Assembly: GCA_038380795.1 (NCBI GenBank)
Contig: CM076259.1
Location: 27,448,977-27,512,976, forward strand
DNA length: 64,000 nt
Direction of reading: 5' to 3'
Origin: Pyrocephalus nanus
Lineage: Eukaryota; Chordata; Aves; Passeriformes; Tyrannidae
The position numbers and the translations under genes were made by a program. The notes under the pieces were generated by a model. It saw nothing but the letters and a program-made list of their open reading frames with translations, ran no database searches and was not told the DNA's origin. Below are positions 1 through 64,000 of this stretch, piece after piece. Numbering within the stretch: position 1 is the stretch's first letter; each line of letters begins with the position of its first letter.

Positions 1-803
1 TGACAGCTCACAGAGCTGCACCATCTCTAGATCATTTACTCATCTAGTTTTGGCTGGATCACATTGGTCTTACTTCATTTCTGGTCGGAACAGTTCCATA
101 TTCCCAGTAGAAGTGCATTTCTGATGCTTTACCTCATATAATATCTGCTGAGGGGAGTGAAGCAAGCGTTACCCCGTCACACCCTTCTGTCCTGTGTGAA
201 TTAGTCAGGAGTTCTGCTTCTTGAACAGGTGGTGGCACATAATGCTTACCCTTAGCCTTGACCAAGTTCAAGCAAAGTCTGGGGCTTGAGCCTCTGGGTG
301 TATTTTCAAGACCTGATGTGCTTTGTTTGATATTTGTTTCAGAATAAGGTTACTTAGCCAATCCCCTTGACTACATTTCTATCAGAAGTCTACTGTCTAA
401 AAATCTTCTTTTTCAACTTCCCACACTTGCACAAACTTTGCTAGGGAGTAGTAGTGTTTGCCTTCTTCCTACTGAGCCCTGTTTCCCTTTTAGTGCCTCA
501 TCTATCTTTGGGGAGCTGTCAAGTTCAGATTAACCCCTTCAGCAATTTACCCCAACTGGTCCGGGCCTTTCTACGTCCCTGTACAAAGCTGGCATGTCTG
601 TGGAGCATCTCATTGTAGTACTGGAACTTGCCCTAGAGCATGCTGAGATTTTGTAATCAGATCTGATGGCAAAATTTGGACTTTTATGTCCTGGCTTGTG
701 GAAGGTATCACTGTGTGGTGAGGAGAGAAGGGTTAAAATGTCCTGAACTGTGCTTATTTCTCTTGTGTCTTCAATATTGTTGACAAACAAGTGTGCTGTG
801 CAG

Positions 804-3800
804 GTTCATGCCCAGGAAAGAACAGTGAAGATCCTCCAAATGACAGCAGTAGTCATAAGACCAAAGAAGTTGCAAAGGAAAAGCAGTCTCAAACAGAGCT
901 GGTCAAACAGGAGATGCTGGTGCAATACCTGCAAGATGCTTACAACTTCTCAGTGAAAATCACAGAAGCTCTGTACCTGATCAGCAAGCTGATGTATGAA
1001 AGCTCTGTCTCAGGTATGTGAAATAACCATGGGGTGCTTTTTTCCCATTCAGCATTTCCAGATCTCTCCTCTTGCTGGAGAGATGTTGTAGTGGTGGAGC
1101 TCCAGGAGGAGGGGAAAAGCTTGGAGGAACTGTTCTTCGCTGAGCAGGTGTGACAGGCACTTCCAGGATATTGGAAAAGCAGTCACTATCTAAATGAGTG
1201 TCTGGAAGGGGCTGAATAGGGCATGGATGGGCTTTTTAGGAATCTCTTTTTTAAATATCAAAGTTGGAAATGTTTTAAAAATTATTTAAAAAATGTTTTT
1301 GAAAACATTTGAAATAAAATGGTTTTGAGGTATTTTATTGGTCACCAACCAGGTGACAAAAATGTCTTCACTAGTGGAAGCTATCCTGTCTCCTGTGGGG
1401 AGGGATGTATGTTCATCATCCCGGCTGAGGTTTTCCCAAAGTAAGCACGGCCAGTGAAAGCTGGACTTTGTTACATGCTCAGTGCCCTGATACAGCTTCA
1501 GGTGTTATGCTGGCCACAAGAGGGGAACTAAGCAGCTGGTCTCATCCATCTCACCTTTCCTCAAACTTTATTCTATAGCTAAACATGAGCTGTAGCCTGG
1601 TCCTCTTCAGTGCTGTAGTGAAAAGTGGTGATGAGTCAGCCTTTGAGTTAATTCAGCTGTTCATACTAAAATCAGAACTGCTGTAACCATTTAGACTTTT
1701 TTTGAAGTGTTTATCGTGAATTGGCATTTCCAAGGGAGCTGGAGTACAGAGGGGCACGACTCCCTCTCCCATCCTGTCCAGTACATCCACTTGCACAGAT
1801 CTGGAATAAGATGGGTCTGGTGCAACAGTGCCCTGGCTTCACGGAAACATTTCTGAGGCTTCATCTGTGTTAAGGACTTGTGATAAGTATGTGGGCTTCC
1901 CCGGCAAGCTTTGATGTCATTAGCTATTTGCACACACAAAAATTAACTCCTGAGTTCAGTGTCTTTACAGGTAATTTGAAGTTCAAGGCCAAGAGAGTGC
2001 CCCTACCTGATACTTAAACACCTGGGTTTTGGTTGTGGTGTTTTGGGGTTTTTTTGGCTGTGCAGACTTTACTAACTTTCCGTGTCCCTGTTGTCCTATG
2101 ATGCAGTGTAAGGAAGGCAAATTCAATGTCTGGACAGTGGAGATGTTTTCTCCATGTGGAGAGAGTACACTGCTGGATGAGGGGCTGATACTAAGGGATG
2201 TGTGTGCTCAGATTTAGCTTCTTGTAATTAAATATTTAATATTTGAAGATTTAATTTTTTTTTCTGTTGCAAACGTATACCTTCTGGTGTGACTGGAGAC
2301 AGGGAAAGCATGCCACCTGATAGATGTTCTTAATTCGGATTTAGAAATTAAAGCTTATACTGGTAAAAGCTCCTACTTAACCAGAGGTCAGACCATGAAC
2401 TGTTTGTTGTACAGCTTCTTTGATGGCTACCTTGGCTCTCTTGGGAATACTGGCTTACTTAACATTTTTTCTTGTTTTACGAGCAGGAGACTGGGCAGTT
2501 ATTTCAGGAGTAGTCAAGCTGGAATCAAGTGCTTCATTCCAGAGCCCATTTGTACATCAGATACCTTAGTTATTCTGGTTATAGTATTGCACTGGGACTT
2601 AAATTCAGCTGTTGTCTGCTGTGACCATGAGACTTTTTTTTTTCTCCCCAAAACTACTGTTTCCCAGAAGAGAATTTTTTTTCTTTTTCAGGCATTTTCC
2701 TAAACATATCACCTTGGATTTAGCTGTGATTTTGTTATCCTGTGCCTGTTTTCTCTGGGACATCTACATCTGGGTTCTAGTGATCCCATTCTGACTTGAG
2801 CCCTCTGCAGACATTAGCAGTGATCTTTAGATGTTCATAGAGTTTGCTGTGAGAGAGTACCCCTGTGAATTTGTTTGAATGGCCTCTCTAATGGGAATTG
2901 GGAAAGAACTGCACTAATGCAACTGTTCCCTCTGCAGTGGTGCAGGAAGCCATTGAGTTCTTTGTGACGGTCTCGCAGTTTAATGTGCCCGAGGCGCTGC
3001 TTGGAGTCCGCAGGATGCTCCCCCTCATATGGTCAAAGGAGCCTGGCATTAAGGAGGCTGTGCTGAATGCCTACAGGAAACTCTATCTGAGCCCCAGTGA
3101 GGATTCTGAGAGGTATGGGCCTTCCTAAGCAGAAGATATTTGGGTTTATTTCAGGGTTTTATTTCTTTTCTTCCCCCCCCCCCCCCCTGCCCCTTTCTGC
3201 TGTTAGGAATGGGGTATGGACAGAAAGAGAACTAAAAGGTTATATATTTGGGTATCCCAGCCTTCCTGCAGGACATACTGCTGAGCTTCTGCTCTTGGAT
3301 TGTCGTAGTGTTCATGTGTAGGAAATTCATGCAGAAAAACTCCATCTGAGAGCTTATGGAAGGAGATGCTGAAAATTACTTTAAATTAAACTGTTATCAG
3401 GCACTCACACTTGTTCTCATAAATTTCACTCTCATACAAAGTACTGCCCTAAGATACATATACCCAAATTATCTGGGAAGGGTCCCTATATGATAGGGAA
3501 CAAGGAGTGTCAATTGGGAATGTTCCTTTTGCCAGACAGGTTCTTGATTGGCAACAATTAACTAATTTTTTTGAATGGCTGTTTCAACCCTTTGAGAGTC
3601 AGCTGCTGTTATGGAGTCATCCCGTGTCCAAGAGTCTTGTATACTTCACCCTCTGTGGGCAAGTTGTCGGCCAGTGTTTGTTTCCCCATTTTGAGCTTCT
3701 TATAACTTTAGTTTGCTCATCCTATTGGAATAATAAGAGGAATGGTATACAGTGTAGTCTGAAGTTGGAGCTTTATTTCTGTTACCAGACCTCAAGTTTT

Positions 3801-6684
3801 TTTGCTGGCAAGTCATGCATCCTGTGGCCTTATCCGAGTGTAGGCATTCTGCTTCTGATGTACACAACACATTCCTCAGGGTTTGCTGGGGGTCTTGATG
3901 TCCTTGTTGTGTCCTCGGTTTTTCAATAATACACCATTTTTTTTATTCCTCACATTATTGAGGGTTAGTTGTTATTATCATTTGGGTGCTTTCACACAGA
4001 CTTCTATTTGTATTTCGGTCAAAATGATCTTAAATCTTTTTATAACAAATTTCTATGTGTGTAGATGAAAGGATGTTAAGGAGCCTTTGTTGTTTATCCT
4101 TTTTGAGGATTTGGGGGTGGGAACTGGGTACCACTTTTCTCTACTCTGGCACTTGCCCGTTTTTTTAGCACATGCCCACTTCTAAATCCTGTTGGATACA
4201 CGTGCAATAAGTTAAGTGTGATCCCTGGTGAGATGCACCATACCTCACCCTCATTTGTACCTCAGGGCAATATAAAGCACTCACTGATTCTTATTTCTTC
4301 TTGACAGTATTGCCTGGAGACAACTCTCCTGCAGTTTGAACTCTGGCCTTAATTGTTCATAGAGAGATTAATTTCAGTTTCTTATGGTCTAGGGAATCAT
4401 ACTTTGACTTGTGGTGGAGAGTAAACTGGGAAGTGGCTGCTGAGTGCCTCTGGCTGGGTCTTTGAGCGCCAGGAGGAGCATCGGTGCACAAAGCAATAGA
4501 CTTTTGAGCCCATGTCATGCTCCTTGGCACTTGAGCTGGGTGGCTAGGAATACTCAAGCTTGTGGTGGGGAAAGTTTTCCTTTTCCCAGGGATTAGCTCT
4601 GTTATCTAATGGATTTTCTCAGCTCTCTAATAGGATAGTAATTGTGACAGTAGCTTTTTCTTTACCTTTTAATTTCTTTTATTATTATTTTTCCCCTTTC
4701 AAAGGGCCAATGCCCAGAGCCTGGTGCGTTCTCTCTATCTCATCATGGTGGATGCATCGCTAGAAACGATACGGTGCTTAGAAGAAATAGTGAGTATCTG
4801 CCTTGCCTGGGTTTGGACTGTATTTGTGATTCTAGAGGTCTTTTATGTTAAAACAGTAGTCACTGTAGTTAATGTCTTTGGTTTGAAGTCTATCTTCCCC
4901 TGCCTCTCCCTAGTTTTTTAATTGCATTTCTTATACAGATTTCAGAGTTTGTGCAGAAAGATGAAATAAAGCCTGCTGTGATCCAGCTGCTTTGGGAACA
5001 ATTCACGGAAAAATCTCAGTGCTCATCGCTGGAACGACGTGCTGCTGTGATACTGCTGGGGATGATGGCACGGTGAGCCTGGGGCCAGGCCGAGTCCTGT
5101 GAGTGGGAGGATGTACAGGCAGTCGATTTTTATTGAAGAACTGTGGATGCTGCATCAGCTGACCCTTTTGTTTTGTAACTTCAAAAATAGCAACCCAATC
5201 ATGGGGTAATGAAGCCTGGAACTGAACACAGTTGTGCTGGGTCTCACCAGCACAGCCTCTGAATGAGTATGACATTATTTTCCTTGTGTTCTGAATGTCC
5301 ATCCCTTCTCAGAGTTTACTGTGTCACAGCTCTGCAGCTTTGCCTGTGTTTGAATAAGAACAGTGAGAAGCTGCTGAGTAGAGATGTCTGGAGCTTTCAG
5401 CATGAAGGGAAATGAATCTGTTTCACTTTCTGGGAGCAAAAAGAATGTATCTGCACTGTAAAGTTTTCATTTCCTCTGTTTCCCAGCCCGGTAACCATTT
5501 GGCATTCCACTTACCTGCTGATTGCTTCTCACTGTCCCTACCTCAGTTCTTCATCAGTCAAAAATAGGCCTGTATAATGATGATCCTAAAGTTCTTTCAC
5601 AAGCAGAAAGGGGAATGGGTGGGTGTGGGGTTTGGGGGGCTTTTTTGGATGATGTTATTGTTTTACTTTGTTTCCCACAGTAGGAGAGAAAAAGGCACAT
5701 GTCACCAGTCCTGAGCTCTTGGGCTCTTTTCTATTTTGCAACATTTTTCTTTGTCTTACCCTTATAAGTTTTGCTCTTTCCTGATAAGAGAGTCAAGAAT
5801 CTTCTTCCTTTACAAAGAGGCTCTGCCCAGTGTTGATCACTTTGGAGAACAACATCTCTTAGCAGAGCATGGATTATACTGGGTTTTGTGAAATATTGTT
5901 TGCTCTTCCTATAGCTATATCTTGAGCCATTGGATGAGTTTTGTTTTGTTTTCTCTGTTATTCAAACCACTGCCATCCAGAAGGCACAAGAAGTATTTAT
6001 CTTGGTTATCCATACCTCTGTAAATTTTCAGCAGCACCTCATGTAATGCCCCCATCCCTTCCATTCCACAGAGGGAATCCAGAGATCATAGGCAGCAACC
6101 TGGACATCTTGATAACAACGGGGTTGTCTGAGAAGGCGTGTGAAGACTATCGCCTGGCTCAAGAAGTATGCATTGTTATCTCCAAACTTGCCAGTGACCC
6201 TAAGGTGAGACTCTTGGTTTGTTCTTGAGGTCATCCAGAAACAAAGAAGGAGGGGGGGAGATGGTTTGTATTGAGAGGAGAGAGAAGTAATTAAATTTTT
6301 ACAGATTTTGAAATTAAGTAGGTTGAGACCATTCAGCAGCACTGTCTGGAAAGCTTAGCACACATCAGTGAACATGTAATAAAAGAATTTTCATTAGGCA
6401 ACAGGCTGAATTCAATTAGCAAAGAGTTCAGTGCACAAGAAAATATGTTTTCCTTTCAATTCTCTTCTTCAGACTCCCAGTTCTAAACTGATTTGTGTTT
6501 TCTCAACCATGAAGCCCTTTCCTCTGCTGATGTTTTCTGGTGGTGTGATTCTTTTGCCCTCCCTATTAATTGATATTCAGGAGTTGTCAGCTGTACAACA
6601 GAATATAAAACATGAAAGGTTTTCAAACCTGTCCATGTTGTACTTAGAACAACATGATGGTTGATGGCTTCTTTGCCTGGGAAA

Positions 6685-6719
<35 letters not shown>

Positions 6720-9700
6720 GTACTCGGGGAAAAAAATCTCTTTGTTTTTTTGACTCAAGCATTTGGGGCATTTTGGTTCAGGAGTTCTGTCATAAAAGCA
6801 ACCCTCCTTCACACAGCACTGTCATTCTGTGTTTACCCCTTCTGCTGGGGATGTTGCTTCAGGAACTTCATGAATTAATGTGAATCACAACATTCTTAAA
6901 TGTTCTGTAATTGGATGTAATTCAGTTTTAGGTTGACTGAAGTCTGCAGCTAAGTTTGTATGTGAGAAGGGACAGAACTAAAAATACTTGACTTTAGTAG
7001 CTCTTCCTCTCTCCCCCCACCCACCCTCCTGACCAGAAATTCAGTACAGAGGACAGATTGTGGTGAATTGAGAATTTTTGTTTCCAGCTAATGAAAGCTG
7101 GTAAACCCTCTGTTTTGGTGAAGTATATGTTCATCAGGTGGATGCAGATGTGCTGGGACGTCTTGGGTACTGTCATAGTCAGTTTAGTAGTTCTCTAGGT
7201 TATCTTATGCCCAACCTAAAATAGAGTGGGTCTGATGCAAAATATATGCAACAGCCTAAGTGTGAGATGGTCTTGGATTCAGTTATCCTCTGTTATTTCT
7301 TCTGATGGTATTTTGCTTTTAAGCAAAACCTTATGGTTCTGGAGTACCCTTAGGCAAGCGTTTTCTAGTTGGCTTACTGTTGATGACTCTGAAGATGCTC
7401 TAAAGGTTTCCCTCTTCATTCGTTGTGGAGAAAGAGTCAATAATATCAGATTTTTAAAGAATCCTTTTGAGATTTCGAAAGAGTTATTTTGATTTAAGGT
7501 GAAAGAGTGGAACTGTCTGGGTTGGCCTGGGATCATCATTTGGCCAAGCTTTAAATCCACGCACTGTTGCCACCATGCCTTCAACAGTAACAGTAATGTC
7601 CCTGCTCCATGTTTAGTTGCAGAGCAGTACTGGGTGTCCCTGCCAAGGGCCTAGCATGGGTTTGATTAGCATTATGCACACAGCAAGATTAAGTACTGGG
7701 AAGGGCGTGGGGGGATTCTCACACACTGTTCTTATGTGAGTAACTCATCTGTTCTCTCTGCAGCCAGCAATGGAGAAGAACAGTGCACCTTTTCGACTCT
7801 CACAGAATCACATGCTCTTTAGTTGCCTGAGTGAGACTGTGAGTAAAGGTGAGCTCAAGTCAGCAGCAGGTTTGGAGGAGATAAGGTTGGGCTGCCTGTG
7901 TTGTCACTGGTGTATGTGGTACATTGCTCCCTCTTCTCCTCAGGCTTTGCCCAGCGAAGTACTCACTGGATCCCCTTCATGGATACAGCAGTAACACTCA
8001 TCTACCAGCTGGCAGAAGGGCCAGATGAGATATGTGCCCAAATCCTGCAAGTGTGCAGTCAGCAAGCTCTGGAGAAGCTGCAGGAAGCTGATGGGCAGAA
8101 CTCTGGTGAGGAAAAAAAGCTGATAAAGGAAATCTGTAACTATGGTTTCCATGAAATTGGATGGCCTAAAGTAACTGCTGGAGAATAGAGCTGAGGGGCT
8201 AGTGGAGGTGCTGGCATGGAAGGGTGCAAGTGCTGTGAAGGAGTCTGTGGAGCGTGGAGATGGGCTATACAGTGACACTTGCCAGTAAATAATGGGGAAG
8301 AGATCTAGATAAACCCTGAACTGTAGTAATTTTTCTCCTTTAGATCCAAGGGATTCTCCCAGCAGAGATTCTGCTGGTGCTGCCAGTCTCCCCACGTTCA
8401 TGTTGGTGCACCTGGTGTCCCTTGTGGGACAAGTGGCAATGCAGCAGGTAGCACATTTGGAAGTGTCAGTGAGTGCAGAGCTAGGCAGACGCCGTGTCCT
8501 TAAAGAGGAGAAGACCAAGAAGCATTCTAATAGCAGCAAACAGAAGCAGAGATCCCAGGTGAGAACCAAGGGGTTTTTTTCCTGAGCAGCTCTTGTAGTG
8601 TCCCAGCTACAGCTGACTTTTGGGGAATGCACTACTAAGGTTGCACAAGGTCCAAGGTAATGTGTGCTTTGGAAGTGGAAAGAGACACGTGTTGGTCAGG
8701 ATTGACAGGGAGAGCTGAGGTCCTTGAGTGACCCTATTCAGTAAAACTCTTACACTGGTCTTGGGTTTTGGAGAGGCAGAGGGGAGGGAATGAAGGGTGA
8801 AGTCTTGGCCATGCTTATCTTCCTGCTTTAGGTAAACATTTCCTTTTCAGTCATCACCTCTTTTCTTACCAGTGCAATCTTTTGCAATTGCTGCTAGAAG
8901 AACACCCATTTGTGCCCTGAGTTCTGGAACCCTGATCCAGAAACTTGAAAGTAGAGTCTAGTTCTATTTGGTGTAATTATGAAGGCTTAATGGGAGCCTT
9001 CTTAACAGGATCTGTGTGATAGAAATGCCCTGCTTGGTTAGGTCTACCTTGGAACATTTTCCAGAGTGTAATGAGGCTGACTTTCTTGGATAAGAATAGA
9101 GAAAAATGTGTGTGTACCTAGGTATCCAGTCTCTATTAGATGGTTACTGCTATGCCCAGAGAACTCTACAGTTCATTTCCTCATCCTGCTTATCCATGTC
9201 AATACCATTTTCCACACAGGAGGAGGTTAATATGAGATTTTCCAAGAAGGAGCAGTTGGATACAGATTTGGTCCCCACTGCAACACCCATGTCTCTTTTC
9301 TTCCCTTGTGTTATTTTTGCCTTGCTATTATAAAGTTTCCCATAATCTTGCTCATGAGACCAGCAATGTAAAGGCTGCTTTGAACTTCTTGTGTTTAGGA
9401 TCTGAATGTCCCTCAAGTTGTACAGGACTCCCACACTGATGCCAGATGTGTCCTAAGTCTGTCTCATCTTAGTAGCGTTGGTAGCTTAAGCTTTCTTTAC
9501 ATTCTGGACTCCTCAGTAAAAGAAAGACATGGAGCTCCTGGAGCAGGTCCAGCAGTGAGCAACAAAGATGATTAAGGACCTGGAGCATCTCTCTTATGAG
9601 GAAAGGCTGAGAGCTGGGCCTCTTCAGCATCAAGACTGAGAGGGGACCTTATCCATGTCTATTAGTGTCTGAAGGGAGGGTGTCAAGAGGATGGAGCCAG

Positions 9701-12700
9701 GCTGTTCTTGGTGGTGCCAACCGCTAGGAAGAGAGGCAACCGGCAGAAACTGATACACAGGAAGTTCCATCTAAACATACAGAAGAACTTTACTGTGCAA
9801 GTGACTGAACATTGGTACAGATTGCCCAGAGAGGTTGTGGAGTCTCCCCTCACTGGAGATGTTCCAGAACCGTCTGGCTGCAATCCTGTTCTGTGTTCTA
9901 GGATGATCCTGCTTGAGGAGGGAGGTTGGGCCAGATGACCCGCTGTGGTCCCTTCCAACATTACTATGTGATTCTGTGGTTAGTGTTCTGTGGCATGTGG
10001 ACTGGCAAATGCTGGACTGCCCTTCACAACTTCATTGAGTTCTTGGGGGGAAAGTGGGTTATAAAATCTCCATCAGTCTGCTGTTCTCCATTCTAGTTGT
10101 GTGGCTGGTAATATGCATATACCTCACACTTGACAGAAGAGAACTTTGTGAAGAAAGAGGTTATTGTTGCCTGACATCTTTTGTACAATCTTCCTTTCTG
10201 CACAGACCACAGGAAACGAGACCACTATGGAGGAGGAGCTGGGCCTCGTGGCAGCCTCGGCTGATGACACCGAGGCCGAGCTTATCTCCAATATTTGTGA
10301 GACAGAACTTCTAGATGGTAAGTGTGGCTGCCAGCAAGGAGCACTGGCTCTGTCTGCCTGTTTGAAAGAACAGGTATGGTGGGTATCCTGAAGGAGGAAG
10401 GCTGTTTTATTCTGAAGGAAACAGTCATTTTTGGCCTGGTGTCAGTTTCCATGTAGGCTGTTTCTTTGCTCTGCCTCTCTGGAGGTGGTTGTTTGTGGTG
10501 AAAGTGAGTCAGCCAGTTACTGTAGTTTGCAGCAGTTCTGGGATAAATTGAATAATTGTTTTTAAAGCGGGATACACAAAGAATGCTCTCATACTCACTG
10601 TCTTTAACACCACTTTCTAGGGAAGCACCTGTTCTCTGCCTTTGTTCCACTGGTGCTCAAGATCTGCAGCAACCCTGGACGCTACAGCGATTCAGCACTG
10701 TCAGCTGCTGCAGCCCTAACTCTTGGCAAACTCTGCATGATCAGGTACCACTGAGCCATGCCAGAGTTCCTTTCCCAGCTTTCCTAGTACTGAGCACAAG
10801 CAAATGTTGCAACTCCTTTTCCAAAGAAAGAACAAACACAGAAGTGTCCATAAATTACTTTTTCCTTTAACTGTTTTTTCTTCTCTGCTCTCTGAGAGAT
10901 GGAATTTTGGTATCTACCCCTACTTTCCTGTACCCTGTCTTTTCAGCTCTGAGTTCTGTGACACCCACTTGCGTCTGCTGTTCACGATGATGGAGAAGTC
11001 CACTCTGCCTGGTGTGAGATCCAACCTCATTATTGCAGCAGGAGATCTGGCCATCCGCTTCCCCAACCTGGTGGAGCCATGGACATCACATCTCTATGCC
11101 AGGTAATGCTACACTCATTGTTGGGAGAGGACAGGTGATGAAAACTCTGTGGAAGGGTGACACTGGATCTCCAGAAGGCAAGAATGACCCTGGAAACCAA
11201 ATTTGAAGATGTTGCAGGAAGACAACAGACCTGGCTATGGAATAGGCTGTCAGGAGTATCCATAACTTAGAGACACTCATTCTGCTGCTTCCTGCAGTAA
11301 CTCTTTGTTTCTGTCAGGTTGCAGGACCCCTGCCCAAGGGTGAGGCAGACAGCTGCACTCGTGATGACTCAGCTCATCCTCAAAGACATGGTGAAGGTAA
11401 AGGGCCAAGCGAGCGAACTGGCAGCTCTGCTGGTAGACCCAGAGGAGGCAGTCGTGGGAGTGGCTAAGAACTTCTTCAGTGAACTCTCCACCAAGGCAAG
11501 TGGATGATCAGGGACCTTATTCACAAGAGCAGGGAAGGGCTGTTGGAGGCTGGATCAATGAATGGCATGAGTCCTGGAGAGGTGTGTTAGTGGTGTAGGT
11601 CTGTCCCTCTGTGTTGCCCAAATAAGAGTAGCTAAAAGAAACTTTGCAATACAAGTTTTTCCTGATGTTGCTGAATTTGATCTCATCCATTCACACCGGA
11701 AGGCAGGCTCTAAAACAGTGCCGTGTCCCTTTGCTTTCTTGTGTATGCCTAGAACAGGGTTTGGAACAGTTTTCTGCAGCGTACCTTTAGGCCTTACAGC
11801 AGAGTTCCCTGACTTTATGACTCAGGCACCTTCTCTGAAACCTTTCCAAGTTGTTCTTGGCTGTGTGATACTGAGTTACTTAAACTGAAGCAGTTTTAGC
11901 CCGAGTAAAACTTTTCTTACTGCAGGTAAGAGCAGTACAGGTTACCCCCTGTTCATTCAAAGTTAGTCTCACACGGGCCCTGCAGAGTTTGACATTTGCT
12001 GCCTGAGAGGCTGCAGTGACACTGGGGCTTTTCTGTCTTCGATTGCTCCATTAAAGCAGAGCCAGCCACCTGACTATGCTGACTTGCTATCTCTGCAGTG
12101 TGTATGACAAAACTATGTAAAAGCACTGGGAAAATGAATGTGGGCTGGACCTTTTCAAGCAAGATGGAAAGCAGTTCCTTAAGCTGAAATGCTGTTTCTT
12201 TTATCAGGACGCTTTTTTCATTGGTTTCTGACAAGGTTGGAAAGCAAAGAAACTGCATCCAAGTCTGCCAAAGAGCAGAGCTGGGTTGCAGTTACAGCTT
12301 GTTGGTTGGCTGGGTTTTTTCCCCCTTAGCTTCAGCCAAGTAGTCCTGGATAGGTTTGGCTGGCTGTGTACAGCTTGTTTCAAAAAGCTGGGTTTCTGTC
12401 AGTAGATTGAGGATGGGGAAAAAGGAAGTAATTTTAAGTGGGCAGCTTAACTGGCTTGACTCAAGGTATCCTTTATAATTCTGTATTTCATGTACAAACT
12501 TATGTTCTGCACAGGATAATGCCATCTATAACCTGCTTCCAGACATAATCAGCCATCTCTCCAATCCTAACTGCAGCACAGAGGAGGAATCCTTCCACAC
12601 TATTATGAGGTATTCTGAGGCTAAATAAATCTCTTAGGACCAGTACTATGTTTATGCAAAGGAGGTGCCAGATCCAGGGAAGAAAAACTACAGAAGAAAA

Positions 12701-15700
12701 ACTTTGTAAATCACATATACAAAGTGCTTTTTCAGTTGTTCTCCTTGATCGGGCTTTTTCAGTCTGTATTTGAAATGGATTCATGCTGAGGGGAATTGAT
12801 TCTAAAGCCACATAGTTGGGGGTGAGGGGAGACTCTACAAAGAGTTATCACTAACTCAAAATTACTTTCCCTCTAGAAAAGGAAAATAGTTGGGTTTATT
12901 CGTAGGAATATGGATATGCAACACTGGGAGAACATAACAGGTTTTAAAGACTCTACTGCATTTGTCATGTTGGTGGCCTAATGGATTTTTGTAAGCAATT
13001 TTAGTAAAGCTGTAGTTAGTAGTAACTATAACTACAGGTTTGGGTCTGCAGTGGTTTTTTTGGTGGTTTGTGTTTTGTTTATTTGTTTTTTTTCAAGAAA
13101 GCCTTACTCTACAGTATAGAGACATTGGACTGTTTCAATCTGAGGTTATTGGTTGCTTATAGACAACACAAATAATGTCTTTATTAGTAAAGTACAGAAA
13201 TTTTCCTCTCATGTCTGAAATTGAACCACATGGCAGGTTTCCTGAGTTGCTTCAATACCTATATATTACAGAGGGGAGTATTGGACAAAAGTATGGTTAT
13301 TGCTGAACAGAAGAACAATAAAAGCTCCTGTGATTTTTCAACTAGCCTTTCTATCTGTGAGAATCCAGTGCATTTAGGAAGAGGGATGGGATTTTGGACA
13401 GGTAGGAACTGCAAAACACAGAAAAGCCTATTACTGAGGCTGAAATTAAGACTAAAAATAATTTATGGCGGCAAAAGTAGGTGGATATTTTGCTCCAGCT
13501 TTCATTAAGGAGGATAATGTGAAATATTGGGAAATACAGCATGTGTCTTCTGACAGCATGTGTAGAAGTGGAAGTTAATGTCTGAAGTCAAAGCAAACCA
13601 TCATAGAGAGACAAGAGACAGTATGCAGAAGAATCCCTAATAATACTGGAATTTTCGGTACCATTTTTAATAAATGTCAAACTGGAGGTGTTACCACAGA
13701 CTTAGAGAATAATAAGTGTAGCACTCACATTAAAGTGTGATTAGTAGGGTTAAGAAAGCTATAGATGGACTTCTCTGACTTCCAGCAACATACAAGGAGA
13801 GAACTGGGTGTATGTGGCAAATGAGAGAAAAGGCAATAACAAAGTAGACAGGTATCAAATTAGTCTAAATAATTTTCAAGAAGACCTGATCATCAGTTAC
13901 CACACCACATAATATTCTTTAAATGGGTCAAAAAAGTAATAGTAGTTGAAACTGAAGTATTTCCCCATGTAGCACTATATGAAATCCTTCCAAAGTGAAG
14001 AAGATCTGATTTAACTTGGAAACCATGGTGGACAAAAGCACAGGCAAGGAATGAAGCAGTGTCTTATGTTCCAGAGATACATGCCAAACTGGAGAATAGG
14101 GAGGTGTAAAAAATGATAAGGGGAGTGGGGGGACCATCAGTGTTCAAGGACTAACTTGAAGAGTGAGATAGTTACAGTGGTAATAACTGAGATGAAAACT
14201 AGCATAACAAGCATAAGGTTGAATGTTTAGAAGTTGTTTAATCTCTTCTGTAAAGCTATGGCTCAAGCCAGAGATACATTCCACTTCCTGCTTTAGCAGT
14301 CAAGTTTTTTTCTGGTATAGGGAAGCATTGGTAGTGCTGGTGAGACCTTGCCTGGAGTGCTGCCACGGTTCTGGTCACTTGAGTTAACGATGAATTGATG
14401 CTGGAACAACTGCAAAGGGAGGACTCTTGAGAATGCTGTCTCTGTTCTGTATTTTGGAAAAACAAGTAGCTTGGTGTAAATGCTGTAGACATAACAAAAA
14501 CTGAACAAGGAGGTGCTTTAGAGCAATTATATCAAGGCCAGTGGCAACCTGACTGAGCTTAAGTTGATACAAGAAAAATGGAGGACAGCAGGACCTTCTT
14601 AATAAATAGAAGTTATTCAGTGATTTCTATGAGGACATAGTGCAAAATGCACAAGTACTTAGCTGTGTGAAAGTCCAGGTCTCTCTATTTCTCAAGAAGC
14701 TAAGAAAAAATGGGATTACGTTAGCATTTAACTTCTGTTAGGCTTTGTTCCCATTTTAGTGCCAAGTAATGCTCACTTTTGCATTGATCCAAAATACAAC
14801 ACGCTTTCAGCAAATTAATAATGAAAAAGTCACAAGAATGGTTTTGAAGGAGGGGAAAAAATACTGCATGCCTCACTGGTCCCCTCAAGGTCTGCTTCTC
14901 AGACATACTAGTCTGTCAGTGAAACTTGTGAAGTGAGGAGATCATCTGAAAGTGTTGCCTGCTCTTAAAACTAGATGGAAGGAAGTCAGCACTGCCGCCT
15001 TTTCAGCACCCCTCCTACCTGAAATGGGGTTTCCTCTCTGGGCTCTCAACTTTACCTTTTTATTTTTTTTTCCTTGCAGGCATCTCTTCTCATATATTAC
15101 GAAAGACAAACAGACAGAGAGCTTGGTGGAGAGACTTTGTCAGCGATTCCGGACTGCCAGGTTGGGTTGTAATCTTAATTTTCCTGACAAGCACTTTTGC
15201 TTCTTAGGAATTGTTAAGAGGAAACAAGCTTGTATGTGATAGTTGTAACAGGTTCCTGTTATAATCTTCACATGGCAAAGTGACAAATGCTGACATAACC
15301 TGGATTAGGTCCTGGGGTTTTTTAAATTACCTTCCTCCTAAAAATACATGAATAAATATGTATAAATTAAGGCAGTGATTGGCCCCTCTTCCCTCCTTTC
15401 TTAAGTGCAACACCCACCCCATGAATCCGGGATGTCATTTTGCTTTTTAGGTTTTAGAGTTTTTTGCTTCTTTTTGCCTGTTCCCCATGCTGTAACCCAC
15501 ATGTACATTCTTCTCTTTTTTTTTTTTTTTTCCCCCAAGAAGAAAGGTAACAAATTTATTTGCCTCCCTGTCATGTCCTTCCAATGATATCTTCATTTTA
15601 ACTTCCACTGGCTTTGGTGCACCCTGCCTTCCTCCATTCCTGTGGTTTTCCTTCCCCATTGTTGCGGCTTTGCCCTTGAGATTTAAGCTGTGTCTGCTTA

Positions 15701-17937
15701 TCTTGGCCATTTGTATACAGTGCCTGGGCACATGACCCACTCAGCTGCCTCAGGGAGTTGCATATTTCCCAAAATATTTGGATTTTTTTCCCTGAGCTGG
15801 AGTGGAAAGTGGTCCCTCTCTCCCAGGTTGCCTCCCAGGAACACTGGTGAGCTTTTCACACAACATCTGGAAATAACTATCTTTGTGTAAGTTGTGTCTA
15901 GTGTTAAGTAAAATGTCCTGATATTTCTGTACCTCAAAGATGATCAGCTTGATGAGCACTAGTGATAATGCCAAAGGAAGACTCTCGCTCCAGGTTAAAA
16001 CAGGAGCTTATCAGAGAACATTTTGCAACTACTATCACCCCCCTCCTCAGCATTTCAGGAGTTCCAAACATAGCAAGTTACCAAGTATCATTCAGACTTT
16101 AAAGATGGAAATACCTGGTTGCTTCAGCTTTGTTCTCCATCTGTTTGGGTTTGAGCAGAGCATTCTCAGAGAGCAGATGCAGGACAGACTTCAGGCCCTC
16201 TGCTTTGTATATATTAATAATAGGGGCTTTGGCCACGTTTTTTTCCCATCCCATTCCATCACAGTGAGCTACATTAATAGTTTGTGCTTTTGGGTTTTTT
16301 CTCCTTGTTTTTTTTCCTGTAACTTTTGCTGGAATTTGAATGTACTTGTTCTTTGATAAAGCAGTTGTTATTTGTTGACTTCATAACTTAATGAATATGA
16401 CCTCCTTTATGTCCCTTTCTGGCCAGGAAAGAGAGAGAGAGAGAACATCAAATACAGCTTCTGCTTGAGATCATCTCAAACATGCAAAAATGAGCAGCCA
16501 GGTTTTTTTTTATTATTCAGCTGAAATAAGGCCCTTCAAGAGGAGTCCTGACCTCACTGAGTCATCTTTTCTTCCTAGTCAGCAATAACTTCTGATACTT
16601 TTTAAACAAGTGACTGTGTTCTTCAGCAGTGGAGCCTTCATGTTTTTCTGACAGACAGTAATGCAGTGTCTTTGGAATGCAGTGGTGGTTGTGTGTGGTA
16701 TGGCACGGCACCCTGTCACTGACCTGTAACAAAACAACCCAAATCTCATGTTCTGCAAGGCAGAAGCGCCTGTAGCTCTAGGTGAGATGTGCTCACCCTC
16801 ACACATCCCTTTTTGTAAGAGCTAATGGCAGTCTTTGTCTTTCTCAGAACGGAGCGTCAATACCAGGATCTGTCCTACTGCCTTACTCTGCTTCCAATCT
16901 CAGAACGGGGCCTTCACAAGCTGCAGGACAACTTCGACTGCTTTGCAGATAAGCTCCAAGATCCAGCTGTCTACAGTTGTTTCCAAACTGTGCTGGCTCG
17001 ATTCCACAGAGCAGGTGTCAAACCTGAGGCTAAAGTAAGGACGGGGGACAAGTGTCCAGGCCAGAAAAGCGATTGCTTTTTCATATATTGATTGGAAAAC
17101 CTTGCAGCTTTCCATTTTAACAGACTACTACTCACTCCTAACAATTTATCAATGTATTTATTTAACTTGATGGCAATTCTGGTATGGATTTAATATTTCT
17201 CTCCCCTCATCTTCTTTTTTCTTCCCCCCCCTGCACTGTTTTACATCTCCATCAGGCTCTAGCTGAAGAGCTGGAGCAGAAGCTGTCTGCCTTCCGTAAC
17301 CGAGGGCTGAATTCAACAGAGACGTGCCAGGAGGGCAGTCAAATTCCAGTGTCAGTGCCAGCCAAGCAGAAACCAATAAGAAGTATGTTCCTTTTGTGAG
17401 GCTACAGCCTTCCCTGTGATCCTGCAGTACAGCAGAGACACCTAGGGATTTTTCCTTACCCTTCCAGAGAGAATGGCTGCTACCTCTCTCTTATTTTTTT
17501 TTTCTTTCCCTTTTTCTTGACAGGTTCACGCCACCAGCCCGTGAGCCCAGCCAACAAGGATGATGAAGATTTTGTCACACCCCAGTCTCGCACCCTCCGA
17601 AACCAGAAGCGCACCCAAAAGCGCCATCCACGCAAAAAAGCTGCGATCACCTTCTCCAGTGACGAGGAGAACAGCTCTGGGGACGGTAAGCCATCCTGCG
17701 TGTGCCCCTGAAAGGTGAAAGGGGAGGACTAGAGATTTGGCCCAACAGGGATGTTCCTTTGGTAATGGGCTTCAGAGCACGGGGGAGGTTGCCTGGAGAT
17801 TTCTCTGTTCAAGGCAGTGGAGTGCTGGTTATTGACACATTTTACTCTCTTTAGAGCTATTGGCAGAATTAAGAGAGGAAGAAACCCCCACCAAAACAAC
17901 TCCCATCACCAGATCTTCAGCCCGCCGGCTGCGCTGA
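804..17937 (+). CDS. NCAPD2: Condensin complex subunit 1 (CAP-D2), 3' part of gene, 18 coding exons
   Basis: This is the non-SMC HEAT-repeat subunit of condensin I, which with SMC2/SMC4, CAP-H and CAP-G compacts mitotic chromosomes. Exons read from splice sites: 804-1013, 2938-3112, 4705-4789, 4939-5072, 6072-6204, 7764-7848, 7944-8105, 8344-8558, 10206-10317, 10621-10744, 10947-11102, 11318-11495, 12515-12609, 15080-15160, 16848-17034, 17256-17382, 17524-17685, 17855-17937 (TGA). They sum to 2,504 nt and stay in frame, giving about 833 C-terminal residues; human CAP-D2 is about 1,400, so the 5' exons lie before base 1. Recognisable blocks include RRMLPLIWSKEPG, VTLIYQLAEGP, TMEEELGLV, LAIRFPNLV, LILKDMVKVKGQ and SYITKDKQTESLVE. 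The tail is basic then acidic (KRTQKRHPRKK, FSSDEENSSGD) and carries TP sites in DFVTP and EETPTKTTP, equivalent to mitotic CDK sites known in vertebrate CAP-D2. One intron has a GC donor (11496). Identity is secure; individual exon edges could be off by a few bases. Confidence 0.97.
3173..3187 (+). repeat. Poly(C) tract, 15 bases
   Basis: A run of 15 C residues just downstream of the NCAPD2 exon ending at 3112. Simple low-complexity sequence. Confidence 0.85.
6688..6716 (+). repeat. Poly(T) tract, 29 bases
   Basis: A run of 29 T residues in an NCAPD2 intron. It could be the reversed tail of a poly(A)-bearing insertion, but no element is visible next to it. Length is likely to be polymorphic and to be error-prone in assemblies. 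Confidence 0.9.
9500..9978 (+). mobile_element. CR1 LINE, truncated 3' end, inside an NCAPD2 intron
   Basis: The stretch follows the CR1 3' region in sense orientation: a motif like AAAGACATGGAGCTCCTGG, then GAGGAAAGGCTGAGAGCTGG, a segment on copying by steps (GAGGGTGTCAAGAGGATGG), CAGGAAGTTCCATCTAAACA, CCCAGAGAGGTTGTGGAGTC, and the typical end TGGTCCCTTCCAACATT followed by a short ATTCTGTG-type tail. It is 5'-truncated, as most avian CR1 copies are, and sits in the intron between the exons at 8344-8558 and 10206-10317, on the same strand as the host gene. The subfamily cannot be named without a library. Confidence 0.9.
14300..14420 (+). mobile_element. Possible old CR1-like LINE fragment in the large NCAPD2 intron
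   Basis: A short stretch (GTGCTGGTGAGACCTTGCC, GGAGTGCTGCC, GTTCTGGTCAC) resembles the reverse-transcriptase/3' part of old CR1/L3-type LINEs in sense orientation. Divergence is high and the flanks are not recognisable, so this is only tentative. The rest of this 2.47 kb intron (12,610-15,079) shows nothing I can name. Confidence 0.35.
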
Positions 17938-17967
17938 GGGAACCATCTGCCACTGTCTTTAACTAAA

Positions 17968-17973
17968 AATAAA
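17968..17973 (+). promoter_or_regulatory. NCAPD2: Poly(A) signal of NCAPD2
   Basis: AATAAA lies 30 bases after the NCAPD2 stop codon, so the 3' UTR would be only about 50-60 nt, with cleavage expected near 17,985-17,995. Further AATAAA copies at about 18,187-18,208 and 18,517 could serve longer forms. Confidence 0.8.
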
Positions 17974-18217
17974 ATTCATCCTTTGCAGCAGTCGCCTTCT
18001 CTTGTCTGAACTACCCCATAATATGAAAGTGCTTTAAATGAGGACAAAATTGAAGTTAACACCAGGCTAGAGCAATTCCAATCCTGTCTTTTGGTATCTA
18101 CAAAGAAAGGCAGTGCTGAACATAGCTGCCACTTTCACCAATTTTGCCCTGGCTTTGCAGATGAGAGTAAGCTGTTTTTATTTTAAGAAATAAAAAAATA
18201 AAATAAATTAAAAAAAT

Positions 18218-18240
18218 CTTTGAAAGAAACTCTTTCAAAG
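18218..18240. repeat. Perfect inverted repeat downstream of NCAPD2
   Basis: Ten-base arms CTTTGAAAGA and TCTTTCAAAG separated by AAC form a perfect hairpin. It directly follows an A/T-rich stretch (18,170-18,217) with AATAAA on the plus strand and TTTATT, i.e. AATAAA on the minus strand. It lies about 280 bases past the NCAPD2 stop. Confidence 0.8.
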
Positions 18241-19350
18241 AAGAGCCAAGCTACTGCTCATTCCTTTCTCATTTTGTACATGCTTATAATATGCTATTCA
18301 GCTTCTTTCAACACAGGACCAATACGGTTTTGATGGGGTTAGGCCTTTTTATGTTTGATCCTTTTAGAAGCTCTTGCCCTGTAAAGCTCAGCAGGGCTCT
18401 GAGGGGAAGTTACCTGCATCTTTTTTCTTGTACAGATCTCATCAAAGAACAGTTGAGGGACTGGGGGGTGTGGAGAAAGGGAGAGAGAAAGGTTAGCTTA
18501 GACTAGAGTGCTTCAATAAACTTCAGTAAGTTTTTTAAAAGTTTTAAAAAACAAAAACAACCCAACACTAAAAACTTTAACTTTTAATAACTCTGATTTG
18601 ATCAAGTCACTACGTATACTGATAGCATTGGTTGTTTCACTGTGCTTTTTAGAATGTATTAGCTGCAAATCCAATTATGTTTCAAATAAGACTGGCACTT
18701 TCACACTCTTTCCTTCCAGGAATGCCACATCAGTGTTCAAGTCAGTCCTGGCACTCCTTGAACTGCCCTGTGAACATGAAGTGCCCTAAATTAAATTTTG
18801 TGTTAATCACATAAATAACCTTTAACCTTCTGTCTCAGAGGCAAGTTGGCATTTGTCCCAGAGCTATTACTACAGAATTATTTCCTCTTACCTGTCAGCT
18901 GCCTAGAAAGCAGACTAGTCACTGGGGGGGGGACAGGAAGGGTCCCCCTCCTCTCTGCAGGTTCCTGCAGATCTTCTGCAGTCTCTGTCTCTGAGGATCT
19001 ACTAATTTCCCACAGTCGCTGGGGTTACCCTTGGTTCACCCAGGAAGGAGAGCATACTGCTCAGTTCCCCTCTGGCCTGGCTGCATAACTAGCAGTAAAA
19101 GATTGCTGTAGCTTAATTTGATCCCTATTTAAAAAAAAAGAAAAGTCATTTGTAATTGCATAGCTTTGCACTGACCTGGGCCTATGGTTTTTCATGCCAA
19201 TACCTGAATGGACATGTTAAACAGGGTAACATGTTAAATGTGTGTAGAAACAAGTAGAATGGGGGGAATGACAGGGTGACAGGTGTATTTACTGGAGTAA
19301 GCCATGTGGACCAAACACCACACTTGAGTCCCATGGCACAGTGAGAATAC

Positions 19351-19517
19351 CTGCTCATTTGCCACCACTGGCATGAGAGTCAGATACCAGTACAGATATA
19401 CTCCAACTCCAGAGCACGCCAGTAGCAACAGCACAATCACGTGAAATACAAAGATCAGAAAGCTACAGCTATATTGCCCCTCTCTCCCTTCCTCCCTGAT
19501 AAAATACTCAGTGCAGG
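19351..19517 (-). other. Exon-like open segment encoding a membrane span, unassigned
   Basis: On the minus strand an acceptor (CTCCTGTAG) precedes a 167-base open segment that ends at a donor (GAGCAG|GTATTC). It reads two bases plus 55 codons: a charged stretch (EEGREG), then about 27 uninterrupted hydrophobic residues beginning FLIFVFHVIVLLLL and running to YLYWYL. That pattern fits a transmembrane helix. I do not recognise the protein and found no partner exons in phase nearby. It could be chance; hydrophobic frames are common in T-rich DNA. Confidence 0.25.
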
Positions 19518-21570
19518 CTACAGGAGATAGAGGCGGCAGCAGTAAATATGACACAGTCATGCACACGGTACATGATTCCCCCACCACCCACAGGGTTTGT
19601 CACTCACACATGGGAATGAAAAAGGAAAAGGGCAGCATATATGAGTGTCTGCTCAGACTCAAGGTTTTATGAGCCTGTGCAATCAATCTTGCGTGTATGT
19701 GAGATAATATGTTGACAATACTGCAGTAGGGGAAATATGAATGGGTGGATAGAGGAAGCAAGGTGGCCATAAAACTCTTACGCATTGGCTCACCTTCAGG
19801 CCATGCTCTTCCAGTACAAGGGGTTAAACTTCTTCCTTCAGGAGAGCCGTGCAGCCACCTTTCTCAGATATAAGGAGGGTTTGGCAGTCACTCATTGAGT
19901 GACACAGTGGCTCCTTCACTGCTTTGCAGTCTGTTTCTTGCCCTGTCCTGGACACTGCACTGCCTGGACAAGTGAGAATGGAAAGTCAGTGAGTGGGAGC
20001 TCCAGTTGGTCCCTTTCTGCAACTTCTTCAGGTGGAGCATCCTCCTCTCCTCACTGTCATCTCCTGACATTGGAAAAATTAGCAGTCCCGTGTCATGGAT
20101 AAAGAAGTCCTACAGAAAGATGAGGCAAAACCCAGGAGGGGTTTGGACAGCTACACAGTGGCTACTGCATAAAGTAGATAGTTGCTGCCCTTCTGTTACT
20201 CACAAGCAGATATTTTGGTGGCTGCCACAATGACTAGGAATTGCTACTGAAGTACTAATGTCACTCCCTTGCTTCTGAGGCAGTGGGATTACTCTGTGCC
20301 AAAATCAGTGGTGTTTCCATTCTCTGAGGGACTCCTGACCATGGCTGGTCTGACCTCCTTCCTACAAATTATACCAGTGAAATAATGTGAATATCGCTCT
20401 TACTTCTAGAGCCTGCAGCAACCATTATCCCTTTCCATCACCATGGACCAAGGGCTGTTCCCTCAGAGTACTTCACTCAGTTCCTAGTCCTCCCACTCTC
20501 CAGTTGCCCTGCTCTTTTTCTATATAAGCAACTGTTTGTAAAACACTGATTGTGATTCAGCAGGAGACCACTTTTCTGGTGGTCTTGCAAGCTCTTGAAT
20601 TAGTGCCCTAGCATCAGAGGGGGAAGGGTGTTTATAGAGGAAACTTGTTAGCATCAGAGAGGAAAGAAAGACAATAACCTATTTGAGTCTGAGAAAACTG
20701 GGGCAATTGGGGACTCGTCTGCCAAAGCCTTTTCACTTCACAGTCACTGCCAGGACATGTCAGAGCAACTTTTCAGTGCTACTGCAGTCCCAGCAAGGAT
20801 CTGGGACGCAGAGCAGCTGTAACATCACAGCACCTGCGTAATTGAGCACCAATTTATCCAGGCTTTGCTGGATTTGCAAGAATTTTCAAGAATCTGCAAG
20901 AAAATTTGCAAATTTTCTGCAGTCTCTGAAGTTTCTTGTTTGGTAGGGGAAAGCGATGGTTCCTTCCCCCTTGCCAGCCCCAGCTTTTGCTGGATCTGAG
21001 GAGGGGAACTTGTCACTTGAGATCTCAGAGCCTGTCCACCCCTGCAGGGCTCAGTCTTTGTGCAAGTGGACTGGAATTCTGGAGCAGTTGCAAACACATT
21101 TCTGTCATTCTTGCAGTAGGGGGGCCACCACATTCAGAGGATGCCAGGTCATGCTGCTGCTACATTTTGTAACAAAAACAAAGTGTTGTTGCTTTGGTAC
21201 TTACCTTTCACTCAGGAAAGACGTGACTCCTGCAACCGGTGCGTTCAACCCGAGATGCACCTGCCTGCGGCTCTCTTGCCGGCAGCACGAGTGCTCTGGC
21301 AGGCTGACTCAGCTCTTTCTGGATGGTCAGATGTGACTGGGAAGTACAGAACAGCATCCTCTGGGACATCTTGCATGTGGAATGAACACGTGCTCGCTTC
21401 CTGTCCTCCTCCCTTTCTTTTCCACCCCTCTGAATCTTTCACATCACGATACTCCATACCCTACTGCACCCAGCACATGGCTGTGCACACATCCCAAACT
21501 CCGTTTGTGCCCAGGCACCCCGTCTGAATGCCCACGTGGACAGCACGTCCCATGACTCTCCGGCAGTCAC

Positions 21571-21652
21571 CTGTGCTTTGTAGCTTACAAGGCTGGTATG
21601 AAAGTAATGCTGTTCCCCACGAAAGGTCTCCGTGAAGGACATTAGCAGGGAC
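21571..21652 (-). other. Exon-like open segment, unassigned
   Basis: On the minus strand an acceptor (GGGCTCCCTAG) and a donor (CACAG|GTGACT) bound 82 bases: one base plus 27 open codons containing FTETFRGEQHYF. There is no similarity that I recognise and no confirmed neighbour exon. It is listed only because both splice signals are good. Confidence 0.15.
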
Positions 21653-23183
21653 CTAGGGAGCCCCTCCGTGTGCTGGGCCAGGCAAGGGGGTGACAGGGGA
21701 CAGGATCACCAGAGGATTGCATTGCTCTGGAACCAGCACCAGACATGGGTCACCAATAACAAGTGGAGCTAACAAAATTGGATGTCCCCACCTGTGCAAA
21801 GTGTCTCCTGCTTCCAGAATCACTGCTCCAGAGTGATGCCCCCTACTCACTTCTCACGGACTGGTTGCAAAACGGTTCATAAAACTTTCTGGGTCCTTGG
21901 GCAGTGAAGAAAGGGACCCACAAGTCAGCATCTGTAGGTGTGGAAAGAAGGAATGGAGGCAGGGAGAGCAAATATCTGAACTGTGACTTTTTTTATCTCT
22001 GCAAAAGTCTTTTTTTTTTCTAGTTTTCTTTCTTTGGGGAAAAAAATAAACAAACAAACAAACAAACCAAAAAACCCCCACAACTTTTTTTCCTAATTTT
22101 CTTCTTTCCTTGTAAAAATAAGCAAAAGCAGGCAGCAGAACACTTCCTTTCAAGTTTTGACCCAACTGCTTTGTGCAACAGTACTGAAGAAAGGGAAGTT
22201 TAAGGTGGTGTTAAACACACCCAGTAAACCCATTACTAATCCTGTACTGGGGTACAGTCCCCCCATTCCTCTCCCCCGACAAACTTTCCTAATTAGTTTC
22301 TGTCTTCATACCCAGGCTGACTTCTGCACCCTGATCTCCAAACAGTGACCTCATTGCCTTGTTCAACTGGTGAGAAACTACAGTAAAATGGGAGAGGTAA
22401 ACAAAGGGGGCGAACTAATGGCCAGAAGATTTAGGAGGTAGGAATCTGCTTCTTGCCGTCCTGCTTCCATTGTATGCCTGAGCTTGAGAAAGTGCAAGCT
22501 GAGCCTCGACAAGGTCTTTTCTGCGATGGTTCCTCTGGAAACTCACCCCAGTCCTCTAGACGGTGATTTGGGACAACCAGCCTGCAAATTATATGCCCAC
22601 TAGTACTAGACCCAGAGTCCTGTCACTGCTACAAATTCCATATAGTACCGGAATTCACCCACCATCTGCAGCAGGAGCTCTTCATTTCCAGGCCAACTGT
22701 CTCACCAAAATATAAATACTAAAACCAAATGCCTGTATTGTCACAGAGCTGAATCTGTGTCTGCTCTGTGCAGCCAGCAGCGTGCCCACTGCTAGCTGAG
22801 CTGTAGTCCATGCTCATGCTGATTAGAGAAACAGCAGTAGCAGCACTCTGCCTACAAGGAGTATGTTAAATATCATTACACAATGCAGCCTTCAATATCC
22901 TGCTTTGGTACATGTTTCAAAGTGTCACCCCATTCCTGACCCTGACAGATACCTCCAGGTCCTGGGCAGCAGCAGCTCAACTCACATTGAGTGAGTTGAG
23001 TTGAAGACATTAGTCTTCCCAGACACTCAGTAAACACCTTTGTGTCCTTTTTCTTTAGAGGAAGGGGTCTTGCTGAGCTCACCCTGAAATATATCACCCT
23101 GGACAAAAGGGCTGAAAGGTTAAGGAGCTCCGGGGGGTGGATCAGCAGGGAGCTGGGGGCCAGGCGCCGGCCAGAACCAAAGC

Positions 23184-23189
23184 TATAAA
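23184..23189 (+). promoter_or_regulatory. TATA box of the natriuretic peptide gene
   Basis: TATAAA inside AGCTATAAAGG lies 86 bases before the likely start codon at 23270. Transcription would begin near 23,212, giving a leader of about 55-60 bases. Natriuretic peptide genes in other vertebrates have TATA promoters and short leaders, which supports the model. Confidence 0.65.
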
Positions 23190-23223
23190 GGCAGAGAGGG
23201 GCGAGGGGCCGCATTCGACACGG

Positions 23224-23265
23224 ATGCTGCATGTCCTGCCTCACCTCCCACGAGCCCTGGGATAA
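23224..23265 (+). other. Upstream ORF in the natriuretic peptide leader
   Basis: An ATG at 23224 opens a 13-codon frame that stops with TAA at 23263-23265, five bases before the proposed main start at 23270 and in another frame. If the leader begins near 23,212, ribosomes would meet this ATG first, which could lower translation of the hormone precursor. This is inference from position only. Confidence 0.45.
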
Positions 23266-23269
23266 GAAG

Positions 23270-24994
23270 ATGATGCTGGGCATGATGCAGTCATGGCCTT
23301 GCTCATTTTTCCTCATCTTGGTTCTGCTCTCTGCCAGCGTTCAGACTGTGTCCTTACCAGAACAAAGGCTACAGGTAAGGAGGGAGTGGGAGAGAGCTGA
23401 GGGAGGTTTCAGAAGTGGAGAGACAATTTGGGGAAGTTGTGTTTGAATCTCGAATGAGTGGTGGTCCCAAATTTCAACTACTGGAGGCTGCTGTCTATTC
23501 TCACTGTTCCCTCCCCTTCAGTCCAGCAGCCTCAGCTCTAGGGTGACTTTATAACCCAGCTCCTAAAGAGCACCAGCATTTTAAGACAGGAAATGCACAA
23601 AAGCTTTTTAGTGCTCTGCAGAGGGTTTTAATGGTAAAGAACCCACCCCTGTCTAACCCTGCTCTCTGTCAACAACGACCAGAAATCACAGTTGGATCTC
23701 TTATCATGTTCAGTGCCTGGTTCTGACGTTTCAGAGGGAAGAAATATCCTGTTTGGCCAGGATTTTTGCTTCTAAGTTCAGTACTGCCCCTCAGTAGACA
23801 CTCTTTAGGGCCAGGATGCCAGCTAAAGGCTTCTTCACTTGAGTAAATCTTTTATCCTCAGTAGTTGCAGCAATAATATTTTTGGCTCTCAAATCTACCC
23901 AGCTCCCTCTTACACAAACCCTAACCTGAGCCCCAACACCTTGCCTTCACATGACGCTGGGAAAGCTCCAGGGAAGTAGTCAGGACATGAACTAAAATCA
24001 CAAGACTGATCCTGGTATGACTCAACACTTTCATTCCTCACTGAAGATGTGTGTGTCCGCTTCAGTTAACTTGCTATGGCAAAGAGCTGCACAAAGGCAT
24101 CTTCAGCCTTAGCTCAGCATCCATGTGAGAGACAGATGTGGAATGGTTACCACAGGCTGCTTCCCAGGGCAGCCATGCCGTGCCTCTAGTGTACCCAATG
24201 CAACCATCAACCCTTGTCTGCAGGCTTCCAGCAGTGCTGGGGGTGTACAATCAGCAGATATGATCTAGAGGATTCATGGCAGGTATTTGAGGCAGGTCCA
24301 TCCTTCCTACCAGCCTTCTGGAAAAAATGAAATGCCACACAGCAGCCTGAACACACAGAGGAGCTCAGCATCCAAAAGAGGAGCAAGGACTGAAGCCTGT
24401 TACCTTCCAAATCCAGGAATGGGAGGCTGGTGTATGGCTTGACAAGAGCAGGGCAATCTGCACGCAGGCAGAGGCTCACAGCAGGTGCCTGCCTGCTGTT
24501 TTGGACAGCAAAGTCATTTCAGACAGCAGGAGCTGGTGATCTAGCCCTTCCCTCTGCGTGGATGCAATGTCACAGGCACAGTGCTGTGCGCAAACATCAC
24601 TTTAGGTCCTGTCTAAGCCCTAAGGAGGGTGTGGGCAGTGGAGTACAAGGGGGTACAAAGCTTATAGCCAGGAGCAAAGGCATATCTGCTTTTACCCCCC
24701 TCTTGCTTCTGTTTATCCCAGATTCTCCTTTCACGGTTGCTGCCCCTGGAGCCCGAGTCCACGCTGGCTGAAGAGGACACAAAGGAGGGGTCCAGCTTTG
24801 GTCCTCAGCTACTCTCCTCCACCCTCCCCTTCCTCCCATCTGGGGCTAGAGCTGCCCGTCCTTCCCTCTGGCGCAAGACCCTCGCCAGTCGCAAGTGGGC
24901 ATTGCCTGGAGATTGGGCCTGGAAGGCCATGCCCAGGGGCTGCTTTGGGCTGAAACTGGACCGCATTGGGACCTTCAGTGGTTTGGGGTGTTAG
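23270..24994 (+). CDS. C-type natriuretic peptide (CNP-like) precursor, two exons
   Basis: A secreted peptide hormone precursor; CNP acts through the guanylyl cyclase receptor NPR-B (NPR2) to raise cGMP. Exon 1 (coding 23270-23374) ends LPEQRLQ|GTAAGG; exon 2 (24722-24994) starts after TATCCCAG and ends at TAG. The joined frame has 125 codons before the stop, close to human CNP (126). Residues 1-25 or so form a signal peptide (MMLGMMQSWPCSFFLILVLL...). The C-terminus is GCFGLKLDRIGTFSGLGC: a 17-residue Cys-to-Cys ring with the CFGLKLDRIG core, and the stop directly after the second Cys, the mark of CNP rather than ANP/BNP. Basic sites WRK, SRK and MPR precede the ring. ATG 23270 has A at -3; an in-frame ATG at 23231 would add 13 residues but has a weak context. 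It is not the NPPC locus of mammals (different synteny), so it is a paralogue, possibly the CNP4 or CNP3 type. Confidence 0.9.
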
Positions 24995-26185
24995 ATTTGG
25001 AGGGTCGCTGAGGTGAGAGGGCCAGCAGTGAGTGGGCTCGAACAAACGGGCAGGGACGAAGTTAAGGGGAGAGTTGATCACACAGAGAGTGAGCGGATGG
25101 GGGCAGCGGGGGCAGGCTATGAGGCCACCACCTGCCGGCGGCCAGGGCCGGGGACCCCCCGCGCTGCCGGGGCTGTGCTGGGGCCCGGCCGGGGCGGGAG
25201 CAGGCGGGCGGGACGCCGCTGGGCGGCTCACCAGCCCCGCTTCTCCACAGCCAGGGTCACCCAGGCTCGGGGACGAGCACGGCGTGGGAACCAGCGCGAC
25301 TCGGGAACCGGCGCGGCGCACCGATGGACGAAGGCCCGAAGCTCCCGCCCCGAAGGAGCGCGGCGGCGGCTGCGGGAAAGCGGCGCGGCGGTACCGGGAG
25401 GAGCTGCCCATCTCCGCAGCTGGCCCCCTCTGCCGCTGGACCCCCGGCTACGCCGGCAGCCCTCTCCCCTCGTCCCCGCGCCTGAGGACTCGCTGATTAA
25501 ACACTCTGTACTAATTGCCGCGTCCGAGCTCGGCGGTGGCCGCCCCCCGGCCGTGGGGCGGGCGGGAAGCAGCGGCAGAGCGGGCCCCACGCGCGGGGCC
25601 GCACCGGGCTGTGCCGCCGCCATTCCGCGTGGGGCGGGCGGCACGCGCGGCTGCGGCGCGGTGCTGCCGAGGAAGGGGGGCGGCACACGGGTGAGGGATC
25701 GACCGGACACCGGAGTACAAGGGCCGCGTTGGCTCATTTCGGCCGCACTCTGCCCCCACCAGAGCAAACACAGGGGCCTCCTGTTTGCGGTGAAGCTTCT
25801 CCCGGGGAGCCTCCCTCGGTGGACTGCGGCTGGGGCACCACGGACCCCGGCACGCGTTCGCAGCCCCGCTGCTGTACCACGCGAGCCATCATCATCCTCT
25901 GGCCTTTAAGAAAAGGTTGTAACCTCAGCTGGGTGTCTAAACTTAGCCGCCAGCACCTCGGCAGCACCGGGAATAGCAGTGGTATAAGGAGAGTTGGGTT
26001 ACGTTTGAGCTGTGTGACCCCTCTCTGCCCCCCACCCGAGTATCTGCATGGTTCTCCCAGCCCGCTTCCCCCTGTTCATCATCAAAGACCTGCTCAGCTG
26101 AGCAGCCAGAGGGACGTTCCTCCTCCCACCACCTCCCCCCCCCCTCCCCCCCCCCCAGCTCCCGCCAGTCCAGATTTCTATCCAT
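24995..26185. promoter_or_regulatory. CpG-rich island with no assigned gene
   Basis: From about 25,130 to 25,900 the DNA is very GC- and CpG-rich and holds long open frames on both strands (for example 25,013-25,909 plus and 24,809-25,411 minus). I take these as a by-product of base composition because they match nothing and overlap each other. A GCCGCCATT motif near 25,617, like a YY1 site, and GC boxes fit promoter function. It starts right after the natriuretic peptide stop codon and is separate from the GAPDH island. A C-rich tract fills about 26,138-26,157. The target transcript is unknown. Confidence 0.5.
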
Positions 26186-26199
26186 TAGAATCTCAGGAA

Positions 26200-26250
26200 T
26201 CCATTAGAATCACAGACTACTCTGAGTTGGAGGAGACCACACTGTTCCCA
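26200..26250 (-). mobile_element. CR1 3'-tail fragment
   Basis: TAGAATCACAGACTACTCTG followed by AGTTGGAGGAGACCACA matches the reversed 3' end of a CR1 element (tail, then the conserved TTCCAACC-type segment), cut off after about 50 bases. It sits in the CpG-rich interval upstream of GAPDH. Confidence 0.5.
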
Positions 26251-26732
26251 CACCTTCCTCCTGGATGGGGGGGATTTGAGCGTGCTATTGGCGTTGTACC
26301 TAACGCGGGTTTGTCCCACCGCACCTGCCCCGCACCGAGCCGCGGGATGCAACCCGGCAGGGCTCGGAGAGGGAGCCCGGGATGGGGGGCGGGGAGCTGG
26401 GCAGCGGCCATGCCAGGAGCGCTTCCTCCTCGCAGGCAGCCGGGGAAGGCGGGCCGAGGCGGCAGACGAGCAGGATTTCCGCCGTCACGTCCCGCGGGCA
26501 GCGGCACCAGTGCCGCAGTGCCTCATTAAGATGGTGCTCACGCTGCGGCCCGGCCGGGGCCCCTCCAGGACACGCCTGGATAAACCCACCCGTGGAGGGT
26601 CTCAGGCTCGGGGTGAGAGAGCTCCCAGCCAACACCTGCAGCTTCCCAGCGCCGGGGGAATTGGGAGTTGCAAAGAGGCTGCTCCTTCGGGGTGTCCCCA
26701 GCATCCCTGCAGCCCTTTCGCCCTTCCTACCA

Positions 26733-27075
26733 CAGAATTATAGAATGTTAAGGGATTGGAACAGACCCTAAAGATCATCTAGTCACAATCCCCCTGCTAT
26801 GGGCAGGGACACCTCTCACTAGACCAAGTTGCTCAAGGCCTTATCCTATCTGGCTTTGAGCACTTCTAGGGCCGGGGCATCCACGACCTCCCTGGAAAAC
26901 CCGTTCCAGTGTCTCACCACCCTCACAGTAAAAAAGTCAATGCTAATATCCAACCTAAATTTCCCATCTTTCAATTTGTACCCGTTACTCCTTGTCCTAT
27001 CACTACAGCTCCTATCAGAGAATCCCTTCCCGGCTTCTCTGTAGGCCCCCTTCAGATACTGGATACTATTCCGTG
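26733..27075 (-). mobile_element. CR1 LINE, truncated 3' end, upstream of GAPDH
   Basis: Reverse orientation CR1 3' end: it opens with CAGAATTATAGAATG, then the reversed forms of the CR1 landmarks: CCATGGCAGGG-type segment, GCTTTGAGCA, GATGCCC, CAGTGTCTCACCACCCTCAC, and CTCCTTGTCCTATCACTACA. It ends in the middle of the element near 27,075, about 430 bases upstream of the GAPDH TATA box. Sequence of the same subfamily type occurs on the plus strand at 50,855-51,157. Confidence 0.9.
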
Positions 27076-27455
27076 CAGGGGGGCACAGGCTGCAGCCGGG
27101 GGTTGGGGGGTGCCTGCCCTTTGTTACCAGGTGAAAGCAGCACACGCCATCCCCTGGGGCAGCAGCGAGGCCGGCGGGGGCAGCCCCTCACCGGCATCAT
27201 CGGGGGGCGGCGGGGGGTCCCTCCCCGCCTCCTCGGACAGGGGCGCAGCCGCCCATTCCCGCTCTGAGGACAACACCGCCATCCACCCCGCCAGCCCTGA
27301 GGCGGCTTGGCGGGTCGACGTCGAGCGCCGCGGACCCGCCGTTCCTGGCGCTGGGCCTTTGTTGCCGGGGGGCGGCGGGGCGGGGGCTGCGGGGGGGTCC
27401 GGCAGCCGCACCCGCAGCGCGGGCGCACGTAGCCCAGCCCGGCCCCCGCGCTCCC

Positions 27456-27510
27456 ATTGGGCTGCGGCGCGGCGGGGCGGGCCCCAGCCCTGCCCTTCCG
27501 TGCCTATAAA
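27456..27510 (+). promoter_or_regulatory. GAPDH: GAPDH core promoter (inverted CCAAT box and TATA box)
   Basis: An inverted CCAAT box (ATTGG, 27456-27460) lies 45 bases before TATAAA (27505-27510). GGGCGGG-type GC boxes flank both. Transcription is expected to start near 27,535. The promoter sits in a CpG island running from about 27,150 to 28,450. The arrangement matches the strong housekeeping promoter known for vertebrate GAPDH. Confidence 0.85.
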
Positions 27511-27534
27511 GGGCGGCGGAGGAGCGCTGCGCCA

Positions 27535-27571
27535 CCTCCTCACTGCGCGCTGGGCGGCTCGGAGGCAGCAG
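27535..27571 (+). other. GAPDH: GAPDH non-coding exon 1
   Basis: The 5' exon is inferred from the TATA position and the donor GCAGCAG|GTAACG at 27,571/27,572. It has no coding sequence; the start codon is in exon 2 (28,095-28,138). The exact 5' end is approximate. Confidence 0.7.
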
Positions 27572-27676
27572 GTAACGGGCGGGGGCGGCGGGAGATGCGC
27601 GGGGGGAGAGAGTGGCGGCCGGGGGTGGGCGTATGAGATTTCCCCCTCCCCACATATGCACACACCGCCCACCGGT

Positions 27677-27694
27677 GGGGGGGGGGGGGGGGGG
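27677..27694 (+). repeat. Poly(G) tract in GAPDH intron 1
   Basis: Eighteen consecutive G residues, with a second run of 13 G at 27,875-27,887 and further short G runs around both. The non-template strand could form G-quadruplexes just downstream of the transcription start. Length may be an assembly estimate. Confidence 0.8.
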
Positions 27695-28115
27695 CGGCAG
27701 CGAGCGGCAGCCCCCGAGCGGAGCGGGGCCGCGTGGCGGCGGGGCCCACGGGCACAAAGGCAGCGCGGCGCAAAATGGCGGGGGCACCATAAGGGGGGAG
27801 GTGAGAGGGGGGGATGGGGACGTGGGTCTGCGGGATGATCACCTGAGGGGGAAGAAGGAGGGGATGGGAGGCTCGGGGGGGGGGGGGCGGGGAGGAGGGG
27901 AGGGATGATGGCCCGGGGTGGGGGAATGATCGCCCGGGTGGGGGCGGGCTCGGAGCGCGGGCAGCCCCTCGCCCGCCCCCCTCGCGCCCCCTCAACGAGG
28001 GGAGAGACGTTAACGGTGCCCGGGGCGCGCGCGGCCGCGGGGGGCGGTTGTGGCCGGTTCCCCTCAGTCCCTCGATGGCGGTTTCTGCCCTCAGGAACAT
28101 CCCGAAGAAGCAAAG

Positions 28116-31121
<3,006 letters not shown>

Positions 31122-31330
31122 GCCGAGCACACAAGCCCCCCTGCTGCCTAGGGAAGCAGGATTCTCCCTTGTTGGAGCCCCTGCCCTTCTTCACCACCGC
31201 TTAGCTCTGCATTCTGCAGTGAGAGGCCAGTTCTGTTCCCTTGTCTCCCCCACTCCTCCAACTTCTCCCCGAGCCTGGGGGAGGTGGAGAGGCTGATAGA
31301 AACTGATCTGTTTGTGTACCACCTTACATC

Positions 31331-31336
31331 AATAAA
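31331..31336 (+). promoter_or_regulatory. GAPDH: Poly(A) signal of GAPDH
   Basis: AATAAA lies 210 bases after the GAPDH stop. Cleavage is expected near 31,350-31,355, where a TGTCTGTCTGTCAG stretch provides the downstream GU-rich element. The 3' UTR is about 230 nt. Confidence 0.9.
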
Positions 31337-34300
31337 AGTTATCACCATCTGAAATGCCTTGTCTGTCTGTCAGTGGAAATAGAGGGGAGGGGTGTAATGA
31401 GCAGATGCAGGCGCCTGCATGGCAGAGTCTCTGCTGCGTGTGGCTGATGTGTGCAGCCTGGTGAGCCGCTCATTCCACCTGCCTGTCAGCCAAAATAAGG
31501 TGTGGTGCAGGGCTGTGCTCAAAAGACCTGCTGTGTGGTAGAAAGGAAAAGAGCTCTGTGACTCCATCCACCTTCTACCTCTGGATTTGCATGTCTGACG
31601 GGCGTATGCAGGATAAAGTACTGAGCAAGGTGCCTTTGCACTTGATTTGCTAAAGGGGCACAAGAAACAAATCAATTCTCCTTCCCTGCCTTAGTAGGGG
31701 ACAAGCAAGATACTTCCTGGTGTTACACAGAAGATATTGCATCTGCTATTACCTCTTAAATTAACTGGCTTTGCCCAAGAGGAAATGGCTGCCTAGGGAC
31801 GTGTCGGAGGCCAGTATCAGCATGGTGGTGGCTAGTCTTAATTCTGGCTTAATTCTGTGCGTAAGGAGGGGCAGTTGCAGTTAAGCTGCTGAGCAGCAAA
31901 TCTCTGCAAGGTGAGTGTCAGCCCTCTGATTCCCTGTGTTACCTCTGGAAGCAGGAACACTTCTGGGCAGGGACAGAGCCTTCCATGACCTGTGAGTGCT
32001 AGGACAGATAAGCGATGCACTGCACACAATCACGTGGCCCTCCATTTTTAGCAGCTTAATTTAACATCTCAGGGCTGATGTGCTGTTCTCTCTTTGGCAG
32101 GCAGGGTTGGAGCTGTTGTGCAGACCCCGCTTTAGATCCTGATCTGGATGCAGCAAGGACTTAGCTGGAGGACTTAAAACTCCCAGGATCAAGGTATGCT
32201 GGACATAGCTTCCTGGAGCTGCTTATCTCCAGTGGTTGAGCTGCGTAAAAATTAAATGTTTGCTGGACTAGAGGGCGATGACTCAAAGTTGTGTAGCAAA
32301 GAGAAAAAGGTTAAATAACCTGCTTCTGGATAGGAGCTGAGACTGAGCAGCTCATGAGCCCTGGGACAGCACGAATATCTGGCTTACCCCACAAATGGCC
32401 CCATGGGAGCTTTAGGTAACTTTGGAGTTAAATGGGAGCTGCCTGATGCTGGGGCTCGCTGGAGGCAGCCCTCCCGTGGAGCTGGGTGTTTCTGCTGAGG
32501 AGAGGTGTAACCTGCAGACCTGTCAGGCTTACAAATGAGTCTTGGGTTGGTCCCATCCTGTCCTTGATTGCTGTGCTTGGGTGCTTTGAATGGCTGTGCT
32601 GTGTGCATATTTGTGTGCGTGCCAGTCAGCGCCTTGCTTGATAATCTGGAAGTGCAGAGAGGCTTCCTTCGGGGGAGGGATGGATATGCCTGTTTTCCCA
32701 TGTAAAACAAGTATATTTTGAACAGAGTTAAAAGCTGGAACCTTTTTTTCTCTAAAAAGCCTTATGTTTCCTAAGCAAGATAAGGTGCCTGAAAATTCAC
32801 ATAAAGCAAAGAATTCTTGTTATTTATAAGAGCGAGCCCTATCCAACCTGAGATCAAATTTCTGTGGGAATGAGCAAGATCACACAACCTGGGGGGTGGG
32901 GTGCAGGGAAGAGTATGTGCTCTCAGACCAACAATTGCTGGGAATATCTTGAATAAATGTTCACTGTGTTTTAAAATACTGTTTCAACTACTTTACAATC
33001 TTGCTTGAAATTCCTAGAAAAACGATAGAAAGTATTCGGGCAAGGCACAAGCCAGGAATCACAGTCTTTAAAACACGGTTGGTCTTGTATGGAAACAGGG
33101 AGAACGAGTGTGGCAAACAAGTCGTGCAGCTTTTGGACTGCCTAGAGGGCTTGATTTCCTTTCTCATATAACCTCCCTGAAAAGCACAGCACTTCTCCAG
33201 AATCCTCATTTTGCATCCAGACACTGTGCCTACAGCTGGCACCACAGCAAGGCCCCTCCAGGCAGATGGAAAAGCTGGCTCAGTGTCCAGCCTGTCTGAG
33301 AACTGCAACCCTGACCTAAAAAAAACAATTTTTTTTTTTAATCAATTTGAAAAACTGACATATTACTGTGAATGATATTGGGATAAAGATGGGAGATCTG
33401 CTATGGCAGCTGCTTCTGTCTGTGGAGAAGAGTCTTATCAAAAGGAGGGGAGCTCTAGGTTTGTTCCTACAGTATTTTTAAGGAAAACTGATAGAAATGC
33501 TTGGTCTGGCAAGGCAGGTGCTCAGGCAAACATAAGGAGGCTCTTGTTCAGCAAAGGAGTGAAAAGTGATCATACCACTTTGCTGGGACAAACCAACTCC
33601 AAGAGCAGCTGTGATAAGCCAGAATCTATCCTAGTTTGTGACTGCCTTGCAAGGGGAAGGCACAGAAGGACACTGATCCTGGTTGAAGGCTTGACTGCCT
33701 TCCTCGACTGGCCAGGCACCAGGGCTCGCTGTGCTGGGCCATTGTGGGAGAGGGATGGACCTGGGATCTGGGCTCACTCCTTTGCAGGGCTGTGCTGACA
33801 GAAAGCTCTCTGATGAGCAGCCAACCATTTCTAGGGGTGGTAAGCTGCACTTTTTTTGTTTTCAGTTTTAGGACAGCTAATGGTAACTAGCAGTGGTGTT
33901 ATGGGAAAATTTGGTTTTCTGGCAACTTTGAAAATTTAGAGAAATTATTTTATACTTCATTGGCGTTAGCACAGACTACCACACAGTGCATTACTTCCCC
34001 AAGAAAGGGCTAGTTGTCCTCAGACCACCTTCTTCTTGAGATGTCAGCATGAAACCTCAGCGTTAAGGAAGATGCCATATAGTGAAAATCAGCCTGAGCA
34101 GATGTGTAAAATAATTAAGCTCACTTGAAAAATCACAACAAAACGTAACAATATGGTGAACGTGTAAGCACAGTAAAAACAGATCCTGGACATCTTAAAT
34201 GTACTCTGTCCACTACTGAAGTAAATCAGTCTTAGAGCAAAGCAATTGACAAGATCAATGCGAGGAAGAGGAGATACAGATCTCTAATGGAAAGACTATG

Positions 34301-36394
34301 ACAGAAGGCATGTATTGAAGAGCGATAAAAGACACCTTAAACAATAATGTTCCAAACTCCTTCATAACAAATGCCATTCACAAAATGCAGGTTCATGACA
34401 TAAATGCAGGGTAAGCAAATACCCCTGTGGGCTCCAGCAGTACTCACAGAATGCAGGCATTTCATCAAAAACAGGCTGCCTACCTTTGAGCAATCGTACT
34501 GTGTGCACACTGCAAAAACAAATAATTTGTTACGTAGTCTTCTGCGCTGAATGCAATCTTTTACTCTAGGACAGCTGACTTACCTCCACATATTACCTTA
34601 CTATAGAAGTGTCATCTTCTTGAGGGGGTTATTCTCAATTAAATGTTCCTACAAGGAACAGTAATGCTGGGTTATACTTTACTGCATAAAATTTGAAAAG
34701 GCAGCCATCAAAAAACGAAGCTGTAATCAAATGAAAATAAAAGAAAATAAAAGAAAAACTCATAAATATCAGAGAATTAATCTTAAGAGACTAAAGAAAA
34801 AAAATGGCAGATTTTCAGGAGCCTCTGTGACAAATAAAAAATATAAAAACCTTGTTCAACACATCTTGGAGGCAAGAAAGCTGCCAAAAAGCCATAAGAT
34901 GGTGTGGGAGCGATTAGGAAAGCTTAGGGCCATGACAGAAAAGTAAAGTTGATGTTTTGCCATCAGAGGAGCTTTGGGGTATTGCCAGACAAGAGATTTT
35001 CCTCAGCAGCGATGTGATGAAGCCACAATTGCAAACCAAAGCATCAGGACTTCAGAACGTATCTGTGACATTAAAGGGCAGCACAGTATCAAGTGCCAGA
35101 TTTGGATGATCTCCAGCATGAAATGGATGAACAGGTAACTGTGCTGTAAGTAATTCACCACTCACCTCAACCCCCCCACATGATGAAAAGCCAGAGGATT
35201 TATGAAAAAACAGGCTGGCAAAACCTTTCAAACAACAGCCCTAGCACAGGGAAAATCACCTTCTGCAGGTTTTAAACCATCAGCAAGGCTGGTGACAACA
35301 GAGAGAAGGTATGAGTGTCCAGCATCTGATGGCATCTGCCCCACCATTCAACACCCTCAGAACAATTTGGAGCATGGGGTACCAAGGTCTGTTGATGATG
35401 CAAAATGATCCAGAACACTGAATCAGCCTGTGGAAAGGTGAAGAAGGATCTTGGGAGCGAGTGACTGGGTTATTACAAGGGTAGGTAGAATTCAAGGTTG
35501 CTAAATGAGAAATAATAGATGTAGTGGGGGGAGGGGACACAACTCTAACGTTGTGGGTCTCAAAGCCTTTCTTCAACATTGCCCAAACCTCCACCAAACA
35601 AGTGAGCAACCTTTGTTGACCTTGCCCTGAGTCCTGGGACAGAAAAAAAATAGTGGTTTGTAATCTCTGTAATCTCCAGCCTTTTAGTTGCCAAGTTGGA
35701 TACGGGGTTAGGTGCTGGACCCTAAGCACCAAATTTCAGATGTCCTCCAGCTTCCCATACTCAGACTCCTAGTATGCCTTTATCAGCCTGACTACATTTC
35801 CATATAGAATATTATTGTGAACTGACTTTAGGCATTGTGCAAAAATGCTCACTGATCTTTTTCCTAATGAGCAAAATAACTAAACTTTTCACTCTTGAAA
35901 CATTTTTTTTTTCCCAGCCTTGAATCACAGTTAGGAGTCTTTGCTCTATCTATGCCAGTTTCTGATGCAAAGCAGGACAAAGTACACCAATGTCACATGT
36001 GGATAAAAGATGTTTAAAAATGCCATCTGCTTCCAGGCCTGGCTGAGAACTTGCACAAGGCTGTGAATCCTGCTCCCTAAGTCTTTCCAACTTTCCCGTT
36101 GTCACAAGGAAGGTTAGTCACTAATATTTCTTGCTCATAGATGTATCTATGCATGGCCATGTATGTATGGCAACAGAATGTATTTTGACTCTTTTCAAAA
36201 ATACTCTGTAATGCCTCTTGGCATTTTTGAGTGAGGTATTTATTCTTTTTAAGAGCCTATAATTTCTAGATATCAAGAATGGTCTCAGTTTTGTCTGTCA
36301 ATTCCTTGTCCTTCTATAAATGTGTGTAGATTTTTTTCCATTCCTTCACGATGTCTCCCCTCCTCCCCCCTCCACTGGTTTCTCATTGGCTTTT

Positions 36395-36427
36395 GGACGT
36401 GGCCTGTCAGACTAATCACTGACGTCA
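36395..36427. promoter_or_regulatory. Perfect CRE palindrome with inverted CCAAT box
   Basis: TGACGTCA at 36,420-36,427 is the consensus CREB/ATF site; ATTGG at 36,395-36,399 is an inverted CCAAT box. A TATA-like TATAAATG is at about 36,315. No gene is attached that I can see; GAPDH ends 5 kb to the left and IFFO1 ends 7 kb to the right. It may be an enhancer, a non-coding RNA promoter or chance. Confidence 0.35.
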
Positions 36428-38330
36428 GTTGTTCGCCCGTCCACCCAGGCTTTTCTTTAAATGTCTTTGCCGATGCATTTAAAAACTGACCTCAGCAAGC
36501 CATGGATTTCAGCAGCCACTGCTTTTTTCTCACCATGGGGGTTACTGTGCTGTGCAAAACACCGTTTGCAGGAACGCAGTGATGGCTCCATGCTTTATTT
36601 TCTGCATCGCTCACTCCATCTCCCTGAGCAGCCTCAGGCTTTGAGCAGAGGCTTGTTCATCACTACAGCACCCTGATGCACCTCTCCACATTAGTGTGCT
36701 CTAGGTCATCTATGCCTGGAAATGTAGCAGTGTTCATTTGGAGAAGATCCTCTCAAGGATCCTCCTTATTTGCTAATGGCCTGAAAAGTGCTTCATCATT
36801 CCCTTCTGACCATTCTTTTCATAGACAGAACAGACTTACTTATCTGGTGAGTACTTCTCTTTTTTTTGCCTTGTTTTCATTATTTTCCCCCCAGTTTCAG
36901 CCAAGAAAAAAATATTACTGTAAGGACTGATTTTCTTTAAATATAACTAAAACAACTTGTTAGTGTCCTTAGACATCCAACTATTGTTATTTTTTTCTTA
37001 GGTGATGTAAGTAGCTGGAGACCTTTTTATACAGCTGAATTATTCCTCTACCCACAGTTGCTGTAGTTGTTATGAGGTTTATTTTTGTTAATTTAGGTCA
37101 GGCTTTATAGTTATTTTTATTAGTTATTTCTAAGTACTTTTGTCACAAGGCCACTTATTCCAGGAAGTAGTTCTGAAAACTGAAAGCTAGCCTCTCATGT
37201 GTACTAAATCACAGCTTTTTGAAAAGCTGGAAAAACTCTGCTCTTTTCACAGATCTCTCAGTTATGTCACTCAAAGAAAAAAAGCTACACAACACCGCGT
37301 AGTTCTCTGCTGACATTTTTGTCCTGGCTGAAGTCTCAGTTTGTTTCTTGGTTGATCCCTTGTCCTTAGGCAACCATCAGTCTTAAGCCAATTTTCATCT
37401 GTCATAAGGGCATCTAAAATCATTGCCTTACTTGGACATGCCATCATTTGTAAATTGATGAGAAACTCTCCCTGGCACAGCATATTCTTTGGTATCCCCA
37501 GCCAAAGTCTCCCATGACAACATAATTTTCCTTTTCACACAAAGCAGAGACATCAGATGTTTTTTGGAGGGATTCAGGACTATATAAAAGACCGTTCAAT
37601 CCCTTGATGAATTTGTGTCAGAGCATGTTACTTGGCTACCATCTCTAGAGTGAATGTGATTTTTAACACAGCTTGTAAACCCAATTCACAATTGCTCTTG
37701 CCTATTCCCCCTTTACCCAATGGGTTAGACTGAGCTAGCAGTTGTACCATGTGATTGTGAACACTAAAAATATCAATTATTTACATTTCCTCCTACCCTG
37801 AGAATTACAATTTCCTCTCGCACTTTGCCCAGATGCAGTCTGCTGTTGGGAGCTGAAAATGTTGCCTCTTCCCATCTGTGGTGGTATTGGTCCAGCTTGA
37901 TTATGATGCCTCTTGATGGCCACTTGAGCTCCTTTTCCATAGTGCTACCTTAGTGCCCAGCCCTTACAGCTGCTCTCCAAGCTATGACATCTATATCGCC
38001 CCCACTAGAGGACCTACTGCATCCTCTCCTTGCTCTGTCTTAAGGGAAAGTGAAAAAATCTAGAAAATTCACATCTAAAACATTTCTCACATTCTCATAT
38101 ACCCATTGGAAGATTATGCAATGCTTGGGCTTCCCTAAAGCTGCCTGCAGCCTTTCCAGTTCTCCATGCTGTCTTACTGTCACTCCCAGCATTAATCACC
38201 ATGGGTAAGGGCTCACCAGACACTGTCAGGAGCCTGTCCATGCATCATCCAAGTGGATCTCCAATGAGGCAGCACTCCCACCGTATTCTGCATTAATTCT
38301 GACTTCTCGTCTTTAAAGGAAGTTTCTTAC

Positions 38331-38479
38331 CTGTAGCCAGAGTATTTCACATACTTGATCATCACATGCAAGTTCTGGGATACCCTGTGCCACAGGTACC
38401 CAAGACAGCAACAACCATAAACATGTAAAGAGTACGGCCAAAAGTACAAGGCTTAGGAAAGTCCATCTCCCAGCTAAAT
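38331..38479 (-). other. Exon-like segment encoding a membrane span and a CxxxxC motif
   Basis: On the minus strand a strong acceptor (TTCTTGTTTCTAG) and a strong donor (CTACAG|GTAAGA) bound 149 bases: two bases plus 49 open codons. They encode GRWTF, then a hydrophobic helix (LSLVLLAVLFTCLWLLLSWV), then about 20 residues with CDDQVC. A single N-terminal membrane span followed shortly by CxxxxC is the layout of M13 metallopeptidases (neprilysin, ECE, Kell), but this is only a pattern match. I looked for the next expected exon (PCxDF type) on the minus strand down to GAPDH and did not find it. It may be a real exon of an unknown gene, a relic, or chance. Confidence 0.3.
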
Positions 38480-38962
38480 CTAGAAACAAGAACAACTTTC
38501 TGTGAAGCTTTGACCTCTCCTAACTCTTGGCTAGGAAAAAAGACGAACAGGTTACCAGGGAATCAAAAGTTGTTCCAGGGAAGGCAATCAGCATCACATT
38601 TTGGTCCACCTAAGGATTCCCCATATGAGGGAAAGCTAACTCACACAAAGGCGAGTCGTGCGGGACAAGTGACAAAGCGCCTTCAGCAGAAGGGTGGTGG
38701 GTGGAAAATCTCAACAGACAAGTCAGACTCTTTCAGTGATGTAATCTAAAATAGATCAGACCCAGGATTGAGTGAAGGGATGGCGCAGGCTCACAACATA
38801 GGGAAGATCTGGGCTACTAAGCAGTTAGGTTGACTGAACCCTCTCTAAAGCCAGTAAGAACTACCCCACATTCATGCAGTGAGGTGCAAGGAAGGTGATG
38901 CTCCCCACCCTCTCTGTGGGAAATTCTGCTAGTATTCATCAAGAAACTCAGAGGGCCTGGTC

Positions 38963-41030
38963 AGAATCCCAGAATGCATAAGGCTGGAAGGGACCACAGT
39001 GGGTCATCTGGTCCAACCTCCCTGCTCAAGCAGGGTCATCCTAGAGCATGTGGCACAGGACTGCACCCAGATGGTTCCTGAATATCTCCAGTGAGGAAGA
39101 CTCTACAACCTCTCTGGACAACCTGTTCCAGGGCTTGGTCACCTGCACAGTAGGTTCTTCCTTCATTCAAGTGGAACTTCCTGTGTTCCAGTTTCTGCCC
39201 CTTGCCTCTTGTCCAATTGCTTGGCATCACCAAACAGAGCCTGGCTCCTTCCTCTTGACACCCTCCCTTCAGATACTTGTACACATTGATGAGGTCCCCT
39301 CTCAGTCATCTCTTCTTCAAGCTGAACAGGCCCAGCTTCCTCAGCCTTTCCCTGTGAGCTGCTTCCTCACCTCATGATCTTTGTTGCCCTCCACTGGACC
39401 TGTCCAGGAGCTCCATGTCTCTCTTGCACTAATAAGCCCAGAACTGGACACAGCCCTGCAGATGCACCTCACTAGGGCTGAGGAGAGGGGCAAGATCACC
39501 TCCCTTAACCTGCTGGCAATGCTCTTCCTAATGCACCCCAGGACACCATTGGCCTGCTTGGCCACAAGGGCACACTGCTGCCTCATGGACAGCTTGTTGT
39601 CCATCAGACTTCCAGGGCCTTCTCCACAGAGCTGTTTTCTGGGAGGTTGGCCCCCAGCTTCTACTGTGGAGTTATAATTCTTCTGGTGCAGGACTCTGCA
39701 TTTGCCTTTGTTGAATTTCACATGGTTCCTCTCTGCCCAACCCTCCAGCCTGTTGAGGTCCTCCTCCCAGCTGTGTCACCAGTCAACTTGCTGAGGAGGC
39801 CTCTGCCCCATCATCCAAGTCACTGATGAATAGATTAAACAACACTGGGTCCAATATTGAACCTTGGGGGATACTATCAGTGACAGGCCTCTAACTAGAC
39901 CATATGTCACTAATTATGACCTGCCATTCAGCCAGTTCTCAATCCACCTCCCTGTCCACTCATCCAGTCCATACTTCCTGAATTTGTCTATGAGGATGTT
40001 GTGAGAGACAATGTTGAAAACCTTGCTGAAGTCCAGGCAGACAACATCCACTGCTCTCCCCTCATCCATCCAGGTTGTTGTTGTAGAAGGCAATTGGCTT
40101 GGTCACGTGATTTGCTTTTAGTGAATTCATGCTGACTCTTCTGCTCATCTGCTTGTCTTCCACCTGCTTAGAAATAACCTCCAGAATCAGGTGCTCCATC
40201 ACCTTTCCAGGGATTGAGGTGAGACTGACTGGCTGGTAGTTCCCTGGGTGCTTCTTCTTGCCGTCTTTCAAAACCAGAGAGACATTTGCTTTCTTCCAGT
40301 CCTCAGACACATCCCCTGATTACCACAACCTTACAAAGATGATTGCTATGGTGTCCTCCAGCTCCCTGAGCACCTGTGGATGCATCCCATCAGGGCCCAT
40401 GGACTTGTGGATGTCAGCATTTGCCTAGGTGATCCTTGACCGAGGCAGTCTTCCTTCCAACATTCCTCTTCCCTGGTCTCCTGGGTCAGAGGTTGTTGAG
40501 GGCTGGTCTTGTGATTGAAGACTGATGCAAAGAAGGTGTTCAGTATCTCTGCCTTTTCTGTGTCCTCTGTCACCAGGGTCCCTGCTCCATTTAGTAGCAG
40601 GTGCACATTTTCCTTAGTTTACTGTTGTTAATGGATTTGAAGAAGCCCTTCTTACTGTCCTTCACATCCTTGGCCAAATTTAGTTCCAGATGGGCCTTGA
40701 CCTTCCTCATCTCATTTCTGCACCTTCTGACAACATCCCTGTATTTGTTCCAAGTATCCTTTTCCTGATTCCACCTCCTGCATATCTCCTGCTTGTGCTT
40801 GAGTATTGACAGGAGTTCCTTGTTCATCAGCAGTTCTCTTGCCACTTTCACTCGATTTCTTGCTCATGGGGATGCACTGTTCTTGAGCCTGGAGGAAGTG
40901 GTGCTTAAATACTGACCAGCTCAGTAGGAAACCTTTCCTGTGAAGGACCCATTCCCATAGGATTCTTCCAAGGAGGTTCCTGAAGAGGCTGAAGTTAGCT
41001 CAGAGCCGCCTTGAAGACTGGGTGTCCAAA
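38963..41030 (-). mobile_element. CR1 LINE, degenerate, with reverse-transcriptase ORF remnants
   Basis: The left end is the reversed CR1 3' region (CAGAATGCATAAGGCTGG, GGTCATCTGGTCCAACCTCC, CTGTTCCAGGGCTTGGTCAC). Further right, minus-strand frames show CR1 ORF2 protein: DWKKANVSLVLKDGKKK and NYQPVSLTSIPGKVMEHLIL at 40,062-40,310 (start of the reverse transcriptase), then the linker between endonuclease and reverse transcriptase at 40,346-40,851 (ELNLAKDVKDSKKGFF), and HHFLQAQEQCIP near 40,880. Stops and frame breaks interrupt it throughout, so it is inactive. The endonuclease part is not recognisable, so the copy is 5'-truncated near 41,030. Confidence 0.92.
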
Positions 41031-43600
41031 GACCATGGCTCACCTTTCAGATGAGTCCAAGGGGACATCACCAGGGAAGGGGTTTGGGAAGGTGACTCTA
41101 ATGCCACAGGATCAGAGAGGCATTCAGCAGGGAGCCACAGCTCACTTCTGGAGCATGCCTGGCACTGCCTGATGAAGGCCTTTGCCAAGAGGCTGATGTC
41201 AGTATGGGGAGCATGGAGTACAGCATCCAAAGCAGAGAACTGCATCTCTCACTCCAGCTCAAAGGCTAACGATGTCCCCCAGTGCCTCATGGAGGCAGGA
41301 TGCTCAAAAGTGGATTTGTCCCAGCCTAGGGACAGCATTTGTCTCAAGGGAGGGGTTTTGTGCCACTCTTGTAGATAATATAAAAGTTGTGCCTGCCCTC
41401 ACCTAGGCACAGCAGTCCAAATGTTGGGAAGGAAGAAGCCACAGTAACCACTAGCATATTTCCAGACTGCACAAGTAAGTCTTGAGGGGTGGGGAAGCTG
41501 ACGAACCAGTCTGTGTAAATATTCAGTGGGAGGACCTCATTGCCAATCCAGAGACTCAATCCTAAAAGGATGGTCTTGGACAAATGTTCACAGAGGTCAC
41601 CAGTCAGCAGCCACAGCCCCAAGCTGGATGTTGACAGAGGGACTCCCTGGATGCATTCTGCCATGGAATCCCATTCAGTCCATGCTTGGACAATACTTGG
41701 ACATTAAACATCCACATTAATGCATGGACACCAAGTGAGACAGGAATCGATATTGCTTCCTGAGCAGGCACTGCCAAGAGGTGTCCTGGAAAAGGGATGG
41801 CATTAAGCAACACAGCACTGAGTAGTTATAGATGTCACTGGTGGGGGAACAGAGCCTCTTGCTGGTGATACAACTCACCAGAGAACAGCATCTTGTGCAC
41901 ATGGGTGGCAGAGATCTCAGTTTTACTGCAAATGGAATTCTGTCAAGCAGTGTGGGACTGGTGTCCCCACATGCCCTGGTAGATAGGTGTCTAGCAGCAC
42001 CTGCTGCTCCTCTGGGCAATGACTGCTCATGGCAGAGATGTCAGTCCTTCTGTGCTTCAAGCTTGAAATCTCTCTTCAGTCTTGTGGGTTCCTTAAGCAG
42101 TACTGAGGCAAAGGTATGCACGTCCTGGATTATGCACAGGGGAAACCAGGTGCTGCCAGCCACTCAAAGAACTCTTCACAGCAGAGAAAGAGCAGAAAAT
42201 GCTGCAAAGACACGTACAGGAAAGGATTTGTATGAACCAGAAGAGCCTCCAGGCAAGATAGAAAGTGATCTCTGATCTACTATGTGTGAAGCATCATGAC
42301 TTGAAAGTAAAAGACTATTAAAATATATCCTCTGGCTTTAGCTCTTTTAGGAAGAAAAATAAAAAGGGAAGAGGGAAAGAAATTTGGACAAGGCAGCATG
42401 GAGGTGAGGGCCATGGCAGGCACTGAGGAACACACCTCCCATCTATCCACACAGCCACAGGCAGCCAGGACAAGGGAACACAGCAGCACCCTGCTGCTCC
42501 TGTGAAACACTCTCACGACTTCCCTTCAAGAAGTGAGGGTGGCACTGGTGAGTCGGGGCCCAGCCACAGCCGACCATCCGCTGCAGAACTGCCATCTCCC
42601 AGCAGCAGCAGTAACCCTAACCCAGCTCCACCCTGGCCTGGAGGTTTCCTCAGCTGCTGACTTCTCCTGCCATTTGCAGGGACTCGCCTCCCTGCCGGCT
42701 CTAACCAGCCAGGTCAGCCCACACTGAAACGCCAACACATGCCTTAACACATCTTAGAGGCACAGGCAGAGGACCTCACCCTGCCCAAATGCCGACACTC
42801 GGTGCTGGGGTGCATGGATGCCACGGCATTCCAGCTAAAGCACATGGCAATGTTGGCCACCCAAGATGAACCTACAGAAAGAAACTCTTGCATCACTCAG
42901 CTCCAATTTTATCTACCTTACCTAATCTCAGAGATGATCCAAAAAACTCTACTGCCACGTACTTTCTTTTTCCTTCAGGACGTTTAGTGAGACGCATTTT
43001 TTCTCCAGAGCTTCACCCGCTTTGACTGTGCAGCCTGAATCCACTGCTCTGTGGATCACACTGCTTCTCCAGAAGACACTGCCTCTTTGGATCACATTGC
43101 CTCTCAGCAGGCTGCTCATCCCCTCTTGACACCCTGCCAGGCCCCAGCCCCCCGTCACCAGAGGAGCACATGCCACAGGCCAGCCAGGCAAATGCTGTAA
43201 GAGATGGTGGGACAGGGGATCCTCCACTGCTGTTACACCGGGGCTGGATGTGGGACTGAGGGCAGGTGAGAAGGTGCTCTGGGATGACCTGGCATGGCAG
43301 AGGAGACCAGGCAATGGGAAAGTCCACAAGTCACAAGCCAGGATCAGCTTCATTTCCAGTCCCTCAGCATTGATGATGCTCCAGGTTAAGAGCAAGGCAG
43401 CCCCCACCACACTGATGCTACACACAGTCTATTGAGGGCCAGCAGCTCCCAGAACAGGGATCTCACCACTGTCCCATCTGCCAGTCCCACCTGGCATGCC
43501 CAAGGGATGGGACTGCCCCATGGGGGGAACCAATGATGTGGGGTTGGGGGGTCTGGTGGAGGACACCCCCTGCCTCAAGCCACGCATCGCCCGCGACAGC
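41031..43600. other. Intergenic stretch before the IFFO1 3' end
   Basis: Nothing here is securely recognisable. A minus-strand frame of 106 codons at 41,344-41,664 is the longest; it might be a decayed transposon or retroviral piece but has no firm motif. The rest is unique-looking sequence with short open frames in several directions. Confidence 0.5.
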
Positions 43601-43649
43601 ACAGGGAGAGCCCACACCCAGCGAAGCTGTAGAAAAGGAAATTGTCCCA

Positions 43650-43655
43650 TTTAAT
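43650..43655 (-). promoter_or_regulatory. IFFO1: Candidate poly(A) signal of IFFO1
   Basis: TTTAAT on the plus strand reads ATTAAA on the minus strand, about 640 bases past the IFFO1 stop codon. ATTAAA is the commonest variant signal. I saw no closer AATAAA on the minus strand, so the 3' UTR is probably about 650-670 nt. Confidence 0.5.
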
Positions 43656-44295
43656 GACCTCGCCCCCGTAACACAGACGTGAGCGCGTCGCTGACGGGCG
43701 GCAAAGCAAAGTGCACAGTGAGCGGGACTCGGCCCCCAGCCCGGAGGAGGGGTGGGAGGGCTCAGGTGCCCGGCACGGCAGGAGGACCAGCCAGGCGCCC
43801 GGCCAGCAGCAAGGACAGAGAGAGCCCTGGGCTCGGTCCAGTTGGCACCAGTGTCAGGTCCAGTTTGCAGGGAGGTACAGCTCTCATTCAGCTCCGTGTA
43901 GCGCAGGGAGGGCAGGGGGCAGGTCAAGTGTACCAGGACGGAGGCCAGAGGAGGTGGGTCTGGGGGGGCCTGGGAACAGGTCCTGGAGAACACCACCATG
44001 GCAGGTTTGGAGCCTCCCTGCCCGAACCACAGTTTAACCAAAGCAGGGAAAGGGAATAGAGAAGGGGCTGAAGGCAGAGCAGCCCAGGCAAGGGCCCTCA
44101 GGTCTATCTAGCTATTCCCATTTGCAAGGTATCCGGTGAGGGGGGTGTGTGGGATCTGCCAAGCACCCCAAAACGGGAGTGAGCCTGGGTGACAGACGTT
44201 TACCAGTGGTTCCACGTCCCTGACAGTCTCTCCCAGGCGTGACTCAGGCACCCCCATGCCAGGAAGGGGGTCCAAGGGAGCAAGGCCTCCCCTCA

Positions 44296-54420
<10,125 letters not shown>

Positions 54421-57400
54421 CAGCCCAGCCACAGCACAGCGTTCCTCTGCCTCTTTCTTTTTAATTTTTTTAATTCTTTTTGCATAGAATTTAGTGCTTT
54501 CCCCAGGGCTGTCTTCCTTAAGGAGGGTATAACTTTCCCTCTGCACTCCCCAAGCCCTCTCCTTGTGCTTACTGGAGCCCCACAAGGCAGCCTTGCCCCT
54601 GCTCTGCCAGCAGCCCGCCTACGGAGAGCTGCCACTGGACAATGGCGAGCCAGAGGGCAGAGGAGGCTGTGTGGAGGCAGCCAGCCTCTCAGATATCATG
54701 CCTGGCTTGCAACTGGCTTCTTTCTTCCTTGCTCACAGAGCAGCCTCGCGCCTTGTTTTGTGCCCCATATTTTAGCCTTCTTTAATTCTTTCCCTACAGT
54801 CTCTTCCTCCCTGACCCCAACCCCAGGTCAGTACTGCAAAAAGCACTGGCATCGCCCCTCACCCTGTTATCCATTTATGGATGTGGATACCTGTGTTCCC
54901 TTGCTGTCTGTGTGTTCCTGGCCAGTTGCCCCAGGACTTCCACTGCATACCTGAGCCCAGGGTGTCCCTTGTGCTAAGCAGCCTCTGAGATCTCAGCTAA
55001 GCCATTACAAGGGGTGAGTGAGCAGTGGATTTGAATTTGGGGAGATGGCCAGCACCACACTACATTGAGCTCTGTGGAAGGAGTGGGCATGCTCCAATTG
55101 GGGGCTGTACTACAGCTCCCCTCCCTTGGGATCCAAGTTATGACTGAATCCACACTTCCAGAGACTTCCCCATCCCACTGAAGATGGCTGGCTTTGTGAG
55201 TCTTGACCGAGTCTGCCTATTGCATGTTCCCTGCTGCCTCTCCTTCAGGGTTACAGGTCTCCTCTATCCCTCCATTACTCTTCTGCTTTCCTGGCCTGGG
55301 AGCAGGCTAAATCAAATTTGTTTCCTTCTCCTGCCTTGCTGTGTCCAGTATCACTTGTGTCTTCTGACCTGCCTGTTTCCCCTGTCCTGCCCATGCCTAG
55401 TCCCTCCCAGATGGGGATCAGTTGGGAAATGAAGTGAACCTTCTTTCTCTGTCCCCTCCTTTTCAACATTCTTACTCTTCTTAAGTAGCTGTTCCCTTGC
55501 TCTTCCTCTGATCAGAGAGGCTGAGCTGTGGCACACAGTGCCTCTGTCAAGGGAGAGGAAGCCAGGAAGGCTTTCCTTATGGACAGGCACAAGAGATCCC
55601 CATCTTCCAAAAACCAGCACTGAAACAGCAGCCAGTAGGGAGCCCTATGCCCAGCAGCAATACTACCAAATGAACAGCCAGGGAAAAGAGAAGGACAGGT
55701 GGACATGAGGGATCCCAGAAAAGAAGCTTCTTTTAGAGCAGTGGTGGCAGCTCCAGCTCGGAGACCTCCCAGCATGTGCCTGTTTAACCATCGCTGGCGT
55801 CCCTTCACCCACCCCCATGCAGCCACAACCTGTCTGCACACCCGGCAGCCCGTATTTTCTGCCATCATCCTCCTTCCTGCACACACTCCTGATTTTACCC
55901 CTCCACACCCATTGCACCCAGGTGAGCGGGGTGAGACAGGGGTGATCTGCTGTTGCATGCAGCCAGCAGAGAGCACAGGCAAGAGCAATGCCACAAACCA
56001 TGGAGCAAGTGCTTTCCCAAGCTCTGCTTGGCCTGCTCCTGTCCTGACGGGGAAACCTGGCATGCAGAGATGATTAATGAAGTGCCAGTGGAGGAAGGCA
56101 TTGCCATCTATCAGGATAAGCTTTTTCACCATGAGATCAGCACAGTGCTGGAGCAGGTGGTGGGATCTCTATCCGTGGTGGTTCTCAGGGCCCAGTTATG
56201 CAAATCCACAGCAATGTGACCTAGTGCTGGGATAGTCCTGCATATAAGCAGGGATGGAGCTACAGACCTCCAGCACCTCTTCCCACCAACACCCCTGCTG
56301 TCTCTTGGAAAGGACAGGGCAGTGTGGAGCCTCCTTTTTTTTTCTAACTTCCCTTGCTTGGGATACTTGCTGAGTAAAGGATTCCTACTGACACAGAAGA
56401 TGGCTGGGGCAAAAGGCCAACTACTAGTTACTCCTGAGGAAGCCCAGAACCTAGAGACAATCCTGCTACCCAGGGGACCATAGCACTCCTCCACTGGGCC
56501 TCAATCTCACTGCAGCACAAGAACTCCTTCTCCTCATTTTCTCTTTGTTCACAAAACCCCCTGGCACCTCTCCAGCTTCCGCCCCCAGTTTATCAGCTCA
56601 GGGTCAACAGTGGCACTGCTGGACCATACCTGCTGACATGCAGAGCTGCTCACTACAGTTCTTAAAATCATCCCTGTAGCCAACGTAAAAATATACACTT
56701 CTTCACAAACATGCTGATATTTATCTTACTTCCATGGATTTTAAGGCCAAGAAAAAAGCATCACATTTGCTGACCCTGTGGAAAACACACAGTGCAAATT
56801 TGTGTAGCTCAGGTCAAGTACTTGTGTGGGAGTGTGTCTCTATAATTGCTGACAGCAGAGTAAAAAGAGATTGAGCTTCTACCATTAGCCTCCGTGGGCA
56901 AATGAAGGTAGATTCCCCAGGTGGCTAATGCCCTACTAAAATCACATGCCTCATTTGGATTTGCCTAGCTATAACATCCGTTGCCACGCTGAGATGCTCC
57001 TGCTCTCCCAGATCTCTCAACTTCTTGCTAGCTAATGCATCCTCCTTGCAGATGTGCTTTACAGGTGAAACCTGTTCAAATTAGCTCCATAGCTTTCATG
57101 GAGGCTCTTTCTTTTAAGGCTAGGTCTCATCTCCCTGCTCTCATTCCCACCAAGTACCTCAGTGGTACCTTCTCCCTTGCACCACGCTGCTGGAACGTTT
57201 CAGTGTAAACTCTCCAAGTCTTCCAAGATTCTTCACTAAAACTGACCCCTAAAATTGCTTCTATCCACAACCAGAGGCAGACGCTGCAATGAACACACAA
57301 CTTTTGGGTGCCTTACTGCCTAGCAAAGCCATCAGCCCTGCCAGCTGCCTGGATTTGGGTGCAAATGTGGAGAAATTGGCACAGAGGAACAGGTGCCAAC

Positions 57401-60400
57401 AGCAGCTGGGTGATCACCACAGTTACCAACACACAGAAAAATACGTGTCTAATGGCAAAGGAGGGAAGGGATTTTCTTCTGAAAACCACCAGTCCAGGAG
57501 GGAGTTTTGGAGGCAGGTCTTCATGTGAAAGCAGTTCTAGATGCTACAACCAAGAGCTCAGGGCCTAACTGACCTTACCTTCTCAGCAATTCCCCACTGA
57601 TTCCATCAGGCAGGTGGGACTTAGAGGCAATCTCTCTGGGAGCTCTCCATATCCTCCCTAGCAGGGATGGACAGCCTGGGGGAGCAAAGCTTACTGATGG
57701 GACCTTGGTCATTTGTGGATTCATCCCCTACAAAAGTGTATGTATCTATGGGTGTTATGTATAACACAGTGTGTGCCCAAAGACATACATTTTACACCCA
57801 AGTCTCTGAAACGTGCAGTGTGGGATTTCAGTCCCTTCCTGTGAATACAGCCTGACACGAGACAACACAACTGCAGGCTGCCTGCCCAGCACGGCACAGA
57901 CATTACAGCACATGACATCACTGGCATTAGTGACCGACACACATCGCTGCTGGAGTCTCCTCTTTCCATTACGCACCATTGTCCCCAGAAGTTTTTGTTT
58001 GCCTTCTAACATGCCAAGGGTGCAGCAGCACAGTGCCCTACCTCTCCCTCCCATCTTGCAGAGGTGAGCTGGCAGCACTCTGGAGCCTGGCAGGCAGGAG
58101 CTGCCAGCTGGCCATCTTCACTGTACCCTGATAAGGCTTCTCCAATACACTCTCTGTTTGGGGACAAGGATTGTGCACAGCACAGTGGAACAAATATCGT
58201 GACACATTATGCTGACTTCTCCCAACCAGCTTTTAATTTATGACAGCATTTTTACCCCTCAGATCTGCTTTCAGTCCTTGCTTTGCCTCAGTTCTTGCTT
58301 TGCTCTGCCTCAGCTCTCACAAGCCATATTATCAGCAGCTTTCAGATACTAAAACACATTAAAGGAAGGTATTGAAAAGTGATCCAGCAGTCACGTTTTC
58401 CAGAAATCTCAGCTTTCAGGTAACAAAAGATTCCTACAGTAACAAGGCAGCTGCAAACATAAGTCTAATGTGACCAGCAGCCTCGTACCAGAAAGCAGAG
58501 GGAAGCCACCAAGCTTCGTCTGCAGCTGCTACATCCCCAGTACCACCTCTGAAGCTCGATGGCAGCATTTCAATGCCACACTCAACATTACCTCTCTGAG
58601 CAGTGATAACTATAATGGCTGAAATAAAGAGCAGAAGCAGAGCAAACCACTAAAGAGAGCTGAAAATCTCCCCTGTCTCTTCCCAGTTATAACAGAAGGT
58701 TTGCAGGCATGCCAAGAGAGTGGAATGATGCTCAGCAAGAAGGAAGTTTTATTGACACAGTTAAGACAGCAGCTATTCCCATCTTTCAGAGGTGACTGAC
58801 ATAATTTGGAGATCCACTAGAAACCAGACAGTTATGTTGGTATCCCAACCACGAATGTTCTATCCCTGCTGCTGAGTTTATCAAGATAAACGTGTTGTCA
58901 AGCCAAGACTGCAGGTTAGCTGCCTCAGCAGACAGCAGCAGAAAAGTGGGTCAGGTTAGAATCGCTCCTGAAAGGACAGGCCCATGGCTGGCCAGAGATA
59001 AAAGCCTTCCAGATACAAGTTGCCCTGTAGCTGGAAGATTGCCATATGATTTGAGTTTTGAGTTGTACCCTAAAATCCTGTATTTCATCGTTCCTTGAAA
59101 CAGGAAACCTTCTAGAACTGGAAAAGAAGGCTGGAGGAGAAGAGGCAGGACTCAGCCTACCTGGAAGCTCCTGTTCCCACACGCAGTGCAAATCCTTTTG
59201 TAGCAAGGGCCCAGCTGAGGGAAATGAGATGCAGGCACAGTAGTGGGACCACCTCCCAGGGATGCAAGAGCCACAAAGCTGGGTCAGACCCAGGGTCCAT
59301 CTAAGCCCAGGTACCAGTTTCCAGTGCAAGATGAGGACAGAGGAGTTTGTGACCAGGGCAAGTGAGCAGTGATCCTTCCTCACAACACTCTCCAGGCTTC
59401 AGCAGTGCACAGCTTGTGGATGTATTGAGCCAGTTGTGTTTACCAACCACTACAAAAACCACTTTTCCTTGTGCATACAGCTGGGTTTTCAACCTGTAAC
59501 ATCCACTGTATCCTGCAGAAAGGAGTTTCATGGCTACCTATATTTTCAGTGCATTTGATGGACCGTAGGGTTTTCATTTTTTGTATTCATTGGAAAAGAG
59601 CAAACAGTTGTTCCCTGTGCATCTTCTCTGTGCCACTAACAACTTTACACACTGTAATATCACTTCTTTCCCCATGGTCTCTTCCAGGCTCAAAGAGGCT
59701 CTAGCTGTTTCTTTCACTGAAACCATTCCATAACTTAGGATGTATTTGTCCTCTCTGAACATTTCCCAGTTTTACAATCTTTATTCAGATGGGGGGCACT
59801 AGAAATGCAGTATTGAAGCAATAATTTCTTCCCTTGGGTGCTATTGCACCCAGCATTTATTTAATTATTCTGAAAGACACCGGAAAACATCCTTCGGGTC
59901 CCATATATCTGGCAACCCAGACCTCACCACACAAGCCTAGATTGAGACAGTTGCATTCAGAGGCTCCTCTCTGCCCTAAATCACTGGGAAGCATGGGGAA
60001 AAAGTAATGTTCAACTACGAAGATATTTGGTTAATAGCTATTCACCACAAAACAACAGTCAGCCCCACCCCTCCAACCAGAGTTATAGTAAATGAAATAC
60101 AGATAGACAAGCCCTAAAAAGCAGAAGATAACAAGGGCTGCAACAAAGACCAGGACTCCTGAGACAGTGATTGAACCATTACAGGAACCACTCAAATGCA
60201 ACCTTGAAGAGCTTCAGCCAAAAACTTTGCAACTGATAAAAAGGCAGTATTATCGTGGGCTTTGTGGGAAGGAGGAAATTCATGATGGGATGTTTGAGGG
60301 TAACTGTGTGACAGTGTAAACTTTATCATGCAATGTTTTAAGGAAGATTACAGGAGTAAAACTTACTATGGGATGTTTTGGGGAAGGATTGAAGGAAGGG

Positions 60401-61770
60401 AAAGGGAGGCATCAAGCTAAATCAGGAAGTGAACATGGGAAATGGAGACGAATAAACAGAAGGAGCCAGTCTTAGAGAGAATGGCTGCTGATCAGTGTGC
60501 CCCTCTGGCTGAGCCCTGCTCCTGATTACCACCACCTGTCCTGGCCTCGTATTAAACTAATCCCAGCTGTTTCCTCTGCACGTATGCGTGTTGGTGATGT
60601 GTTAGCTCACTGCAACCTGGATAGCCTGAAGTAGGAAAAGAGGTCTGAGGACCAGCTAGCAGCAACCCATGAAAGTGTGGGCAGACAATCCACTAGGCAC
60701 GGTCCAAGTTTCATGGGCCAGGGATTAAGAATAGGGTTAGGCCTCTTTTGTTGTTCATGCTTTATGAAGTCCGTCTGTGTTTCCCTGGGTACTCACCACA
60801 GTAGTTTTCCTTGGTTTCTGCTCATCAGTCTGTGCCTGGCTGCATCAGTAGTGCATGTGTGTGTGTCTGAGGGGGGTTCTGAACCACTTGCTGAACCTGG
60901 TGACGTGGGAAAGCTGCAGTCTCACATGTAGCAGATCACGAGAGAAAGAATTCCCCAAGTCCTACAGCCCACTGCATTCAGCTGTCCTTAACACCAAACA
61001 CTGGAACAGCACAAGTTCTCCCGTGAACCCAAAGCTTGGCAAGGAAAACAAATCAAGGCAAAGCCTTCTGTGGGCTGAGCTAGTGAGACAATTACAGAAA
61101 CAAGAGGTATGCCTCAGGTCTCTTACACACCCAACTCCACGCACACTGTGGTAGAACAAAAGATGGAGAGCACACTTAGAAAACTTATTAAGGAATTGCC
61201 TCTAGAAAAAGATTTATTCACTGGAGAGCAGAACTAAAGAAGAGAATATCCCTCACACTGACAACAGAAGGGGACCTAGGGTGATGTTTAAACAGGAACA
61301 GCTCAGATCACTGTTTGGTACGTCTCGAGGAGAAGCAGCCACATTTGGGTGAAAAAAACAAGCAAAAAGAAACATGGCTGTACAGCTCCAGAACCAACAG
61401 CTATCCCTGCTCCAGTCTGGGAGGTCAAGAACCGAGAGACTGCTTGGGACCAGCAAAAGGGTGAAATGGGGACATCACAACAGTGAACTGGTAGCACTTA
61501 GTGACAACAGGGAACTAAGGAACAGCACAGGACCAGTGCTCCAGCCTGACAACCCACTCAGCTGACAGTCACCACACAATACAGCCTTCATGGAGGGAGC
61601 TAGGATTTCAGCTCCCACTGCTTCTTCACAAACATCCACATCACAGGGGATAAGGACAGACACCAGAAATACAAGGCATCAGCATGGAGTGGGAGTAAGA
61701 GGGGACATGGTGGAATTCCCTGTTCAAGAGAATGTTTCAGAATGTACTCCATGTTTAAGGGAGATGGACA
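54421..61770. other. Intergenic stretch between IFFO1 and NOP2
   Basis: No gene is recognised. The longest minus-strand frame (55,512-56,132, 206 codons) is rich in Cys, Trp and Gly, has no domain that I know and overlaps plus-strand frames; I do not call it. An old CR1-like relic occupies about 59,268-59,770. Elsewhere I see only unique, moderately AT-balanced sequence. Confidence 0.6.
59268..59770 (-). mobile_element. Old CR1/L3-like LINE relic
   Basis: On the plus strand the sequence begins GGTCAGACCCAGGGTCCATC and later runs through ACAGTTGTTCCCTGTGCATC, GTGCCACTAACAACTTTACA, TCACTTCTTTCCCCATGGTC and CTTCCAGGCTCAAAGAGGCT. This order resembles the reversed 3' region of old CR1/L3-type LINEs found in reptiles and birds. 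It is strongly diverged; the family name needs a library search. Confidence 0.5.
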
Positions 61771-61794
61771 AGACTTGAGCAAGAATATAAAACT

Positions 61795-61800
61795 TTTAAT
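61795..61800 (-). promoter_or_regulatory. NOP2: Candidate poly(A) signal of NOP2
   Basis: TTTAAT on the plus strand reads ATTAAA on the minus strand, 137 bases past the NOP2 stop. A canonical AATAAA (TTTATT on plus) lies farther out at about 61,213-61,218 and could serve a longer 3' UTR. Confidence 0.5.
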
Positions 61801-61936
61801 GGGTCAGTGCATCAGTCCTTGATGCAGAGGGAAAGGAGCAAAGAGGGCTATCGCTGTCCCAGGTGCCCAGACACACATAGCTGCAGCAGCCTTTGCTCTC
61901 CGAGGAAAGGACCAACACCTGGAAAAGCAGTTCCTC

Positions 61937-63939
61937 TCACTGTCCATTCGGTTTCACTCTATGTTTCTTCTTCCTGGTAGGGACTTTAGGACGCATCATT
62001 TTGGGAGAAGGCCGGCCAGCCTTCAAGGGTCTCCTCTGTGCCTGCAATGAATGTTTCTTCTTCAAAGTCGGTTGGGGCAGCTTCTGCTCTTTGTCAGCTT
62101 TTGATCCCTCAAGTTTCTTCTTTTTTGGCGGAGGTTCCACAGTGGTCTCAGGGACAGCAGACAGAGTTGCTGCTTCTGCAGCAGGTTCTTCATCTGAAAG
62201 GAGAGAAAGGCGTTGTAAGAAGCATCCCCATGGCTTTTGCAGGGGGAGCAGCATGTCAGAGCAGCCCTGGCCAACTCAGCCAAGTTCCAGCACTGGGTTA
62301 CCTTTCTGAGCCTGTGGGATGGCATTAGAGAATTTCTTGAACTTGGCGATGAAGAACCCATCCATGTTGTGCGTGTGGGGATAGAAACGCCGTGTAGACT
62401 TGAGGGAGGGGTGGAAGCGACGGTCCTTGAACCTGGGGGAGGAAGTGGGGTGAGAATGATAGAATACCTCTGCTCAAACCTGGCCACTAGGGAACAGTCA
62501 CCTGTGCAGCTTGTGACCTGGCACGCACCTGGTGAAGCCTTCCTTGCCAAAGTCCAGGCCCGTGGCCACCAAACGGACGTTGCGTTTCTTCAGGGCATAA
62601 TCCACAACCCACTCATTCTCCTCCACCTGCCAGGGGCTAAGCATTAGGATCCAAAACTCACCAGTCCCCTGAGGGGGAGGTGACCGCAGAAGAGCGTGGA
62701 AGGGACTTACCATGATGGAGCAAGTGCAGTAGACAATGTAGCCCCCTGTCTCTGAGGCTGCATTGACTGAATCTATAGCGCTAAGAATCAGCTCCTTCTG
62801 CAGGTGAGCGCAGCGCAGGATGTCTTTCTCATCCTGTAAGAGAAAGATAGGTTAGGATACCAGAGGCAAGAACTCCAGGCCTCTGCTGTGGATGGAAGAC
62901 ATGACAGAAGAACAAAGCACACACGACACAGAACATTCTGGAGTCTCCTGCAGAACTAATCTCAAAAAACTAGCTCAACACACAGAATAGGAAAGAGATG
63001 GAAAAATCAGTGTCTCTATTACAGGCATCTCTCAAGAAAAAAAGCTGTCCCAAAGTCCTTCCTCTCATGACTCATCCTTGAGTCCCCACTGGTCACTCAC
63101 CTTGTTGGTTTTGACAGCAGGATCCTTGGAAATGACACCTGTTCCGCTACAAGGAGCATCAAGCAAGACACGGTCGAACCCTCCAAGCACCTACAGGCAG
63201 ATGTACATTTGGAATTACACTCACAGGGGGACTCAGAACAAGACCAAGACTAGAAGGGGGACTCAGAAGAAGACCAAGACTAGAAGGGGAACCAGAAGAC
63301 TGGGAAAGCAGGAAAGATTCCTCCCTCCTCCCTGTACATCTTCCTGCCTCTGTTTCAAATAACAAACACATTCCCCAGCAGCTCTGCTCATCCTCCTGTG
63401 ACAAGTGGCTTTGGAGAACTCAGCTTTACTAAAGGGACATCACAACAGCTCTAGGTAAGCACAGTAAAGACACCCCACACACCTTGGGGAACTGGCGTCC
63501 ATCGCAGTTACTCACGACAGCGTTGGTGACTCCCAGCCGATGCAGATTCCCTACCACACTGCGCAGGCGCTCGGCGTTGCTGTCGTTGGCCAAGATCATA
63601 CCTGTGTTCTTCATAAGCTGAGCTGATGGAGGGAAAAACACATCAGCAAGGGGCTGCAAACCTCCCACATTTTAGTCTGTAGGGACAGCCACCCCCTCCT
63701 TTCCTTAAGTCCAGTCCCCCTCTATTCCCACTTTCTGTATAGACTGGTGGAAACTCATCACTTCACAGAGCATCCCTCCCAAGGCTCCAGGGTGGTACCT
63801 ATGTAGCTGGTCTTGCCTCCTGGGGCACAGCACATATCCAGGATGCGCTCGTTCTCCTGTGGAGCCAGAGCCATGACAGGGAGAAGACTGGAGGCTCCTT
63901 GCAGCATGTAGTGTCCAGCCAGATATTCAGGGGTGGCAC
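61937..63939 (-). CDS. NOP2: 28S rRNA (cytosine-5) methyltransferase NOP2, C-terminal part, last 7 coding exons
   Basis: A nucleolar SAM-dependent RNA m5C methyltransferase that modifies large-subunit rRNA and supports 60S assembly (p120/NSUN1). Exons in coding order: 63939-63799, 63622-63483, 63190-63101, 62833-62711, 62626-62529, 62432-62302, 62193-61937 (TGA). They total 980 nt and close in frame, giving 325 residues; the N-terminal part lies past the window end. Seen motifs: [17 protein letters not shown] motif [37 protein letters not shown] (motif IV with one conserved Cys) and [10 protein letters not shown] (motif VI with the second), [20 protein letters not shown], and [20 protein letters not shown]. 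The last exon gives a Lys-rich tail ([21 protein letters not shown]) of about 85 residues, clearly shorter than the human tail as I recall it. All introns are GT-AG. Confidence 0.96.
63226..63298. repeat. Tandem repeat, 30-base unit, in a NOP2 intron
   Basis: Two nearly identical 30-base units (63,226-63,255 and 63,256-63,285; GGGGGACTCAGAACAAGACC type) differ at one base, followed by a partial third unit starting GGGGAACCAGAAG. It lies just beyond the acceptor of the exon at 63,101-63,190. Confidence 0.85.
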
Positions 63940-64000
63940 CTGATCAGGGAAGGCGGAGCAAAAGAAGATGACACGTGATAGAAAGGGAAGCAAGAGCAGG

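Follow-up and report, generated by a model that had tools for sequence, protein, structure and literature searches.

A probable avian C-type natriuretic peptide 1 gene upstream of GAPDH in Pyrocephalus nanus

In the part of PMC2873334 available to us, avian C-type natriuretic peptide 1 (CNP1) has its own entries (chicken A9CDT5 and zebra finch Entrez 100226912), distinct from CNP3, NPPA and RNP, and is called an avian-specific duplicate. Trajanovska 2007 is referenced as the chicken CNP1 paper in the accessible portion of PMC8626375. According to an excerpt of PMC4992253, NPPC1-3 were lost in tetrapods, and an excerpt of PMC5940360 assigns reptile and frog CNP3 to the NPPA/NPPB cluster. In the available text of PMC10454581, fish CNP4 is grouped with mammalian CNP, and the discussion names zebrafish CNP1, too, as a likely orthologue of the mammalian peptide; CNP1 and CNP3 are unmentioned in the portion of PMC12000514 at hand.

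Here we describe a locus in a 64-kb window (the whole stretch of DNA analyzed, 64,000 nucleotides of Pyrocephalus nanus) that is very probably a known, annotated avian gene, the bird version of CNP1. We put at about 0.88 the probability that this gene, which would encode a secreted prohormone with a signal peptide, a prosegment and a C-terminal CNP, is the one called avian CNP1 in print. The identity with published CNP1 rests on the family and on the elimination of CNP3, BNP and RNP, the chicken entry A9CDT5 being known by its listing.

The locus has the gene structure, the frame, the ring and the conservation of a CNP gene. Splicing of positions 23270-23374 to 24722-24994 on the forward strand gives an uninterrupted 125-residue frame for a C-type natriuretic peptide precursor, and the exon junction matches that of avian proteins, in which RLQ is followed by M/V-LLS. 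The features of the locus are as follows.

11301..11504, + strand: ORF with a condensin complex subunit 1 (NCAPD2) segment, same-strand neighbor
23184..23189, + strand: TATAAA box, by sequence match
23224..23265, + strand: small ORF of 13 codons and a stop, 5′ of the main start codon
23270..23374, + strand: coding part of exon 1, signal peptide and first prosegment residues; 35 residues, ending in LQ
23375..24721, + strand: phase-0 intron, CAG/GTAAGG ... TTATCCCAG/A
24722..24994, + strand: coding part of exon 2 including the stop codon, prosegment and mature peptide
24890..24895, + strand: Arg92-Lys93, a conserved pair of basic residues and likely site of putative cleavage by a convertase
24896..24991, + strand: predicted mature 32-residue peptide, residues 94-125, from the position of the basic pair
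24941..24991, + strand: 17-residue natriuretic ring, Cys109-Cys125, from Pfam, PDB and profile matches
25496..25501, + strand: ATTAAA, some 500 bases past the stop codon, a possible polyadenylation signal by sequence match only
about 28116..31121, + strand: GAPDH coding exons, same-strand neighbor, ends counted from motif positions

The preliminary description had proposed both exons with their splice sites, the TATAAA box and a 125-residue CNP precursor with its ring at the stop codon, and this is borne out by the frame and by the Pfam and PDB 1jdp matches given below; the precursor may have 124 residues, since the second Met, at 23273, is where avian relatives start. Use of the in-frame ATG at 23231 would instead yield 138 residues. 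Transcription is expected to start about 25 to 30 bases 3′ of the TATAAA box. The hydrophobic core of the N terminus has a mean hydropathy of 2.83 (residues 14-24), with S-A-S at residues 21-23, and a signal peptide of about residues 1-23, with cleavage at its end, is predicted. The last ring cysteine, Cys125 (24989-24991), stands directly before the TAG stop codon (24992-24994), leaving no C-terminal tail. BNP-type peptides have such a tail.

Two further observations concern the flanks of the coding sequence. The 13-codon ORF 5′ of the CNP1 start could tune translation. At 25000-25750, right after the CNP1 stop codon and before GAPDH, the DNA is GC rich and CpG rich (observed/expected, up to 1.1).

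Membership in the natriuretic peptide family is supported by two matches that are independent of our own profiles. Residues 106-125 match the Pfam family PF00212 (ANP) with an E value of 7.5e-12 and a score of 45.7 bits (cut-off, 27), and residues 105-125 match the CNP chain of PDB 1jdp (E 8.2e-6), whose ring differs from that of the window protein at few positions. We also searched the 2092 stop-to-stop ORFs of at least 20 residues from the six frames of the window with a profile of alignment A1 (22 rows). Only the two exon-bearing ORFs passed the inclusion threshold (E 8.3e-55 and 5.3e-13; next, 0.11). These values are flattering, since the window protein and its near relatives are themselves in the profile; they say more about where the gene lies and about its being the only one than about independent homology. 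In this search of the 2092 ORFs, no second natriuretic gene came above threshold, and a search of the window for structured RNAs brought no Rfam family to its gathering score. Chance resemblance was also considered and is ruled out by the strength of the Pfam ANP match and by the finding that exon 1 and exon 2 each match the family profile on their own.

With regard to the neighboring genes, Pfam Gp_dh_C scored above its cut-off in two ORFs of the GAPDH region and below it in a third. Upstream, the ORF at 11301-11504 matches condensin complex subunit 1 chains (four distinct sequences; best E, 4.2e-11), which fits NCAPD2, an identification made up of this one ORF plus the reading given in the preliminary description. 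The position claimed there, upstream of GAPDH and downstream of the NCAPD2 segment, agrees with the same-strand GAPDH exons and with this ORF. Ten ORFs were run against Pfam: three were GAPDH, and two GC-rich ones and five upstream ones (15922-16353, 17400-17708, 18207-18503, 20947-21333 and 21120-21524) had no match. Two more upstream ORFs (16819-17088 and 2892-3125) had no solved-structure match.

A homologue search of protein databases clustered at 90% returned 101 proteins at E values up to 1, among 121 candidates. These comprised 91 named bird records, 1 crocodile, 7 records without an organism name, 1 fish (Danionella, named C-type natriuretic peptide 1) and 1 rodent (E 0.56). Identity to the window protein in alignment A1 is 66 to 94% in the 20 archosaur rows and 38% in the fish, and the ring and the preceding Arg-Gly are nearly invariant in alignments A1 and A2. 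It had been thought that annotation could miss the gene, but 87 of the 91 named bird records are already labeled ANFC, ANFC2 or C-type natriuretic peptide, the other four being two named "hypothetical protein," one "Mf-NP-like" and one "GAPDH." Since avian CNP1 is also already in print, as the available part of PMC2873334 shows, the gene is no discovery. Among the 27 bird names starting with "C-type natriuretic peptide" (a PREDICTED prefix allowed), 21 are 2-like, 3 are 1-like, 1 is 3-like and 2 are unnumbered; public names for this one avian gene are inconsistent (CNP 1-, 2- and 3-like, "Mf-NP-like" and even GAPDH).

Some of these records have unusual ends. Bird records P0077, P0078, P0083, P0084 and P0091 match the exon 2 part alone (65 to 73% of the query; window positions 24722-24994). 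The N termini of P0077, P0078 and P0083 resemble the translated end of the intron, not a signal peptide, and look like annotation artifacts or transcripts beginning in the intron. P0094 (Aix galericulata) is a CNP1 exon 2 protein named GAPDH with an unrelated tail in place of the last cysteine, as if two neighboring genes had been merged in annotation.

We give next to no credence to the idea that the window carries a decayed or silent copy, a pseudogene. The frame has no stop codon or frameshift, the mature region is almost invariant, and records with transcript-isoform names are present in several birds.

The Crocodylus porosus record, P0097, has 67% identity over 86% of the query, and the gene is therefore older than birds. 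This contradicts both the avian-specific duplication and the loss of NPPC1-3 in tetrapods, as these are worded in the available parts of PMC2873334 and PMC4992253, respectively. The window gene is an old paralogue common to birds and crocodiles, not a new gene. In view of the crocodile copy, the idea in the preliminary description that birds have retained an old paralogue is reasonable; the CNP4 or CNP3 type that it suggested is unlikely, as discussed below. This greater age and the inconsistent public names are by-products of an analysis that otherwise adds little that is new beyond showing that this bird has an intact CNP1-type gene upstream of GAPDH.

The question of which CNP this is was addressed with the prosegment, that is, with the signal and the ring removed. 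The archosaur prosegment was aligned with group profiles by hhalign, locally and globally; the fish rows were assigned to groups from their record names and by visual inspection instead of synteny, and the comparison sequences held no identified CNP3 or fish CNP4. With samples of unequal size, and with 8 of the 14 CNP1 rows coming solely from a search whose query held fish CNP1, the fish CNP1 profile (14 sequences) gave a local probability of 89 (E 2.4e-6, 58 columns) and a global one of 64, the fish CNP2-like profile (3 sequences) gave 27 (21 columns) and 19, the sturgeon and paddlefish profile (2 sequences) gave 42 and 18, and the single rodent NPPC record, P0101, gave 0.5 and 0.02. Prosegment hmmsearch scores overlap, at 4.1 to 13.5 bits for CNP1-type and 8.9 to 12.6 bits for CNP2-like sequences.

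A full-length profile of 12 archosaur sequences and no fish matched 265 proteins at E values up to 1e-4, the best 120 of which comprise 99 archosaur or unnamed records of the homologue search, 20 ray-finned fish and 1 unnamed exon-1 fragment. Among the non-archosaurs in the matches listed, paddlefish P0122 came first (60 bits), CNP2-like P0123 second (58 bits) and CNP2-named P0127 sixth (57 bits); CNP1-type fish in the same matches scored 52 to 58 bits and were not separated from CNP2-like fish. A phylogeny of 27 precursors, a check that had been suggested at the outset, grouped the window protein with Grallaria, Neopipo, Agelaius and Edolisoma (support, 87/80) and yielded no reliable deep order: 13 of its 24 inner branches were open, and the analysis flagged a meeting of long branches.

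The prosegment profiles are better for CNP1 and the full-length scores do not separate the two types, so CNP1 is favored and CNP2 is a lesser possibility. We consider it unlikely that this same gene is an orthologue of fish CNP2, which would make the published avian name CNP1 a misnomer. Such an origin would fit the standing of P0123 and P0127 beside the CNP1-type fish in the full-length archosaur-only search (matches listed), the 2-like label of 21 of the 27 bird names, the short prosegment stretch that aligns to P0123 (21 columns) and the 12.6 bits of P0125. However, the match to the fish CNP1 profile is longer and stronger (58 columns and probability 89 versus 21 columns and 27, in unequal samples), and the three CNP2-like rows are set apart (99/98) in the tree, one in which long branches meet. 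Avian CNP1 thus remains our preferred reading.

The CNP4/NPPC or CNP3 type originally proposed appears very unlikely. The ring is near that of 1jdp, as expected of any CNP, but no prosegment similarity was seen to P0101, the sole mammalian NPPC-like record tried, which at 194 residues is unusually long (hhalign probability, 0.5; hmmsearch, −0.1 bits). Avian CNP3 is a separate gene in the available part of PMC2873334. Moreover, CNP3 would be expected in an NPPA/NPPB-type cluster, going by the excerpt of PMC5940360, whereas the window has no second natriuretic ORF above threshold and the neighbors are a condensin-1 segment and GAPDH.

For avian CNP1, a route from gene to peptide can be proposed. 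K93 is unchanged in 22 of 22 rows of alignment A1, and R92 and K93 are both present in 12 of 12 rows of alignment A2. After transcription of the CNP gene, a proprotein convertase would most likely cut after Arg92-Lys93, and the two cysteines would close the 17-residue ring; as 15 residues lie between Lys93 and ring cysteine Cys109, a mature peptide of 32 residues is predicted. By analogy with the family, the peptide would act locally via the guanylyl cyclase receptor GC-B (NPR2), raising cGMP. Its tryptophan-rich extension reads W/R-A-x-x-G-D-W-A-W-K in most of the birds read. We suggest, tentatively and with considerable doubt, that the archosaur gene, lacking the RxxR-type site of fish CNP1, may release a 32-residue CNP with this conserved extension, in which case birds would have a CNP that is processed in its own way and may also have a receptor preference of its own.

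Compared with known systems, the window gene shares with mammalian NPPC (CNP4 type) the ring and, presumably, the receptor, and differs in its prosegment, which is dissimilar in the single record tried (P0101). With the fish CNP2-like precursors (P0123 and P0127) it shares the ring, and these score as high as CNP1-type fish against the full-length profile among the matches listed, but their prosegment profile match is weaker than that of fish CNP1. The likeness to ray-finned fish CNP1 (P0116, P0103 and P0102) extends from the C-terminal CNP ring to the end of the prosegment, where a tryptophan and a leucine/alanine-rich stretch precede K-R/K-W. In the teleost CNP1 records read, a 22-residue peptide follows immediately on an RxxR-type site, whereas the bird gene has no such site next to the ring; its basic pair lies 15 residues further off (Lys93 against ring cysteine Cys109), which predicts the 32 residues. 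The bird ring has GTFS or GAFS where that of these teleost records has GSMS or GSLS. Avian CNP1, as listed in the available part of PMC2873334 (A9CDT5; Entrez 100226912), is likewise a bird CNP precursor gene and is most likely the same gene as the one in the window.
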